Assembly: GCF_004402535.1 (NCBI RefSeq)
Contig: NZ_SOEY01000018.1
Location: forward strand, 124,001-188,000
Length of the DNA: 64,000 bases
Source: Cryobacterium glaciale
GTDB lineage: Bacteria; Actinomycetota; Actinomycetes; Actinomycetales; Microbacteriaceae
Reading direction: 5' to 3'
This document shows, piece after piece, positions 1 through 64,000 of this stretch; position 1 is the stretch's first letter, and each line of letters starts with the position of its first letter. The notes beneath the pieces are model-generated. The model saw only the letters and a list, made by a program, of their open reading frames with translations, was not told where the DNA came from and made no database searches. Both the position numbers and the translations under genes were made by a program.

Positions 1-80
1 CCCTTGCCGGCGCGATCACCTCCCTGGCCGCGCCGCCTACCTGTCCGCGCCCCTCTGCACAGACCGTTACAACATGGTGG

Positions 81-1562
81 CTACGAAACCGGAGTGAGCG
101 TGTACTTCGTGGAGAGGTACTCCTGAATGCCCTCGAGCCCGCCCTCGCGGCCCAGACCGGACTGCTTGACGCCACCAAACGGCGCGGCCGCGTTGGAGAC
201 CACGCCGGTGTTCAGTCCCATCATGCCGGTCTGCAGTTTGTCGATCATGCGCTGGCCGCGAGCGAGGTCGGTCGTGAACACGTAGCTGATCAGGCCGAAC
301 TCGGTGTCGTTGGCGAGGCGCACGGCATCCGCTTCGTCGGTGAACGTGCTGATCGCGAGCACCGGACCGAAGATTTCGTCGCGCAGAATGTCGCTGCCCG
401 GCAAGACGCCGGTGAGCACGGTCGGCGCGTAGAAGGTGCCCTCGCGCTCGATCGCAGCGCCGCCGGTGAGCAGGGTCGCGCCGCGGTTGATCGCGTCTTG
501 CACGAGGGAATCGGCTTTGGCGACGGCTTTGCCGTCGATCAGCGGGCCGATGGTGATGCCGGCCTCTGTGCCACGCCCGATCTGGAACGCCTCGACCTTT
601 TCGGTGACCCGACGGGCAAACTCCACGGCGACGGACTCGTGCACGATGAAGCGGTTGGCCGCGGTGCAGGCCTGGCCGATGTTGCGGAACTTGGCGATGA
701 GGGCACCCTCGACGGCTTTGTCGAGGTCGGCGTCGGCGAAGACGACGAAGGGGGCGTTGCCGCCGAGCTCCATCGAGGTGCGCAGCACGTTCTCGGCGGA
801 GAGCTTGATGAGCGACTTGCCGACCGCGGTCGAGCCGGTGAAGCTGAGCTTGCGCAGCCGCGGGTCGGCGATGATCGGCTCGGAGACCGCGCCCGACTGT
901 GATGTCGTGATGACGTTGACGACGCCGGCGGGCAGGCCGGCCTCTTCGAGCAGGGCCACGAAGTGCAGGGTGGTCAGCGGGGTGAGCGCGGCCGGTTTGA
1001 CGACGACGGTGCAGCCGGCAGCGAGCGCCGGGGCGATCTTTCGGGTCGCCATGGCGAGGGGAAAGTTCCACGGAGTGATCAGGAAGCAGGGGCCGACCGG
1101 GTGCTGGGTGACGATCATGCGACCGGTGCCCTCGGGGTTGGCGCCGTAGCGGCCGCTGATGCGCACGGCTTCCTCGCTGAACCAGCGCAGGAATTCGCCG
1201 CCGTAGGCGACCTCGCCGAGTGCCTCGGGCAGCGGCTTACCCATTTCGATGGTCATGAGCAGGGCGAATTCCTGCTTGCGTTCCTGCAGCAGGTCGAAGG
1301 CTCGGCGCAGGATTTCGCCACGCACGCGGGCTGGGGTTGCAGCCCAGTCGGCCTGCGCGGCGTCGGCGGCGTCGAGGGCGGCGGCACCATCGGCCACGCT
1401 CGCGTCGGCGATGGTCTTGATGACCCGCCCGGTGGCCGGATCGGTGACATCGAGGGTGCGACCTCCGGTTGCGGCGACCCACTGGCCGTTGATGTAGAGC
1501 TGGCCCGGCACTCGAGCGAGCAGCTCGGATTCGTTCGTGCGCGCGTCGGTAACAACTGTCAT
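81..1562 (-). CDS. gabD: NAD(P)-dependent succinate-semialdehyde dehydrogenase (ALDH family)
   Basis: A 493-aa cytosolic aldehyde dehydrogenase of full family length. The TPWNFP motif is at residues 163-168, the general-base Glu265 lies in MELGGN and the nucleophile Cys299 lies in IGQACTA. The pattern resembles GabD-type succinate-semialdehyde dehydrogenases, which make succinate from succinic semialdehyde. I chose the ATG at 1562 because GGGAG stands just upstream; the open frame continues further upstream without a better start. HpaI, encoded about 8 kb away, releases succinic semialdehyde, so this enzyme would complete the homoprotocatechuate route. That link is inferred from proximity; a role in GABA breakdown or another aldehyde substrate is possible. 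Confidence 0.85.
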   Translation of the reverse strand: MTVVTDARTNESELLARVPGQLYINGQWVAATGGRTLDVTDPATGRVIKTIADASVADGAAALDAADAAQADWAATPARVRGEILRRAFDLLQERKQEFALLMTIEMGKPLPEALGEVAYGGEFLRWFSEEAVRISGRYGANPEGTGRMIVTQHPVGPCFLITPWNFPLAMATRKIAPALAAGCTVVVKPAALTPLTTLHFVALLEEAGLPAGVVNVITTSQSGAVSEPIIADPRLRKLSFTGSTAVGKSLIKLSAENVLRTSMELGGNAPFVVFADADLDKAVEGALIAKFRNIGQACTAANRFIVHESVAVEFARRVTEKVEAFQIGRGTEAGITIGPLIDGKAVAKADSLVQDAINRGATLLTGGAAIEREGTFYAPTVLTGVLPGSDILRDEIFGPVLAISTFTDEADAVRLANDTEFGLISYVFTTDLARGQRMIDKLQTGMMGLNTGVVSNAAAPFGGVKQSGLGREGGLEGIQEYLSTKYTLTPVS

Positions 1563-1655
1563 TGCATCTCCCATGCTTGTGTCTGCCCGTCGATCTGACG
1601 GTAATAGCCTAGCTGCGCCCACCAACACGGTCGCTGGCAGCGCATGTTTCTCGGG

Positions 1656-2279
1656 TCAGGTGAACATCAGCGGAACGACCATGCCGACCGTCATCGCCGA
1701 CATGGCGAGGCCCATGCTGGCGTGTTGGGCGGCCGCCCAGCGTTTCTTCGGTCCCGGTCGGTTGACCAGACCGTGAATAACGAGAACGACCACGAGAACG
1801 GATGCTGCGACCAGCACCCAGCCCAGTGGCAGCAGCAGCGACCCGGCCGCCTGCGCGTGCGCCGCGTGCAGTGTCGTGGGGGCCGCGGCATCCGCTGCAC
1901 GAGACGCTGCACCCGCCGGTACAGCCGGCAGCATGGCGAGCCACATGACCGCCATGAACAGGAGTCCGGCCGCATGTTGGGCTGCGGACCGGCGGACATG
2001 GCTCGCTGTGCCGGGCCGGAGGCCGGGCAGGCCCACGAGCATGAGCACCAGCAGCACCGCGGCCCAGGCCAGTGGCGAGAGCAGGGCGCCCGGCAGGGCC
2101 ATGTCGAGCGTCGAGACGACCATTCCGAGTGCCGCGACCGCGGCGGCGATTGCCCGCCAGGGGCGCCGGGGCCGTCGGACAGCCGCGAGCCCGCAGAGCA
2201 CGCTCGCGCCGGTGAGCGCGAGAGCGAGTACCATCCACACCGCGCTCCAGAGTTCGATCCCGCCCGCCATTGCGCCCAT
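1656..2279 (-). CDS. DUF5134-like multi-pass membrane protein
   Basis: A 207-aa protein made almost entirely of hydrophobic helices, with about six to seven predicted membrane segments. Histidines and methionines recur near the ends of helices (for example TLHAAHAQAAG and AAQHASMGLAMS). Size and layout fit the DUF5134 family of actinobacterial membrane proteins, whose function is unknown. It reads toward gabD with a 93-nt gap, so it could share a transcript with it, but nothing in the sequence ties it to aromatic catabolism. The family call rests on general resemblance only. Confidence 0.6.
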   Translation of the reverse strand: MGAMAGGIELWSAVWMVLALALTGASVLCGLAAVRRPRRPWRAIAAAVAALGMVVSTLDMALPGALLSPLAWAAVLLVLMLVGLPGLRPGTASHVRRSAAQHAAGLLFMAVMWLAMLPAVPAGAASRAADAAAPTTLHAAHAQAAGSLLLPLGWVLVAASVLVVVLVIHGLVNRPGPKKRWAAAQHASMGLAMSAMTVGMVVPLMFT

Positions 2280-2334
2280 ACCAGCACGCTACGCCCCAAC
2301 CCTCGCGTCGGGCTTGTCGACCGGCGCACGCTTG

Positions 2335-2373
2335 GGGTGCACCGGTGCACCGTCACGGTGTGCCGGTGCACCC
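2335..2373 (-). terminator. GC-rich hairpin downstream of the MHS permease
   Basis: Arms of 18 nt (2335-2352 and 2356-2373) pair with two mismatches around a TCA loop, directly after the permease stop. There is no clear T-tract, so this may be a terminator or simply an mRNA-stabilising hairpin. Confidence 0.5.
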
Positions 2374-2383
2374 GCGGCGTTTC

Positions 2384-3754
2384 CTACAGCGCCATGCCGT
2401 AGATCTGGCCGGTGGACTGCTCGGCCTCGTGATCGGGCCCGAGCGGAATGCCGGTGCGGTCGCGCAGCAACAGCGTCGCCGCGAAGGCGATGACGGTCAC
2501 ACCGGCGATGTAGAACGCCACGGACAGTGCCGTTCCGGTCGCCTGCACGAGTGCCGCGGCAACCAGCGGAGCGAACGCGCCACCGAGGATCGCTCCGAGC
2601 GCGTAGGTGATCGCGACGCCGGAGTACCGGATCGAGGCCGGGAACATTTCGGTGAAGTACGCAGCCTGCTGCCCATAAGTGAACCCGTTGCCAATGGTGA
2701 ACAGGGACAGGCCGAGAAACAAGAGCCAGACGTTGCCCGTGTTGACGAGGGGGAACAGCATGAACACCGTGACGAGTTGCACGATCCAGCCGATTATGTA
2801 GGTGTTGCGTCGGCCGATCCGGTCGGAGAGACCGCCCGCTATCCAGGTCATCGCCAGCCAGACCACGGCGGAACCGGTGACGGCCAGAAGAACCGGGGTT
2901 CGTTCCATGCCGACGAATCCGTTCGGGTCGGTGGCGTAGTTTTGCAGGTATCCACCGGTGGTCATGTAACCCGCGGCACTGTTTCCCGCGAACGTGAGCG
3001 CGCCCAGGATGACGAGCAGCCAGTGCTTGCGAAAGAGAACGACGATCGGAACCTTGGTCTGCTGCTTGCGCTTGGCGATCTCTTTGAACACCGGGCTCTC
3101 ATCGACACTGCGGCGCACGATCATTCCGACGACTATCAGCACGAAGCTCAGCAGGAACGGCACGCGCCAGCCCCACTCGAGGAAGGCCTCACCGGGCGAA
3201 ATTACGCCGGTCATCAGGGCGAGAATTCCCGAGGCCAGCAGAAGGCCGAGCGGTACGCCGATCTGAGGGAAGGCACCCAGCCGGCCCCGCTTTTTGTCGG
3301 GCGCATGTTCGACCGCCATCAACACGGCGCCGCCCCATTCCCCACCGGCAGAAATACCCTGCAGGATACGCAGCAATAGCAGGATGACCGGCGCGGCAAC
3401 GCCGATCTGCTCGTAGGTCGGCAGCACTCCGATCAACATCGTGGCCGCACCCATGAGAATCAGCGTGATCACGAGCATCGCGCGGCGTCCGAGCTTGTCA
3501 CCGAAGTGGCCGGCGAGGAAGGCCCCGAGCGGGCGGAACAGAAAACTGAGGCCGACCGAGGCAAAGGAGAGCAGGATGGCGATCTGCGGTCCGGCCGGCT
3601 TAAAGAAGAGCTCGGCGAAGATCAGGCCGGCAGCGCTGGCATAGAGGAAGAAGTCATACCACTCGATCGTGGTACCGATGACTGTGGCCATCGCCACTCG
3701 TCGCCGATCGGACGAGAGTTTGACGGGCGGTGCTGCTAATGAAACGGATGACAT
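2384..3754 (-). CDS. MFS transporter, metabolite:H+ symporter (MHS) family
   Basis: A 456-aa permease with 12 predicted membrane helices. The N-terminal TTIEWYDFFLYA motif and the cytoplasmic FGDKLGRRAML loop are typical of the MHS branch (shikimate, proline/betaine, alpha-ketoglutarate and aromatic acid carriers). The ATG at 3754 follows AAAGGAG by nine bases. It diverges from the homoprotocatechuate operon and shares a 237-bp control region containing two palindromes, so I infer it imports the aromatic acid substrate (4-hydroxyphenylacetate, homoprotocatechuate or a relative). The substrate itself cannot be read from the sequence. Confidence 0.85.
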   Translation of the reverse strand: MSSVSLAAPPVKLSSDRRRVAMATVIGTTIEWYDFFLYASAAGLIFAELFFKPAGPQIAILLSFASVGLSFLFRPLGAFLAGHFGDKLGRRAMLVITLILMGAATMLIGVLPTYEQIGVAAPVILLLLRILQGISAGGEWGGAVLMAVEHAPDKKRGRLGAFPQIGVPLGLLLASGILALMTGVISPGEAFLEWGWRVPFLLSFVLIVVGMIVRRSVDESPVFKEIAKRKQQTKVPIVVLFRKHWLLVILGALTFAGNSAAGYMTTGGYLQNYATDPNGFVGMERTPVLLAVTGSAVVWLAMTWIAGGLSDRIGRRNTYIIGWIVQLVTVFMLFPLVNTGNVWLLFLGLSLFTIGNGFTYGQQAAYFTEMFPASIRYSGVAITYALGAILGGAFAPLVAAALVQATGTALSVAFYIAGVTVIAFAATLLLRDRTGIPLGPDHEAEQSTGQIYGMAL

Positions 3755-3819
3755 TTACTGTGACTCCTTTGTCATTGTGGGTCGCAAACTCGACCACTAT
3801 CACGGCTTGCGCCCATGAT

Positions 3820-3839
3820 CGTATATCATATGAGATACG
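3820..3839. promoter_or_regulatory. Candidate GntR operator, distal copy
   Basis: A 20-bp palindrome of the form CGTATNTCATATGANATACG, symmetric apart from one base pair. It lies between the divergent MHS permease and the operon that encodes a GntR regulator. GTAT/ATAC half-sites of this kind are usual for FadR/FCD-type GntR proteins. Confidence 0.65.
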
Positions 3840-3945
3840 AGCGCAAACCCCCGCTCCGACCGGTGTCGAAGGTTCGATCCCTGTCGAGGCCGAGCTGGAC
3901 TACCGGGGCGGAATATGCTCCGCGGGGTTGTATCTTTCGCTCGAT

Positions 3946-3965
3946 CGTATATTATTTCAAATACA
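3946..3965. promoter_or_regulatory. Candidate GntR operator, proximal copy
   Basis: CGTATAT, four variable central bases and ATAC repeat the pattern of the site at 3820, here more degenerate. It lies 26 bp upstream of the start codon at 3992, and the two sites are 126 bp apart, about 12 helical turns. Confidence 0.55.
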
Positions 3966-3991
3966 CACGCAGCGCCGCGAGAGGACACCCT

Positions 3992-5455
3992 ATGCAGAAC
4001 CCCACACCGTTCACCGGCACCCCCGGCAAGGTGATCGCCCTGCATCTCAACTATCCCTCGCGCATCGCTCAGCGCGGCCGTGTACCGGAACAGCCGTCCT
4101 ACTTTCTGAAGCCCGGCACCTCCGTGAGCGTGTCGGGCACCCCGATCGAACGCCCGGCCGGCACCGAACTGCTCGCGTTCGAAGGCGAGATCGCCCTGAT
4201 CATCGGCCGCAGCATCCGTCGGGTCAGCCCCGAGGAGGGCTGGGCCGCCGTCTCGGGGGTCACCGCCGCGAACGACTTCGGCGTCTACGACCTGCGCTAC
4301 GCCGATAAAGGCTCGAACCTCAAGTCCAAGGGCGGCGACGGCTTCACCCCGCTCGGTCCGGCCGTGATCAAGGCCGCCGACATTCAACCGGATGCCTTGC
4401 GCGTGCGCACCTGGGTCAACGGCAAGCTCGTGCAGGAGGACACCACGGCTGACCTGGTCTTCCCGTTCGGCCGTCTGGTCGCCGATCTCTCGCAACTCAT
4501 GACGCTCGAACCGGGCGACGTGATTCTCACCGGAACCCCCGCCGGGTCCTCCGTCGTACACCCCGGTGACCTGGTCGAGGTCGAAGTGGATGCCCCCACC
4601 GCGCCCGGCGCGCCCAGCACCGGTCGCCTGATCACACCGGTCGTCGCGGGCACGGTCGCGATGGCCGAATTCGGCGCCGGCCCCAGGATCGACGATCTGC
4701 AGCGAGCCGAGGCCTGGGGGTCTGCTGAAGCCGCCGGACTGCCGACATCGACCGGCCCGGCCAGCATTTTGACCGAGGACCTCAAGGCCAAGATCAACTC
4801 CGTCGGTACCGCCACGCTCAGCTCCCAGCTGCGCAAGCGCGGTCTCAACAACGTCTCGATCGATGGGCTCCAATCCACTCGTCCGACCAAGCGCCTGGTC
4901 GGCCTGGCCCGAACCCTGCGGTTCATTCCCAACCGCGAGGACCTCTTCATCTCCCACGGCGGCGGCTACAACGCGCAAAAACGCGCCTTCGATTCGCTGC
5001 GCCCCGACGATGTGCTCGTGATCGAAGCCCGCGGCGAGACCGGCACCGGCACGGTCGGCGACATCCTCGCCCTCCGCGCCCAGGTCAACGGCGCCACCGG
5101 TCTGGTGACGGATGGCGGGGTGCGCGACGTGGCCGCCGTCGCCGCCCTCGAGATGCCCACCTACTTCGCCAACGCGCATCCGGCCGTTCTCGGCCGCAAG
5201 CACGTGCCGTGGGACACCGACCTCACCATCGCCTGTGGCGGCGCAGCCGTGCAGCCCGGCGATGTGATCGTCGGAGACGCCGACGGCGTCCTCGTTATTC
5301 CACCGCACCTGATCGAGGAGATCGTCGACGACGCCATCGAACAGGAACGCGAGGAGACTTTCATCGCCGAGATGGTCGCCGCGGGCGAGGGCGTCAACGG
5401 GCTGTACCCGCTGAACGCAACGTGGAAGGCCAGGTACCGGGAATGGCTGAAGTAA
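3992..5455 (+). CDS. Fumarylacetoacetase-fold / RraA-like fusion, HpaG-type isomerase-decarboxylase
   Basis: A 487-aa two-domain protein. Residues about 1-225 form a fumarylacetoacetate hydrolase (FAA) domain, with FEGEIALIIGR and the AANDFGVYD...KGGDGFTPLGP signature. Residues about 260-455 form an RraA/HMG-aldolase-like domain, with GGVRD and GDVIVGDADGVLVIP. FAA proteins of the HpaG type decarboxylate and isomerise the C7 acids formed after HpaE; RraA-like enzymes bind a divalent metal and act as pyruvate aldolases or decarboxylases. The ATG at 3992 follows GAGAGGA; upstream codons are open but look non-coding. It heads the operon and overlaps the GntR gene by 13 nt. In the classical pathway the two HpaG activities come from duplicated FAA domains, so the RraA half may replace one of them or HpaF (inference). 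Confidence 0.85.
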   Translation: MQNPTPFTGTPGKVIALHLNYPSRIAQRGRVPEQPSYFLKPGTSVSVSGTPIERPAGTELLAFEGEIALIIGRSIRRVSPEEGWAAVSGVTAANDFGVYDLRYADKGSNLKSKGGDGFTPLGPAVIKAADIQPDALRVRTWVNGKLVQEDTTADLVFPFGRLVADLSQLMTLEPGDVILTGTPAGSSVVHPGDLVEVEVDAPTAPGAPSTGRLITPVVAGTVAMAEFGAGPRIDDLQRAEAWGSAEAAGLPTSTGPASILTEDLKAKINSVGTATLSSQLRKRGLNNVSIDGLQSTRPTKRLVGLARTLRFIPNREDLFISHGGGYNAQKRAFDSLRPDDVLVIEARGETGTGTVGDILALRAQVNGATGLVTDGGVRDVAAVAALEMPTYFANAHPAVLGRKHVPWDTDLTIACGGAAVQPGDVIVGDADGVLVIPPHLIEEIVDDAIEQEREETFIAEMVAAGEGVNGLYPLNATWKARYREWLK

Positions 5456-6156
5456 CCGGCCCCGCGACCGGCCTGAGCAAGTCGCAACTCTCCTATCAGT
5501 GGATCAAGGCGCGCATCTCCGACAGCACATTCACCCCGGGCTACCGCCTGGTGCTCGGAGCGATCGGTAAAGAACTGGGGGTGAGCGCCGTCCCCGTGCG
5601 CGAGGCGATCCGCCGACTCGAGGCGGAGGGCCTGGTCACCTTCGAGCGCAACGTCGGCGCCCAGGTCGCCATGATCGAGGAGACCGAATACCTCTACACG
5701 ATGCAGACCCTGAGCGTGGTCGAGGGCGTCGCGACCGCGCTGTCCGCGCCATTCATCACCGCCGCCGACATCGAACGCGCCCGCACGGTCAACCAGGAGA
5801 TGATCGCCTGCCTCGAAGACCTCAACCCGCATCGGTTCACCGAACTCAACCTCGAATTCCACTCGATCCTGTTCGAGAACTGCCCGAACCCGCACATCCT
5901 CGACCTGGTGCACCGCGGTTGGAACCGCATGCAGGTGCTGCGCGACTCCACGTTCAGCTTCGTGCCCGGCCGCGCCCGCGAGTCAGTGGCGGAGCACGAG
6001 AACCTGCTGCAGCTGATCGAGTCGGGGGCGGATGCGCTCACGCTCGAGCTGGCCGCGCGCGCCCACCGCACCGGCACACTGGATGCCTTCCTCGCCTTTC
6101 AGAAATCGCACCACCCCCACGCCGTATCCGAACCGTCCACGAGAAAGAGTTCCTGA
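5443..6156 (+). CDS. GntR-family transcriptional regulator of the hpa operon
   Basis: A 237-aa regulator. Residues about 10-75 form the winged helix-turn-helix (LGVSAVPVREAIRRLEAEGLV, shown in part), followed by an all-helical FCD-like effector domain. FCD-type GntR proteins usually bind small organic acids and repress divergent catabolic genes. The ATG at 5443 overlaps the end of the fusion gene by 13 nt, and its stop is 2 nt before hpaE, so it is translated as part of the operon it probably controls. The palindromes at 3820 and 3946 are its most likely targets (inference from context and half-site type). Confidence 0.88.
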   Translation: MAEVTGPATGLSKSQLSYQWIKARISDSTFTPGYRLVLGAIGKELGVSAVPVREAIRRLEAEGLVTFERNVGAQVAMIEETEYLYTMQTLSVVEGVATALSAPFITAADIERARTVNQEMIACLEDLNPHRFTELNLEFHSILFENCPNPHILDLVHRGWNRMQVLRDSTFSFVPGRARESVAEHENLLQLIESGADALTLELAARAHRTGTLDAFLAFQKSHHPHAVSEPSTRKSS

Positions 6157-6158
6157 CC

Positions 6159-7673
6159 ATGACACAGACGTCTGTCCAGACCACGCACTACATCCCCGCT
6201 GAGCTGCCCACCAGCATCCGTCATTTCATCGGTGGAGAATTCGTCGACAGTGTCGGCGGGGAAACCTTCGACGTGCTCGACCCGGTGTCGAACCAGACCT
6301 ACGCCACCGCCGCCGCCGGCCAGCAGGCCGACATCGACCTGGCCGTCGCCGCCGCAAAGGATGCCTTCGACCACGGTCCCTGGCCGCGCATGCTGCCCCG
6401 CGCTCGCGCCCGGGTGCTGCACCGCATCGCCGATGCCGTCGAGGCGCAGGACGCCAGACTCGCCGAGCTCGAGACCTTCGACACCGGGCTGCCGATTACG
6501 CAGGCGCTCGGCCAGGCGCAGCGCGCCGCCGAGAACTTTCGGTTCTTCGCCGACCTGATCGTGGCGCAGGCCGATGACACCTACAAGGTGCCCGGCCGGC
6601 AGATCAACTACGTCAATCGCAAGCCGGTCGGTGTCGCCGGGCTGATCACCCCGTGGAACACCCCGTTCATGCTCGAAAGCTGGAAGCTCGCCCCGGCGCT
6701 CGCCTCCGGCTGCACCGTCGTACTGAAGCCGGCCGAATTCACCCCGCTGTCGGCGAGCCTCTGGGCGGAGATCTTTCGCACGGCCGGGGTGCCAGATGGC
6801 GTGTTCAACCTGGTCAACGGCATCGGCGAGGAGGCCGGCGACGCGCTGGTCAAACACCCCGACGTGCCGCTCATCTCCTTTACCGGCGAAACCACGACCG
6901 GCCAGACCATCTACCGGAACTGCGCCGCGAACCTCAAGGGCATGTCGATGGAGCTCGGCGGCAAGTCACCCGCCGTGGTCTTCGCCGACGCCGACATCGA
7001 CGCCGCCATCGACTCGACCCTGTTCGGCGTGTTCTCGCTCAACGGCGAGCGTTGCACCGCGTCGAGCCGCATCCTGGTGGAGCGGTCGATCTACGATGAC
7101 TTCTGCGCCCGCTACGCGGCCCGCGCCCAGAGCATCGTCGTCGGCGATCCGCACGACCCGAAGACCGAGGTCGGCGCACTCGTGCACCCCGAGCACTACG
7201 CCAAGGTCATGAGCTACGTCGAGATCGGCAAGACCGAGGGTCGCCTGCTCGCCGGCGGCGGCCGCCCCGAGGGACTGCCAGAGGGCAACTATGTCTCCCC
7301 CACCGTCTTCGCCGACGTCGCACCGACCGCCCGCATCTTTCAGGAAGAGATCTTCGGCCCGGTCGTGGCCATCACCCCCTTCGAAACGGATGCCGAAGCG
7401 CTCGCCCTGGCCAACGGTGTGAAGTACGGACTGGCCGCCTACATCTGGACCACCGACCTCGGTCGCGCACACAACTTCGCCCAGTCCGTCGATGCCGGGA
7501 TGGTCTGGTTGAACTCGCACAACGTGCGCGACCTGCGCACCCCGTTCGGCGGCGTCAAAGCCTCCGGCCTCGGCCACGAGGGCGGCTACCGATCGATCGA
7601 CTTCTACACCGACTCGCAGGCGGTGCACATCACGCTCGCCCCCGTGCACACGCCCCGTTTCGGCGGCAAGTAA
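6159..7673 (+). CDS. hpaE: 5-carboxymethyl-2-hydroxymuconate semialdehyde dehydrogenase
   Basis: A 504-aa ALDH that oxidises the ring-fission semialdehyde to 5-carboxymethyl-2-hydroxymuconate with NAD. The nucleophile Cys299 lies in SLNGERCTASS, a context typical of HpaE rather than of general ALDHs, and MELGGKSP carries the catalytic Glu. The ATG at 6159 is 2 nt after the GntR stop; the longer upstream frame is a shadow. The next gene, hpaD, makes its substrate. A hairpin-forming repeat separates hpaE from hpaD. Confidence 0.93.
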   Translation: MTQTSVQTTHYIPAELPTSIRHFIGGEFVDSVGGETFDVLDPVSNQTYATAAAGQQADIDLAVAAAKDAFDHGPWPRMLPRARARVLHRIADAVEAQDARLAELETFDTGLPITQALGQAQRAAENFRFFADLIVAQADDTYKVPGRQINYVNRKPVGVAGLITPWNTPFMLESWKLAPALASGCTVVLKPAEFTPLSASLWAEIFRTAGVPDGVFNLVNGIGEEAGDALVKHPDVPLISFTGETTTGQTIYRNCAANLKGMSMELGGKSPAVVFADADIDAAIDSTLFGVFSLNGERCTASSRILVERSIYDDFCARYAARAQSIVVGDPHDPKTEVGALVHPEHYAKVMSYVEIGKTEGRLLAGGGRPEGLPEGNYVSPTVFADVAPTARIFQEEIFGPVVAITPFETDAEALALANGVKYGLAAYIWTTDLGRAHNFAQSVDAGMVWLNSHNVRDLRTPFGGVKASGLGHEGGYRSIDFYTDSQAVHITLAPVHTPRFGGK

Positions 7674-7690
7674 CCGCGCGCCCGCCTCGA

Positions 7691-7765
7691 TCTCGATCGC
7701 TCGCAAGCTCGCGCCTCGATCAACGAGTCACCGCCGGTCGAGGCGCGAGGAACGAGCGATCGAGA
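7691..7765. repeat. REP-like extragenic inverted repeat
   Basis: Outer arms of 13 bp (7691-7703/7753-7765) and inner arms of 12 bp (7708-7719/7738-7749) pair perfectly, separated by 4- and 3-nt bulges, with an 18-nt loop. It sits inside the hpa operon in the only sizeable gap. From memory, elements of this sequence type (CTCGATCGCTCG..., CGCGCCTCGA...) recur between genes in Microbacteriaceae genomes. It may stabilise or attenuate the mRNA. Confidence 0.75.
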
Positions 7766-7823
7766 CCATCATTCAACCAGCCCCACGCATCCGTTTAAGC
7801 ACAACCTCAACGAGGAGAACCCC

Positions 7824-8897
7824 ATGACCAATCCGATACCCACCCCCACCGCTACCCCGCCCGACATCCTCCGCTGCGCCTACATGGACATCGTCGTAAC
7901 CGACCTGGCCAAATCGCGCGAATTCTACGTCGATATTCTCGGCCTCGTCGTCACCGAGGAGAGCGACACCGAAATCTACCTGCGCAGTTTCGAAGAGTTC
8001 ATCCACCACAATCTGGTGCTGCGCCAGGGGCCCATCGCCGCCGTCGCCGCGATGGCCTTCCGGGTGCGCAGCCCCGAAGACGTCGACCTGGCCGAGGCGT
8101 ACTACCAGGAGCTCGGCTGCCGCACCGAACGCCGCACCGAAGGCTTCGTCACGGGCATCGGAGACAGCGTGCGCGTTGAGGACCCACTCGGTTTTCCGTA
8201 CGAGTTCTTCTACTCGACCACCCACGTGGAACGCCTCGCCTGGCGTTACGACCTGCAGGGTCCGGGCGCGCTCGTGCGCCTCGACCACTTCAACCAGGTC
8301 ACCCCCGACGTCGGCCGTGGCCGCAAATACCTCGAAGACTTGGGCTTTCGCGTCACCGAAGACATCAAAGACGAAGACGGCGTCACCTACGCGGCCTGGA
8401 TGCGCCGCAAGGACACCGTGCACGACACCGCCCTCACCGGCGGCAACGGGCCACGCATGCACCACATCGCCTTCTCGACGCACGAGAAGCACAACATCAT
8501 CTATATCTGCGACAAGCTCGGCGCGCTGCGCAAGAGCGACCTGATCGAGCGCGGCCCGGGCCGCCACGGCGTCTCGAACGCGTTCTACCTGTACCTGCGC
8601 GACCCCGACGGTCACCGCGTCGAGATCTACACGCAGGACTACTACACCGGCGACCCCGACAACCCCGTCGTCACCTGGGATGTGCACGACAACCAGCGCC
8701 GCGACTGGTGGGGCAACCCCGTCGTGCCCAGCTGGTACACGGATGCCTCGCTCGTGCTCGACCTCGACGGCAATCCGCAGCCGGTCATCGAGCGCACCGA
8801 GTCCAGCGAAATGGCCGTGACCGTCGGCGCCGACGGCTTTTCGTACACCCGCAAGGACGACGAGCTCGCCGGCTTCAAACTCGGCACGACCCTCTAG
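7824..8897 (+). CDS. hpaD: Homoprotocatechuate 2,3-dioxygenase (extradiol, VOC family)
   Basis: A 357-aa metal-dependent extradiol dioxygenase that opens the ring of 3,4-dihydroxyphenylacetate. Key residues fall at the same numbers as I know for the Brevibacterium fuscum enzyme: metal ligands His155 (LDHF), His214 (MHH) and Glu267 (HRVE), acid/base His200 (TVHD), plus Trp192, Arg243 and Tyr257. It is made of repeated vicinal-oxygen-chelate modules. The ATG at 7824 follows GAGGAG. Whether the metal is Fe(II) or Mn(II) cannot be told, because both metals occur in this family with identical ligands. Confidence 0.96.
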   Translation: MTNPIPTPTATPPDILRCAYMDIVVTDLAKSREFYVDILGLVVTEESDTEIYLRSFEEFIHHNLVLRQGPIAAVAAMAFRVRSPEDVDLAEAYYQELGCRTERRTEGFVTGIGDSVRVEDPLGFPYEFFYSTTHVERLAWRYDLQGPGALVRLDHFNQVTPDVGRGRKYLEDLGFRVTEDIKDEDGVTYAAWMRRKDTVHDTALTGGNGPRMHHIAFSTHEKHNIIYICDKLGALRKSDLIERGPGRHGVSNAFYLYLRDPDGHRVEIYTQDYYTGDPDNPVVTWDVHDNQRRDWWGNPVVPSWYTDASLVLDLDGNPQPVIERTESSEMAVTVGADGFSYTRKDDELAGFKLGTTL

Positions 8898-8909
8898 GAA
8901 GAAGCGCGC

Positions 8910-9695
8910 ATGCTTGACCAGTCAGTCATTGAAGAGATCGCCGACGAACTCGTCGCGGCCGGCCGAACCCGGTCGACGGTTCCCCGGCTCAGCACCCGCT
9001 ACCCCGGCATGACCGTTGAAGACGCCTACGCCGTGCAGAGCCTGTGGAAGGAACGCGGCATCGCGGCCGGCCGCCGGCTCGTCGGTCGCAAAATCGGCCT
9101 AACGTCCAAGGTCATGCAGGTCGCGACCGGCATCACCGAACCCGATTATGGAGTGATCTTCGCTGACGAGGTCTACGAGAATGGCGCGAGCATCCGTTTC
9201 GACAGCTTCTCGAACGTACGAATCGAGGTCGAGCTCGCGTTCGTGCTCGGCAAGCCGTTGTCCGGGCCGAACTGCACCCTCTTCGATGTGCTCGATGCGA
9301 CGGACTACGTGGTTCCGGCGCTGGAGATCCTCAGCTCGCGCATCGAGATGCCCGGCCGCACGATCGTCGACACCATCTCCGACAACGCGGCGATGGGCGG
9401 AATGGTGCTGGGCGGCACTCCGGTGAAGATCGGCGACGTGGACCTGCGCTGGGTGTCGGCCCTGCTCTACCGCAACCAGACCATTGAGGAATCCGGGGTG
9501 GCCGCGGCCGTGCTGGGCCACCCCGCTGCCGGCGTCTACTGGCTGGCGAACAAGCTGGCCCAGCACGGAACCAGCCTCGAGGCCGGGGAGATCATCCTGG
9601 CCGGCTCGTTCACCCGCCCGATGTGGGTGGAGCAGGGCGACACCGTGCACGCCGACTACGGACCATTGGGAGCCATCACATGCCGATTCGAGTAG
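8910..9695 (+). CDS. hpaH: 2-oxo-hept-3-ene-1,7-dioate hydratase
   Basis: A 261-aa member of the FAA-fold hydratase group (HpaH/MhpD/DmpE). It adds water to 2-oxo-hept-3-ene-1,7-dioate to give 4-hydroxy-2-oxoheptanedioate. Family motifs visible are GRKIGLTSK, the metal-binding IEVELAFVLG and the C-terminal ILAGSFTRP. The ATG at 8910 is 12 nt after hpaD with a GGAAGAAG ribosome site. Its last 16 nt overlap hpaI, consistent with coupled translation of the two final enzymes. Confidence 0.94.
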   Translation: MLDQSVIEEIADELVAAGRTRSTVPRLSTRYPGMTVEDAYAVQSLWKERGIAAGRRLVGRKIGLTSKVMQVATGITEPDYGVIFADEVYENGASIRFDSFSNVRIEVELAFVLGKPLSGPNCTLFDVLDATDYVVPALEILSSRIEMPGRTIVDTISDNAAMGGMVLGGTPVKIGDVDLRWVSALLYRNQTIEESGVAAAVLGHPAAGVYWLANKLAQHGTSLEAGEIILAGSFTRPMWVEQGDTVHADYGPLGAITCRFE

Positions 9696-10501
9696 CAGCA
9701 GAGCCGACCTTCCGCGACGTTCTCGCGGACAGCGAACGTGCGCAGATCGGCATGTGGGTGTGTTCCGGCAGCGCGCTGGTGGCAGAGATCTGCGCCGGCA
9801 GCGGTCTCGACTGGCTTCTGATCGACACCGAACACAGCCCGAATGGCCTCGAGTCGACACTCAGCCAGCTGCAGGCCGTGCACGGCTACCCGATCGTGCC
9901 GCTGGTGCGCGCGCCGATCGGGGATCGGATCATCGTGAAGCAGCTGCTCGACCTCGGCGCGCAGAATCTGCTCATCCCCATGGTCGATACTGCCGAGCAG
10001 GCCCGCGACATGGTGGCCGCGGTACGCTACCCGCCGCACGGCGTTCGCGGCGTCGGCAGCGCCCTCGCCCGCGCCTCCCGGTGGAACCGTATCGACGACT
10101 ACCTGGCCCGCGCCGACGAGACGATCTCACTGTTCGTACAGATCGAGACGACGGATGCTGTGGCCAACATCGCCGAGATCGCCAGCGTCGACGGCGTGGA
10201 CGGCCTGTTCATCGGTCCCTCCGACCTCGCAGCATCGATGGGCTTGCTCGGCCTGCAGGACCACCCCGACGTCGTCGCTTCGGTCGAGCAGTGCATCCGC
10301 ACCGTCGCCGCGCTCGGCAAGCCCGTCGGTGTCAATGCCTTCGCGCCCGCGACCGCCGAGCGTTATCTGGCGGCCGGTGCCCGCTTCGTGCTCGTCGGTG
10401 CCGACGTGGCCATCCTCGCCCGGGCGTCGGAGACGCTCGCGGCCACCTTCATCAGGCCAACGGGTCAGGCGGGGTCCGAGGTTTTGCGGCCGAGTTACTG
10501 A
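9680..10501 (+). CDS. hpaI: 4-hydroxy-2-oxoheptane-1,7-dioate aldolase
   Basis: A 273-aa class II pyruvate aldolase of the HpcH/HpaI family that cleaves 4-hydroxy-2-oxoheptanedioate to pyruvate and succinic semialdehyde. Motifs are DWLLIDTEHSPN, the metal-binding Glu in VQIETTDAVAN, and GVDGLFIGPSDLAASMG. The ATG at 9680 overlaps hpaH by 16 nt; the frame upstream belongs to hpaH shadow sequence. The product succinic semialdehyde is a likely substrate for the dehydrogenase at 81-1562. Confidence 0.94.
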   Translation: MPIRVAAEPTFRDVLADSERAQIGMWVCSGSALVAEICAGSGLDWLLIDTEHSPNGLESTLSQLQAVHGYPIVPLVRAPIGDRIIVKQLLDLGAQNLLIPMVDTAEQARDMVAAVRYPPHGVRGVGSALARASRWNRIDDYLARADETISLFVQIETTDAVANIAEIASVDGVDGLFIGPSDLAASMGLLGLQDHPDVVASVEQCIRTVAALGKPVGVNAFAPATAERYLAAGARFVLVGADVAILARASETLAATFIRPTGQAGSEVLRPSY

Positions 10502-10538
10502 GCGACGGAACTCGTCGACCGAATGCGAGAATAGGAGG

Positions 10539-11279
10539 GTGTCGATCCCAGAATTCGCCGAGGCCTCCGGCCGCCCCCAGCCGGCACCCGCCGCGCACTC
10601 GCAAACGCTGTCGCGCGGCATCCGCGTGCTGGAGATTCTCGCTGAAGCAGACGAACCGATGAGCATCATCGAACTCGCCGCCGCCCTCGACGTGCACCGT
10701 TCGATTGCCTATCGCATCCTCCGCACCCTCGAAGATCACGGCCTCGTCGTGCGGGACCCGGCCGGACTGGTGCGGCTCGGCGCGCGACTGGCCGCCCTGG
10801 CGCGCGGGGTGTCCCGCGATCTGCAGGCCGCTGCCCGGCCCGTGCTCACCCGCATCGCCAACGAGCTCGGCATGACCGCGTTCGTCGCGGTGCTCGACCA
10901 GGGCGAGATCTTCACCCTCGTGAGTATCGAGCCGCGGCAGGCCCACGCGACGGTCGCGCAGCAGCCCGGCACGCGGCATCCGCTGCACATGGGCGCACCG
11001 GGAATCGCCATCCAGTCCGGCCTGAGCGCCACGCAGTGGGCCGCACTGGGACACCCGGAAACCCGCCGCAGTGAGGCCGGCGAGGTCGCTGCCCTCGGCT
11101 ACGCCTCGAGCCACAACGAGGTCATTCCCGGCCTGTCCTCGATTGCCGTTCCTCTGCTCGTGCCCGGGGAATCACCTGCCTCCCTCGCCGTCGTCTATAT
11201 CTCGAGTCTGCACTCCCCCACCGACATCGGCGCCGCGCTCACCGCCGCCGCACGCACGATAGTCGCCGCGCTGAGTTGA
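10539..11279 (+). CDS. IclR-family transcriptional regulator
   Basis: A 246-aa regulator. Residues about 22-80 form the IclR winged helix (SRGIRVLEILAEADEP, then LDVHRSIAYRILRTLE) and the rest is the GAF-like effector domain. It follows hpaI by 37 nt on the same strand and may be a second regulator of aromatic catabolism or of the neighbouring MHS permease. The start is uncertain: the GTG at 10539 overlaps the only Shine-Dalgarno-like sequence (AGGAGGG, 10533-10539), yet no other in-frame start precedes the DNA-binding domain. Confidence 0.85.
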   Translation: MSIPEFAEASGRPQPAPAAHSQTLSRGIRVLEILAEADEPMSIIELAAALDVHRSIAYRILRTLEDHGLVVRDPAGLVRLGARLAALARGVSRDLQAAARPVLTRIANELGMTAFVAVLDQGEIFTLVSIEPRQAHATVAQQPGTRHPLHMGAPGIAIQSGLSATQWAALGHPETRRSEAGEVAALGYASSHNEVIPGLSSIAVPLLVPGESPASLAVVYISSLHSPTDIGAALTAAARTIVAALS

Positions 11280-11282
11280 CCA

Positions 11283-11520
11283 CGCTCAACTAACTACCGC
11301 GCCACGCACAGGCTCTGCATTCCCACACGGTCGACCCAAAATGGCGGGCGCGCAGTTGCGACACCACGCTCGGCTCGTCGGCCTGGGCGTAGTTTTCGCT
11401 GTTCTCCGGGGAGCTGGGGTAGCCGTCGGCGGCCCCGCCGTCCGCGATGCGTAGATAGGCGGCGGCAGCAGCGTCCCGAGTGCGGTGCGGCCGTGCGCCC
11501 GGGACAATTTCGAGGAGGAC
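11283..11520 (-). pseudogene. Possible decayed coding remnant, open frame without a start
   Basis: The gap 11280-11756 has no convincing gene. Read on the minus strand, however, a frame stays open from a TAG near 11541 to a stop near 11283, about 78 codons, with GC-rich third positions and a composition that looks coding (for example PSSPENSENYAQADEPSVV and FGSTVWECRACAWRG). It has no ATG or GTG start with a ribosome site and I do not recognise the family. It may be the tail of a deleted gene or a chance open frame in GC-rich DNA. Confidence 0.25.
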
Positions 11521-11735
11521 ATCCCCTCCAAACTAGCGTCCCCGCTTCGGATGCATTCGTCCGCACCCCCATGCAGGGCGCAATTTCGCACTCTGAAACA
11601 CCGAAAAATAACAATCCCGCACAATACTGACCAATAGGTAGGTAATCTTCGATTTTGCTGTCATACTGCCCCAGTGCCGGTTTTCTCCGCACGATCCACA
11701 CACACTTTGCAGCAAGACCCGACCCAGCACCGCAG

Positions 11736-11746
11736 TGAGATACGAG
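11736..11746 (+). promoter_or_regulatory. GntR half-site-like 11-mer upstream of the second MHS gene
   Basis: TGAGATACGAG here is identical to one half of the palindrome at 3820 plus two flanking bases. It overlaps the Shine-Dalgarno region of the permease at 11757. Only one half is present, so an operator role is tentative. Confidence 0.25.
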
Positions 11747-11756
11747 GGAGTATTCC

Positions 11757-13103
11757 ATGGCTATAACGTCCGAGCGCACCAAAGCGAACAGCGCTAAACG
11801 GAACGAAGAACGGCGGGTGCTCGCCGGCACCATGGTGGGCACCACCATCGAGTGGTATGACTTCTTCATCTACGCACAAGCCGCCGGTCTCGTCCTGGCC
11901 GGCCTGTTCTTCGCCCCCCTGGCCGGCGAGAATGCTCCCCTGGCCCAGCTAATCGCCTGGGCCTCGCTCGGTATCAGCTTCTTGTTCCGCCCGCTCGGCG
12001 CCATCGTCGCCGGTCACCTCGGCGACCGGATCGGCCGCAAGGCCATGCTGGTGTTCACGCTCATCATGATGGGCGCGGCGACCGCGCTGATCGGCCTGCT
12101 GCCGACCTTCGATCAGATCGGTGTCTGGGCGCCGATCCTGCTGATCGTGCTGCGCATCCTGCAGGGCTTCTCAGCCGGCGGCGAATGGGGCGGTGCCGCC
12201 CTCATGTCGGTCGAGCACGCGCCGATCAACAAGCGCGGCTTCTTCGGTGCCTACCCGCAGATCGGAGTTCCGGTCGGCCTCATCCTCGCCACCGGCGTGA
12301 TGATCCTGGTCACTACCTCGATGAGCGAGGAAACCTTCCTCAGCTGGGGCTGGCGAATCCCGTTCCTCGTCTCCGTGCTGCTCATCGTCGTCGGCTGGGT
12401 CATCCGCCGCGCGGTCGCCGAGAGCCCGGTCTTCAAGGAGATGCAGACCCGCAAGAAGGAATCTGCGGCACCGCTCAAGCAACTGTTCAAGAACCACTCG
12501 CGTCAGGTCATCCTCACCGCGCTCATCTTCATCGCCAACAACGCGGCCGGCTACATGCTTATCGCGTTCTTCAACTCCTACGCCACCAAGCCCGCTGAAG
12601 CTGGCGGACTCGGCATGGAGCGCACCCCGGTACTCATCGCGAGCACCGTCGCGGCATTCTTCTGGCTGGCGTCGACGATGGCCGGCGGGATCCTGTCCGA
12701 CAAGATCGGTCGCGTGCGCACCTTCCAGTTCGGCTACGCGTTCCTGTTCCTCTGGGCCATTCCCATGTTCCTGCTCATCGACACCGGTGATATCCTCTGG
12801 TTCGCACTGGCCATCATCGTCCTGGCAAGCGGGCTCGGCTTCTCCTACGGCCCGCAGGCGGCGCTCTACGCCGAGATGTTCCCGGCCCAGGTGCGCTACT
12901 CCGGCGTCTCGATCGGCTACGCCATCGGCGCGATCCTCGGTGGAGCCTTCGCCCCGCTGATCGCGCAGCTGCTGCTCGATGAGACCGGCCAGACCTTCTC
13001 GATCGGCATCTATCTCATGGTGCTCGCCGCGATCTCCTTCGTCGCGGTGACCCTCGTGAAAGAGACCCGCGGCGTCCCCCTGGGTATCAGCACGCACGAG
13101 TAA
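11757..13103 (+). CDS. MFS transporter, metabolite:H+ symporter (MHS) family, second copy
   Basis: A 448-aa permease with 12 predicted membrane helices, closely similar in motif order to the protein at 2384-3754 (TTIEWYDFFIYAQAAGL, GDRIGRKAMLVFT, SAGGEWGGAALMSVEHAP). It therefore imports an organic or aromatic acid with protons. The ATG at 11757 follows GAGGGAG. It ends at a strong terminator and faces the convergent GMC gene. The two copies may serve different substrates, or one may be the uptake system for the alcohol/aldehyde set downstream. Confidence 0.85.
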   Translation: MAITSERTKANSAKRNEERRVLAGTMVGTTIEWYDFFIYAQAAGLVLAGLFFAPLAGENAPLAQLIAWASLGISFLFRPLGAIVAGHLGDRIGRKAMLVFTLIMMGAATALIGLLPTFDQIGVWAPILLIVLRILQGFSAGGEWGGAALMSVEHAPINKRGFFGAYPQIGVPVGLILATGVMILVTTSMSEETFLSWGWRIPFLVSVLLIVVGWVIRRAVAESPVFKEMQTRKKESAAPLKQLFKNHSRQVILTALIFIANNAAGYMLIAFFNSYATKPAEAGGLGMERTPVLIASTVAAFFWLASTMAGGILSDKIGRVRTFQFGYAFLFLWAIPMFLLIDTGDILWFALAIIVLASGLGFSYGPQAALYAEMFPAQVRYSGVSIGYAIGAILGGAFAPLIAQLLLDETGQTFSIGIYLMVLAAISFVAVTLVKETRGVPLGISTHE

Positions 13104-13119
13104 TCTCCTGCCACACCCA

Positions 13120-13161
13120 ACCGTGCCGCCCGGGTTTCGATCCGGGCGGCACGGTGCTTTT
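13120..13161 (+). terminator. Intrinsic terminator after the second MHS permease
   Basis: A perfect 14-bp stem (13120-13133/13142-13155) with an 8-nt loop is followed by GCTTTT, starting 17 nt after the stop codon. Confidence 0.85.
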
Positions 13162-13201
13162 CGTCCCTGCACCGGGAGCTGCTCAGGGCAGGTCGGCCAG
13201 G

Positions 13202-13234
13202 ACAAAACAGGACCCCGGCGAGCGAGGTCCTGTT
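13202..13234 (-). terminator. Terminator of the GMC oxidoreductase gene
   Basis: A 9-bp stem (13206-13214/13226-13234) is followed on the minus strand by TTTTGTC. It lies about 70 nt past the GMC stop codon and faces the opposite terminator at 13120. Confidence 0.6.
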
Positions 13235-13305
13235 CTGTTCCGAGCGGATGCCCCTGCTGCGTCGTCGACGCCGGGGGATTCTGAAGCCATCCCCCGCTAT
13301 GCGGT

Positions 13306-14865
13306 CTAGACCCGGGCATCCTGCGAGCGGTGCTGCACCGTACGGCTCGAATCGATCAAGAAGGCCGCCGCCTTTTCCCCGATGATCATGGCCGGAGCGT
13401 TGGTGTTGCCGGTCGTGACCGTCGGCATGATCGACGCATCGGCCACCATCAGACCGGACAGCCCGTGCACCCGAAGATCCGGCCTCACCACGGCCATCGG
13501 GTCGATACCCATCTTGCAGGTACCGACCTGGTGGTGGTAAGTGATCGCGGTGCGACGCACGTAAGCCTCAATGTCCTCGTCCCGAACCTCGGGTCCGGGG
13601 TAGACCTCTTGCGCACCCCACTCCTCTGAGAGCGCGGTCTGACGCCCGACTTCCCGCACCTCGGCCACCGATGCGACCAGGCTGCGCACGTCATCGGGAT
13701 GGCTGAGAATATTCGGGTCCATCAGGGCCACAGCGTGCGGATCGGCGCTGGAGAGTTTGAAGGTGCCGCGGCTCTGGGGCGAGACCAGGGCACCCATAAG
13801 AGTGAACCCGGTGGCCGGGGCGTCTGTCATCCACTCGTCAGCCATGGGAACGCTGAACGCCAGAGGCTGGGTGTCCGGCACGGTAAGTCCGGGTCTGGTC
13901 GTCGTGAACCAATGCACCTGCGTGATCGGGACACCGGCCGGAGGCGCACCGACGTCACGGGTGGTCGTGCGGTAGATCACCGGCACCAGCAAGTGATCGT
14001 GCAGGTTTTCGCCGACTCCGGGCAGGTCGAGTACTACGGGGAGACCGAGCGCCTCGAGGTCGCGGGCGGGTCCGATGCCCGAGTGCAACAGAATGCGCGG
14101 GGAATCGAGTGCGCCGCCGGCCAGGACCACCTCGCCGCCGCGCAGTTGGTGCAGCCGTCCGTCTTGCTCGTACTCGACCCCGACGGCCCGGTCGCCTTCG
14201 ATGATGAGGCGGTGTACCCAGGCCCCCGTGGTGATTGTCAGGCCGGGCGTTCCGACGATGTCGTGCAGGTAAGCGCGATAGGTACTCAGACGCTCGCCGT
14301 TACGAAAGTTGAGCTGCTCCTGGGCGATGCCCTCCTGGTTGCCTCCGTTGTAGTCGGGATTGCGCGCCAGGCCGAACTGCTCGCCGGCGCGCAGCACGGC
14401 ATCCTGAATCGGGTGTTTCGGATAATCGGTGGTGACGTCCAGCAAGCCGCCGACACCACGGGTAGCGGATGCCGGCCCGTCATAGTTTTCCAGGCGCTGG
14501 TAGATCGGCAAGACGTCGTTCCAGCCCCAACCGGGGTTGCCGCCGGCCTCCCACTGGTCGAAATCGTGGGCCGTACCGCGCACGTAGATCGACGCGTTGA
14601 GGGAGTGGGAACCGCCGAGCACACGGCCACGCGGCCAGTGCAGGCGCCGATCGCACGCGTGCTTCTGCGGGGTCGTGAAGTACCCCCAGTCGTCTGGGCT
14701 GAGCCACAACTCGCCCAGGCGACTCAGGTCGTGAATGGCGGGGTTCGTATCGGGGCGACCGGCTTCCAGGAGGTGCACGGTCACGCCGGCATCGACGAGG
14801 CGCCGGGCCATGATCGATCCGGCCGTTCCGCCTCCCACGATGATCACGTCGGATTGCTGGGTCAT
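13306..14865 (-). CDS. GMC-family FAD-dependent alcohol/choline-type dehydrogenase
   Basis: A 519-aa flavoenzyme. The N-terminal FAD-binding fold has VIIVGGGTAGS (about residues 7-17), followed by the GMC signature RGRVLGGSHSLNAS. The C-terminal active-site region has HHQVGTCKMG and a TGNTNAPAMIIGEKAA tail. Such enzymes oxidise a primary alcohol to an aldehyde. The ATG at 14865 follows GAGGAGG. The aldehyde dehydrogenase immediately upstream on the same strand would oxidise the product to an acid. The substrate (choline, an aromatic alcohol or a polyether) cannot be decided from sequence. Confidence 0.88.
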   Translation of the reverse strand: MTQQSDVIIVGGGTAGSIMARRLVDAGVTVHLLEAGRPDTNPAIHDLSRLGELWLSPDDWGYFTTPQKHACDRRLHWPRGRVLGGSHSLNASIYVRGTAHDFDQWEAGGNPGWGWNDVLPIYQRLENYDGPASATRGVGGLLDVTTDYPKHPIQDAVLRAGEQFGLARNPDYNGGNQEGIAQEQLNFRNGERLSTYRAYLHDIVGTPGLTITTGAWVHRLIIEGDRAVGVEYEQDGRLHQLRGGEVVLAGGALDSPRILLHSGIGPARDLEALGLPVVLDLPGVGENLHDHLLVPVIYRTTTRDVGAPPAGVPITQVHWFTTTRPGLTVPDTQPLAFSVPMADEWMTDAPATGFTLMGALVSPQSRGTFKLSSADPHAVALMDPNILSHPDDVRSLVASVAEVREVGRQTALSEEWGAQEVYPGPEVRDEDIEAYVRRTAITYHHQVGTCKMGIDPMAVVRPDLRVHGLSGLMVADASIMPTVTTGNTNAPAMIIGEKAAAFLIDSSRTVQHRSQDARV

Positions 14866-14985
14866 GATTTCCTCCTCATTGAGTGTTCTCCCAGTGTGCG
14901 TGCACCACCCCGCCACGGGTTTGTCCAGGCACGCAACCATGTTGACCCCACGGGCACAGCTGGGCGCCGGTGGGCGAGACGAGAA

Positions 14986-15028
14986 ACGCCGCACCCGCCC
15001 GCCGTGAAGAAGCAGGGAGGTGCGGCGT
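14986..15028 (-). terminator. Weak hairpin after the aldehyde dehydrogenase gene
   Basis: A perfect 10-bp stem (14986-14995/15019-15028) with a 23-nt loop lies 14 nt past the stop of the dehydrogenase. On the minus strand it is followed by TTCTCGTCTC, so termination would be partial and the GMC gene may be co-transcribed. Confidence 0.4.
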
Positions 15029-15041
15029 CGTACCGCCGGGC

Positions 15042-16484
15042 TTAGCCGTTGATGACCTGCGGCACACCGAGCGCCTTGAGGCCTTCAACGCCGAACTCGA
15101 GCCCGTAGCCGGACTGCTTGGACCCGCCGAACGGAATCATCGGGTGCACCGCGCCGTGCGCGTTGATCCACACTGTGCCGGTATCCAGACGTGCGGCGAC
15201 CGCGCGGGCTGCGACGAGGTCGCTCGACCAGACCGATCCGCCGAGGCCGACGTCGACACTGTTGGCGCGGGCGATGACATCCTCGAGGTCGGTGTAGCGC
15301 ATGATCGGAAGCGCCGGCCCGAACTGTTCCTCCCGCACCAGTGGGTTGTCGTCGTCAATGTCGGCGATCAGTGTGGTCGGGTAGAAGAAGCCGGGCGCTG
15401 CCAGGTCGGGGTTCCCACCGATGAGCACACGCGCTCCGGAGTCCTTGGCGGACTGCACCAGACCGGCGACGATGTCGAACTGCGCCTTGTTCTGCAGCGG
15501 ACCGAGCACGTTGCTCTCGTCGGTTCCGACGCCCATCGGCATTTTTGCGGCGACCGCTGTCAGTGCATCGCAGACCGCGTCGTAGATGTCGTCGTGCACG
15601 TAGAGGCGCTTGAGCGCGGCACAGGTTTGGCCCGTGTTGATGAAGGCACCCCAGAACAGTCCCTCGGCGATGGCTTCCGGGTCGGCGTCGGGCAGCACAA
15701 TGCCGGCGTCGTTGCCGCCGAGCTCCAGGGTGAGGCGCTTGACCGTGTCGGCGGAGCTCTTGATGATCGCCTTGCCGGTGGCCGTCGAGCCGGTGAACAT
15801 GACCTTGCCGATGCCGGGGTGCACGGCGAGGCCCGCGCCGATCGCACGGCCGCCGGAGACGACGGTGACGAGACCCTCTGGCAGCACCTGGTTGAGCACG
15901 GCCACGAGGGCGAGCACGCTCAGCGGCGTGTATTCGGAGGGCTTGACCACGACGGCGTTGCCCATGCGCAGGGCGGGAGCGATCTGCCAGATCGAGATCA
16001 TCATCGGCCAGTTCCACGGGCCGATCGCGCCGACAACGCCGATCGGGCGGTAGGTGATCGCGGCGTGGGTGGTGCCATCGTCGATGAGCACCTCCGAGTC
16101 GAGCGGGGTCGCCGCCGCGGTGCGCAGCCAGGCGGAGGCGCCACCCACTTCAAAGCGCGCGTTGGGTCCGTTGAGCGGCTTGCCCTGCTCGCGGGAGAGC
16201 AGCTGGGCGAGGGCCTCGGACGCGGCATCGATCGCGTCGGCGGCACGCACCATGACGGCGCTGCGCGCCTCGTGGCCGAGTGCGGCCCAGGCTGGCTGGG
16301 CCAGCGTCGCTGCGGTGATGGCGGCTTCGAGGTCGTCGACCGTGTGCACCGGGGCGAGGCCGACGACCGCACCCGTTGCGGGGTCAAGAACCTCGCGCGT
16401 CTCGCCGGCTGACGGAGTGATGGCGGCGAGCAGCCCGTCGTAGGTGTCGAGTGTCGGGGTTGCCAGGGTGTCGTTCGTTGTCAT
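15042..16484 (-). CDS. Aldehyde dehydrogenase, AldA-like
   Basis: A 480-aa NAD(P)-dependent aldehyde dehydrogenase, with Glu254 in LELGGND and the nucleophile Cys288 in NTGQTCAALKRLYVH. The TCAALKRLYVH context is that of an actinobacterial AldA-like branch with no settled substrate. The ATG at 16484 follows GGAGGA by six bases. It reads toward the GMC dehydrogenase 176 nt downstream, and the pair could convert an alcohol to an acid. The 250-nt gap upstream (16485-16734) contains no gene that I can support. Confidence 0.87.
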   Translation of the reverse strand: MTTNDTLATPTLDTYDGLLAAITPSAGETREVLDPATGAVVGLAPVHTVDDLEAAITAATLAQPAWAALGHEARSAVMVRAADAIDAASEALAQLLSREQGKPLNGPNARFEVGGASAWLRTAAATPLDSEVLIDDGTTHAAITYRPIGVVGAIGPWNWPMMISIWQIAPALRMGNAVVVKPSEYTPLSVLALVAVLNQVLPEGLVTVVSGGRAIGAGLAVHPGIGKVMFTGSTATGKAIIKSSADTVKRLTLELGGNDAGIVLPDADPEAIAEGLFWGAFINTGQTCAALKRLYVHDDIYDAVCDALTAVAAKMPMGVGTDESNVLGPLQNKAQFDIVAGLVQSAKDSGARVLIGGNPDLAAPGFFYPTTLIADIDDDNPLVREEQFGPALPIMRYTDLEDVIARANSVDVGLGGSVWSSDLVAARAVAARLDTGTVWINAHGAVHPMIPFGGSKQSGYGLEFGVEGLKALGVPQVING

Positions 16485-16734
16485 GAGTCCTCCACTTTGA
16501 GTCCAATAAGGCCGGACGGGTTCTCGCCCGTTGTCTGCTTCCACGCTAGGCGCCGCAGCACGCGCGGCACTTGTCCCCGCGCGCGGCGTACTTAGCTTTC
16601 GGCGCACACCAGAAGATCAGGAGAGTGACTCCACTGGGTAATTCAAGCCGATGGCGGTCGCGCAATTGGGTACATCCGCTTCGACAGCACGTCACGACCC
16701 CAGTGTGCGATCACATCGGAGCGGCCACTCGGAA

Positions 16735-18153
16735 CTAGCCGGGCGTCAGCCGAGAGCTCCGCGAGGCGACCTCCGCACCCGCCTGAACGTCAAGGCGCCA
16801 GGCCTCGATCGCCGGAACCAAAAGCAGCACGGCCACAACGACGAACGCCCAGCGGTAACCAAGCTCCACCGCGCCAGGGTCAACCATCGAAGCACCGGCC
16901 GTCGTGGCCCGCACGATGAGCGCGGCCACGGCGATGCCGAGCCCGGCGGCCACCTGCTGCAGGGTCGAGGCGAGGGTATTGGCACTGGACGTGAGCGCGG
17001 TGGGCACATCGGCGAACTGCACCGAGTTGTACCCACTGAACCCGATCGAACGAAACACCCCGCTCGCGAAGAGCAGCACGGCGATGACGGTGATCGGCGT
17101 GGACGGATCGATGAACGCGCACAAAACAAAGACCACAGCACCGCCGATGTTGCTGCCCACGATCACCGTGCGGAATCCGAAGCGGCGGATCAGCGGGCTC
17201 GTTGCCGGCTTGATGAGCACGTTGCCCCCGAATACGGCCATCACGAGCAGCCCGGCCTGCACCGCACTCCAGCCGAACCCGGTCTGGAACAGCAGCACGA
17301 ACAAAAACGGCGCAGCGCCGATCACCAGCCGGTACACACCGCCGCCGACGTTACCCACCCGAAAGGTGGGGATGGTCAGCGCGGTCAGGTCGAGCAGCGG
17401 ATGCTTCGTGCGTCGCAACCGCAGCACAGCGCACCCGCCGACGACAGCCGCCAGCGCCAGCAGCCCGCCAGCCCACCACCAGTTCGACGTCGCTGACCCG
17501 ACCTGTTCCATGCCGAGCACGAGCGCGGCGAGCGCCACACCCACCAGCACGAAGCCAGCCCAGTCCAGCCGACGCCGGTACACCGGATCGATCGCTGGCA
17601 CCAGCCGGAGCGCCGCCAGAAACGCGACGATACCGATCGGGACGTTGATGAGGAAGATCCACTGCCAGCCGACAGTGTCAGCGATCACCCCTCCGACCAC
17701 GGGCGCGAGCACGGGTGCCAGCAGGGCGGGCCAGGTGAGGTAGGCCATGGCATCCAGCAGGTCACGCTTCTCGATCTGGCGCAGAACGGCCAGCCGCCCA
17801 ACCGGCACCATCATCGCGCCGCCCACCCCCTGGAGCACGCGCATGGCAACGAGCATCGGCAGCGTCGTGCTGAGTGCACAGAGAGCGGATGCCACGGTGA
17901 AGATCACAATCGCCCAGGCGAAGATGCGCTTGGTGCCGAAGCGATCCGCCAGCCATCCGCTCACCGGAACACCGATCGCGAGGGTCAGCAGATAGGCGGT
18001 CATGGCGATGTTGATATCGACGGCGTCCACGCCGAGGTCGACCGCCATGGCCGGCGCGGCGGTCTGGATGATCGTTCCGTCGAGGATCTCCATGAAGGTT
18101 GTGCCGGCGACGAGCAGGGCGAGGGGCCGGTTGAGGGTCGCCGATCGCATCAT
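16735..18153 (-). CDS. MFS drug efflux transporter, DHA2 (EmrB/QacA-type)
   Basis: A 472-aa membrane protein with about 13-14 predicted helices. Motif A-like GWLADRFGTKRIFAW and motif C-like PVVGGVIADTVGWQWIFLINVPIG mark the DHA2 drug:H+ antiporter group. The first of two adjacent ATG codons (18153, 18150) is chosen, downstream of GGGAGAG. It lies 96 nt after the alpha/beta hydrolase gene on the same strand. Substrates are unknown; it could export a toxic aldehyde or antibiotic. Confidence 0.85.
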   Translation of the reverse strand: MMRSATLNRPLALLVAGTTFMEILDGTIIQTAAPAMAVDLGVDAVDINIAMTAYLLTLAIGVPVSGWLADRFGTKRIFAWAIVIFTVASALCALSTTLPMLVAMRVLQGVGGAMMVPVGRLAVLRQIEKRDLLDAMAYLTWPALLAPVLAPVVGGVIADTVGWQWIFLINVPIGIVAFLAALRLVPAIDPVYRRRLDWAGFVLVGVALAALVLGMEQVGSATSNWWWAGGLLALAAVVGGCAVLRLRRTKHPLLDLTALTIPTFRVGNVGGGVYRLVIGAAPFLFVLLFQTGFGWSAVQAGLLVMAVFGGNVLIKPATSPLIRRFGFRTVIVGSNIGGAVVFVLCAFIDPSTPITVIAVLLFASGVFRSIGFSGYNSVQFADVPTALTSSANTLASTLQQVAAGLGIAVAALIVRATTAGASMVDPGAVELGYRWAFVVVAVLLLVPAIEAWRLDVQAGAEVASRSSRLTPG

Positions 18154-18249
18154 GGTCCCATTCTCTCCCAACCCGAAAAGCACGCCGCGCCACCTGACGG
18201 TCCGCACTCCGGCCGCGCAAGCCACCATCGCGCGCCACCCGCCCGAGAT

Positions 18250-18981
18250 TCAGGCCAGAAATTGCAGGGCGGCCTGCTGGAACTCGCGCGAAGTCAGCGC
18301 CGTGAAGTGGGTGCGGCCCGGCAACTCGAGGTATTGCGCGCCGCGTTCGGCCGCCAGGGCCGCGACCCCGGCCGGAATCGCGTCTGCTCCGCCGGCCACG
18401 AACAGCTGCGGGATGCCGGCGGGTACGTCGAGCGTGCACCCCGCGACCCCCCGCACGCAGGCCAGCAGCGCTTCGCGGTCGGCTCCGGCCGCGATATACG
18501 GGCCGAGCACCGCCGCGATGGACGGGTCGGCGGGCCGATCGCCGGACATCACGTACCGGTCCAGAGCGCCCCGGTCCCAAGTGTCGAACAGTTCGAGCGG
18601 CCCGGCCCCGCCGAGCACGAGGCTGCGCACCCGTTCCGGCACCAGTCGGGCCAGGGCGGCGACAACCCGGGAGCCCATGGAGTAGCCGATCACGTCGACC
18701 CGCTCGAGTTCAAGGGTGTCGAGCACGGCCACGAGGTCCGCCGCCAGCTGCCGCGGTGCGTAATCGGCGGCGCGGTGCGGCTTGTCACTGTGGCCGTGGC
18801 CGCGCAGGTCGGGGGTGATCGCGCCGCGGCCGGCTTCGCCCAGGGCACGAACCCAGCCGGAGCTACTCCAGGTAGCCGCTGCGGTCGACGCGAAACCGTG
18901 CACGAGCAGAACCGGCCGCTCTCCCCCTGTGGCATCGAAGGCCACACGCACACCGTCGATCCTTCTGGCGAACCGGGTCAC
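18250..18981 (-). CDS. Alpha/beta hydrolase
   Basis: A 243-aa soluble hydrolase. The HG motif is in LLVHGFAST, the nucleophile elbow is GYSMGS with its Ser near residue 100, and the catalytic His is in PGRTHFTAL near the C-terminus. It starts with GTG at 18981, and the GTG overlaps the TGA of pncA by 4 nt, so the two are translationally coupled. The substrate is unknown; coupling to pncA might suggest an amide or ester partner, but that is only context. Confidence 0.85.
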   Translation of the reverse strand: MTRFARRIDGVRVAFDATGGERPVLLVHGFASTAAATWSSSGWVRALGEAGRGAITPDLRGHGHSDKPHRAADYAPRQLAADLVAVLDTLELERVDVIGYSMGSRVVAALARLVPERVRSLVLGGAGPLELFDTWDRGALDRYVMSGDRPADPSIAAVLGPYIAAGADREALLACVRGVAGCTLDVPAGIPQLFVAGGADAIPAGVAALAAERGAQYLELPGRTHFTALTSREFQQAALQFLA

Positions 18982-19568
18982 TCGACGGCGTCGCTCGCGG
19001 CGAACACCGCGCCGGCGTGCGCCATCTCGGCGAGAGCGGCCGCGGTGGATTCGGCGGCGACCCCGGCCACCAGGTCCGTCAGTACACGAACGTGCTGGCC
19101 GTGTTCGAGGGCGTCGAGGGTGGACGCCCGCACGCAGTAATCGGTGGCGAGCCCGACCATATCGATGTCTGTCACGCCGTGCTCGCTCAGCAGCGACCCC
19201 ACAGTCTGCCCGGCCTCGGTGGTGCCCTCGAAGATGGAGTAGGCGGGCTTGCCCTGGCCCTTGCGAATGTGGAAGGTCACGGCATCCGTTGTGAGGGCGG
19301 GGTGATATTCGGCGCCAGCTGTGCCCGCCACGCAGTGCACGGGCCAGGTCGTGACGTAGTCGGGAGCCGCGTCGCGGGCGAAGTGGCCGCCGTTGTCGTT
19401 GCCGATATCGTGCCAGTCGCGCGAGGCGAATACGTATTTATAGGCGAGGGGATGCTGCGCCAACAGCGCGCTCACGCCCGCAGCGACCGCAGCCCCGCCG
19501 TCTACGGCGAGCGCGCCGCCCTCGGTGAAGTCGTTCTGAACGTCGATGATGAACAGTGCACGGGTCAC
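18978..19568 (-). CDS. pncA: Nicotinamidase/pyrazinamidase
   Basis: A 196-aa isochorismatase-fold amidase that converts nicotinamide to nicotinate in NAD salvage. The catalytic triad is Asp9 (FIIDVQNDF), Lys103 (IRKGQ) and Cys145 (ATDYCV). Asp51 and His53 in SRDWHD are expected metal ligands. It starts with GTG at 19568 after GAAGGAG. It lies 17 nt downstream of the dacB-like gene and overlaps the following hydrolase by 4 nt, forming a three-gene transcript. Confidence 0.95.
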   Translation of the reverse strand: MTRALFIIDVQNDFTEGGALAVDGGAAVAAGVSALLAQHPLAYKYVFASRDWHDIGNDNGGHFARDAAPDYVTTWPVHCVAGTAGAEYHPALTTDAVTFHIRKGQGKPAYSIFEGTTEAGQTVGSLLSEHGVTDIDMVGLATDYCVRASTLDALEHGQHVRVLTDLVAGVAAESTAAALAEMAHAGAVFAASDAVE

Positions 19569-19585
19569 GATGTCTCCTTCGAAAA

Positions 19586-21064
19586 TCAGTTGTTAGAGAG
19601 ATTATTGCCGCAGTGGAAGAAGCCGGTGGCCAGGGTGTCGATGGCGATTTTCGCGTTCGAGCTCACGTTACCTATGGCATAGATGGCGAAGGTAAGCGGG
19701 GTGCCGTCGGCGGCATGGATGACGCCCGCGAGGGTGTAGCCGGTGTCGATCCAGCCGGTCTTGGCGAAAACGGCGCCGTCGGCGGCGGAATTGGCTCCGG
19801 CGAAACGGTCGCTGTAGGAGAGCGATCCGCGCGGTCCCCCGGCGATCGGCAGGCCGTCGAACAGCACTCCGAGGTTGCCCTCGCGGGCGTTGACCTTGAG
19901 AAACAGGGCGGTCAGGTAGGCTGGCGACACGGCATTGTTCGGGCTGAGGCCCGAACCGTCCTTGATGATCATGCCGGTCGTGTCGATGCCGTAGGCGGCC
20001 AGACCGCCGACGATGCCCGCCTGCAGCGCGGAGAAAGAGTTGCCTGCACCGTTTTCGATGGCCACGAGGCGCGCGAGCATCTCGGCGAGGGTGTTGTCAC
20101 TCACAATCAGGGACTGCTGAACAAGGGTCGACACCGTCGCGGACTGCACGGCGGCGAGTTGCGCTGCGCCGGCCGGGGCGGTGGCCTGGCTGATCGTGAG
20201 TTGGCCGCCAAGGGCGTCAGCGAAGGCCTGGCCCGCCCGGGCAATCGGGTCTTCACTACGGGCCGAGGTACTGCGGGTGGGGTCATTGCGGTCGCCGTCG
20301 ACCATGAGCGCGGTGATCTCGGGCATGTAGCCGAGGCCGAGTTCGGTGCGCGCCCAGCCCTCGTCCCAGTCGGGGCCCGAGAAATACGAGGAGTCGAGCA
20401 CGAGCGAGGTGATCGGCGGGTTGGCCGGATCGGCGGCCCAGGCGACCATGGTCTGGGTGGCGAGGTCGTCGAGGTGGGCGGCGCCGGTGTAGAACGGTTC
20501 CTGGCCGGTGGGCAGCCGGGACAGGGTGAGGTCTCCGCCACCGACGAGCACGATCTGGCCCGGTTCGGCGCCCGTCACGACGCGGGTGGTGGCCCGATAG
20601 TCGCTGCCGAGCACGCTGAGTGCGGCGGCCGAGGTGAGCACCTTCATGACGCTCGCCGTGCGCGACGACGTCGTTCCGCCGCGGTCGAACAGCACCTCAC
20701 CGGTGCTGGCGTTGACCACCTGCGCCTGAAATTCGGCGAGCCTCCCATCGGCGGCGAGCCCGGCGACCGAGCAGGTGCGCAGCCGGCTGGCCGTCGTCGC
20801 CTCGGCGGGCACCGGCCGGGCCGGGTCGACGGTGGGCGTGGGGCTCGGCGTTGCCGTCGGTGAATTCACAGCGGATGCCGCCGCCGGCTCGTTCGCGCCG
20901 GTCTGCGTTCCGGCGAACACGGCCCCACTGCCCAGCAGCACGAAGACGAGGGCGCCCGCGGCGATCAGCCAGGCCCGGCGGTGCCGGTTGAAGACGGCCG
21001 CGATCCCGCCGCGCGGGGCACCGCCAGCCGTGCCGGGTTCGGGTGTCTGCACTGGTTCTTCCAC
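19586..21064 (-). CDS. dacB: D-alanyl-D-alanine carboxypeptidase/endopeptidase, PBP4 (DacB) type
   Basis: A 492-aa penicillin-binding protein of class C, family S13. One membrane anchor lies at about residues 31-52, then a Thr/Pro/Ser-rich spacer. The active-site motifs are SVMK at 138-141, SDN in VSDNTLAEM, and KTG in VFAKTGW. It trims or cuts peptidoglycan cross-links outside the cell. In many actinobacteria this gene lies near tilS-hpt-ftsH, but here it precedes pncA. The ATG at 21064 is the annotated start. Confidence 0.92.
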   Translation of the reverse strand: MEEPVQTPEPGTAGGAPRGGIAAVFNRHRRAWLIAAGALVFVLLGSGAVFAGTQTGANEPAAASAVNSPTATPSPTPTVDPARPVPAEATTASRLRTCSVAGLAADGRLAEFQAQVVNASTGEVLFDRGGTTSSRTASVMKVLTSAAALSVLGSDYRATTRVVTGAEPGQIVLVGGGDLTLSRLPTGQEPFYTGAAHLDDLATQTMVAWAADPANPPITSLVLDSSYFSGPDWDEGWARTELGLGYMPEITALMVDGDRNDPTRSTSARSEDPIARAGQAFADALGGQLTISQATAPAGAAQLAAVQSATVSTLVQQSLIVSDNTLAEMLARLVAIENGAGNSFSALQAGIVGGLAAYGIDTTGMIIKDGSGLSPNNAVSPAYLTALFLKVNAREGNLGVLFDGLPIAGGPRGSLSYSDRFAGANSAADGAVFAKTGWIDTGYTLAGVIHAADGTPLTFAIYAIGNVSSNAKIAIDTLATGFFHCGNNLSNN

Positions 21065-21098
21065 CTCCGTATGCTAACCGACGCGCCTTGCAGTCGGG

Positions 21099-22085
21099 CT
21101 ATTCGCCCGGGTAGCGCAGTCCGATCCGGGCTCGCACCGCGTCGAGGGTGCGCATGATGGCGACCGATTCCTCGGCCGGCATGACGTCGCTCGAGATCGT
21201 TCCGGCGCGAATCAGTGCCTCGGCTGCGACCGCTTCGAAGTGCATCCCGCGCCCGGTGAATTCGGCGGGCAAAAATATCTCGAGCACGGCGCCGAGGGTG
21301 TCGAGCACCCGAAAACCGGTCGGCGCGTACCAGACGGCGTCGATGTCGATGCGCCCGTGGGTGCCGATGATCGACGCCGTGGTCGGTCCAAGGGTGTCAC
21401 TCGCCGAGAACGTCGTGGCGATCTGGCCGCCGGCGTAGCGAAAAATCGTCGCGACCTGGGCATCCGCTCCGGTGGCCTTGAACGAGGCGCTGGCCAGGAT
21501 CGTGTCGGGTGGCCCGAACACGGCGTGCGCGAAGTTGATCGGGTAGACGCCGAGGTCGAGCAGCGCGCCGCCGCCGAGGGCGAGCGCGTTCAGCCGGTGC
21601 TCGGGGTCGTCGGGAAGATCCTGGGTGTGGTCGGCGAGCAGGCTGCGGACGTCGCCGAGGGTTCCGGCGGCGAGAATCTCGCGGATACGCGCCATGTGCG
21701 GCAGAAATCTGGTCCACATGGCTTCGAGGACGAGCAGGTTCTTGCTCGCGGCGAGGCCGACGACCTGTCGGGCTTCGTTGGCGTTGAGCGCAAACGGCTT
21801 CTCGATCAGCACGTGCTTGCCGGCATTCAGCGCGAGGGCAGCGTGCTCGGCGTGAAACGGGTGCGGCGTCGACACGTAGATGACGTCGACTTCGGGGTCG
21901 TTCACGAGGGCTGCATAGCTGGCATGCGCGGTGGGGATGGCGAATTCGGCGGCGAAGGCATCCGCTGTGGCCTGGCTGCGCGAGCCGACGGCCTGCACGG
22001 TGTGGCCGTTCTGCACGAGGTCATGGGTGAACAGGTGGGCGATGCCGCCGGTGGCCAGGATTCCCCAGCGAATGAGAGCCGTCAT
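21099..22085 (-). CDS. Gfo/Idh/MocA-family NAD(P)-dependent oxidoreductase
   Basis: A 328-aa dehydrogenase. The N-terminal Rossmann fold has GILATGGIAHLF, the EKP motif (HVLIEKPFALN) carries the expected catalytic Lys, and the C-terminal beta-sheet domain follows. The family oxidises or reduces sugars, inositols and related polyols; the substrate is not evident. The ATG at 22085 is at the natural N-terminus. It is transcribed divergently from the small gene at 22152. Confidence 0.9.
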   Translation of the reverse strand: MTALIRWGILATGGIAHLFTHDLVQNGHTVQAVGSRSQATADAFAAEFAIPTAHASYAALVNDPEVDVIYVSTPHPFHAEHAALALNAGKHVLIEKPFALNANEARQVVGLAASKNLLVLEAMWTRFLPHMARIREILAAGTLGDVRSLLADHTQDLPDDPEHRLNALALGGGALLDLGVYPINFAHAVFGPPDTILASASFKATGADAQVATIFRYAGGQIATTFSASDTLGPTTASIIGTHGRIDIDAVWYAPTGFRVLDTLGAVLEIFLPAEFTGRGMHFEAVAAEALIRAGTISSDVMPAEESVAIMRTLDAVRARIGLRYPGE

Positions 22086-22151
22086 GCCTGCAGTTTATCC
22101 ACGGGCACCGACACGCGACGTACTGACCTTTATATAGGACAAACTAGAGCG

Positions 22152-22421
22152 ATGATCACCCTGCAGCAGGATGCCGATGGCTTCATCCGCATGAACCGGC
22201 ACTTTCCCGACAACTCAGTCATCAGCATCAGTTTTACCGACGGGGCCGCGGAGGAATTCACCGGAGCCCAGCTCAACGGCGTCTTCGACGATGCGCTGGC
22301 CGAGTTTCGCGGCCAGAACCGCCTCGAGGGCGCGAAGGGATTCTCGCGGGCACCCGCCAAGACCGTGCACCCCACCAAGAACATCACCTTCGTCAAGGTG
22401 CACCCCGGAATGGCCCGCTAG
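22152..22421 (+). CDS. Small conserved-looking hypothetical protein
   Basis: An 89-aa soluble protein with acidic N-terminal and basic C-terminal halves (MITLQQDADGFIRMNRHF at the N-terminus, KTVHPTKNITFVKVHPGMAR at the C-terminus). I do not recognise the family. The ATG at 22152 lacks a strong ribosome site, but TATATA stands 18-23 nt upstream and could be a -10 element, giving a very short leader. A minus-strand open frame overlaps it and looks less protein-like. The following 141 nt to arsA show no gene. Confidence 0.6.
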   Translation: MITLQQDADGFIRMNRHFPDNSVISISFTDGAAEEFTGAQLNGVFDDALAEFRGQNRLEGAKGFSRAPAKTVHPTKNITFVKVHPGMAR

Positions 22422-22562
22422 CCTCAACCGCCCAGACCCGCACGCGCCCAAATGCTGCTCGCGCGGCCATCGGCGGCTCGCGCGGCTGGCCTACCACCCG
22501 AGCCAGCAGCATCCGCTCGCCCATGCAGCAAACGGCCGCGCAACAAGCGGATGCCGGCGCGC

Positions 22563-24320
22563 TCAGACCGGTTGCGGCGCGAGCGCCGTGAGAGCGGCGA
22601 GCTTGTCGACGCCGATCGGTTCCTCCTCGAGCAGCGGAACGATCGCGACCCGATCGGCGCGGGCGAAGACGGCCTCGATCTGGGTGGCTTCGTTGGCGGC
22701 ACGCGCCTGCAGAAACGGCGTCTCGGGGTGCGCGGCAGCGATGGAATTGTTGACGACCCAGCCCCAGGGCATGATTCCGGCACGCTGGAGATCCTGCTGC
22801 AGGCTCTCGGCCTCGAGCACGGGCGTCGTCTCCGCGAGGGTCACGAGGAGCACCTTGGTCAGCGTCGGATCCTGCAGCCGCATCAGCGGGGTCACGAAGG
22901 CCATGCTCTCCCCCATCTGGCGGGAGATTTCGCGGTGATACGACCCGGTGGCATCCAGCAGCAGCAGGGTGTGGCCGGTCGGTGCGGTGTCGACGACGAC
23001 GAATTCGTGACGGGATTCATGTACCGCCTGGGAGAACTGCCGGAACACCGCGACCTCGTCGGTGCACGGCGACAGCAGGTCTTCGGCCAGGGCGGCCCGG
23101 CCATCGTCGTCGAGGTTCTTGCCCTTGGTGGCCATGACGTGTTCGCGGTACTCGCGAATCGCCTGCTCCGGGTCGATGCGCGACACGCGCAGCCCGGGCA
23201 CGCTTCCGTGCAGGGTGTCGATCAGGTGGGCGGCCGGGTCCGTCGTGGTCAGGTGCACGGGGTGGCCGCGCTGGGCGAGGGCAACGGCGAGCGCCGCCGC
23301 GATCGTGGTCTTGCCGACGCCGCCCTTGCCCATGCAGAGGATCAGGCCGTGGCCGGTCGGCTCCAGTTCGTCGACGAAGCGGCCGAGCGGGGCCTCCAGA
23401 ACGTCGACCACGGTGTGGCCTGACACAACGCCAGCACTCTCGGCCTGGAACAGGGTACGCAGCGCGTCAATGCCCATCATGTTGCCGGACTTGAGTTCGA
23501 GAACGTCCCGCGGCAGGGCAGCGAGCGAGGTGGGAATGCCGTCCAGCGCCGCCGACTCCCGGTGGCGCACGGCTGTCGCGATCGGTTCCGTTCCCACAGC
23601 GGCGGGCAATACACCATTGATCACGACGTAGCCGCCGCGAATGCCGATCTGCGCCAACTCGCCGAAGGTACGGTCAATCTCGCTCAGAGCGGATGCCTGC
23701 GCCCGCGCCACCAGCACCAGTCGCGTGCGCTCGGGGTCGGCCAGGGCAGCGACCGCGGCGGCGTACACCGTTTTGTGCTTCTCCAGCCCCGACAGCGGAC
23801 CGAGGCAGGACGGATCGCCCTTGCCCGCATCGAGGAACTCGGTCCAGGAGCCGGGCAGCTGCAGCAGGCGGATGGTGTGGCCGGTCGGCGCGGTATCGAA
23901 GACGATGTGGTCGTAGGTCACCAGCAGGCTGTCATCGGTGAGCAGGTTGGTGAACTCGTCGAACGAGGCGACCTCGGTCGTGCACGATCCAGACAACCCC
24001 TCAGCAATGCTCGCGAGCTCGCGCTCCGGGAGCAGCCCGCGAACCGGCGCGATGATGCGTTCGCGGTAGGCATCCGCGGCCTGTTCGGGGTCGATTTCCA
24101 GCGCGCTGAGGCCCGGAATCGCGATGATCGGAGTGACCGTGTTGCCGATCGTGAGGCCGAACACCTGCCCGATGTTGGAGGCCGGGTCGGTGCTCACGAG
24201 CAGCACGCGCCGACCCCGATCGGCGAGCTCGATGGCCGTGGCGCAGGCGACGGAGGTCTTTCCCACGCCGCCCTTGCCGGTGAAGAACAGAAAGCGGGGT
24301 GGGTCTTCCAGGAACTTCAT
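22563..24320 (-). CDS. arsA: Arsenical pump-driving ATPase, two-domain
   Basis: A 585-aa protein with the classical duplicated ArsA layout: the first deviant Walker A, GKGGVGKT, at residues 15-22 and the second at about 328-335, each followed by a DTAPTGHT switch motif (VFDTAPTGHTIRLL and VVDTAPTGHTLLLL). It couples ATP hydrolysis to arsenite/antimonite extrusion with ArsB and receives metalloid from ArsD. It starts 4 nt after arsD. No arsB or acr3 transporter occurs in the window, so its membrane partner must be elsewhere or absent. Confidence 0.95.
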   Translation of the reverse strand: MKFLEDPPRFLFFTGKGGVGKTSVACATAIELADRGRRVLLVSTDPASNIGQVFGLTIGNTVTPIIAIPGLSALEIDPEQAADAYRERIIAPVRGLLPERELASIAEGLSGSCTTEVASFDEFTNLLTDDSLLVTYDHIVFDTAPTGHTIRLLQLPGSWTEFLDAGKGDPSCLGPLSGLEKHKTVYAAAVAALADPERTRLVLVARAQASALSEIDRTFGELAQIGIRGGYVVINGVLPAAVGTEPIATAVRHRESAALDGIPTSLAALPRDVLELKSGNMMGIDALRTLFQAESAGVVSGHTVVDVLEAPLGRFVDELEPTGHGLILCMGKGGVGKTTIAAALAVALAQRGHPVHLTTTDPAAHLIDTLHGSVPGLRVSRIDPEQAIREYREHVMATKGKNLDDDGRAALAEDLLSPCTDEVAVFRQFSQAVHESRHEFVVVDTAPTGHTLLLLDATGSYHREISRQMGESMAFVTPLMRLQDPTLTKVLLVTLAETTPVLEAESLQQDLQRAGIMPWGWVVNNSIAAAHPETPFLQARAANEATQIEAVFARADRVAIVPLLEEEPIGVDKLAALTALAPQPV

Positions 24321-24324
24321 GGAG

Positions 24325-24708
24325 CTAGCAGCAGCCGGTCGCGCCGCCGCAGCATCCGCTTTCGGATTTCTCGGTCAGGCCGAGCTGTACTCGGTCGGTT
24401 GGCGCAGCGAGGCCGGCGAAGGCGAGCAACTGGGCTTTCGACGGGTAGGCGCCGGTCGCCACGGTGACGCCGTCGACGACGGTGAGCGGTAGCCCGGTAG
24501 AACCGACGACGTGCATGAAGGCGCGAACAGTCTCATCGGTGGTGAAAGCCAGCGGGTCGGTGGCCAGATTGTGACGCTGGATGTCTGCGCCCTGGTCCTG
24601 CAGGCTGCGCACGCTCGCGGTCACCTCGACCAGGGACTGGTCGACGTCGACACCACAGACCCCTGTGTCGCAGCACAGGGCCGGTTCGTAGATTCGGATG
24701 GCAACCAT
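24325..24708 (-). CDS. arsD: Arsenite metallochaperone ArsD
   Basis: A 127-aa cytosolic chaperone that hands As(III)/Sb(III) to ArsA. The three essential cysteines are at the canonical positions Cys12, Cys13 and Cys18 (ALCCDTGVCG), and two further vicinal pairs end the protein (SGCCGGATGCC). The ATG at 24708 follows GGGAG. It is the first gene of arsDA and diverges from arsM across a 96-nt region with an ArsR-like operator. Confidence 0.95.
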   Translation of the reverse strand: MVAIRIYEPALCCDTGVCGVDVDQSLVEVTASVRSLQDQGADIQRHNLATDPLAFTTDETVRAFMHVVGSTGLPLTVVDGVTVATGAYPSKAQLLAFAGLAAPTDRVQLGLTEKSESGCCGGATGCC

Positions 24709-24744
24709 GTCGATCTCCCTCGTAATGTCAATTCCACTCACTAT

Positions 24745-24760
24745 ATCGATAAGTATCAAT
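24745..24760. promoter_or_regulatory. ArsR-like operator between arsD and arsM
   Basis: A 16-bp inverted repeat of the form AT-c-GATA-ag-TATC-a-AT, symmetric apart from one pair, in an AT-rich island of an otherwise GC-rich region. ArsR/SmtB repressors bind such GATA/TATC-type palindromes. No arsR gene is present in the window. Confidence 0.6.
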
Positions 24761-24804
24761 GTAGCAGTAGGCTGGTGCCGCCACCTACAGGAAAGGAACA
24801 ACTG

Positions 24805-25569
24805 ATGACCGAAAAGTCGGAGATCACGGAGTCGGTGCGCGAGCGCTACGCCGCCGCCGCGCTGCAGTTGACGGATGTCTCAAGCACGTCGTGCTGCGTA
24901 CCCACCGACCTGGGCAACGGCACCGTGTTCGGATCCGTGCTGTACACCGAGGGCGAGAATTCGCAGGTTCCCGAGGAAGCGTTTCTGGCCAGTCTCGGCT
25001 GCGGCAACCCCCCAGCGGTCGCCGACCTGCGCGCCGGGGAAAGCGTGCTCGACCTCGGCTCCGGAGGCGGCATCGACGTGCTCCTCTCTGCACGCCGGGT
25101 GGGCCCGACCGGCTTCGCGTACGGGCTCGACATGACCGACGAAATGCTCACCCTGGCACGCGCCAACGCGGCAAAAGCCGGCGCCACCAACGTTGAGTTC
25201 ATCAAGGGACAGATCGAGGCCATTCCCCTGGCCGATGACAGCATCGACGTCATCATCTCCAACTGTGTCATCAACCTCTCGGCCGACAAGAACGCGGTCA
25301 TCTCCGAGATGTTCCGGGTGTTGAAACCCGGAGGGCGCCTCGGCATCTCCGACGTCGTCGCCGAAGACCAGCTGAGCGCAGAAGACCGGGTCGCGCGCGG
25401 CAGCTACACCGGCTGCATCGCCGGAGCCCTATCGAACCGGGAGTACCTCGAGGCCCTGGCCGCAGCCGGCTTCGTCGATGCGAGCGTGGAATACACCCAC
25501 GAGGTCGCCCGCGAGATGCACGGAGCCATCGTCAAGGCCCTCAAGCCTGCCCTGGCCGCCCGGATTTGA
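24805..25569 (+). CDS. arsM: Arsenite S-adenosylmethionine methyltransferase
   Basis: A 254-aa class I methyltransferase. The SAM-binding motif LDLGSGGG is at residues 83-90 and ArsM-type cysteines occur at Cys30/Cys31, Cys66, Cys154 (SNCVIN) and Cys204 (TGCIAGA), as expected for binding trivalent arsenic. It converts As(III) to methylated, partly volatile species. The ATG at 24805 follows AAAGGA. It diverges from arsDA, so efflux-type and methylation-type arsenic handling share one control region. Confidence 0.93.
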
Positions 25570-25580
25570 AGCCACTGCGC

Positions 25581-25610
25581 TGGACAATCCCCGTGGCCCG
25601 CGGCCATAAT
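25581..25610 (+). promoter_or_regulatory. Sigma-70-type promoter giving a leaderless mRNA
   Basis: TGGACA (25581-25586), an 18-nt spacer and CATAAT (25605-25610) end 7 nt before the ATG at 25618. Transcription would start at or near the start codon, which fits the missing Shine-Dalgarno sequence of the gene. Confidence 0.6.
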
Positions 25611-25617
25611 CAAACCC

Positions 25618-25977
25618 ATGGGGGCTATACCGAGTACGACGCAGCGCACCGCCATGCAGTGGGCGGCGCTGAATCTGGGAATTGTTGTTCTGGCACTTGG
25701 ACTGGTCTGGCTGGTCAGATTCAAATCCACTGTCTGCGCCATCTCCAGCTTTGCACCGTGCCCCGGACCGGAGGCGCGGTTACTTCCCGCCGTGGTGTCA
25801 TCGGTCGTTCTGGTTCTGTTGCTCTGTGGCGCCGTGGTCGCCGCGTATGTCGTGCCGAGTGATCACCTCCTCACAGTGATGAGCTGGGTGACCTTACTTC
25901 TGGCCGTCGCGGGGTTTGTCGGCAGTCTCGTCGTGTTGTTCTCTGCCGGTTTCGTGGTCTGGCCGGTGTGGGCATGA
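25618..25977 (+). CDS. Small membrane protein, function unknown
   Basis: A 119-aa protein with three predicted membrane helices (about residues 17-33, 55-77 and 85-112) and two cysteines (STVCAISSFAPCPG) in the first external loop that could form a disulfide. It has no recognised family. It probably uses a leaderless start. It follows arsM by 48 nt, but its own promoter suggests it is independent. Confidence 0.6.
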   Translation: MGAIPSTTQRTAMQWAALNLGIVVLALGLVWLVRFKSTVCAISSFAPCPGPEARLLPAVVSSVVLVLLLCGAVVAAYVVPSDHLLTVMSWVTLLLAVAGFVGSLVVLFSAGFVVWPVWA

Positions 25978-26023
25978 CGGGTCCCGATGGCGGCTTCGCG
26001 GTAGCGGCTTAACGGTGAAACGG

Positions 26024-26881
26024 ATGCTCCGGCGTGCGGTGACGGGTTTGGCGGCAGTCCTCGTGCTCGCCCTGACGGCGTGTGCGCAGGGTCCGAGCGA
26101 TCCGGGCGCTGCGAATCTCGATTCCGGTCCCGATACGGGTACCGAATCCACCGCACTGGGCTTGGTTGATCTGTGGCGCGTCTCCGGCGCGGAAGGCGAG
26201 GACACGGACACCTGGCTGCGACTGGACGTCCCGGAGTTCCAGCTATGGCGAGACTGCGGCATGATCCAGGGATCGTGGCGCGCGACAGACACGTTGTTCG
26301 TGGCGTCCACATACGGGGCCAGCGGCGAGTGCGTCACGGGGTCGACCCTGCCTCGACTGGCCTGGCTGGAGTCCGTCATTGGGTATCGTGCGGCCGGTGA
26401 CAGCTGGGAGTTGAGCGATGCGCAGGGTGCGGTGGTCGCGACCCTGACCCTGGACGGCGGCCCCGATCCGATCCCGACTGCCGCCGATTTCTTTACCGAG
26501 CCGCCGGTGATCACGGACAGGATGCGGGAGGGGCTGCGGCAACCAGCGCCCCTGCCCGGCGGGCTGACCCCGGCCACGCCGGAGATCCTGGCCGCACGAT
26601 GGACACCGGCTGACCACAGTGGAACAACCGCCCCCCATGTGGTCTTTGAGGCGGACGGCACGTGGACGGGTTCCGACGGATGCAACGGCGGACAGGGCCG
26701 TTGGGCAGCCGATGGTACCGGGGCGTTCCTGGCTACACCCGGGATATCGACGCTGATGGCGTGCGAGGGCGCGCCGGTCCCGTCTTGGGTGACCGAGGCC
26801 AGATGGGCCATTATCGACAACGAGTCACTGCGACTGCTCGATGCGAGCGCAGCTGAGCTCGGCCGGCTCGAACGCGATTGA
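26024..26881 (+). CDS. META-domain lipoprotein
   Basis: A 285-aa exported protein. The lipobox LTAC ends a short hydrophobic signal, so it should be lipid-anchored on the outer face of the membrane. The C-terminal part (FEADGTWTGSDGCNGGQGRW, then STLMACEGAP) matches the META/HslJ fold with its paired cysteines, and the central part has a weaker META-like strand pattern (DCGMIQGSWRATDTL). The start is either ATG 26024 or GTG 26015; neither has a clear ribosome site. META proteins are linked to envelope stress or inhibitor binding in some bacteria; no specific role is visible. Confidence 0.75.
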   Translation: MLRRAVTGLAAVLVLALTACAQGPSDPGAANLDSGPDTGTESTALGLVDLWRVSGAEGEDTDTWLRLDVPEFQLWRDCGMIQGSWRATDTLFVASTYGASGECVTGSTLPRLAWLESVIGYRAAGDSWELSDAQGAVVATLTLDGGPDPIPTAADFFTEPPVITDRMREGLRQPAPLPGGLTPATPEILAARWTPADHSGTTAPHVVFEADGTWTGSDGCNGGQGRWAADGTGAFLATPGISTLMACEGAPVPSWVTEARWAIIDNESLRLLDASAAELGRLERD

Positions 26882-26987
26882 ACGGTTCGCGGGCCATCGC
26901 GGGAGCCCCGTCTGTCGGCGCAAATGACGAATTCAGCACAACCCGCTGTTGAGGCCATCTCAGGACCCGTGCTGGCAGCATATTCAG

Positions 26988-27063
26988 TGGAGCCGCCTGT
27001 CAGAATCGAACTGACGACCTTCTCATTACGAGTGAGATGCTCTACCAACTGAGCTAAGGCGGC
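26988..27063 (-). tRNA. tRNA-Thr (anticodon CGT)
   Basis: A cloverleaf on the minus strand: acceptor GCCGCCT pairs with AGGCGGC, the D-loop contains AGCTCAGTTGGTAGAGC, the anticodon loop is CTCGTAA (anticodon CGT, reading ACG), and the T-arm contains GTTCGATTC. The 3' CCA is encoded (26988-26990). Confidence 0.95.
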
Positions 27064-27109
27064 GATACCAGAACGCCCCATAAGGCACTCGGTGACACAG
27101 CAGCCAAGC

Positions 27110-27766
27110 CTAGTCGTTTCTGCGAGTGATTCTGTACACCTCGGCGAATGAGGCGTTCACGCGCTCCGAGAGCGGGCTCGCACCGTCGCCCTCCGCCCAG
27201 CACCGCCAGGCGTGCCGGATGGCGGCCACGGCCACCAGGGTGAACAGCAGGGCGCGCTGGTTCAGCTCGGCGGTGTCGCCTTCGAGGGCGGTGTCGTCGG
27301 CTACAGCGGGGGCATCCGCTCTGAAACGTCGCTCGATGATCTGCTGCAGCTGGTCTTCGAAGTCGCGCAGGGTGGCCATGCGCATTCCGAACAGGTAGGC
27401 GTTTTCTTTCATGACCGTGCGACGCAACTGGTGGATCTCCCGGTCGGCCTCGGTGCGCTGCAGGCTTTTGGAGAGCAGTACGGCCAGATCGGCGAGCACG
27501 TCGCTGTCCGGTCCGCCGGCGACGAAAACCTCGATATCTTCAGCGGATGCCAGTCCCGGTGCGTCGCCGATCAGCGCGGCGTCTTTCGAGGGGAAGTAGT
27601 TGAAGAAGGTGCGCGGCGACACGTTGGCAACCCTGCTGATGTCCTCGACGGTGACGTGGTCGATACCGCGTTCGCGCGACAGGGTCAGCACGGCATACTG
27701 GATGGCCCGTCGGGTGGCGAGGCGTTTGCGCTCCCGCAGTCCAGGCGCTTCAGTTTCGATCGACAT
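27110..27766 (-). CDS. TetR-family transcriptional regulator
   Basis: A 218-aa regulator. Residues about 12-60 form the TetR helix-turn-helix (TVEDISRVANVSPRTFFNYF) and the rest is a helical ligand domain. The ATG at 27766 is the natural start. The closest gene upstream, a lipoprotein peptidase, is on the same strand with a 46-nt gap, so it may be co-transcribed. Its target genes are not apparent. Confidence 0.88.
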   Translation of the reverse strand: MSIETEAPGLRERKRLATRRAIQYAVLTLSRERGIDHVTVEDISRVANVSPRTFFNYFPSKDAALIGDAPGLASAEDIEVFVAGGPDSDVLADLAVLLSKSLQRTEADREIHQLRRTVMKENAYLFGMRMATLRDFEDQLQQIIERRFRADAPAVADDTALEGDTAELNQRALLFTLVAVAAIRHAWRCWAEGDGASPLSERVNASFAEVYRITRRND

Positions 27767-27812
27767 GCCGCAATTATTTCACAGCGTGCAAACTACTGAC
27801 ACTGCGGGTCTG

Positions 27813-29348
27813 CTAGCACTGGGGGTCGGCGGCCGGCACGATTCCGTCGACGAGATAGGAGTCGACCGCATCATTCACGCAGGAGTTCGACTTGTTGTAG
27901 GCGGTGTGGCCCTCCCCGGTGTAGGTCACCAGGCTGCCGCTGTCGAGCTGTTCGGCCAGCTGCTGCGCCCAGACATACGGGGTAGCCGGGTCGTTGGTAG
28001 TGCCGACGACGAGGATAGGTGCCGCCCCGGCCGCATGGATCTCGGCGCGTTCCCCGGAGGATTTGTACGGCCAGTCGGCGCAGCCGATGTCGCCGAAGCT
28101 CATGAACCGGCCGATCACGGGGGCCGCTGCCTCGAGCTCGGCGGCCTGGGCGCGCATCGCGGTCGGGTCGGCGTTGTAGGAATAGTCGATGCAGTTGATC
28201 GCCATGAACGACTCGGTCGAGTTGTCGGTGTAGTTACCTTCGTCGTCGCGGCCGTTGTAAGCGTCGGCGAACTGAAAAGCTACGTCGGCGCTGCCGTGCA
28301 GCACCGTGTCCAGCATTTCGCTCAGTTGCGGCCACGCGGTTGCCTGGTACAACGGGTAGATGATCGCGGTAAGCAGTGCGTTTCCGCCCAGCGGGCGGCC
28401 GTCCGTGGCCGTAATGGGACTCGCGTCCACCGATTCGAGCAGCGCGCCGATCGTGGTCATGGCGCTGTCGACGCTGCCGCGGAACGGGCAGTCCTGCCCC
28501 GCGAGGCAATCGGTGAGGTAGGCGCGCAGGGCATTCTCGAAGCCAACCGCCTGGGTCTTGGTCACTTCGAAATTACTGGTCGAGGGGTCGACCGCGCCGT
28601 CGAGCACGAGGCGGCCGACCTTCTCGGGAAAAAGCTCGGCGTAGGTGGCTCCGAGAAAGGTGCCGTACGAGTAGCCCAAATAGTTCAGATGGGTGTCACC
28701 GAGCACGGCGCGCAGCAGGTCGAGGTCGCGGGCGGCGCTCTGGGTGTCGACCGTGCCGAGTAGCGGCCCGGTCTGTTCGGCGCATGCAGCCGCGAAGGCG
28801 TCGGCGGAGGCTGCCAGTTCGGCGATCCAGGCGTCCGTTCCGCGTTCTGCTGTTGCCAGTCCGTAGAGGTATTCGTCCATGTCGGCCGAGTCGTAACAGG
28901 AGACCGCCGAGGAGCGCCCGACACCACGGGGGTCGAAACCGACGACATCGAAGCTCGCCTGCAGGGTGGCATCGGTGGCGTAATCGAGGGAATCCTTGAT
29001 GAAATCATAACCGGAACCGCCCGGTCCGCCGGGGTTGACCAGCAGCGATCCGATCCGGTCGCCGCCGGTGGCGACGTGGCGAACCAGGGCGAGCGACACG
29101 TCACCGGCGGTCGGGTCGGCGTAGTCGAGCGGCGCGGTGGCTTCGGCGCACTGCAGGCCGTCGCCACAGTCGTCCCACTGCAGCACCTGGCTGTAAAACG
29201 GGGCGAGGTCGTTCCGGACCTGTTCGTTGGTGGGGGTGGACTCGGCGGGGCCGGCATCCGTCGAGAACAGGGAGGCGCATCCGCTGAGAGCGAGGGTGAG
29301 GGCCAGGGCGGCGGTCGTGGCACTGGTGGCGCGGATGTTGCGGTTCAA
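27813..29348 (-). CDS. Exported alpha/beta hydrolase lipoprotein, tripeptidyl-aminopeptidase (S33/TAP) type
   Basis: A 511-aa secreted hydrolase with lipobox LSGC at about residues 21-24. It has the oxyanion region LLVNPGGPGGSG, the FDPRGVGRSS motif, the nucleophile elbow GYSYGT, and the C-terminal TAP-like domain with a catalytic His in YTGEGHTAY. Relatives include the Streptomyces tripeptidyl aminopeptidases and mycobacterial lipoprotein hydrolases. It acts outside the membrane on peptides or esters. It starts with ATG at 29348. Confidence 0.88.
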   Translation of the reverse strand: MNRNIRATSATTAALALTLALSGCASLFSTDAGPAESTPTNEQVRNDLAPFYSQVLQWDDCGDGLQCAEATAPLDYADPTAGDVSLALVRHVATGGDRIGSLLVNPGGPGGSGYDFIKDSLDYATDATLQASFDVVGFDPRGVGRSSAVSCYDSADMDEYLYGLATAERGTDAWIAELAASADAFAAACAEQTGPLLGTVDTQSAARDLDLLRAVLGDTHLNYLGYSYGTFLGATYAELFPEKVGRLVLDGAVDPSTSNFEVTKTQAVGFENALRAYLTDCLAGQDCPFRGSVDSAMTTIGALLESVDASPITATDGRPLGGNALLTAIIYPLYQATAWPQLSEMLDTVLHGSADVAFQFADAYNGRDDEGNYTDNSTESFMAINCIDYSYNADPTAMRAQAAELEAAAPVIGRFMSFGDIGCADWPYKSSGERAEIHAAGAAPILVVGTTNDPATPYVWAQQLAEQLDSGSLVTYTGEGHTAYNKSNSCVNDAVDSYLVDGIVPAADPQC

Positions 29349-29407
29349 CGGATTCCTCTTTCACGAAGAGCGGATGCTGCGGGTCAGGCTACCGAAGGCG
29401 GCTGGGA

Positions 29408-29462
29408 GTCACTGTGGTTGATGTCACTGTGGTTGATGTCACTGTGGTTGATGTCACTGTGG
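29408..29462. repeat. 15-bp tandem repeat, 3.7 copies, spanning the holB stop codon
   Basis: GTCACTGTGGTTGAT occurs at 29408, 29423 and 29438 with no mismatch, followed by a 10-nt partial copy at 29453. The partial copy contains the holB stop codon, and each full copy repeats that stop. Confidence 0.95.
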
Positions 29463-30626
29463 GCGGCGGATCGCCGAGACGAGCATCGCCTCGAGGGCGA
29501 GGGCCGGGGCAACGTTGCCCTGGATGCGCTGGCGCGCCACCGCGATGGCGTCCATCGTGGCGACCGTCGCGGCGGGGGCGCTGGACCTGCTCGCGGTGCG
29601 CAGCTCGTCGAGCAGTTCGAGGTTGATCACGGACTGGTCGCGGCCCAGCTGCACCATCATCACGTCGCGGTAAAGCGAAGCGAGGTCGACCAGGATGCGG
29701 TCGATGCCGTCGCGCAGGCTGCGCACCGCCCGACGCTTTTGGTCGTCTTCGAGCGCCTTGATCTGACTGCGCAGCCCCGGCGGAACCGATTGCCCGGCCT
29801 CGACCCCGAGCGAGCGCAACATGCCGTCGCGCTCGGCGGCATCCAGCTCGATCGTTATCGCTTTGGCGTCATCACCGGCGATTGCGAGCAGCCGCGCCGC
29901 CGCGTTGACCGCCGACGACACCGAGCGGATGCCCAGCGCCGTGCGCAGGGTCTCCTCGCGTCGCGCCCGCGCGTCGGCGTTGGTCGCGAGCCGCCGGGCC
30001 ATTCCGATGTGGCTCTGGGCGAGGCGGGCACTGAGTTCGGCGACGACCGGGTCGACGCCGTTGCGCCGCACGAGCAGGTCGGCAACATCGGCCACGCTCG
30101 GTACGCGCAGGCGCACGGTGCGCACGCGCGAGCGGATGGTGGGGAGCAGGTCGGCCTCGCTCGGTGCGCACAGAATCCACACGGTGCGTTCGGGCGGCTC
30201 TTCGAGGGCTTTCAGCAGCACATTGGAGGTGCGCTCGACCATGCGGTCGGCATCTTCGACGACGACGACCCGGTAGCGACCGACCGACGGAGAATATTGC
30301 GAGCGGGCGACGGCTTCCTTGACCGATTCCATCTTGATGATGACGCCCTCGGTGGTGAGCACGCTGAGGTCGGGGTGGGTGCGTGCGTCGACTTGCCGGG
30401 CGGCCGCAAGGTCTTCGGCGGGCGTGCCCGGGCTGAGCAGGGCTGCCGCGAAGGCGAAGGCGAGGTTCGAGCGACCGGAGCCGGGCGGCCCGGTGATGAG
30501 CCAGGCGTGTGTCATGGAGGTGGACTCGGCGCTGGAGCTGCCCTGGGTACTGGGCACCCGTTGCGCCGCTGCCCGGAAGATGGCGATCGCGTCGGCCTGT
30601 CCCGTTAGGTTGTCCCACACTGCCAT
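29454..30626 (-). CDS. holB: DNA polymerase III subunit delta' (clamp loader)
   Basis: A 390-aa AAA+ clamp-loader subunit. The P-loop region reads TGPPGSGRSNLAF, where the Walker Lys is replaced by Arg, as expected for a delta' protein that does not hydrolyse ATP. KALEEPPERTVWIL (sensor region, SRC-like position) and the C-terminal oligomerisation domain follow. It lies downstream of tmk in the tmk-holB arrangement found in many bacteria. Its 3' end carries the 15-bp tandem repeat. Confidence 0.93.
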   Translation of the reverse strand: MAVWDNLTGQADAIAIFRAAAQRVPSTQGSSSAESTSMTHAWLITGPPGSGRSNLAFAFAAALLSPGTPAEDLAAARQVDARTHPDLSVLTTEGVIIKMESVKEAVARSQYSPSVGRYRVVVVEDADRMVERTSNVLLKALEEPPERTVWILCAPSEADLLPTIRSRVRTVRLRVPSVADVADLLVRRNGVDPVVAELSARLAQSHIGMARRLATNADARARREETLRTALGIRSVSSAVNAAARLLAIAGDDAKAITIELDAAERDGMLRSLGVEAGQSVPPGLRSQIKALEDDQKRRAVRSLRDGIDRILVDLASLYRDVMMVQLGRDQSVINLELLDELRTASRSSAPAATVATMDAIAVARQRIQGNVAPALALEAMLVSAIRRPQ

Positions 30627-30683
30627 GAGTCAAGGGTAACCCGCCCCGCCGACAGGCCGTGTCCTCCGCGGGCCTTCTCCCGA

Positions 30684-30806
30684 CCGGGCCCGGGCCCGGA
30701 AAGTGGGCCCATGATTGATCATGGGCCCACTTTCATAAGATGGGCCCGGTTGCAAGAGGTGGGCCCGGTTGCAAGAGGTGGGCCCGGTTTCCGGGCCCGG
30801 GCCCGG
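30684..30806. repeat. GGGCCC palindrome array between tmk and holB
   Basis: Two copies of a 16-bp self-complementary block of GGGCCC units (30684-30699, 30791-30806) flank a perfect 16-bp inverted repeat with a 2-nt centre (30700-30733) and two 19-bp direct repeats starting TTGCAAGAGG (30750-30768, 30769-30787). Nine GGGCCC sites fall in about 120 bp. It lies inside the operon and has no T-tract. Confidence 0.95.
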
Positions 30807-30810
30807 AAGG

Positions 30811-31428
30811 TCAGAGGAGCGGCGCCACCCGTGCCCGAATGATGGCGGCGATCTCGTCGGCGGGAGCTGCGGCATCCACTATCAGGAACCGGTTGGGCTC
30901 GGCGTCGGCCAATTCAAGGAACGCATCGCGCACGCGGGCGTGAAAGTCGTTCGCCTCGGCCTCAAGGCGGTCGAAGACTTTGTTGTCGGCGTCGAGCCGG
31001 GCGCGGGCGGTGCGCGAGTCGAGGTCGAGCAGCACGGTCAGGTCGGGCAGCAGTCCTTCGGCGGCCCAGAGCGACAGGTCGCGCACCTCCGTGGCGCCGA
31101 GTACGCGTCCGGCGCCCTGGTAGGCGACCGAGGAGTCCAGGTAGCGGTCCTGCACGATCACGTCCCCGCGGGCGAGGGCCGGCCGCAGCTTGGTGCCGAC
31201 GTGCTGGGCCCGGTCGGCGGCGTAGAGCAACGCCTCGGCGCGCGGATCGACCTCGCCGCGGTGGTGCAGCACGATCTGTCGAATCTCAACGCCGACATCC
31301 GTTCCGCCGGGCTCGCGGGTGCGCAGCACGGTGCGCCCCCGCTCTTCGAGCCAGTCGGTGAGCAGCAGCGCCTGCGTGGTCTTGCCCGATCCGTCGCCGC
31401 CCTCAAGGGTAATGAACAGACCGGTCAC
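30811..31428 (-). CDS. tmk: Thymidylate kinase
   Basis: A 205-aa kinase making dTDP from dTMP. The P-loop is EGGDGSGKTTQ near residues 9-19, the DR(Y/X) motif is VQDRYLDSSVAYQG, and the lid region follows. It starts with GTG at 31428, overlapping the TGA of topA by 4 nt. It is co-transcribed with topA upstream and, across a 184-nt palindrome-rich gap, with holB downstream. Confidence 0.95.
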   Translation of the reverse strand: MTGLFITLEGGDGSGKTTQALLLTDWLEERGRTVLRTREPGGTDVGVEIRQIVLHHRGEVDPRAEALLYAADRAQHVGTKLRPALARGDVIVQDRYLDSSVAYQGAGRVLGATEVRDLSLWAAEGLLPDLTVLLDLDSRTARARLDADNKVFDRLEAEANDFHARVRDAFLELADAEPNRFLIVDAAAPADEIAAIIRARVAPLL

Positions 31429-34400
31429 GGCGCGATCATCGTCGCGGCAGCGAATTCAGCGGCCGAACTGGCCGTCTTCGCTGCCGGCTTCTTGACCGCC
31501 GGCTTCTTCGCGGCGGGCTTCTTGACCGCCGGCTTCTTCACCGGCACGGGTGTGCCGGCCAATGCGGCCTTCGCTGCCGCGTTCGCGGCCCGAGTAGCGG
31601 CCGCCTTCTTGGCGGTGGCCGCTTTGGCCGCCGCGGTAGGTGCCTTCTTGACGGCCGGCTTCTTGACGGCTGCCTTCTTAGCCGGTGCCTTCTTACGCGG
31701 TGCGGCCGGACCCTTGGCCCGCTTGTCGGCAAGCAGCTGCACGGCCCGGTCGAAGTCGATCTCCTCGATGTCCTCCGACTTGGGAATCGTCGCGTTGGTG
31801 ACCCCGTCGGTCACGTACGCGCCAAACCGGCCGTCCTTGATCTTGATCGCCTTGCCGCTTTCAGGGTCGGGCGCTTCGAATTCCTTGAGGGCGCTCGAGG
31901 CCCGGCGAGCACCGTACTTGGGCTGGGCGTAGAGCTCGATCGCGCCCGGCAGGTCAATGTCGAAGATCTGGTCCTCGCTCGTGAGCGACCGGGTGTCGAT
32001 GCCCTTCTTCAGGTACGGTCCGAATTTGCCGTTCTGGGCCAGAATCTCGGTGCCGGTCTCCGGGTCGAGCCCGACGACGCGCGGCAGGGCGAGCAGGCGC
32101 AGGGCCGTTTCGAGGTCGACCGTGGCCAGGTCCATCGACTTGAAAATGGATGCTGTGCGCGGCTTGTCCGCGGCAGCCACCTTTTTCGCGGCCGGCTTGC
32201 GCTTCGGCTTGGCCAATGCTGCGGTAGAACTAGTGACCTCGCCGGTGACGGAGTCAACGGTTTCGACCGGAGCGGCCACGACGGCAGCAACAACGGGTTC
32301 GACCGGTGCCGGCGCGAGCTCGGTGACGTATGGCCCGAATCGACCGTCCTTCGCGACGACCTCCTTGCCGTTGTCCGGGTTGAGGCCGATCACGCGGTCG
32401 GTGACGACCGGGGCGTCGATAAGCTCACGGGCCTTGGTCGCGGTCAGTTCGTCGGGGGCGAGTTCCGGTGGGATGTTCACGCGGCGGGGCGGGGCATCCG
32501 CTGCAGCGTCGGGGTCGATGACCTCGAGGTAGGGGCCGTACTTGCCGATGCGCAGGGTGATGTCGTCGCTGATGGTGACCGAGTTGATCACGCGCGGGTC
32601 GATCTCGCCGAGGTTGTCGATGACCTGGCGCAGGCCGCGGTGCTTGTCGCTGCCGAAGTAGAAGCTGTTGAGCCAGTCCAGACGGTTGGCTTCGCCGCCG
32701 GCGATGCGGTCGAGGTCGTCCTCCATCTCGGCGGTGAAGTCGTATTCGACCAGGTCGCCGAAGAACTCTTCAAGCAGGCGCACGACCGAGAACGCGATCC
32801 AGTTGGGGACGAGCGACTGGCCGCGCGGCGTGACGTAGCCGCGCTCGGTGATGGTCGAAATGATCGAGGCGAACGTCGACGGACGACCGATGCCGAGCTC
32901 TTCGAGCTTCTTGACCAGGCTGGCCTCGGTGTAGCGGGCGGCCGGGGTGGTCTCGTGCCCCTTGGCTTCAAGATCGAGCAGGGCCAGGCTCTGGCCCTCT
33001 TCGAGCGGGGGCAGCTTGGACTCGGTCGCTACGGCCTCCGCGTTGCGCTCCTCGTCCTTCGACTCTTCGTAGGCGAGCATGAAACCGCGGAACGTGATGA
33101 CCGTTCCACTGGCTCCGAATTCAGCGAGCGCGCCCGACGCCGAAGGGTGCTCCGACGTGCCGGTCGGACCGGCCGCGATCGTCACGGAGGCGGTCGAACC
33201 GGTGGCGTCCTTCATCTGCGAGGCGACGGTGCGCTTCCAGATCAGGTCGTAGAGCTTGAAGTCATTGCCGCGCAGGCTCGACGCGAGCGAGGCCGGGGTG
33301 CGGAAGGTGTCGCCGGAGGGGCGAATGGCCTCGTGCGCTTCCTGCGCGTTCTTGCTCTTGCCCTTGTAGGCGCGCGGGGCATCCGGAACCGTCTCGGCCC
33401 CGTACAGCGCCGCGGCCTGGGTGCGGGCGGCCGTGAGGGCCTGTTGCCCGAGCGATGGCGAGTCGGTACGCATATAAGTGATGTACCCGTTTTCGTACAA
33501 CGACTGGGCGACACTCATGGTCTGGCGGGCGGTGAAGCGCAGCTTGCGCGCCGCTTCCTGCTGCAGGGTCGAGGTCGTGAACGGCGCGGCGGGGCTGCGA
33601 CGGTACGGCTTGGAGGTGACCTTGGTGACCTCGAGCTTCACGCCGGGGGTCTGCAGCGCGGTCGTCAGCGCGTGCGCGGCATCGGCGTCGAGGGTGACGG
33701 CCTTCACGGTGGGCTTGAGCGCACCGGAATCGTCGAAGTCGCCACCGGTGGCAATGCGCTCACCGTTGAGGCGCACGAGCTTCGCGTCGAAGGCCTGGTC
33801 GGTTTGTGAAGCGGATGCCGCCAGTCGCGCCAGCAGGTCCCAGTAGCCGGCGGAGACGAACGCGAGGCGTTCCTTCTCCCGGTCGACGACGAGGCGGGTC
33901 GCAGCGCTCTGCACGCGGCCGGCGGAGAGGCCGGGGCCGACCTTGCGCCACAGCACCGGGGAAATCTCGTAGCCGTAGATGCGGTCAAGGATGCGCCGGG
34001 TCTCCTGCGCGTCGACGAGGGCGGTGTCGAGGTCGCGGGTATTGTCCTTGGCGGCGAGGATGGCATCCTTGGTGATCTCGTGGAACACCATGCGCTTGAC
34101 CGGGACTTTGGGCTGCAAAACCTGCAGCAGGTGCCAGGCAATGGCCTCGCCCTCGCGGTCCTCATCAGTTGCGAGCAAGAGTTCGTTCGCATTCTTGAGG
34201 GCCCGCTTGAGCTCGCTGACCGTCTTCTTCTTGGCGTCGCTCACGACGTAGTACGGCTCGAAACCGTTGTCGACATCGACCGAGAACCGGCCGAGAGCAC
34301 CCTTCTTGAGCTCGGGCGGCAGGTTTTTCGGCTCGATCAGATCGCGAATGTGACCGACCGAAGACAAAACTTCATAGCCGTCGCCGAGATACGCGGCAAT

Positions 34401-34454
34401 CGACTTCATCTTGGTCGGTGATTCAACAATGACCAGCTTCTTAGTGCCTGGCAC
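31425..34454 (-). CDS. topA: DNA topoisomerase I
   Basis: A 1009-aa type IA topoisomerase that relaxes negative supercoils. The Toprim domain starts at KLVIVESPTKMKS near the N-terminus, DEDREGEAIAWHL holds the acidic metal site, and the catalytic Tyr is in YITYMRTDSP (about residue 325). Actinobacterial CTD repeats (GPYVTELA, FGPYLKKG, FGAYVTDG) follow, then a long Lys/Ala/Pro tail (AKKAAVKKPAVKKAP type) that binds DNA. The GTG at 34454 is preferred because AAAGAGGAG precedes it and the family N-terminus begins there; the frame is open 64 codons further upstream. Confidence 0.95.
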   Translation of the reverse strand: MPGTKKLVIVESPTKMKSIAAYLGDGYEVLSSVGHIRDLIEPKNLPPELKKGALGRFSVDVDNGFEPYYVVSDAKKKTVSELKRALKNANELLLATDEDREGEAIAWHLLQVLQPKVPVKRMVFHEITKDAILAAKDNTRDLDTALVDAQETRRILDRIYGYEISPVLWRKVGPGLSAGRVQSAATRLVVDREKERLAFVSAGYWDLLARLAASASQTDQAFDAKLVRLNGERIATGGDFDDSGALKPTVKAVTLDADAAHALTTALQTPGVKLEVTKVTSKPYRRSPAAPFTTSTLQQEAARKLRFTARQTMSVAQSLYENGYITYMRTDSPSLGQQALTAARTQAAALYGAETVPDAPRAYKGKSKNAQEAHEAIRPSGDTFRTPASLASSLRGNDFKLYDLIWKRTVASQMKDATGSTASVTIAAGPTGTSEHPSASGALAEFGASGTVITFRGFMLAYEESKDEERNAEAVATESKLPPLEEGQSLALLDLEAKGHETTPAARYTEASLVKKLEELGIGRPSTFASIISTITERGYVTPRGQSLVPNWIAFSVVRLLEEFFGDLVEYDFTAEMEDDLDRIAGGEANRLDWLNSFYFGSDKHRGLRQVIDNLGEIDPRVINSVTISDDITLRIGKYGPYLEVIDPDAAADAPPRRVNIPPELAPDELTATKARELIDAPVVTDRVIGLNPDNGKEVVAKDGRFGPYVTELAPAPVEPVVAAVVAAPVETVDSVTGEVTSSTAALAKPKRKPAAKKVAAADKPRTASIFKSMDLATVDLETALRLLALPRVVGLDPETGTEILAQNGKFGPYLKKGIDTRSLTSEDQIFDIDLPGAIELYAQPKYGARRASSALKEFEAPDPESGKAIKIKDGRFGAYVTDGVTNATIPKSEDIEEIDFDRAVQLLADKRAKGPAAPRKKAPAKKAAVKKPAVKKAPTAAAKAATAKKAAATRAANAAAKAALAGTPVPVKKPAVKKPAAKKPAVKKPAAKTASSAAEFAAATMIAP

Positions 34455-34661
34455 CAGACTCCTCTTTATACGTAGTGGCCACATGATGGGCCAAGGCACA
34501 CCATACACACCGGAATGGAGTGCGCGCCTAATCGACAGGCGCTCCTCGGCGCGTCCCGCTCGCACACACGGCACTCCCAGCCGTCGCCCAGTTCGCTCTG
34601 GGCATGCACGACAACAATCCCAAACCCTTGCTGTTTGCCCACCCAAGTGCAGAATAGACCC

Positions 34662-34898
34662 ATGGGTACAATGACGGCCACATACACCGCGAAGTTGACG
34701 GATGGGCCCCTTCAGGGCAAGACAATCACGACAACCTTTCTCGATTCGGGTGATCCGCAGCCCCGCATCGAGATTCCGGCCGATTCCGGCAAGCGCTATC
34801 TCTACGCGCGCGGCGCCGGCCTCGAGTTCGAGGGTTCTGACTCCCCGGGCCGCCCGAGCGCGGTCGAGTACCGCTACCTCGAGGTGCTCCTCTCCTAG
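34662..34898 (+). CDS. Small hypothetical protein
   Basis: A 78-aa soluble protein that looks beta-rich (YTAKLTDGPLQGKTITTTF, SGKRYLYARGAGLEFEG). The family is not recognised. It diverges from topA, the place where mycobacteria have cold-shock gene cspA, but it is not a cold-shock domain. The start is ATG 34662, or 34671. TTGCTG, 16 nt and CAGAAT end 6 nt before the ATG, suggesting another leaderless transcript. Confidence 0.65.
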   Translation: MGTMTATYTAKLTDGPLQGKTITTTFLDSGDPQPRIEIPADSGKRYLYARGAGLEFEGSDSPGRPSAVEYRYLEVLLS

Positions 34899-34923
34899 CT
34901 CGCGCCCGGCTTACCCGGTCAGT

Positions 34924-35292
34924 TCACCCGCCCGGGTCGCCCGACGGCGGCCCGGCCCGGGCACTCGCCGAGATGTCGATGCCGTGCACCCGACGCCGCA
35001 CCGAAACGGATGCGATCAGCCCCGTCACCGTACAGTGCGTGACGGCCGTCTCATTCAGCGTCGCCGCGGCATCCGCTGCCGCGCAGGGGTAGCCAGCGAT
35101 CGCCCCGGATGCGGTGTCGGCAGCAGCGAGTGCCGCCGCGTCGGCCGCATTCGCGACGGACCGGCCGACGGCGAGCAGCCCGAGGATCGACACGATCAGG
35201 GTCGTCAGCAGTACGGTGCCCGCGAGCACCGCGAGGGCAAGGATCGACCCCGCCCCGCGCTCGGCAGGTCGGCCCTCGGCGCTGCCTCTCAT
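34924..35292 (-). CDS. TadE/TadG-like pseudopilin of the minimal Tad locus (Rv3654c type)
   Basis: A 122-aa protein with one N-terminal membrane helix after RGAGSILALAVLAG, then an Ala/Asp-rich helix (NAADAAALAAADTASG) and a short domain with two cysteines. This layout fits the TadE-like proteins that close the Tad locus next to a DECH helicase in many actinobacteria. Its start overlaps the end of the TadE gene by 4 nt. It is presumably a minor pseudopilin exported and assembled with the DUF4244 pilin. Confidence 0.8.
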   Translation of the reverse strand: MRGSAEGRPAERGAGSILALAVLAGTVLLTTLIVSILGLLAVGRSVANAADAAALAAADTASGAIAGYPCAAADAAATLNETAVTHCTVTGLIASVSVRRRVHGIDISASARAGPPSGDPGG

Positions 35293-35684
35293 AAGCCGCC
35301 GGCCAGGGCGCAGGAGTGCGCTTCGAGGGTCAGGCCCACGAATATTCCCGGCAGCCCCTGCGCAGTGGCTCGGGCACAGACGAACTCCCCGCGACGATCC
35401 GACGACAGGCTCGCCCCCACTACCGCACTGTGCACGAGCCCGGCGGCTCGCCCAGTGCTATCCCCGCGGGCGAGCGCACGCGCGGCGCTGGCGGCGGCAT
35501 CCGTCAACCGCACCTGCACTCCGACCACCTGAACGGCACCGAGGCAACAGGCCAGAACGAGCACGACGGCCGGCAGCGCCGTGGCGAATTCTGCCGTCGT
35601 GCTGCCCCGAGAGCCCCGAGTGCCTCGAAGGCCCCAGCGACTCCGAAGCCCCCCAAGACTCCGGCTACCCGATGCTGAGGGCAC
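35289..35684 (-). CDS. TadE-family pseudopilin
   Basis: A 131-aa protein. GSTTAEFATALPAVVLVLACC is the TadE signature, where the Glu marks the prepilin-peptidase site and a membrane helix follows. The remaining C-terminal domain has three cysteines. The start is uncertain; GTG 35684 lies inside the end of the DUF4244 gene (20-nt overlap) and is the nearest plausible choice, while an ATG frame extends to 35780 through sequence that belongs to the upstream gene. Confidence 0.78.
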   Translation of the reverse strand: MPSASGSRSLGGLRSRWGLRGTRGSRGSTTAEFATALPAVVLVLACCLGAVQVVGVQVRLTDAAASAARALARGDSTGRAAGLVHSAVVGASLSSDRRGEFVCARATAQGLPGIFVGLTLEAHSCALAGGL

Positions 35685-35925
35685 GTCGCACCAGGTCGGT
35701 GAGTATTCCCCGCACTTCGTCGCTGCGCAGGATGACAATAAGCAGCCCGGCGAATCCGACCGCGGCCATGGTGGCCACAACGTATTCCGCGGTCGCGGCT
35801 CCGGTCTCGTCGGCCAGACGTCTCAGCGCAGCGCGGCCGGGCGCGGCCGCTTCAGCAAGAACTGCGGGTCTCACCGGCGCTGCAGTTTCTGCCAGCGCTG
35901 CTGGCACAGCCATCTTTGTATACAC
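35665..35925 (-). CDS. DUF4244 pilin-like protein (Flp-type)
   Basis: An 86-aa protein that ends in the DUF4244 module (DETGAATAEYVVATMAAVGF, then a hydrophobic helix). GAATAEY is the processing and Glu5-like motif of Flp pilins. The GTG at 35925 is chosen because AAGGAG stands 8 nt upstream; an ATG at 35949 has no ribosome site. It is probably the major pilin of the short Tad system encoded here. Confidence 0.8.
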   Translation of the reverse strand: MYTKMAVPAALAETAAPVRPAVLAEAAAPGRAALRRLADETGAATAEYVVATMAAVGFAGLLIVILRSDEVRGILTDLVRRALSIG

Positions 35926-36034
35926 AGACTCGTCTCCTTCGGCGTCCATCGACGCGGGTTGGGCGGCACGAGCACGTTCACTCTGCTCCCGTCGGATCGT
36001 CCGCGCCGCGGCATTCGCCCATCTGTGGATAGGT

Positions 36035-37117
36035 TCAGAACGTCGTCAGGGTGGAGGACAGCACGCTGATCAGCAGCGGCACCACCCCGACGAGCATGAA
36101 CGCGGGCAGCACGCACAGGCCGAGCGGCAGCATCAGCGTCACCGAGAGCGTCGCGGCCCGGCGCTGCCCAGCACTGCGGGCATCGCGACGCAGTTGTTCG
36201 GCCTCGCTGCGCAGCAATTCCGCGGCGGGGACCCCCGCGCGCATCGACAGGTCGAGCACCCGATCAATGGGATCGACGTGGGAATCGGATGCGATGCCGT
36301 AACGCCCTGCCGCGGCCTGCACCAGGGCCCGCGAACGGTCGACCGACCCGCCGCCGGACATGGCAATCGCCATGAGCTCCAAGCGCAGCCCGGGCGTCAG
36401 CTCTGTCGGGGCGGCCCGGCGCACGAGCGCGCGGCTCCACCACGCGGCGGCGAGCATCAAGAGCGCGCCGCCAGCGAGGCAGACCAGCCCCGGCACGGTC
36501 GCAAACAGGGTGCGCAGGGAGTCGAAACCCATCAGGCTGCCGAAGAGAACGCCGATCACCGGCAGCACCATGACCAGCCGGGCCGTCGCTCGCGGGGCGG
36601 CCAAGGCCACCTCCAGGTCGCGCTGCACCTGGGCGAGTTCGCGCAGCGACGCGGCGAGCTCTCGCAGGCATCCGGCGAGCGGCGCACCCGCCTGGGTCGC
36701 CACCTGCCAGGCCGCGGCGAGTCCGAGCCACGCGCGCTCGGCCTGCCCCGCCCCCTCTCCCCTTCGGCCGGCGCGGGCCGACGCCGGCCCGCGCCGATCG
36801 CCACCAGTCGGCGGGTGATCCCGCGCTTGCCGGTGCGCCTGGCCGGCGATCGCGTCGGCCACACTCTCGCCGCGGGTCGCTGCTCGGGCTGCAGCCCGCA
36901 GGATGCCCGTGGTCGCCGAATCAGCCCGGCTGGCCGGCGGTCGGCTGTACCTCCGCCCGGCCGTAATCGGCTCGGCACCCGAACCGGACGGCGCATTTCG
37001 GGCCGGCAACAAATACCCCCAGGCCGACACCGGGGAGACGCCGGCCGACAGCAACACCGCGAGCCGCTGCGTGACCGCCGCGACTTCCTCGATCGGCGGC
37101 ACCGCTTCAGCCGACAT
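36035..37117 (-). CDS. Type II secretion F-domain protein (TadB/TadC-like)
   Basis: A 360-aa inner-membrane platform protein. A T2SSF module (ERAWLGLAAAWQVATQAGAP, continuing with LAGCLRELAASLRE) is followed by two pairs of membrane helices. Full Tad systems have separate TadB and TadC; here one protein covers the role. A low-complexity Arg/Gly stretch (about residues 95-125) lies in the N-terminal cytoplasmic part. Its ATG overlaps the tadA stop by one base of the ATGA type. Confidence 0.82.
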   Translation of the reverse strand: MSAEAVPPIEEVAAVTQRLAVLLSAGVSPVSAWGYLLPARNAPSGSGAEPITAGRRYSRPPASRADSATTGILRAAARAATRGESVADAIAGQAHRQARDHPPTGGDRRGPASARAGRRGEGAGQAERAWLGLAAAWQVATQAGAPLAGCLRELAASLRELAQVQRDLEVALAAPRATARLVMVLPVIGVLFGSLMGFDSLRTLFATVPGLVCLAGGALLMLAAAWWSRALVRRAAPTELTPGLRLELMAIAMSGGGSVDRSRALVQAAAGRYGIASDSHVDPIDRVLDLSMRAGVPAAELLRSEAEQLRRDARSAGQRRAATLSVTLMLPLGLCVLPAFMLVGVVPLLISVLSSTLTTF

Positions 37118-38235
37118 CAGACCGCCTCGATCGACAGCCGGTCACGGCCATTAAGGGTGAACCGGCCCACCGCGTCGAGCCGTCGCACCCCGTCGGTGCG
37201 TTCCAGGTGCAGCACCAGCCCGATCGCGCTCACCGTCTGCCGGGCCACGGCCGCGGCGCTCATCCCGGCAAGCGCACCGAGCGCTTCCAACCGGGCCGGA
37301 ACATCTTCGAGCGAATTCGCGTGCAGCGTGCCGGCTCCCCCGTCGTGCCCGGTATTGAGGGCGGCGAGCAACTCACGAATCTCAGAACCGCGGCACTCCC
37401 CCAGAACGAGCCGATCCGGGCGCATGCGCAGCGCCTCTCGCAACAGCGCCTCCAGGCCGATGCGCCCCGCTCCCTCCAGATTGGCCTGCCGGGCTTCCAG
37501 CGCGACCACGTGCGGATGCCGGATGCGCAGCTCGGCCACATCTTCGATCGCGACAATGCGCTCGTCGGACGGCGCTTCACCGAGCAGCGCGGCCAGCAGG
37601 GTCGTCTTTCCACTCCCGGCGGCACCGGTGATGAGCAGGTTCTGACGGCCTCGCACCGCAGCACGCAGACGGCTCAGCCGGGCAGCGGATGCCTCCCCCA
37701 CGCCGAACAAGCCAGCATCAGCGAGCGCACCGAGGCTGCGGTCTGCGGCGTGCGGCAGCCGAATCGAGAGCAGCGTTCCCGTACTCGACACCGGCGGCAG
37801 CACAGCATGCACCCGGATACCGTCGGCCAGACGAACGTCGACGCACGGGCTCGCCTCATCGATGTGCCGACCGCCGAGGGCGATCAGCCGCACAGCCAAC
37901 TCCCGCACTGCGGCCTCACCGAGTTGCCACGCGGGCGCGAAGGCGAGGCCCTGCCCGGCATCGATCCACAGCCCGGAGTCGCCGTTGACGAACAGGTCCG
38001 TGGTTTCGGGGTGTGCGGCGTAGCTGGCCAGCGGTCCGAGCGCGCGCACGTTCAGGCGGTGATCGCCGACCGTAGTCGGTTCAGCGGCAGGCCTGGTGGC
38101 CGTGCTATGCCGAGCGGCGTTCGCGGGCGGCGACACAGCAGATTTCGCACCGACGAACGTCGGCGTGCCAGGATCTGCCCACGGCGCCACGGCCGGAACA
38201 GCGTAGGAGGGAACGGCAACGAAGGGCTGACCCAT
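37117..38235 (-). CDS. tadA: Tad pilus assembly ATPase (TadA/CpaF, VirB11 family)
   Basis: A 372-aa hexameric secretion ATPase. The Walker A is ITGAAGSGKTTLL, the Asp box and Walker B region read DRLVLGECRGSEI, and the histidine box region (NTGHDGGAGTLHANS) is present. The N-terminus has an unusual Pro/Ala-rich extension of about 55 residues before the core. It is the first gene of a five-gene minus-strand operon. In mycobacteria the orthologous position follows a MinD-like Ssd gene, which is missing here. Confidence 0.9.
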   Translation of the reverse strand: MGQPFVAVPSYAVPAVAPWADPGTPTFVGAKSAVSPPANAARHSTATRPAAEPTTVGDHRLNVRALGPLASYAAHPETTDLFVNGDSGLWIDAGQGLAFAPAWQLGEAAVRELAVRLIALGGRHIDEASPCVDVRLADGIRVHAVLPPVSSTGTLLSIRLPHAADRSLGALADAGLFGVGEASAARLSRLRAAVRGRQNLLITGAAGSGKTTLLAALLGEAPSDERIVAIEDVAELRIRHPHVVALEARQANLEGAGRIGLEALLREALRMRPDRLVLGECRGSEIRELLAALNTGHDGGAGTLHANSLEDVPARLEALGALAGMSAAAVARQTVSAIGLVLHLERTDGVRRLDAVGRFTLNGRDRLSIEAV

Positions 38236-38339
38236 GCTTCGACGCTAGGGCCCCGCGACCTCGCGCCGGCGGCTGCCGCAGATTCTGTGGACAGCCTGCG
38301 GGGCCTCAGGCTTGGGGAGGAGGCGCGTTAAACAGAAGG

Positions 38340-38396
38340 GGCGGCACCTATTGGGGGGAACAGGTGCCGCCTAGCACCACGCAGATTGGGGGGAAC
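38340..38396. promoter_or_regulatory. Hairpin with a G-tract loop plus a second copy of the loop sequence
   Basis: A perfect 10-bp stem (38340-38349/38362-38371) presents the loop ATTGGGGGGAAC. The same 12-mer recurs at 38385-38396, 35 nt later. It lies in the 406-nt gap between tadA and acs. No known riboswitch matches; it could be a protein-binding or regulatory RNA element. Confidence 0.5.
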
Positions 38397-38504
38397 CGTA
38401 CGCGATGCTGGTCAAAACTTTCGTTCAGACGTATTTCAGTTTACGCAGCCGCGCTCAAATTGCAAGTCCAATGTCCTCATTTGAGAGGACACTCGGCCGG
38501 GGGG

Positions 38505-38529
38505 TAAAAAATGCCCCTGAAACAGGGGC
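38505..38529 (-). terminator. Intrinsic terminator on the minus strand upstream of the tad operon
   Basis: A 7-bp stem (38513-38519/38523-38529) with a 3-nt loop is followed on the minus strand by ATTTTTTACC. Any transcript heading toward tadA from the acs side would meet it about 270 nt before tadA. A second hairpin (7-bp arms at 38472-38478/38485-38491) lies just beyond. Confidence 0.7.
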
Positions 38530-38641
38530 CCCGTTTCTCAGTATTTCGGTTGTGTATACAGAGATTGACCCGGAACCGGTAGGGTTCAGGTGAGCTGGCA
38601 ATGTCCTGCATGCACGTAACGCAAAGGAGCGAATTACACAT

Positions 38642-40615
<1,974 letters not shown>

Positions 40616-40631
40616 CCAGCCGAATAAGAGT

Positions 40632-40674
40632 TGAGGCCGTTCCCGGAAGGGAGCGGCCTCAGCTGTTTCTTCTC
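40632..40674 (+). terminator. Intrinsic terminator of acs
   Basis: A 13-bp stem (40632-40644/40649-40661, one G-U pair) with a GGAA tetraloop is followed by GCTGTTTCTTCTC. Confidence 0.85.
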
Positions 40675-40682
40675 ACAATTGC

Positions 40683-40774
40683 GCATAACTCCTGCAATTC
40701 GTGGCCCGGCTCAGCGAGAGCCTTGATTTTCAGCGGATGCTCCGCGCGGCCGTCCCGAATTGCAGGAGTTATGC
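40683..40774. repeat. 92-bp extragenic element with perfect 18-bp terminal inverted repeats
   Basis: GCATAACTCCTGCAATTC (40683-40700) and its exact complement (40757-40774) enclose 56 nt, which itself folds into two 5-bp hairpins (GGCTC-GAGCC and GCGGA-TCCGC). The whole resembles a three-way junction. It lies between the convergent acs and RidA genes, ending 7 nt from the RidA stop. Confidence 0.9.
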
Positions 40775-40780
40775 ACGGGG

Positions 40781-41251
40781 TTACGCGAACGCGACGACAA
40801 ACTCGATCTCGACCGGGGCATCGAGCGGCAGCACGGCAACGCCGACGGCGGAACGCGCGTGCCGCCCGATGTCGCCGAAGATCAGGGCGAGCACGTCGGA
40901 GGCGCCGTTGACCACGGTCGGCTGGCCGGTGAACGACGGGTCAGACGCAACGAAGCCGGTGACCTTGACCACCTGGGTGATGCGGTCGAGCGACCCGATC
41001 ACGCTCTTGATGGCGGCGAGACCGTTGAGCGCGCAGGTGCGGGCGTACTCCTGGGCGTCGGCAGCGGGCACGAGGCCGTGGCCGTCACCGACCTTACCGG
41101 CGGCGGGCAGCGCGCCAGACACCATCGGCAGCTGGCCGGCAGTGTAGACGAACCCGTTGCTGATCACGGCGGGCAAGTACGCGGCAACGGGGGGCACTAC
41201 GTTGGGCAGTACCAGTCCGAGTTCGGCCAGGCGTGCTTCGATTTTCGACAC
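40781..41251 (-). CDS. RidA/YjgF-family enamine/imine deaminase
   Basis: A 156-aa protein that hydrolyses reactive enamine/imine intermediates. Family motifs are YTAGQLPM near the N-terminal third and a conserved Arg-containing C-terminus (ARSAVGVAVLPLDAPVEIEF). It is somewhat longer than E. coli RidA and fits the LBP-like subfamily (Rv3678c). The GTG at 41251 follows GAAGAGG by 7 nt. It starts 2 nt after the stop of the tiny gene upstream, so the two are coupled. Confidence 0.88.
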   Translation of the reverse strand: MSKIEARLAELGLVLPNVVPPVAAYLPAVISNGFVYTAGQLPMVSGALPAAGKVGDGHGLVPAADAQEYARTCALNGLAAIKSVIGSLDRITQVVKVTGFVASDPSFTGQPTVVNGASDVLALIFGDIGRHARSAVGVAVLPLDAPVEIEFVVAFA

Positions 41252-41253
41252 GA

Positions 41254-41421
41254 TTATGCCTCTTCCTTGGGCGCGAGCGGGCGTTTCAGATAGGCAACGA
41301 GACCGCCTTCTGGGCCGGGGACAACCTGCACGAGTTCCCACCCGTCGGTGCCCCAGTTGTTCAAAATGGCGGCCGTGTTGTGGATCATCAACGGCGTTGT
41401 GAGGTATTCCCAGGCGGGCAT
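41254..41421 (-). CDS. DUF4177-like 55-aa protein
   Basis: A short real gene of 55 codons: MPAWEYLTTPLMIHN at the start, NNWGTDGWELVQVVPGPEGG in the middle and YLKRPLAPKEEA at the end. The WEY...NNWGTDGWELVQV pattern is that of DUF4177, found next to RidA in actinobacteria (the Rv3678A position). The ATG at 41421 follows AGGAG. Function is unknown. It diverges from the PBP gene across only 50 nt. Confidence 0.88.
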   Translation of the reverse strand: MPAWEYLTTPLMIHNTAAILNNWGTDGWELVQVVPGPEGGLVAYLKRPLAPKEEA

Positions 41422-41471
41422 GTGACTCCTATTGAGGCGGGCATTCAGATTTGTCGCTTACGCTCAAGTCT

Positions 41472-44078
41472 ATGTCTGCCAAAAATCGAACCGTGAGCGG
41501 GGCTCTGGGGGGCCTCCTGGGTATCGTCGGAATGAGTGCCGTTGCCGGCATTCTCGTGACCGCCGCCGTCGCCCCAGCCGTTGCCCTGTCCGGCATGGCC
41601 GCCACGAACACCATCAACGTGTTCGACAGCCTGCCCGAGTATCTCTCCATCGATCAGCTCTCCCAGAAGAGCAACATCTATGCATCGAGCAACCCGGACG
41701 ATCCGGTCGGCAGCCGCGTGCTCCTCGCTTCGTTCTACGAGCAGAACCGGGTGGACGTCGCGTCCGACGCGATCAGCCAGTTCGTGAAGGACGCCGCGAT
41801 TGCCGGTGAAGACCCGCGTTTCATGGAACACGGCGGCGTAGACATCCAGTCGAGCTTCAACGGCGCCGTGCAGACCCTGGCCGGCGGCGAAACCCGGGGT
41901 GGCTCCTCCATCACCCAGCAGTATGTGAAGAACGTACTGATTCAAAAATGCGAGGTCATGACCGACGCCGACGCGGCGAAGTCTTGCTATGACGACGCCA
42001 CCAAGACCACGGCCGACCGCAAGCTGCGCGAGATGCGCCTCGCGATCGGCCTCGAGAAGAAGTACGAAAAAGCAGACATTCTTCGCGGCTACCTCAACAT
42101 CGCCGGTTATGGCGGAACGGTCTACGGCATCGAAGCCGCCGCCAACTACTACTTCAACACCACAGCACTCGCCTTGACCCTGCCGCAGGCGGCGAGCCTG
42201 GTCGCGATCGTGAACAACCCGGTCAAGTTTCAGCTCGACCGGCCAGACAGCGAGACCAACGGTGCGGCCAACGGCTATGCGGCGAACAAGGTGCGCCGCG
42301 ACTACATCCTGACTGAGATGCTCAAGTACGACAAGATCGTGCAGGCTGACTATGACGCCGCGATCGCGGCGCCCATCGAGCCCGTGATCACCGTGCCGAG
42401 CACCGGCTGCCAGACCGCCGGAGGCAGCGCCTACTTCTGTGACTACGTCACCAAGATTCTGAAGTCCGATCCCACCTTCGGAGCGGATGCTGAAGCCCGC
42501 CTCGCGAACTTCCAACGCGGCGGCTTCGACGTGTACACCACGCTCGACCTCGAACTGCAGGGTGCCGCCGAGAATTCCCTGAACAAGTACGTTCCCAAGA
42601 CGTATCCCGGCTGGGACGTCGGCGGGGTCGTTTCGAGCGTCAAGGTCGGTACCGGTGAGGTGCTCGCCATGGCGCAGAACAAGGATTACAGCCAGGTGGA
42701 GCAACCCGCCGGCAGCAACTTCACGAGCATCAACTACAACACCGACCGCGCCACGGGCGGTTCCAGCGGTTTCCAGCCCGGTTCAACTTACAAGGTCTTC
42801 ACACTGGCCGAGTGGCTCAAGGAGGGACACGCCCTCACCGAGCGAGTTGACTCACGAGTCAAAGCGAACTGGGGAACTTTCCAGGACAGCTGTCTTGGTC
42901 CGCAAAACTACGGCACGGGGTTCAGCCCGCGCAATGACGGCGGCGAGGGCGGCTCCAATGAGACGGCGCTGCACTCGACCACCCGGTCGATCAACACCGG
43001 CTTCATCGGCATGGCCAAGAAGCTCGACCTGTGCGGGATCAAGAAGACCGCTGAGGCCTTCGACGTGCACGCGGCCGACGGCGGCGACCTCGGCCAGAAC
43101 GCGTCGTCGGTCATCGGCACGAACTACGTCGCCCCGCTCACCATGGCCGTCGCGTTCGCCGGCATCGCCAACAACGGCATGACCTGCACCCCCATCGTCA
43201 TTCGCAGCATGATCGGTTCCGGCGGAGCCGAGCTGCCGATCCCCAAGTCGACGTGCACGCAGTCGGTCACGCCGGAGGTAGCCGCTGGCATGCAGTACGC
43301 CATGGCGACCACGACGACCGGCAATGGAACAGCCGCCTCATCGGGCTCGCGCACCTCGCCCAAGGTGCCTATCATCGGCAAGACTGGAACCACCGACTCC
43401 GCCAAAGACACCTGGATGAGCGGTGCCAGCAGCAAGGTCGCCACCGTTGTCGGCGTGGTCAACGTGAGCGGGACGTTTAAAAACCAGCGCTTCACCAAGC
43501 TCAACGGAACCCAGGCGTCCCTCGTCCGCCACCTCATTTGGCCCCAAGTCATGAGCGTCGCCAACGCCAAGTACGGTGGAGACGCCTTTCCGGAGGCCAC
43601 GTCGAGCGTGATCAACGCCGTCGCCATTCCGGTTCCCGACGTGCGCGGCAAGTCCATGGCCGAAGCGAAAACGACCATCGAGGCGGCCGGATTCTCCTTC
43701 GTCGACGGCGGTGCGACGACCTCGGAGATGCCGGCCGGTACCGTGGCCAACACGGATCCGGCGGGCGGTTCCGCATCCACTCGCGGTGCGACGATCACGG
43801 CATTCTCGAGCGACGGTACGGGAGTCACCATCCCCACCGGGATCATTGGCAAGTCCGAAACGGATGCCCGAACGACGCTCACCGGCGCGCCCTACAGCTT
43901 CACCGTAGCCAAGCTCGAGCAGGCGGTGACCGACAAGGCGCAAGACGGCAAGGTTGTCGCCATTCAGCCTGGTGAGGGCACGGCCGGCCGCCCCGGTGAC
44001 GCCGTGACCATCGTCATCGGCAAATACACAGCGCCAGCGCCAGCGCCAGCAGCGACCGAAAAGAACCCCAAAGAGTGA
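41472..44078 (+). CDS. ponA2: Bifunctional penicillin-binding protein (PonA2 type) with PASTA domains
   Basis: An 868-aa class A PBP with an N-terminal membrane helix. The GT51 glycosyltransferase domain has EDPRFMEHGGVD and GGSSITQQYVKN; the transpeptidase domain has STYK in FQPGSTYKVF, SIN in TRSINTGF and KTGTTD. Two PASTA-like modules (VPDVRGKSMAEAKTTIEAAG and a second after GVTIPTGIIGKSE) precede an Ala/Pro tail. It polymerises and cross-links peptidoglycan. Start ATG 41472 is chosen; a TTG at 41451 is possible. It overlaps the next gene by 4 nt. Confidence 0.93.
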   Translation: MSAKNRTVSGALGGLLGIVGMSAVAGILVTAAVAPAVALSGMAATNTINVFDSLPEYLSIDQLSQKSNIYASSNPDDPVGSRVLLASFYEQNRVDVASDAISQFVKDAAIAGEDPRFMEHGGVDIQSSFNGAVQTLAGGETRGGSSITQQYVKNVLIQKCEVMTDADAAKSCYDDATKTTADRKLREMRLAIGLEKKYEKADILRGYLNIAGYGGTVYGIEAAANYYFNTTALALTLPQAASLVAIVNNPVKFQLDRPDSETNGAANGYAANKVRRDYILTEMLKYDKIVQADYDAAIAAPIEPVITVPSTGCQTAGGSAYFCDYVTKILKSDPTFGADAEARLANFQRGGFDVYTTLDLELQGAAENSLNKYVPKTYPGWDVGGVVSSVKVGTGEVLAMAQNKDYSQVEQPAGSNFTSINYNTDRATGGSSGFQPGSTYKVFTLAEWLKEGHALTERVDSRVKANWGTFQDSCLGPQNYGTGFSPRNDGGEGGSNETALHSTTRSINTGFIGMAKKLDLCGIKKTAEAFDVHAADGGDLGQNASSVIGTNYVAPLTMAVAFAGIANNGMTCTPIVIRSMIGSGGAELPIPKSTCTQSVTPEVAAGMQYAMATTTTGNGTAASSGSRTSPKVPIIGKTGTTDSAKDTWMSGASSKVATVVGVVNVSGTFKNQRFTKLNGTQASLVRHLIWPQVMSVANAKYGGDAFPEATSSVINAVAIPVPDVRGKSMAEAKTTIEAAGFSFVDGGATTSEMPAGTVANTDPAGGSASTRGATITAFSSDGTGVTIPTGIIGKSETDARTTLTGAPYSFTVAKLEQAVTDKAQDGKVVAIQPGEGTAGRPGDAVTIVIGKYTAPAPAPAATEKNPKE

Positions 44079-45067
44079 CCGCCCTTCGCCGCCTCGGCGG
44101 GGGCGGACGGCTCGTCGGCACGTCGCTCGCGGCGGCGGGCGCGCTCAGCCTCGCCGCCTTCGCCTGGGGTGCGCTCGTGGAGCGCACCCGGTTCACACTG
44201 CGGGAGGTGAGCGTACCGGTGCTCGCGCCGGGCTCAGCATCCATTCGGGTGCTGCACCTCTCCGACCTGCACATGGCGCCCTGGCAGAAGAACAAGCAGG
44301 AGTGGGTGCGCAGCCTCGCCGCGCTGAAGCCCGACCTCGTGGTCGACACCGGAGACAACCTTGGGCATGAAGACGGCGTCAGGGGCATCGAGTACGCCCT
44401 CGCCCCGTTCCGCGGCATCCCCGGTGTCTTCGTCAACGGGTCCAACGACTTTGTGGGACCGCAGCTCAAGAACCCGTTCACCTATTTCGGCGGGCCGTCG
44501 AGTCGACGCACCATTCGCGGGGAGGAACTCGACACCGACGCTCTGCGCCGGGTCTTCGCCGATCTCGGTTGGACCGACATCAACAATGCGGCCGAGTCCC
44601 TCGACCTGAAAGATACCCACGTGGAGTTCTTCGGCGTCGACGACCCGCACATCGGTCGGGACCGGCTCGATCTGATCACGCGCGCGATCGACGACCTGCG
44701 GGCCAACGATCCGCTCGGCGACGATGTCTGGCCCGACCCGGAAGAGGCCGCAGCCCCGCGGTCAACGCTCACCGTTGGCGTGGCGCACGCGCCGTACCAA
44801 CGCGTGCTGAACTCCTTCGTGAATCACGGCGCCCAGCTGATTCTGGCCGGACACACCCACGGCGGCCAGGTCTGCGTGCCCGGTTTCGGCGCTCTCGTGA
44901 CCAACTGCGATATTCCGCGCCGCCAGGTGAAGGGGTTGAGCCTCTGGAACCACGGCCTGCGCACCGCTTTTCTGAACGTCTCGGCTGGCCTCGGTACCTC
45001 GATTTATGCGCCCGTGCGCTTCGCCTGCCCGCCCGAGGCGACCCTGCTCACGTTGACCGCGGCCTAA
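44075..45067 (+). CDS. Metallophosphoesterase, membrane-anchored
   Basis: A 330-aa calcineurin-like phosphoesterase. An N-terminal hydrophobic segment precedes the metal motifs LHLSDLHM, VVDTGDNL, GSNDF (in place of the usual GNHE/D) and AGHTHGGQ. It starts with GTG overlapping the PBP stop by 4 nt, and the same gene pair exists in mycobacteria (Rv3682-Rv3683). An envelope-related role is likely, but the substrate is unknown. The Ser in GSNDF at the GNHD position recurs in relatives of this group as I remember them. Confidence 0.88.
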   Translation: MTALRRLGGGGRLVGTSLAAAGALSLAAFAWGALVERTRFTLREVSVPVLAPGSASIRVLHLSDLHMAPWQKNKQEWVRSLAALKPDLVVDTGDNLGHEDGVRGIEYALAPFRGIPGVFVNGSNDFVGPQLKNPFTYFGGPSSRRTIRGEELDTDALRRVFADLGWTDINNAAESLDLKDTHVEFFGVDDPHIGRDRLDLITRAIDDLRANDPLGDDVWPDPEEAAAPRSTLTVGVAHAPYQRVLNSFVNHGAQLILAGHTHGGQVCVPGFGALVTNCDIPRRQVKGLSLWNHGLRTAFLNVSAGLGTSIYAPVRFACPPEATLLTLTAA

Positions 45068-45130
45068 CTGCCCGCTCAATTCGTCGTGGGACGCATTGAG
45101 CGCCTATACTGATTGAGGCCCACGGGCCAT

Positions 45131-45204
45131 CGGGGTATGGCGCAGCTTGGTAGCGCGCGTCGTTCGGGACGACGAGGTCGCAGGTTCAAATCCTGTTACC
45201 CCGA
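45131..45204 (+). tRNA. tRNA-Pro (anticodon CGG)
   Basis: A cloverleaf of 74 nt: acceptor CGGGGTA pairs with TACCCCG, the anticodon arm CGTCG-TTCGGGA-CGACG has anticodon CGG (reading CCG), and the T-arm has GGTTCAAATCC. The 3' CCA is not encoded. Confidence 0.95.
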
Positions 45205-45242
45205 CAGCAGTGGCAATAACAACAACACCGCGAACAACTGTG

Positions 45243-45276
45243 AAACCCCCACTCAAGCCGAGTGGGGGTTTTGTTG
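45243..45276 (+). terminator. Intrinsic terminator of tRNA-Pro
   Basis: A 12-bp stem (45243-45254/45260-45271) with a 5-nt loop, followed by TTTTGTTG. It ends about 12 nt before the start codon of the MFS gene. Confidence 0.9.
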
Positions 45277-45287
45277 TAGGATCTCCT

Positions 45288-46781
45288 GTGACTTCCACGC
45301 CCGCCACCCCCACAGCACCCGTCGTTCCGCGCCGGGCCTGGCAGGCCTTGATCGTGTTGCTCGCCGGCATGTTCATGGCGTTGCTCGATACGACGATCGT
45401 GAACGTCGCGCTGCCGAGTATTCGCACCAGCCTCGATGCCAGTGAGGCGACCCTGTCGTGGATCATCTCCGGCTATGCCCTCGCCTTCGGCCTCGCGCTC
45501 ATTCCGGCGGGCCGGGTCGGCGACCGCATCGGCCACAAATGGGTCTTCTTCACCGGCCTGGCCCTGTTTACGATGGCGAGCCTCGCCTGTGGGCTCGCGC
45601 AGAACGACCTGCAGCTCATCGTGGCCCGCGTCGTCCAGGGCCTGGCCGGCGGCATGTTCGTGCCGGCCGTGACCGCCGTCATCCAGCTGATGTTCCCGCC
45701 CACGGCCCGCGGCAAGGCTTTCGCGATCATGGGCTCGGTCATCGGCGTCTCCACCGCGCTCGGCCCCATCGTCGGCGGGCTCATCATCGAGGCTTTCGGG
45801 GCCCCGAACGGCTGGCGCCTGGTGTTCTGGGTGAACCTGCCGATCGGCGTTCTCGCACTCGTGACCACCGTCTTCCTGCTGCCCAGCGGGGCCGCGCTCC
45901 CCCAGAAGGCGCAGGTCTCGCGGGCGGGCATCGACTGGCTCGGCCTCCTGCTCATCTCCGCCGGCCTGGTCGCACTCCTGGTGCCGCTCATCGAGGGCGA
46001 GGATCAGGGCTGGCCGCTGTGGACCTTCCTCACCCTCGCTGCCGGAGCACTGCTCGTGGTTGCCTTCGGCGTCTGGGAAGTGAATGTCGCCAAACGTGAC
46101 GGCAGCCCGCTCGTGCCTCCGCACCTGTTCTCCCACCCGGCGTTCACCGGCGGCGTCATTCTTGCCCTGGTCTACTTCGCGGCCTTCACCAGCATCTTCT
46201 TTACGATCTCCATTCTCTGGCAGGCCGGGCTGGGTCACAGCGCGCTCGAGTCGGGCCTCGTCTCGATTCCGTTCGCAATCGGCACGATTCTCGGCGCCTC
46301 CCAAAGCGACCGGCTGGCCAAACGGCTCGGGCGCACGGTGCTCGTGGTCGGCGTGGCCTTCGTCACGATCGGCCTGATCTGGATCTGGCTGGTCATGCTT
46401 CTAACGACTCCGGGCGACCTGACCAATTGGCACCTGCTGCCGCCGTTGTTCATCGCCGGCCTCGGCAGCGGATTCTTCATCGCACCGAACGTGTCCTTCA
46501 TCGTCGCGACCGTCGCGCGCTCCGAAGCCGGCGGAGCGAGCGGCGTGGTCGGCGTCATGCAGCGCGTGGGCAGCGCCGTCGGTATCGCCGTGATCGGCAG
46601 CGTCTTCTTCGGCACGCTGACGGTGACCGGCCCCGGAACGGATGCCCTCGCCATCGCGTTCACGCACAGCGCCACCCTGGCGATGGCGGTCAGTGCCGGG
46701 TTTGCCGTGCTCGCGCTCGTGCTGGTGTTCGCGCTGCCGAAGCGCATCGCCGGCAACGGCCAGGCTTCCGCCGCCGGGTAG
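45288..46781 (+). CDS. MFS drug efflux transporter, DHA2 (EmrB/QacA-type)
   Basis: A 497-aa transporter with 14 predicted membrane helices. The LLDTTIVNVALPSI motif at helix 1, GRVGDRIGHKWVF (motif A) and GPIVGGLIIEAFGAPNGWRL (motif C) are characteristic. The GTG at 45288 follows GTAGGA by 7 nt; the frame upstream runs through the tRNA and is not coding. Ribosome loading must occur right after the tRNA terminator, so it probably has a promoter within or just after the tRNA gene. The exported compound is unknown. Confidence 0.85.
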   Translation: MTSTPATPTAPVVPRRAWQALIVLLAGMFMALLDTTIVNVALPSIRTSLDASEATLSWIISGYALAFGLALIPAGRVGDRIGHKWVFFTGLALFTMASLACGLAQNDLQLIVARVVQGLAGGMFVPAVTAVIQLMFPPTARGKAFAIMGSVIGVSTALGPIVGGLIIEAFGAPNGWRLVFWVNLPIGVLALVTTVFLLPSGAALPQKAQVSRAGIDWLGLLLISAGLVALLVPLIEGEDQGWPLWTFLTLAAGALLVVAFGVWEVNVAKRDGSPLVPPHLFSHPAFTGGVILALVYFAAFTSIFFTISILWQAGLGHSALESGLVSIPFAIGTILGASQSDRLAKRLGRTVLVVGVAFVTIGLIWIWLVMLLTTPGDLTNWHLLPPLFIAGLGSGFFIAPNVSFIVATVARSEAGGASGVVGVMQRVGSAVGIAVIGSVFFGTLTVTGPGTDALAIAFTHSATLAMAVSAGFAVLALVLVFALPKRIAGNGQASAAG

Positions 46782-46906
46782 GCCGAGTTGGCTGTGCAGG
46801 CGGGGTGCTTCGGCTGACCCCGGGACCGCGCCCGGCACCGCACGAAACCTAGCCCCGCCACATCCCGGGTTGGACCTCGAGGACTCACTCTGCTACCTTC
46901 GGCAGA

Positions 46907-47785
46907 ATGAAGCGTCGAGAGTTTCTCACTTTGTCCACCGCTGGCGCAGCCACGCTCGGTTTCGGTGCGCTCGGCGCACCGGCCACTTTCGCTGCCACCG
47001 CTCCGAAGCTACCCGGAGAGGTGTCGCGCCTGTCGAATGTGCTCACCCAGAAGGGAAAGAAGCTCTACGACAACATCGAAGTGGACATCGGCGGTGATCG
47101 TGCCCGCCTGTTCATTCCGCAGACAATTTCACGCAATTCCACCGCTTCGGTGGGGGCGGTGTGGTTCTACCACGCGGCCTCCAGCTCGCACAACGCCCTC
47201 AACGGTGGCTTCAAGTACCCCGGTGAGCTCGTCGTCGACCAGAACTCCATCGCCATCTGCATCAACGCCGGCGGCACCCAGTACACCAATTCCATCGCCA
47301 CCAATGCTCAGAAGAACGCCTGGACCTACCTGAACTCGCTCTACACCGTGCGCCGCAATTTTCTGCGGGCTACGTCCTTCGGCGGATCACTGGCCTGCTA
47401 CACCTACGGCAAGAAGCTCATCCCTTACATTCGCGGCCTGTACATGGTCAACGCCCTCTACGACAACGAGTGGCTCTACGCCTACGACACCCAGAACCAG
47501 GCGCACGTCGGCGATGCCTACAACAACAACCTCACCCTGCTCAAGGGCACCAACCCGGCGCGCATCAGCGCGACGCCGTGGACCAACAGCCGGGTCAAGG
47601 TACTCGTCTCCGATGACGCCCACCCCGATAATGTGGTCATTCCGAGCAAGAACGGACTCGCCCTGATCAATAAGATCACGCCGGTCGCCGCCGACGCCCA
47701 GGTGATGTATCACACGCTCGCCCATGAGACGCCGGGATTCGCCCACACCGACATGATGAAGACCTTCGCGCAGTGGTCCGTCTAG
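46907..47785 (+). CDS. Tat-type exported alpha/beta-hydrolase-like protein
   Basis: A 292-aa protein. MKRREFLTLSTAGAATLGFG followed by APATFAATA looks like a Tat-like signal peptide with cleavage near residue 30. A nucleophile-elbow-like TSFGGSLA, a later Asp (VSDDAHPD) and a His near the C-terminus (GFAHTD) would fit an alpha/beta hydrolase, though no close family is recognised. It precedes the polysaccharide locus and could be a secreted esterase acting on surface acyl groups (inference). Confidence 0.6.
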   Translation: MKRREFLTLSTAGAATLGFGALGAPATFAATAPKLPGEVSRLSNVLTQKGKKLYDNIEVDIGGDRARLFIPQTISRNSTASVGAVWFYHAASSSHNALNGGFKYPGELVVDQNSIAICINAGGTQYTNSIATNAQKNAWTYLNSLYTVRRNFLRATSFGGSLACYTYGKKLIPYIRGLYMVNALYDNEWLYAYDTQNQAHVGDAYNNNLTLLKGTNPARISATPWTNSRVKVLVSDDAHPDNVVIPSKNGLALINKITPVAADAQVMYHTLAHETPGFAHTDMMKTFAQWSV

Positions 47786-47802
47786 TGCAGTGGTCGGTGT
47801 AG
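47769..47802. repeat. 17-bp imperfect tandem duplication at a gene junction
   Basis: The 17 nt ending at the TAG of the upstream gene (47769-47785) are repeated with three changes at 47786-47802. The GTG start of the next gene lies inside the second copy. Confidence 0.8.
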
Positions 47803-48890
47803 CGAACCAGACGCGGGTCGACTGGGTTGATGGCGCCAAAGGCATCGCCATTCTGCTCGTTGCCCTCGCGCACGCGGTGCAGTGGACCGTGCTCAGCGGT
47901 CTCGCTCCCGAGCTGTGGAACAAGATCAACCTCGTCTTCATCGTGTTTCGCATGCCCCTGTTCTTCCTCGCCTCCGGACTGTTCGCCGCCTCGGTGATCA
48001 CCCGCACCTGGCCCACCCTCTGGCGTACCCGACTGAGTCTGCTGGTCTGGGCGCTGCTGGTCTGGACGGTCATCCGCTTCGGGTATTTCTCGCTGCTGCC
48101 CAACCCGGCCGGCTTCGACGAGACCAACCCGATCGACCTGCTGCTCGCCCCGGTGCGCCCCAGCAACGGCCTGTGGTTTCTCTACGCCCTCGCCCTGTTC
48201 TTCGTGGCCGCCAAGCTCATGCGGGGCCGCATCGACTGGCGGGTGCAGATCGGCGGCGCCGCCGTGCTGTCGGTGCTGTTCTTCGCCCGCGCCGACACCG
48301 GCAACATCGCCTGGAATGGCATCGGCCGCTACTTCGTGTTCTTTCTGCTCGGCTGTTACCTGCGCGAGTGGATCATCGCCTTCGTGAACCGCCCCAGCCG
48401 CTTCGGCGCCCTGGGGCTGGGCCTGGGGTTCGGCGCGGCCTTCCTCGCGCTGGCCGGCGTCATTCTCACGGTCGATGCGCGGGTGCCGTTCATCACCGGC
48501 ACCCTGGTGCTGGTCAGTCTGCTCGCCCTCGGCGCCGGCCTGCTTGTGGCCCGATTCCTGGTCGACTCTCGGGCAATGGGGTGGCTGGCCTACGTCGGTC
48601 GCAATACCCTGCCGATCTATGTCGGGCACGTTCTATTCGTCTCGGCCCTGACCAGCCTGCTGCTGCTATACCGCGGCGAGGCCTGGCTCGACCGGCTCGG
48701 CCCCGTGTTGCCCGTGCTCGTCGCCGGCGGGGCCGTCGCCGCCTCACTGCTGTTTTGGCGCCTCGTGCGCGACCTGCCGGTACTTCGATACGGGTTCATC
48801 GTTCCGACCTGGTTCGCCGGGCGCGCGCCGGGGGTGACATCGGCAGGGCAGGCAGAACCGGCAGAGCGGATGCGCCCGCGCAGCGAGTGA
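47790..48890 (+). CDS. Acyltransferase family 3 membrane protein
   Basis: A 366-aa integral membrane protein with about 10 helices. RVDWVDGAKGIAILLVALAHA near the N-terminus carries the family Acyl_transf_3 features (Asp and catalytic His). Such enzymes O-acetylate or succinylate surface polysaccharides and lipids. The start is GTG 47790, 5 nt after the upstream stop. Its TGA overlaps the next GTG by 4 nt. It is the first clear polysaccharide-modifying gene of the locus. Confidence 0.87.
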   Translation: MVGVANQTRVDWVDGAKGIAILLVALAHAVQWTVLSGLAPELWNKINLVFIVFRMPLFFLASGLFAASVITRTWPTLWRTRLSLLVWALLVWTVIRFGYFSLLPNPAGFDETNPIDLLLAPVRPSNGLWFLYALALFFVAAKLMRGRIDWRVQIGGAAVLSVLFFARADTGNIAWNGIGRYFVFFLLGCYLREWIIAFVNRPSRFGALGLGLGFGAAFLALAGVILTVDARVPFITGTLVLVSLLALGAGLLVARFLVDSRAMGWLAYVGRNTLPIYVGHVLFVSALTSLLLLYRGEAWLDRLGPVLPVLVAGGAVAASLLFWRLVRDLPVLRYGFIVPTWFAGRAPGVTSAGQAEPAERMRPRSE

Positions 48891-49456
48891 GCCGATCGCG
48901 CTGCCGGCAGCGCGCGCTCCTGGCGCTCACCGGCCTGGTGCTGCTGTCCGTCGGCCTGTTGGCCGTCACGACCCGAACGGTGATGTTTCCGCGTGAAGAC
49001 CCGCCCGTTCCCGCCGACGCCATCGTCGTACTCGGTGGACTCGGAAGCGCCGCCGTGGTGGCCAAGGCCGTCGACCTCGCCAAGGCCGGTTACAGCGGAC
49101 GCATCCTCATTTCGGATGCGTTCGGCGGCGACACCCGCCCGGCAAATTTGTGCGCACGCCCCGTGCCCGTGCCGAGCACGACGATCGAGGTGGAGTGCTT
49201 CGACCCGCACCCGACCACGACCCGAGGTGAAGCGGAGGCCATTGCCGCGTTCGCGAGAGAACAGGGCTGGAACCGGGTGATCGTGGTCACGTCGAGCTAT
49301 CACGTGAGTCGGGCCCGGCTGCAGATCAGCCGATGCTACGCGGGGTCACTCGCGGTGATCGGTGCCCGACAGCCGATGGATCCGCTGAAATGGGCCTACC
49401 AGCTCGTCTACCAGAGCGCCGGGTTCATCAAGGCCGCGGCCACGCCCGCATGTTGA
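48887..49456 (+). CDS. YdcF/DUF218-family protein
   Basis: A 189-aa protein with one N-terminal membrane helix (LLALTGLVLLSVGLLAV) and an external DUF218 domain (ADAIVVLGG, TRGEAEAIAAFAREQGW, VIVVTSSYHVSRAR). Some relatives (SanA, ElyC) act in envelope and undecaprenyl-phosphate-linked glycan control. It starts with GTG overlapping the acyltransferase stop. Its last 29 nt overlap the convergent acetyltransferase gene. Confidence 0.85.
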   Translation: MSRSRCRQRALLALTGLVLLSVGLLAVTTRTVMFPREDPPVPADAIVVLGGLGSAAVVAKAVDLAKAGYSGRILISDAFGGDTRPANLCARPVPVPSTTIEVECFDPHPTTTRGEAEAIAAFAREQGWNRVIVVTSSYHVSRARLQISRCYAGSLAVIGARQPMDPLKWAYQLVYQSAGFIKAAATPAC

Positions 49457-50057
49457 CCAGAAACCCCTCGGCGATCGAGTCGACCCGCTCACGGTAGGTC
49501 GGGCCGACCATGTCGGCCTCTGCCGGCCATTCAGCGAGCGCCGCGTGGAACTCAGGCCATTCCTTGATCGGCCGGGCCGGAACACCGGCCACGATGGTGC
49601 CGTCCGGAACCGACGCGGTGACCACCGAGCCGGCTCCGACGACGCACCGGTCCCCAATTCGAACGCCCGGCAGCACGGTGACACCGGCACCAATAAACAC
49701 GTCGGAGCCCACTCGAATCGGCGCAAACCGGTAGCGACGACCCCGCTCGTCGCGGTAGAGCCAGCCGGAACCGTCGTGGGTGATGAACGTCACCGCGGAG
49801 CTGATCGTCACTCGGTCGCCGATCGAGATGAGCCACGGCTCGGTCGTGGCGATGTCACTGAGAATTCGGCAGCCGCTCCCGATTTGCACGCCCAGGGCCC
49901 GCATGGCGTACACCCGGCCCCGGGAGCGTCGCAGGAACTTATAGGTCAGGCGGGACAATTTCACCGGAAACTCCACTTCGTTGATGGTTCGGGCCTTCAG
50001 CGACCCGCCCAAAGTATCGGTTTTCGGGCCGCCGCGCTGGCGCTGAGGAAAATTCAC
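49428..50057 (-). CDS. Hexapeptide-repeat (left-handed beta-helix) acetyltransferase
   Basis: A 209-aa trimeric O-acetyltransferase of the maltose/CatB-like LbH group. The repeats IRVGSDVFIGAGVTVLPGV, IGDRCVVGAGSVVTASV and the GTIVAGVPARPI ending are characteristic, and the active-site His is in FITHDGSG. It probably acetylates a sugar of the polysaccharide. The gene is on the opposite strand from its neighbours and ends inside the ydcF-like gene. The true start could be an internal ATG because the first 30 residues are poorly conserved-looking. Confidence 0.85.
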   Translation of the reverse strand: MNFPQRQRGGPKTDTLGGSLKARTINEVEFPVKLSRLTYKFLRRSRGRVYAMRALGVQIGSGCRILSDIATTEPWLISIGDRVTISSAVTFITHDGSGWLYRDERGRRYRFAPIRVGSDVFIGAGVTVLPGVRIGDRCVVGAGSVVTASVPDGTIVAGVPARPIKEWPEFHAALAEWPAEADMVGPTYRERVDSIAEGFLVNMRAWPRP

Positions 50058-50110
50058 GTGTTATCGTTGCGCCTGATCGCACCAACAGCGCTGCGGCCAG
50101 ATCTCGTGTT

Positions 50111-50150
50111 CCCACTGAGCTTGTCTAACCACTGAGCTACCACCATTCCC
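50111..50150 (-). other. Possible tRNA 5'-half remnant
   Basis: Read on the minus strand, GGTGGTAGCTCAGTGG followed by TTAGAC resembles the D-arm region of a tRNA, but no anticodon or T-arm follows. CCACTGAGCT occurs twice (50112 and 50129) within it. Confidence 0.3.
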
Positions 50151-50176
50151 TGCGCGACCTCCCCCGAAGGCGGCCG

Positions 50177-51604
50177 ATGTTCGATTTCACCACGCTGCGC
50201 CTGCACCGCACGCCGATTATTCTCGTCGCACTCGCTGCCCTGTTCGTGATCGTGGCCAGCCTGGTGCTGCCGCGCTTCGTCGCCGAGGTCGGTGTCATCG
50301 TGCTTCCGCTGACCCTCTTGGCTTTCGTCGCCGTGGCAACGCTGTTCCTGGTGCCGACGCACATCCTTCCGGCCGTTGCACTGGCCACCTTTGCGCTGAT
50401 TCCGGCCCGCGTCCTTCCCCAGGACGGCCCGATCGGCGCCCTCCCGCTGACCACCATGATCATCGTCGTCTGGGCGGTGCGTCGCCTGCTCACCGGCCCA
50501 GCCGATCTTCCGGGCCCGGCCGCGCCAGCGCCATTCCGATCAGCCACCCGCTACTTTGCCCTGCTGTTCCTGGTCTGGTCGCTGTTCTCGCTCGTGCGCA
50601 GCACCGACGTGCAGGCAAGCCTCGGCTGGATCATCAGCTTCAGCGCCGGGGTACTCCTCCCGCTATCCATCGTCAACGCCAGCCGGGAGGCCTACTGGAT
50701 TCGGCGCGTCTGGCTCGTGCTCGGAGCGTGGCTCGGAGCATATGCCGTGCTCGAGGGCGCGCTGCGCGCCAATCCGATCTGGGGCACCCTGTTCAGCGTG
50801 CTCGGCCTCAGTGATAGCCAGCACTGGTCGGTGTATCGCGCAACCGCATCGTTCGGGCATCCGCTCTTCGCCGGCTTGTTCTTTGCCGTGGCCTGCGCCC
50901 TCGCCATCGGGGTGTGGTTGCGGGAGAATTCGAAGCCTGCCCTCCTCGCTGCGGTGTTCAGCGGGCTCGGCCTCGTCGCGACCGTCTCCCGCGGCGCCAT
51001 CCTCTCAGCGGCGATCGCCATCGCCTTCGCCTACGCGGTGTCGCTCGTGCTGCGCGGCGACAAACGCTGGGGCAAATTCGCCCTGCTCGCAGTATTGATG
51101 GTCGTCGCGGTGATCGGACTGTTCCAATTCGACGCCTTCACCGCCCGCAACAACTCGATCGAAGCCGAACTCTCCTCGCAGGCGCGTGACCTCGGCGTCT
51201 GGGTGTCGCTCCAGGCCGCGAACCTCACCGGTTGGATCGGGTCGGGCCCGGGCACCTCGGGCATCACCGGGCGCCTGTTCAACGAGGTGACCATCGAGAA
51301 TTCGCTGCTGCAGCTGCTCATCAGCATCGGCCTGCCCGGAGTCGTGTTGTTCCTGCTCGTGATCGGTTCGGCGGTCGCGCACGCGCTCTCCCGCCGGGCG
51401 GTCGGGGCGGCAGCCGCTCTGGTGGCCTACACGGTGTGCATTGCCGGCTTCAACGCGATCGACGCCCTGCGCCCCATGCACCTGCTGCTCGGATGCCTGC
51501 TCATTCTGGCGTTGAATCCGACGCAAACGGATGCCGCTCCCCGGCCTGGGCCCCGCCGGGGCCGAGCAACTCTGCGCCCCAAACGGGGGTATGCGCGGCT
51601 CTAA
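50177..51604 (+). CDS. O-antigen ligase/polymerase (Wzy-like) membrane protein
   Basis: A 475-aa protein with about 11-12 predicted membrane helices and a large external loop near residues 330-390 (SSQARDLGVWVSLQAANL, then GSGPGTSGITG). This layout and the GSGPGT turn fit the Wzy_C/O-antigen ligase superfamily, which polymerises repeat units or ligates glycans outside the membrane. The ATG at 50177 follows GAAGG. It lies 76 nt upstream of the glycosyltransferase operon. Confidence 0.78.
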   Translation: MFDFTTLRLHRTPIILVALAALFVIVASLVLPRFVAEVGVIVLPLTLLAFVAVATLFLVPTHILPAVALATFALIPARVLPQDGPIGALPLTTMIIVVWAVRRLLTGPADLPGPAAPAPFRSATRYFALLFLVWSLFSLVRSTDVQASLGWIISFSAGVLLPLSIVNASREAYWIRRVWLVLGAWLGAYAVLEGALRANPIWGTLFSVLGLSDSQHWSVYRATASFGHPLFAGLFFAVACALAIGVWLRENSKPALLAAVFSGLGLVATVSRGAILSAAIAIAFAYAVSLVLRGDKRWGKFALLAVLMVVAVIGLFQFDAFTARNNSIEAELSSQARDLGVWVSLQAANLTGWIGSGPGTSGITGRLFNEVTIENSLLQLLISIGLPGVVLFLLVIGSAVAHALSRRAVGAAAALVAYTVCIAGFNAIDALRPMHLLLGCLLILALNPTQTDAAPRPGPRRGRATLRPKRGYARL

Positions 51605-51680
51605 CGCGCTCGTAGCGCGCACGCTACGCTAAACCGACAGATTCTCAACTTTAGCCGGACTTCACCGGCCCCTGAGGGGT

Positions 51681-52706
51681 ATGGGCGTGATGAATACAGG
51701 CACGACACACATCACCGTGTTGCAATCTCTGAGCCCGCCCGACGGCACCACCCGGTACGTCAACCAGGTAGTCGAGGGCGCACCGGATGCGGTGACCATG
51801 CGCTTCTTCTCCTGGCGCACCGCGCTGCTCGGTCGCTATGACGTTTTTCACGTGCACTGGCCGGAGCTGCTCATTCGTGCGCCGCGCCCGCTGAAGGCCC
51901 GACTGCGCCGCCTGGCGCTGCACGCGCTGCTGCTGCGGGCGCGGCTGCAGCACATTCCCATCGTGCGCACCATGCACAACCTGACCCCGCACGAAGCCGG
52001 CCACGGCGCCGAGACCCGGGCCCTCGACGCGCTCGACGCCCGCACGGCCCTCGTCATCCGCCTGAACCCGACCACGCCGGTGGAGCCCGAATGCCGGGCG
52101 GTCACCATTCTGCACGGCCACTATCGTGACCGCTTCAGCGCAATGCCGCGGCCCGAGTCCGTGAGCGGGCGCATCCTCTATTTTGGGCTCATTCGCCCGT
52201 ACAAGGGCGTCGAAACCCTGTTGCGGGTGTTTCGGGCGCTGCCGGGCCCCGACCTGACGTTGCGCGTCGTGGGTCGGCCGTCGAGCGGGCTCGGCGAGAC
52301 TATCACCGCCGAAGCCGCGCGGGATGCGCGCATCAGCTCGGTGCTGCGCTTCGTCTCCGACGAGGAACTGGTCGTCGAGGTCGGCGGGGCCGAACTGGTC
52401 GTTCTGCCCTACCGGGAAATGCACAATTCGGGGGTGCTGCTCGTGACGCTGTCGCTCGATCGGCCGGTGCTCGTACCGTCGACGCCGTCGAACCGAGCCC
52501 TGGCCGACGAGGTCGGGCCCGACTGGATCTACCTCTACGACGGCGATCTCACGCCCGAGATTCTGCAGGACACCCTCGAGCGGATGCGCGCGGCCGGCTC
52601 CCGGCCGCGCCCGCGGCTCGACGATCGGGATTGGAAGACCCTGGGCCAGCAGAGTTATCGCACCTACCTGCGGGCGCTACAGCTGGCCGGGCGGAGCATC
52701 CGTTGA
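51681..52706 (+). CDS. Glycosyltransferase, GT4-like
   Basis: A 341-aa GT-B fold transferase. RGRILYFGLIRPYKGVETLL-like sequence (YFGLIRPYKGVETLLR) marks the nucleotide-sugar domain and a conserved Glu-containing loop is replaced by PYREMHNSGVLLV. It would add a sugar to the growing lipid-linked unit on the cytosolic side. ATG 51681 follows GAGGGGT. Its TGA overlaps the TTG start of the flippase fusion by 4 nt, opening a chain of coupled genes. Confidence 0.85.
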   Translation: MGVMNTGTTHITVLQSLSPPDGTTRYVNQVVEGAPDAVTMRFFSWRTALLGRYDVFHVHWPELLIRAPRPLKARLRRLALHALLLRARLQHIPIVRTMHNLTPHEAGHGAETRALDALDARTALVIRLNPTTPVEPECRAVTILHGHYRDRFSAMPRPESVSGRILYFGLIRPYKGVETLLRVFRALPGPDLTLRVVGRPSSGLGETITAEAARDARISSVLRFVSDEELVVEVGGAELVVLPYREMHNSGVLLVTLSLDRPVLVPSTPSNRALADEVGPDWIYLYDGDLTPEILQDTLERMRAAGSRPRPRLDDRDWKTLGQQSYRTYLRALQLAGRSIR

Positions 52707-55621
52707 CCGCGATTCTGCCGCCCGACGCACCCGAAACGCCCGGAACTCCCGAGAAACCCGCCTCGACGACCGGACTCGGCCGCACGGCAGGCCGCGGCGC
52801 GTCGACCACCCTGGTCGGGCAGCTCATTCGCATCGGCGTACAGCTCGGCGGCATCGTCGTGCTCGGCCGGCTGCTCGACCCGAGCGACTACGGCCTGGTC
52901 GCGTCGGTCGCCGCCATCATCGGCGTCGGCGAGGTGCTGCGCAATTTCGGGCTGTCATCGGCCGCCATCCAGGTGCGCGACCTGAGCCGGCACCAGAAGG
53001 ACAACCTGTTCTGGATCAACAGCGTGATCGGGCTCGCGCTCATGTTGCTCGCGGTGCTGTGCAGCCCGCTCATCGCCACCCTGTACGGCGACGACCGGCT
53101 CGTGCTGCTCACCCAGGTGCTCGCCGGAACGTTTCTGCTCAACGGGCTCGCCACCCAGTTTCGTGCTGACCTGAACCGCAACTTCCATTTCAAGGCCCTC
53201 GCCGGGTCGGAGATCGGCGCCCAGATCGGCGGCCTCGTCATTGGCATCGTGATGGCACTGAATGGTTTCGGCTACTGGGCCCTCGCCGGGCAGCAGATCA
53301 GCCAGGGCATCCTGACCCTCCTCATTCTGGTTCCGATCACCCGCTGGTTTCCCGGCTGGTATCACCGTCGAGCGCCCATGCGTCACCTGATCATGTTCGG
53401 GTCGAACCTCGCCGGCACCCAGCTGCTCGGCTACGCCAGCCGCAACACCGACACGATCGTGATCGGCGCGACCCTCGGAGCCGGCCCACTCGGCCTGTAC
53501 AACCGGGCGTTCCAGCTGCTGCTGCTGCCGCTCAACCAGATCAACGGCCCCTCCACCCGGGTAGCCCTGCCGGTACTGGCCCGGTTGCAGGACGACCCGC
53601 CCAAGTACGACCGGTTCATTCTGCTCGGGCAGACCATCATGCTGCACGCCGTCACCATCGTGCTCGCCTTCTCCTGTGCCCAGGCCCTCCCCATCATCAG
53701 CATCGCGCTCGGCAGCAACTGGCTGGGCTCCGCCCCGATATTTCAGATTCTCGCCATTGCCGGGTTCTTCGAAGCGGCCGCCTATGCGACCTACTGGGTC
53801 TTCCTATCGAAGGGAGTCACCAAGCAAAACCTGTATTTCGCCCTGTGCACCCGGCCGCTGCTCGTCGCGTTCGTGCTGCTCGGCTCGTTCTGGGGCGTCT
53901 ACGGCGTCGCCGCCGGCTACTCGCTCGGCGTCGCCCTGATCTGGCCGATCGGCCTGTGGTGGATCAGCCGGGTCACGAACGCCCCGGCACGCGCCATGTT
54001 CCTGGCCGGAGTACGCGCCATTCTCGGCTACGGTTTTGCGACCGGAGCCAGCTGGGCCGCCGTGCAGTGGATCCCTCTGGAGCTGTCGGTCGCGCGCGTC
54101 GCACTCGGAGGGGTCGCCCTGCTCGCAGCGATCGGCCTGGTCATGCTGGTCTGGCCGATCTTTCGCCGCGATGTGCGCTCGATCGCCCAGGCCCGCAGCT
54201 TTCTGCGCTCCGCCAAATCCCCCAAGCCGGGCACCGGCAGCCCGAACGCCGACCAGCTGGCGCCCGCCCGCACGACCGCCCGCCGCCGCACACCGGGGCG
54301 CACCCGGCTGCGCATCATCCGCCGGCTGGACCGGGTGCTGCACGGGCTCGCCGCGGCATCCGCTCTGCCCTACCTGCGCGATCGCGCCGCACTGAAACGA
54401 GCGACCGACCGGCTGCGCCCATTCGACGTGCACACCGCACGGTGGCACGTGCTCGTCGCCCCACCCGGCCAGGGCAATATCGGCGACCAGGCCATGGTCG
54501 AAGCCTTTCTCGAGAACGTATCGGGCCCGGTACAGGTTCTCGTGCGCCGGCCGGCCGACGTGCGGATTCCGCCGCAGCATGCCTGGCGGGCCCAGCTCGT
54601 GCCCATCCCACACCTGGTCTACGGTGCGGGACGGATCCACCGGCAGGCCATGGCCGCGCTGGCCACCGTGCTCGACGGCGCCCTGTCGCTGACCGTGGTC
54701 GGCGCCGACATCATGGACGGCGCCTACAGCGTGCGCGCCTCCTCACGGCGAGCGGATGTTGCGAGCCTCGCCCGCAGCGTGGGTGTCGAAGCGCGCATCC
54801 TCGGTTTCAGCTGGAACGGCCAGGCCAATACGGGGGTGCGCCGCTCTCTCGCCCGGGCCGGCCGGCTGGGCACCCGACTGCAGCTGCGCGACCCGATCTC
54901 GAGCGCCCGCGCCCGCGCCGATCACCTCGCCAACATTGTCGATGTCGCCGATTGCGTGTTCGCGGCCCATACGAGCTCCGCCCTCGCCGCCACGGAATAT
55001 CTCGGCGCCACGCCGGCACCCTATGCCGTCGTGAATGCCAGCGCACTGGTCGGCCGAGGATTCGACCAGACCACGGAGTACGCCCGCATCGTCACGGCGC
55101 TGCTTCAGGCGGGGCTCCGGGTGGTGCTGCTGCCACACGTCGTGCGGTCGAGCGGCGACGACGCGGCCGCCTGCCGGGCCGTGTTCGACCGCCTGGCGGG
55201 GGCAGACGGAGTCATTCTGGTGAACCGGCTGCTCGCCCCGGCCGAGGTGCGCGGGCTGTGCGCCGGCGCCGAGATCGTACTGACCGGGCGCATGCACCTC
55301 GCCGTGCAGGCCATGTTCCACACGGTACCGGCCGTTGCGCTGTCGACCCAGGGCAAGGTCGCCGGCCTGATGCGGCTCTTCGACACCCAGGAGCTCTGTG
55401 TCGAGCCGGGCCTCGGCCTGGCCGAGCGTATGATTCCAGTCGCGCTCGGGGTGCTGGCCGATCGGAAGCGCTATCGCGACCGCCTGGCCGAACGACTGCC
55501 CGAGGTTCAGCGCCTGGCCGCCCGCAACTTCGCCGCCCTGCCGAGCGCTACCCCGTCCCGTCCCCCTGGTCAGCACCCGAGCGCCCAGCACCCGACTTCC
55601 CACAGACAAGGCCACGCATGA
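52703..55621 (+). CDS. Wzx-type flippase fused to a polysaccharide pyruvyl transferase
   Basis: A 972-aa protein in one uninterrupted frame. Residues about 25-490 form a MATE/Wzx-type polysaccharide flippase with 12-14 helices (RLLDPSDYGLVASVAAIIG, FGSNLAGTQLLGYASRNTD). Residues about 495-575 form a basic Pro/Arg linker. Residues about 580-930 form a polysaccharide pyruvyl transferase (PF04230-like: GQGNIGDQAMVEAFL, then TGRMHLAVQAMFHTVPAVAL). The flippase moves lipid-linked units across the membrane; pyruvyl transferases add ketal pyruvate from phosphoenolpyruvate. TTG start at 52703 overlaps the upstream TGA. No internal stop or frameshift is seen. Confidence 0.88.
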   Translation: MTAILPPDAPETPGTPEKPASTTGLGRTAGRGASTTLVGQLIRIGVQLGGIVVLGRLLDPSDYGLVASVAAIIGVGEVLRNFGLSSAAIQVRDLSRHQKDNLFWINSVIGLALMLLAVLCSPLIATLYGDDRLVLLTQVLAGTFLLNGLATQFRADLNRNFHFKALAGSEIGAQIGGLVIGIVMALNGFGYWALAGQQISQGILTLLILVPITRWFPGWYHRRAPMRHLIMFGSNLAGTQLLGYASRNTDTIVIGATLGAGPLGLYNRAFQLLLLPLNQINGPSTRVALPVLARLQDDPPKYDRFILLGQTIMLHAVTIVLAFSCAQALPIISIALGSNWLGSAPIFQILAIAGFFEAAAYATYWVFLSKGVTKQNLYFALCTRPLLVAFVLLGSFWGVYGVAAGYSLGVALIWPIGLWWISRVTNAPARAMFLAGVRAILGYGFATGASWAAVQWIPLELSVARVALGGVALLAAIGLVMLVWPIFRRDVRSIAQARSFLRSAKSPKPGTGSPNADQLAPARTTARRRTPGRTRLRIIRRLDRVLHGLAAASALPYLRDRAALKRATDRLRPFDVHTARWHVLVAPPGQGNIGDQAMVEAFLENVSGPVQVLVRRPADVRIPPQHAWRAQLVPIPHLVYGAGRIHRQAMAALATVLDGALSLTVVGADIMDGAYSVRASSRRADVASLARSVGVEARILGFSWNGQANTGVRRSLARAGRLGTRLQLRDPISSARARADHLANIVDVADCVFAAHTSSALAATEYLGATPAPYAVVNASALVGRGFDQTTEYARIVTALLQAGLRVVLLPHVVRSSGDDAAACRAVFDRLAGADGVILVNRLLAPAEVRGLCAGAEIVLTGRMHLAVQAMFHTVPAVALSTQGKVAGLMRLFDTQELCVEPGLGLAERMIPVALGVLADRKRYRDRLAERLPEVQRLAARNFAALPSATPSRPPGQHPSAQHPTSHRQGHA

Positions 55622-56835
55622 CACCCTCCTCGCAGACCCCGCCCGACGACGCGCGCGGGCGGGCCGCGCTCCGCCGCATCCTCTTCGTGATTCCCTCGCT
55701 GCACGGTGGCGGGGCAGAATTCGTGGCCCGCACCTGGATGGGCTGGCTCGCCGACCAGGACTACGAGGTGAGCGTCGTGCTCACCGCCGCGGAGGTGAAG
55801 CCGGAGTACCTGCCAGACCGGGTGGAGGCCGTCTCTCTCGCTGGCCGGCACGGTCACGTGCAGAAGGCCGCCGCGCTGCGCCGCCGCTTGCTCGACTGGC
55901 AGCCCGACGTGGCGATCTCCCTGCAGGCGCACCCGAACCTGGTACTGCTGACCGCGGCCCGACTGGTGCCGGCACGCCTGCGCCCGCGCGTGCTCGTGAG
56001 CGAGCGCAACCTGGTGTCGCTCGGACTGCCCGGATCGGATCTGGCCCACCGCGTGAAGATCTGGTTTGCCAAGCGCCTGTATCGGTGGGCTGACCACGTG
56101 ATCGCCATCTCGCATCCGGTCGCCGCTGAAATGGTCGCCGCCTTCGGGGTGCGCGGCGACCGCGTCACGGTCGTCGCCAACCCTGCAACGGCGAAGCTGC
56201 GCGGAACCCCGCGCGGGCAGGGCACGACCACCGCGCACGCGCAGGTTGGTGGCGACGAGGCGGGCGGCGTGGATACGATTGTGGCGCGATCGGAACGCCG
56301 CCCCGGATCGGCCAACGGCATTCAGATCGTGTTGGCTTGCCGATTGGTGGCACAGAAGCGTCCGCTGCTCGCGATCGCCGCCGCCGCCGAGCTGGCCCGC
56401 CGCGGCGTGCCCGTTGAGGTCGTCTCGTTCGGCGGCGGTCCGCTGCTGGAGGACGTGCAGGCTGCGGCCCGACAGGAGAACGTGGTCTTCCACCACCGCG
56501 GCTGGGTCGAGAACTGGTTCGACTACTTCGGCGACAACGCCGTGGCCCTGCTGACGTCGAGTCGCGAGGGCTTCGGCAACGTGCTGGTCGAGGCGGCTGC
56601 AGCCGGGTACCCCTCGGTCGCCGTCTCGGGGGCGCTCGGCGTAGCGGATGCGATTGTGCCCGGCATCACGGGCGAGCTCGCGCTGTCCGCACACCCGGTG
56701 GACCTTGCCGACGCTATCCTGCGGGCGGCCGAGCTGCCGCTCGACAACATCGAACCGTGGCTGGCGCGTTTCTCGGAGGAGGCGAGCGGCTCCGACCTGG
56801 AACGGGTGTTGCTGCGGGTCGTGGAGCGGGCATGA
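55618..56835 (+). CDS. Glycosyltransferase, GT4 family
   Basis: A 405-aa GT-B transferase. An N-terminal FVIPSLHGGGAEFVA acceptor-domain motif and a C-terminal SREGFGNVLVEAAAAGYP donor-domain motif, with the two Glu residues typical of retaining GT4 enzymes. A Thr/Gly/Ala-rich insert of about 35 residues (around 205-235) separates the domains and looks unconserved. ATGA overlaps join it to the fusion gene upstream and the pyruvyl transferase downstream. Confidence 0.9.
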   Translation: MTPSSQTPPDDARGRAALRRILFVIPSLHGGGAEFVARTWMGWLADQDYEVSVVLTAAEVKPEYLPDRVEAVSLAGRHGHVQKAAALRRRLLDWQPDVAISLQAHPNLVLLTAARLVPARLRPRVLVSERNLVSLGLPGSDLAHRVKIWFAKRLYRWADHVIAISHPVAAEMVAAFGVRGDRVTVVANPATAKLRGTPRGQGTTTAHAQVGGDEAGGVDTIVARSERRPGSANGIQIVLACRLVAQKRPLLAIAAAAELARRGVPVEVVSFGGGPLLEDVQAAARQENVVFHHRGWVENWFDYFGDNAVALLTSSREGFGNVLVEAAAAGYPSVAVSGALGVADAIVPGITGELALSAHPVDLADAILRAAELPLDNIEPWLARFSEEASGSDLERVLLRVVERA

Positions 56836-57881
56836 GAATCTTCGCCTCGGCCATGGGCCAGATCGACAACGTCGGCGATACCGTGCTGCGACGGGCATTT
56901 CTGGATGCGCTGCGAGGCGCCGGCGAGCTGCAGGTGTTCGTCGGTGCCCGGTCGGATGCCTACCTGAGCGGGCTCGGCCTGCACGACGACGATCGGGTGT
57001 ACCGCACGAGCGCGGAGTGGCGACGCGAGATTTCGCGGTCGACGCTGCGGGAGGCATCCGTCTATGCCTTCAATGCCGGGGAAATGGAGTTGCAACGCGC
57101 CTACGCGCTGCGCTACCTGCGCCTGGCTCCGCACCTCGCGCTCAACCGGCTGCGCGGCGGCCACGCAGTGCACGCCGGATTCGGGGTGCGGCAGAAGACC
57201 GGGTGGCGCATACCGGTCGCGGCGACGCTGCGCCTGTGCGATCTCGTGGCCTGGCGCGACGCGTACAGCCGCGCAGCGATGGGGCTCGGTCGGATCGCTC
57301 CCGACTGGGCTTTCGCCACCGGGGCAGCGGATGCCGACCTGCTCGCGTCGACGCCCGACCGCCCATTGCTCGCCGTGTCGGTGCGCTACAACGGGCGCCG
57401 TCCCGACGAGGTCTGGCTGGGCGCCCTGAGGGGCCTGGCCGATACCCTCGGACTGGAGATCGTGGCCGTGTCGCAGATCGAACGGGACGGCCCGCTCGCC
57501 GAGGAACTCGCCGCGTCGCTCGGCGGTACCGCTCTGGTCTGGGATGGCCCAGACCATGCCGAGCAGGAAGTGAAGCTGCGGGGCGTGTACCAGCGGTCGC
57601 TGCTCGTGGTGACCGACCGGCTGCACGCCGCCGTGATCGGACTGACCGAGGGCGCGTTGCCGCTCGTGATCGCCGACGCTGGCCCGTCAAAGGCGGCCCG
57701 CACCCTCGACGCGGTCGGCATCAAGGGCGCAACGATCGGCTGGTCACTGCCCGACCCCGCGGCACTCGAACGTCGGGCTCGCGACGTCATCAGCCGCCGG
57801 GAACCGATTCTGCGTCACGTCGTCGAAGCCCGCGCCTCTCTGCACGAGCTAACCAGCTGCATTCGAAAGCTCACCGCGTGA
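56832..57881 (+). CDS. Polysaccharide pyruvyl transferase family protein
   Basis: A 349-aa stand-alone member of the same family as the C-terminal half of the fusion protein. GQIDNVGDTVLRRAF at the N-terminus and VTDRLHAAVIGLTEGALPL near the C-terminus are the paired motifs. It probably pyruvylates a different sugar, or works with the fused copy. The start at ATG 56832 overlaps the previous gene by 4 nt and the end overlaps the next GTG by 4 nt. Confidence 0.85.
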   Translation: MRIFASAMGQIDNVGDTVLRRAFLDALRGAGELQVFVGARSDAYLSGLGLHDDDRVYRTSAEWRREISRSTLREASVYAFNAGEMELQRAYALRYLRLAPHLALNRLRGGHAVHAGFGVRQKTGWRIPVAATLRLCDLVAWRDAYSRAAMGLGRIAPDWAFATGAADADLLASTPDRPLLAVSVRYNGRRPDEVWLGALRGLADTLGLEIVAVSQIERDGPLAEELAASLGGTALVWDGPDHAEQEVKLRGVYQRSLLVVTDRLHAAVIGLTEGALPLVIADAGPSKAARTLDAVGIKGATIGWSLPDPAALERRARDVISRREPILRHVVEARASLHELTSCIRKLTA

Positions 57882-58867
57882 CCCGTTCCCCGGTCGTGAG
57901 CGTCATCGTGCCGGCCTACAACGCCGCCGAATTTCTGGGCGGCGCGATCGATCGACTGCTCGACCAGACTCTGGCCGAGATCGAGATCATCGTGGTCGAC
58001 GACGGTTCAACGGATGCGACGGCCGTGATCGGTGCGCGGGCGGCCGCCGCGCACGCGGGCGTGCACTACTTTCGGCTGGAGCAGAACGGCGGGGTCGCAC
58101 GCGCCAGGGCCCGCGCGGTAGCGGAGAGTCAGGGCGAGTTCCTGTGGTTCATCGATTGTGACGACGACTGGGCCCCGTCGGCGCTCGAGAAGCTCGTGGC
58201 GACGGCGCGGTCGACCGGCGCCGACGTCGTGGTGTGCGGTGCGGAGTACGTCTACCCCGGCCAGCGGCGCCCGCTGGCCGCGCCGCTACTGAACGATCCG
58301 ATCACCGGGGCAGAAGCATTCAGCCGGCTGCTCGACGGCGAACTCACCGGGCACCTGTGGAACAAGCTTTTCCGACATTCCCTCGCCGACCAGATCGAGT
58401 TCACCCCGGCCCGGGTGCACTCCGACCTGGCCATGGTCGCCCAGCTGTTCGCCGCGGCCGATCGGGTGGCATTCATCGACGACGTGCTCTATTCCTATGT
58501 CGTGCGCGGTGGGTCCATCATCCGCTCGGGGTCGCGCCGGGCTGAGTCGCTGCTGCTCGTGGAACAGGCGGTCACGGACGCTGCGATCACCCTCGACACC
58601 CGCATCATCGGCTCGAACTCCTACGGCTACTTTCGGCTGCGTTACGTGCTGTTGTCCGGGCTGAAGGACGCCCTGACCGGCCCCTACGACGCCGAAGAAC
58701 GCGCCGAGATCGTCGCTGAGCTGCGCTCCCGCCTGACCTGGCGCCTCGTGCTGCTCGCCGCTAGCCGCCGGGACTGGAAACGCCTGGCCCTGGCCGGTAC
58801 GGCCAAGCTGAGCGTGCCCCTGCACCGTCGCCTGCTGCGTCTGGCTGCCGAACGTGGTGCCGCCTGA
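57878..58867 (+). CDS. Glycosyltransferase, GT2 family
   Basis: A 329-aa GT-A transferase. SVIVPAYNAAEFLGGAIDRL, the DDGSTD nucleotide-binding motif and the FIDCDDDW (DXD) metal site are clear. It transfers a sugar from a nucleotide donor with inversion. GTG start at 57878 overlaps the previous stop. It is the last gene of the coupled chain and its stop is 12 nt before the shared upstream motif of the beta-helix genes. Confidence 0.92.
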   Translation: MTRSPVVSVIVPAYNAAEFLGGAIDRLLDQTLAEIEIIVVDDGSTDATAVIGARAAAAHAGVHYFRLEQNGGVARARARAVAESQGEFLWFIDCDDDWAPSALEKLVATARSTGADVVVCGAEYVYPGQRRPLAAPLLNDPITGAEAFSRLLDGELTGHLWNKLFRHSLADQIEFTPARVHSDLAMVAQLFAAADRVAFIDDVLYSYVVRGGSIIRSGSRRAESLLLVEQAVTDAAITLDTRIIGSNSYGYFRLRYVLLSGLKDALTGPYDAEERAEIVAELRSRLTWRLVLLAASRRDWKRLALAGTAKLSVPLHRRLLRLAAERGAA

Positions 58868-59249
58868 GCTATTAGGAGGACTTTCACAGGAAAGTGAAAC
58901 GGATTCGACTTTACCCATCGATAGGCTCGAACCCATAGTTCAATCCGAATAGTCCCTGCGCTGTCGGGCATCGAACGCTGAATACGCACCGCACCACGCA
59001 CCGACCGGGCCCGCATCCGCCCCAAGCACCTGTCAGAACGACACGCTGCTGCAGAACACGCGGGATCACGACACCTGCCCGGCTCGATGAGGTTGACGAA
59101 CCGACCTCCGGCGACATCCCTGCCGGCACCGGTGCGACCGCTGCATCCGCTCACTCGGACCGTCCCTAGCGATTCGGGCAGGCACAGCATCCGCGCAGCA
59201 CTGCGCACCCGCTGTTCATTCGCGACCCGACTCTCCGGAGGACTCCACC
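58868..59249 (+). other. 382-nt leader of the first beta-helix gene
   Basis: No ORF is supported here. It holds the motif ACTTTCACAGGAA (58880-58892), whose first half can also pair with GTGAAA to form TTTCAC-AGGAAA-GTGAAA, and a GGAGG ribosome site just before 59250. Otherwise I see nothing. Confidence 0.6.
58880..58892 (+). promoter_or_regulatory. Shared 13-bp motif upstream of beta-helix gene 1
   Basis: ACTTTCACAGGAA is identical to 60947-60959, and both copies are followed by ACGGAT-N-CG. It lies 370 nt before the start codon. Confidence 0.55.
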
Positions 59250-60809
59250 GTGCCACTTTCTCAGCTGCCATTTTTCCGCACGCTGCCCTTTCGCAAGCCT
59301 GATATCCGCACCCCTGCCAGCACAGCGCAGGCCGAACACCGCAAATCTGCCCGCCGCGCCACGATCGCCATAGCCGCCGTCACGGCCGTGACCCTCGCGA
59401 TCCTCGCCCCCATGATCGCGCCCATCCCGGGCGCGGCGTCTGCGGCTTCGGCGCGTACCGTCATCGACAGTTCCTCGTCGAAGATCAGCTACACCGGCGC
59501 CTGGCGCAGCACCCGCCATGCCGCCGACCGCGGCGGATCCGTGCGGTTCCAGTCCAGCGCCGGCAGCGCATCGATGTCGTTTGCAGGAAGCAGCGTCGCC
59601 TTCATCACGCGCACCACGAAGAGCTCGGGCAAGAGCACCGTCTCAATCGACGGCAAGGTCGTGGCCACCGTGAACGGCTACTCCGCGACCACCGTGCACA
59701 AGAAGACCGCCTTCAGCACGACGAGCCTGTCGAGCGGCACCCACACGATCAAGATCACTCGCACCGGTAAGAGAGACGCTCGCTCGAGCGGCACGAACAG
59801 CATCATCGACGCATTCGTCGTCAATGCGGCGACCGGCACCACACCCGCACCAGCCCCGGCACCGGCTCCGGTTCCCGCTTCGTCGCCGTCTGTGCACCGC
59901 TACGCCGACTGCCCCGCAGCGTCGACGACGGTGCGCACCGCCGACGAGCTCATGGCCGCCGTCGACCGCGCCGTCCCCGGCACCGTCATCAGGATGGCCC
60001 CCGGCACCTACCGCGGCCAGATCAACATGCACGCCAATGGAACCGCCGCCGACCCGATCTGGGTCTGCGGCCCGCGCGACGCCGTGATCAATGTCGGCAG
60101 CATCCAGGACAACCACGGCATCCAGATCAAGAACTCCTCCAACCTGGTCATTGCCGGCATGACCGTCACCAACAGCCTCAAGGGCATCAGTGTGATCAGC
60201 GGCACGAACGTGACCATCGCCGACACCCGCGTCAACCACATCGGTTACGAGGGTATTCACCTGCGCGGCTTCACCACCGGCAGCACGGTCGTCGGCAACA
60301 CGATTTCAAACACGGGAGCCCGCGACGCCTCATTCGGTGAGGGCATCTACATCGGCACGTCCGAGAACAATTGGTGCGAGCAGACCCGGTGCGGGCCCGA
60401 CCGCACCGACGGCACCCTGGTGCTCGGCAATCGAATCAGCCTCACCGGTGCCCAGCCGATCGAGGTCAAGGAAGGCACCTCCGACGGCGTCATTCGCGGC
60501 AACGTGATCGACGGAACCAACGCCATGAGCAACGCTCAGGAATGGATCAAGGTCAAGGGCAACGACTGGACGATCGACGGCAACCAGGGAGCCAGCAGCC
60601 CCCTGCACGGCTACGCGGTCAACGGGAGTGTCGCCGGCTGGGGCCTGCGCAACACCTTCACCGACAATTCGGGAGCGGTGAACGCCGATGGCTACGCCTT
60701 CTTCATCCACGAGAAGGGCAGCAAGGGGTCGAGCAAGACCGACCTGTCGTGCTCCAATTCGGTCACCCGCGCCGCCGAGGGATTCTCCAACATCGCCTGC
60801 ACCCGCTAG
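59250..60809 (+). CDS. Secreted beta-sandwich/right-handed beta-helix protein 1
   Basis: A 519-aa exported protein. The signal peptide or anchor lies at about 33-67 (cleavage after ASA). Residues 70-192 form a beta-sandwich module with a repeated GSVRF...SVAFITRTT...STVSIDGKVVATV pattern that resembles carbohydrate-binding or cell-surface domains. A Pro/Ala linker follows, then residues 216-519 form a right-handed beta-helix (PbH1 repeats: NLVIAGMTVTNSLKGISV, VTIADTRVNHIGYEGIHL). Paired cysteines (WVCGPRD, NNWCEQTRC, SNIACTR) would be disulfides. It could be a lyase, epimerase or structural surface protein; no catalytic residues are certain. GTG start after CCGGAGGACTCCACC. Confidence 0.85.
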   Translation: MPLSQLPFFRTLPFRKPDIRTPASTAQAEHRKSARRATIAIAAVTAVTLAILAPMIAPIPGAASAASARTVIDSSSSKISYTGAWRSTRHAADRGGSVRFQSSAGSASMSFAGSSVAFITRTTKSSGKSTVSIDGKVVATVNGYSATTVHKKTAFSTTSLSSGTHTIKITRTGKRDARSSGTNSIIDAFVVNAATGTTPAPAPAPAPVPASSPSVHRYADCPAASTTVRTADELMAAVDRAVPGTVIRMAPGTYRGQINMHANGTAADPIWVCGPRDAVINVGSIQDNHGIQIKNSSNLVIAGMTVTNSLKGISVISGTNVTIADTRVNHIGYEGIHLRGFTTGSTVVGNTISNTGARDASFGEGIYIGTSENNWCEQTRCGPDRTDGTLVLGNRISLTGAQPIEVKEGTSDGVIRGNVIDGTNAMSNAQEWIKVKGNDWTIDGNQGASSPLHGYAVNGSVAGWGLRNTFTDNSGAVNADGYAFFIHEKGSKGSSKTDLSCSNSVTRAAEGFSNIACTR

Positions 60810-60822
60810 ACGCAGAACCTGA

Positions 60823-60861
60823 ACGGCCCCCAGCACGCTGTCACAGCGCGCTGGGGGCCGT
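60823..60861 (+). terminator. Terminator-like hairpin after beta-helix gene 1
   Basis: A 12-bp stem (60823-60834/60850-60861) continues inward, after one mismatch, into a 5-bp stem with a TCA loop. There is no T-tract after it. Confidence 0.6.
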
Positions 60862-61335
60862 GGCCGTCAAAGGGCGCCGCATGCACCCGCGAACGCCTCA
60901 TGATCACGGCTGACAGAATCTCAAGAGTTCCAAATTGACTCTAGGCACTTTCACAGGAATGACGGATGCGCCGACCGGCGACCACTCGTGGCCGCTCGAA
61001 ATTCGCACCCCCTGCTCGCGGGGCAGAACCCACAATGGGCAATAGCACTGGTCAGGGCCAAATCCAGAGGTCTTCTCAGTTTCGCCCGACCTGCCAACCG
61101 GCAGGGGTACGCGGCCCTCTCGCGCGCGCCCGCGCGAGAAAAGGCCGCGGCATCCGCTTAAATTGTGCCCACAAACCCATTTGCACACGGGTAACGCGCA
61201 GCAGCTCAGACGCTAATTGACGAAGTGATCACGGCAGCACAACCGCCGAAAAATCACAAAGATCATGTGCGTTTGCGAAGCCTTCGGGTTCACGGACGTA
61301 ACCACCCCGTCCCTGAACATCCGGAAGGTCCCACC
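60862..61335 (+). other. Leader of the second beta-helix gene
   Basis: A gap without a supported gene. It holds the shared motif at 60947, a perfect CCTGCC-AACC-GGCAGG hairpin (61090-61105), a larger hairpin of CTCGCGCG/CGCGCGAG arms inside GCGGCC/GGCCGC arms (61111-61148), and a ribosome site before 61336. Confidence 0.6.
60947..60959 (+). promoter_or_regulatory. Shared 13-bp motif upstream of beta-helix gene 2
   Basis: ACTTTCACAGGAA identical to the copy at 58880, 389 nt before the start codon at 61336. TTGACT (60935-60940) stands just upstream and might be a -35 element. Confidence 0.55.
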
Positions 61336-63351
61336 ATGTTGTTCCCCCGCTTCACCCGACGTGCGAGCATCGCGGCCGTTGCCATCGCCGCGCTGGTTCC
61401 CCTCACCGCCATCATTCCCGTGGCGACGGCCTCCGCCGCAACGGCGCCCGCCGGCACCTCGGTGATCGACAGCACCTCCGCCCAGATCACGTACGCCGGT
61501 ACCTGGCGCAGCACCGGCTCGCCCTCCGACCACGGCGGGTCCATTCAGTTCGCTTCGTCAAGCTCAAGCGCCTCTCTCACCTTCACCGGGTCGACCGTGG
61601 CCTACGTAGCCCGTACGACCCCCAGCTCGGGCACGAGCACGATCGCCATCGACGGTACGACCGTCGCCACCGTTGACGGCTACTCGGCGACGACGACATA
61701 CCAGCAGGTGCTGTTCGCCACGTCGAACCTCTCCGGCGGCACGCACACCATCACGGTCAGCCGCACCGGCCAGAAGAATGCCAGCTCGACCGGCACCGGA
61801 AGCATCGTCGACGCCTTCGTCACCCTCACGCCGGCCGAGGCCACCGTTCCGGTGCCGACCCCGGTTCCCACGCCCACGCCCACGCCGACGCCGGTTCCGA
61901 CACCCACGCCGACACCGACACCGGTTCCGACACCCACGCCGACACCGACACCGGTTCCGACACCCACGTCGACGCCCACGCCCACACTCGCCCCGACGAC
62001 CGTCGGGGCGGCTCCGGTCGGCTCAACCACCTTCGACAGTGAGTCGGCGTCGGTGAAGTATTCCGGCACCTGGCGTACCTCGGGCTCGGCCAATGACTCG
62101 GGTGGATCGGTCAAGTTCTCGACCGCCTCGAGCAGCGCCTCGTTCACCTTCCAGGGCACGAGCGTCGCGTTCATCACCCGCCTGACCAGCAGCTCCGGCA
62201 CAAGCAACGTGGCCATCGACGGCAAGGTGGTCGCCACGGTCAACGGTTACTCAGCCACCACCGCCTACAAGAAGACAGCCTTCAGCACGACGAGCCTGTC
62301 GGCCGGCACGCACACCATCACGGTGACCCGCACCGGCCAGAAGGATGCCCGCTCCACCGGCACCAGCAGCATCGTCGACGCCTTCGTCGTGTCGGCCGTG
62401 CCGAGCACCGCGCCGAGCCCGGCACCGATCAGCACCCACCGCTACGCCGACTGCCCCGCCGCGACCGTCACCGTGACCACGGCTCGGGAGCTCTTGGCCG
62501 CCGTACAGCAGGCCCAGCCCGGAACGGTCATCAAGATGGCGCCCGGCACGTACAACGAGCAGATCAACATGACCGTGAACGGAACCGCTGCCAACCCGAT
62601 CTGGGTCTGCGGTCCGCGGAACGCCGTCGTCAACCCCGGAAGCATCCAGAACAACCACGGCATCCAGATCTCCAACTCGTCCAACCTTGTCATCGCTGGA
62701 ATGACCGTCACCAACAGCCTCAAGGGCATCAGCGTGATTCGCAGCAGCAACGTCACCATCGCTGACACGCTCGTCGACAACATCGGCTATGAGGGCATCC
62801 ACCTGCGTGCCTTCACCACCGACAGCAAGGTCGTCGGTAACACCATCAAGAACACCGGCAAGCGCGACCCGTTCTACGGTGAGGGCATCTACATCGGCAC
62901 CTCGGAGAACAACTGGTGCGCCCAGACCAGCTGCCAGCCGGACCGCACCGACCGCACGCTGCTCATGGCCAACACCATCAGCCTCACTGGCGCCCAGCCG
63001 ATCGAGGTCAAGGAAGGCACCTCGGCCGGCATCATCCGCGACAACGTGATCGACGGCGCCGCAGCCATGCCGCGCGCCGAGGAGTGGGTCAAGGTCAAGG
63101 GCAACGACTGGAGCATCTACAACAACCAGGGCAAGAACAGCACCGCGCACGGCTTCGCGGTGAACGGGAGTGTCGCCGGCTGGGGCCTGCGCAACTCCTT
63201 CTACGGCAACACCGCTCCGGTCGGCGCCGCCGGCTACGGCTTCTTCATTCACGAGCAGGGCAGCAAGGGTGCCAGCGGCACCAAGGTCTACTGCTCGAAC
63301 ACCGTCACGGCTGCAGGCTCGGGTTTCTCAAACCTGGCGTGTGTTTCTTAG
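61336..63351 (+). CDS. Secreted beta-helix protein 2 with duplicated beta-sandwich module
   Basis: A 671-aa paralogue of the protein at 59250. The signal peptide ends near residue 34 (ATASAATA). Module 1 (about 42-165) and module 2 (about 230-352) are copies of the same beta-sandwich and are joined by a Pro/Val/Thr repeat (about 172-218). The C-terminal right-handed beta-helix (about 365-671) shares long identical stretches with protein 1 (GMTVTNSLKGISVI, SLTGAQPIEVKEGTS). Protein 1 has only one module. Start ATG 61336 after GGAAGG; the frame upstream is not coding. Function: surface, polysaccharide-related, catalytic role unproven. Confidence 0.85.
   Translation: MLFPRFTRRASIAAVAIAALVPLTAIIPVATASAATAPAGTSVIDSTSAQITYAGTWRSTGSPSDHGGSIQFASSSSSASLTFTGSTVAYVARTTPSSGTSTIAIDGTTVATVDGYSATTTYQQVLFATSNLSGGTHTITVSRTGQKNASSTGTGSIVDAFVTLTPAEATVPVPTPVPTPTPTPTPVPTPTPTPTPVPTPTPTPTPVPTPTSTPTPTLAPTTVGAAPVGSTTFDSESASVKYSGTWRTSGSANDSGGSVKFSTASSSASFTFQGTSVAFITRLTSSSGTSNVAIDGKVVATVNGYSATTAYKKTAFSTTSLSAGTHTITVTRTGQKDARSTGTSSIVDAFVVSAVPSTAPSPAPISTHRYADCPAATVTVTTARELLAAVQQAQPGTVIKMAPGTYNEQINMTVNGTAANPIWVCGPRNAVVNPGSIQNNHGIQISNSSNLVIAGMTVTNSLKGISVIRSSNVTIADTLVDNIGYEGIHLRAFTTDSKVVGNTIKNTGKRDPFYGEGIYIGTSENNWCAQTSCQPDRTDRTLLMANTISLTGAQPIEVKEGTSAGIIRDNVIDGAAAMPRAEEWVKVKGNDWSIYNNQGKNSTAHGFAVNGSVAGWGLRNSFYGNTAPVGAAGYGFFIHEQGSKGASGTKVYCSNTVTAAGSGFSNLACVS
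61861..61980 (+). repeat. 30-bp tandem repeat, four units, coding for a Pro-Thr linker
   Basis: Units of 30 bp start at 61861, 61891, 61921 and 61951. The middle two are identical; the outer two differ at a few bases. Each encodes PVPTPTPTPT or a close variant. Confidence 0.93.
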
Positions 63352-64000
63352 CCACGCGATCTAATCGACGGTCGAGCGCAGCAACCCAGCTGCGCTCGAC
63401 CAGCGGAAAGACAGCGGTCGCCGAATAGGTGCTCTCAAAGGCGGATCTGGCCAGATCCGCCTTTGTGGCGCGCCAGGCGGCATCCGTTATGGCGTGCCGC
63501 AGAGCCGCCTCGAGCGAGTCGATGTCGCCGGGTTCCACGATCACCCCCGCACCGTTGGCGAGAACCGCCGGCACACCGCCGACCCGGGTCGCGACCACAC
63601 AGTTGCTGCGGGCCATCGCTTCGAGAATGAACATGGGCATCGCCTCGTCGCGCGAGGGTAATACCGCGATCGATGACCGTTCGAGCAGCTTCATGAGTGC
63701 CTCATGGCTGAGCGCACCCACGAATTCGCCGCGGGTGAGCGGAACCGCCGGCTGGTCCATAATCGGGCCGACGATAACCAGTTTCCAGAGCGGATGCTCG
63801 GGCGCGAGTCGCTGCCACGCCGCCACGAGCACGTCGACGCCCTTGCGTGTGCTGACCGCACCGCCGAACACCACGAGCGGCTCGGTCTCGCGGCGCACAC
63901 CGTCGGCGACCGCGTTCGGCACGAGGATGACCCGCTCCCCCGGCACGAATTCGGCGGCCGCGGCTCGCGACTCGGCCGAGAGGGTGAGCACCACGTCGGC
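63305..64000 (-). CDS. Glycosyltransferase GT4 (3' part; continues beyond the window)
   Basis: The C-terminal 232 codons of a GT-B transferase. FGGAVSTRKGVDVLVAAW is the donor-domain motif, LPSRDEAMPMFILEAMA is the EX7E-type signature, and VGGVPAVLANGAGVIVEPGD follows. Its N-terminal half lies past 64000. Its final 47 nt overlap the convergent beta-helix gene 2. It is presumably part of the same polysaccharide locus. Confidence 0.9.
   Translation of the reverse strand, partial: ADVVLTLSAESRAAAAEFVPGERVILVPNAVADGVRRETEPLVVFGGAVSTRKGVDVLVAAWQRLAPEHPLWKLVIVGPIMDQPAVPLTRGEFVGALSHEALMKLLERSSIAVLPSRDEAMPMFILEAMARSNCVVATRVGGVPAVLANGAGVIVEPGDIDSLEAALRHAITDAAWRATKADLARSAFESTYSATAVFPLVERSWVAALDRRLDRVAKKHTPGLRNPSLQP

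Follow-up and report, generated by a model that had tools for sequence, protein, structure and literature searches.

Flipping a lipid-linked sugar unit across the membrane and pyruvylating it are functions usually encoded on separate genes, as the first-pass annotation of the locus discussed here had stated and as the two protein families bear out; in the colanic acid cluster, the Wzx flippase gene wzxC and the pyruvyl transferase gene wcaK are presumably adjacent. Modification and flipping of a lipid by a single polypeptide is described for MprF, a lysyl-phosphatidylglycerol synthase and flippase in one (PMC8131360). The gatekeeper flippase TacF, a member of the MOP superfamily, monitors a phosphocholine substituent on its substrate, no modifying enzyme being described in the abstract as belonging to the protein (PMC13385700), and acetylation is another modification that MOP flippases can sense, their substrate selection being termed enigmatic in the same source (PMC11759038). 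As for the enzymes, the acceptor of CsaB is described as having to carry a lipophilic appendage (PMC10435577), and work on ExoV suggests a role of pyruvylation in polymerisation and in making export efficient (PMC6801904).

The window analysed here, 64,000 nucleotides of Cryobacterium glaciale (contig NZ_SOEY01000018.1, positions 124,001 to 188,000), contains at 52703..55621 on the + strand a gene whose 972-aa product joins a Wzx-type MOP flippase, through a linker, to a PS_pyruv_trans domain. Like the colanic acid pair, it brings together a Wzx flippase and a pyruvyl transferase, and its best NCBIfam flippase model, PRK10459 (NF007773, ‘MOP flippase family protein’), is one that we take to be the WzxC model. 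Unlike that pair, it is one gene rather than two, and its scores, 201.2 bits with the WzxC-type model and 17.5 bits with the WcaK model (NF007452), lie below the equivalog cut-offs of 273 and 399 bits, respectively. From MprF, which acts on a phospholipid, it differs in its protein families, with no MprF domain among its Pfam matches at E 0.01. A paper on a Wzx-pyruvyl transferase fusion was not found by title or abstract start among the matches listed, and a term search of an article on Cryobacterium genomes (PMC7381226) gives no match for polysaccharide, flippase or pyruv-. We propose that the product is probably a bifunctional protein of envelope polysaccharide synthesis, which would pyruvylate a lipid-linked unit and then pass it to its own flippase for translocation. 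Together with split relatives and a strain that lacks the enzyme domain, the fusion provides a natural series in which to ask whether modification is coupled to flipping.

Two domains in one reading frame

Conceptual translation of 52703-55621 (+) encounters zero inner stops, and at E 0.01 the 972-aa protein matches three Pfam families, which represent solely the MOP and PS_pyruv_trans domains. The flippase half (residues about 30-490; 52790..54172, +) matches PF13440 (Polysacc_synt_3) over residues 53-344, covering positions 1-292 of the 293 in the profile (E 2.6e-73; 247.3 bits, cut-off 23), and PF01943 (Polysacc_synt) over residues 30-296 (161.2 bits, cut-off 28.2); simple hydropathy yields overlapping windows only, too coarse to give the number or direction of its spans. 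The linker (residues about 491-575; 54173..54427, +) is basic, with 18 K+R against 4 D+E in residues 488-560, and split transferases align by their N-terminus with its later part, which begins at about residue 535. The pyruvyl transferase half (residues 576-972; 54428..55618, +) matches PF04230 (PS_pyruv_trans) over residues 699-882 (41.8 bits, cut-off 25.3; best stretch, profile positions 99-278 of 280). A search of solved structures by sequence returned zero relatives of the fusion protein. The single frame that the first-pass annotation had described, joining a Wzx flippase to a polysaccharide pyruvyl transferase, is thus confirmed by an uninterrupted open frame and by domain scores above the Pfam cut-offs.

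Within the transferase half, GNxGD (GNIGD at residue 591), R729, H865 (of GRMH) and K885 (of QGKV) are invariant across 32 aligned rows; L086, a distant relative outside these rows, lacks the GNxGD pattern in a pattern search, and the fused L120 has RE in place of the RD of others. In CsaB, residues R148, H308 and K328 are reported to matter for PEP binding (PMC10435577), and R729, H865 and K885 are paired with them here by motif order only. Because the NCBIfam cut-offs for CsaB (TIGR03609; 35.6 bits, equivalog cut-off 213.1) and for WcaK are both missed, pyruvylation activity is predicted here from membership of a broad Pfam family.

Support for translation from 52703 comes from a start codon at the matching column in 16 of 17 aligned fused rows (14 TTG, 1 GTG, 1 ATG), L047 having a gap there, and from GGAG just upstream in 13 of those 16. 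The TTG of the fusion and the stop of the upstream gene share the letters TTGA.

Distribution, selection and origins

Full-length, single-frame orthologues of the fusion occur in 16 of 57 Cryobacterium genomes, the source genome included, and a contig scan found the linker to be read through in one frame at 16 of 53 loci; the fusion is conserved in a group of Cryobacterium. Looking for the domain pair in other genomes, a check that the first-pass annotation had suggested, also revealed the same fusion in two genomes from other families of the order, while Pseudomonas-type genomes were covered for fusions by pattern scan only. The case that it had named against the fusion was a misassembly or frameshift near 54200-54450; an isolated error of this kind is excluded, since many separately assembled genomes agree in reading across the linker. 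Both halves are under purifying selection: for 14 sequence pairs, dN/dS spans 0.042-0.184 in the flippase, 0.131-0.259 in the transferase and 0.225-0.518 in the linker, and of the two halves the transferase is the faster to evolve in 13 of the 14. Cryobacterium sp. Y11 retains the flippase and the operon, with just the transferase domain missing.

Counted by lineage, split pairs are commoner than fused ones. Those of Microbacterium, Leifsonia, Quadrisphaera, Pseudomonas, Halopseudomonas and Thauera consist of related halves in the same order as in the fusion, but on separate genes. Among the 29 split loci, 22 (or 19 of the 26 distinct ones) have a candidate start for the transferase gene in a 4-nt overlap with the stop of the flippase gene, the start lying elsewhere in the other 7; this is an upper figure, because the overlaps are candidate starts and the relatives of L065 are better matched, as judged by eye, if its start is placed 26 nt downstream. 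The split genes thus have the look of pairs coupled in translation, and with overlaps of 4 nt a small frame change, perhaps of a single nucleotide, could therefore fuse them; a mutation of this kind in such an operon probably gave rise to the fusion.

A tree with a single fused clade is rejected by the AU test (p-AU 7.92e-6, log-likelihood 99.1 lower) on 40 concatenated rows, 37 of them different, with 8 near-identical fused rows removed before tree building, a result to be read with the caveats that trees built from some of the data were already known beforehand, that L120 and L121 form long branches and that the letter make-up of L120 is odd. Three changes are counted on the tree, the starred branches forcing two of them, in a count that is blind to gain versus loss. 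Most simply read, the trees suggest that the fusion arose at least twice; one old fusion followed by later splits is a possible alternative. Repeated fusion, if true, would be evidence that gene pairs that are still separate act on the same substrate. The trees disagree on a shared origin of the L047 and Cryobacterium fusions: in the flippase tree L047 joins the Cryobacterium clade, with RYN_54 and RYN_91 outside (94/84), whereas L047 falls outside RYN_54 and RYN_91 in the transferase (96/95) and concatenated (89/96) trees.

Proposed coupling of pyruvylation to flipping

The mechanism that we favour would begin on the cytosolic side of the membrane, where the C-terminal domain would use PEP to pyruvylate a sugar in an undecaprenyl-linked repeat unit; the attached Wzx-type flippase would then carry the pyruvylated unit across. 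The likely benefit would be a fixed 1:1 stoichiometry and a local hand-over of substrate at the membrane, with pyruvylated units favoured and others not strictly excluded. The proposal of the first-pass annotation that fusion couples modification to export holds to the extent that physical coupling is the economical reading, because families that are usually separate share one frame here, the fusion of neighbouring pairs has seemingly been repeated and both halves are under purifying selection. Y11 counts against the favoured mechanism, coupling being dispensable in that strain, as do the larger number of lineages with split pairs, the faster evolution of the transferase half, the scores below the CsaB and WcaK cut-offs, the lack of a relative among solved structures and the deviating motifs of L086 and L120. 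More tentatively, and with rather less than even confidence, the protein may be seen as a modification-coupled exporter, in which a transferase seated where the flippase opens to the cytosol feeds freshly pyruvylated units into it as a form of quality control, evolved at least twice from coupled pairs and lost in Y11 when the polymer, or the specificity of the flippase, changed.

It is unlikely, though by no means negligibly so, that overlapping genes for cooperating proteins were simply joined by a frame change that had no functional effect, with the halves still working independently. The candidate 4-nt overlaps of most split loci would make a small mutation enough, the fusion is seen in few clades, and Y11 does without the transferase domain; yet the fusion has been retained in more than a quarter of the genus genomes, with both halves under purifying selection in the 14 pairs, and has probably more than one origin. 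The annotation had gone further than coupling, holding that only pyruvylated units are flipped. A transferase domain that licenses the flippase in this way would suit the physical fusion of the two domains and has precedents in the monitoring of phosphocholine described for TacF (PMC13385700) and in Wzx proteins reported to distinguish terminal sugars (PMC6436433). As stated, however, the claim is unsupported, and we regard such a gate as improbable: checking of the TacF type requires no fusion, and this flippase lineage can evidently persist without the transferase, because Y11 keeps the flippase and operon and not that domain, which argues against an obligatory gate.

Eight inner codon positions were examined in 17 rows for ribosome-binding-like words. 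At residue 583, GTG is present in 11 rows and preceded by GGTGG in 2 of them (the window and L045); the other seven positions have such a word in none of the 17 rows, among the words tried. That two proteins are made, through an assembly error, a frameshift or re-initiation inside the frame, is accordingly very improbable despite GGTGG at residue 583: re-initiation is unlikely, given seven positions devoid of such words and GGAG at the fusion's own start in 13 of 16 rows, the shared frame of separately assembled genomes refutes the assembly part, and a single polypeptide is presumably made.

Neighbouring genes

The gene context looks like a Wzx/Wzy-type cluster, and the genes given with coordinates here are all on the + strand. 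Upstream lie a gene for a Wzy-like protein (50177..51604; PF04932, 27.2 bits, below the cut-off of 31.7) and GTa, a glycosyltransferase-like gene (51681..52706) named from synteny and from glycosyltransferase Pfam matches below cut-off, which overlaps the fusion start by 4 nt. The fusion stop overlaps through ATGA with GT4b, for a GT4-family glycosyltransferase by Pfam and sequence (55618..56835), and this in turn, again through ATGA, with PVT2 (56832..57881), which is followed by GT2c, for a GT2-family glycosyltransferase (57878..58867; PF00535, E 5.6e-35). PVT2 is the second, free pyruvyl transferase that the first-pass annotation had placed in the operon, and its PF04230 score of 31.3 bits, above the cut-off, bears this out. 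The further argument that a second transferase makes a dedicated role of the fusion likelier carries little weight, since each trait occurs without the other: L047 has the fusion and, within its available stretch, no second transferase, whereas in RYN_54 and RYN_91 the second transferase is present and the fusion is not. A third, weaker pyruvyl transferase match (21.1 bits, below the cut-off) lies just beyond the end of the window.

Gene fusion and its locus

The gene at 52703-55621 (+ strand) is one frame of 972 aa in which a MOP/Wzx flippase (PF13440, PF01943) is followed by a polysaccharide pyruvyl transferase domain (PF04230), all above Pfam cut-offs, bearing out the first-pass annotation of both functions in a single polypeptide. 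It misses the cut-offs of the NCBIfam models PRK10459 (flippase; 201.2 bits versus 273), CsaB (35.6 versus 213.1) and WcaK (17.5 versus 399), so that its halves are members of broad families rather than of these named subgroups. G+C is 70-74% across the transferase half and 62-72% across most of the flippase half. Among 17 aligned fused rows, the residue 1 column has a start codon in 16 (14 TTG, one GTG, one ATG), with GGAG upstream in 13 of these, while the ribosome-binding-like words tried are absent at seven of the eight inner start-codon positions checked; the eighth, residue 583, is GTG in 11 rows, two of which (the window and the fused locus L045) have GGTGG before it. A full-length product is therefore likely.

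The fusion gene belongs to a compact row of genes, GTa-fusion-GT4b-PVT2-GT2c, whose first three junctions are 4-nt overlaps (GTa, GT4b and GT2c are glycosyltransferase or glycosyltransferase-like genes; PVT2, at 56832-57881, is a second, free pyruvyl transferase). Upstream of the fusion, a Wzy-like protein is encoded, its Pfam score below the cut-off. Just beyond the window end, in opposite orientation, a glycosyltransferase and a Wzz/ATPase protein are grouped with a third PF04230 protein of sub-cut-off score (21.1 bits; L119:1516-2601, − strand, about 516-1601 bases past the end), and a LytR-CpsA-Psr protein is found further along; both genomic matches to the PF02397 sugar-transferase family are on other contigs. 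The locus is taken for a Wzx/Wzy-type envelope polysaccharide cluster. Downstream of the operon, beta-helix and CE2_N-like Pfam matches mark two proteins (59250-60809 and 61225-63351) that are possibly polysaccharide-acting enzymes. The 292-aa product of 46907-47785, Tat-like at its N-terminus (by eye) and lacking a Pfam match, recurs next to the cluster in Cryobacterium loci as well as near the fused genes of two loci outside the family (L120, L121).

In colanic acid synthesis, too, the flippase gene adjoins a pyruvyl transferase gene. A single polypeptide joining the two families was not found in the titles and abstract starts of the literature searched, and the architecture is filed as new, its parts as known. 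MprF, described as a one-protein modify-and-flip machine (PMC8131360), is a precedent.

Distribution and origin of the fused form

The domain pair, which the earlier annotation proposed seeking in other genomes, recurs as a full-length, one-frame fusion in 16 of the 57 genus genomes examined, the window's own included. Of the remainder, one (G329, taken to be Cryobacterium sp. Y11 from frame and match) matched by the flippase part only, in two (G337 and G338, taken to be RYN_54 and RYN_91) the halves are adjacent but in different frames, and 38 gave no match or only remoter ones, a few of which are distant neighbouring pairs. A genome_contigs scan based on six short peptide patterns found 53 loci, 16 of them fused in one frame (15 Cryobacterium-named records and the Microbacteriaceae MAG LF-bin-354, L047). 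In wider draws, which overlap, have unequal thresholds and limit scoring to two or three candidates in each genome, the fusion occurs in 5/299 genomes at family level, 5/248 at order level (E 1e-90), 2/246 at class level (E 1e-100) and 1/396 at phylum level (E 1e-60). Two order-level genomes outside the family, G895 and G834, have unbroken frames in which the three Pfam families of the window's fusion all score over cut-off, each being the sole fused genome of its own family (1/13 and 1/12 examined); that of G895 is probably Kineosporiaceae, since another member's pair is identical to the Quadrisphaera granulorum pair.

A set of 47 loci plus the window, with both halves on the same strand within 600 nt and duplicate loci of fused genomes removed beforehand, comprises 19 fused versus 29 split cases, three of the latter being duplicate sequences. 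A 4-nt overlap between the flippase stop and a candidate transferase start is present in 22 of the 29 (19 of 26 once duplicates are dropped), RYN_54 and RYN_91, the nearest split relatives, included; for L065 a start further downstream is the better fit. The N-termini of four split transferases align to the second part of the linker (residues about 491-575), from about residue 535, so that a minor shift of frame close to the overlap could yield the fusion. Three state changes are required by the tree built from concatenated halves (40 rows), at least two of them forced by its starred branches, and the fusions are read as at least two events. One old fusion followed by several splits seems less likely, because the same overlap would need to have re-formed at every split; a single fused clade is rejected on this tree.

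Pseudomonas, Halopseudomonas and Thauera also carry the flippase-transferase gene pair (L051, L052, L062, L065, L067, L068), forming a single group in the concatenated tree (100/99), and transfer of the pair between phyla is possible. In Microbacterium (L055, L056, L058, L060, L061) the pair is split and a PVT2-like gene lies outside the operon, 3.2-5.0 kb downstream on the opposite strand.

Constraint on the transferase half and its absence in Y11

In 14 pairs from 17 rows (nine with the window and five close pairs), dN/dS ranges over 0.131-0.259 in the transferase half, 0.042-0.184 in the flippase half and 0.225-0.518 in the linker. GNxGD, the R of RD, the H of GRMH and the K of QGKV are invariant in 32 aligned rows (six fused, plus 26 split rows out of 32 available); the fused L120 has RE where RD is expected, and L086, outside this alignment, lacks the GNxGD pattern. 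Mutations of CsaB R148, H308 and K328 are reported to affect PEP binding or turnover (PMC10435577), the R, H and K here being paired with these residues by motif order rather than by alignment to CsaB.

In Cryobacterium sp. Y11 (L050:6001-7677), a 558-aa flippase gene without a transferase domain is followed by GT4b, PVT2 and GT2c. It retains the linker's first part, and its HRQGP tail and ATGA junction resemble those of fused genes; the fused protein had no other match there in the genome search, which likewise lists no PVT2-type proteins. The flippase tree places Y11 as sister of the fused Cryobacterium rows, within a group containing L047, a position that fits a natural domain deletion from a fused gene. 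Deletion across an unfused pair may also have produced the Y11 state. The Y11 linker region contains a run of GCTACG repeats.

Proposed coupling of pyruvylation to export

Pyruvyl transferases studied so far are described as acting on lipid-linked precursors, the stage in xanthan not being settled (PMC6801904): CsaB requires a lipophilic appendage in vitro (PMC10435577), evidence points to WcfO working on an undecaprenyl-linked disaccharide prior to export, and work on ExoV suggested that pyruvylation is important for polymerisation and efficient export (PMC6801904). Flippases, in turn, are reported to respond to substituents, TacF monitoring phosphocholine (PMC13385700), transport by some capsule flippases being affected by acetylation (PMC11759038), and Wzx proteins ranging from some that distinguish terminal sugars to others that are relaxed (PMC6436433). 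Hence the fusion most likely places the enzyme beside the flippase, an arrangement that would favour export of modified units. The stricter idea advanced earlier, that only pyruvylated units are flipped, is weakened by Y11. The linker is basic (18 K+R, 4 D+E), which fits a cytosolic position.
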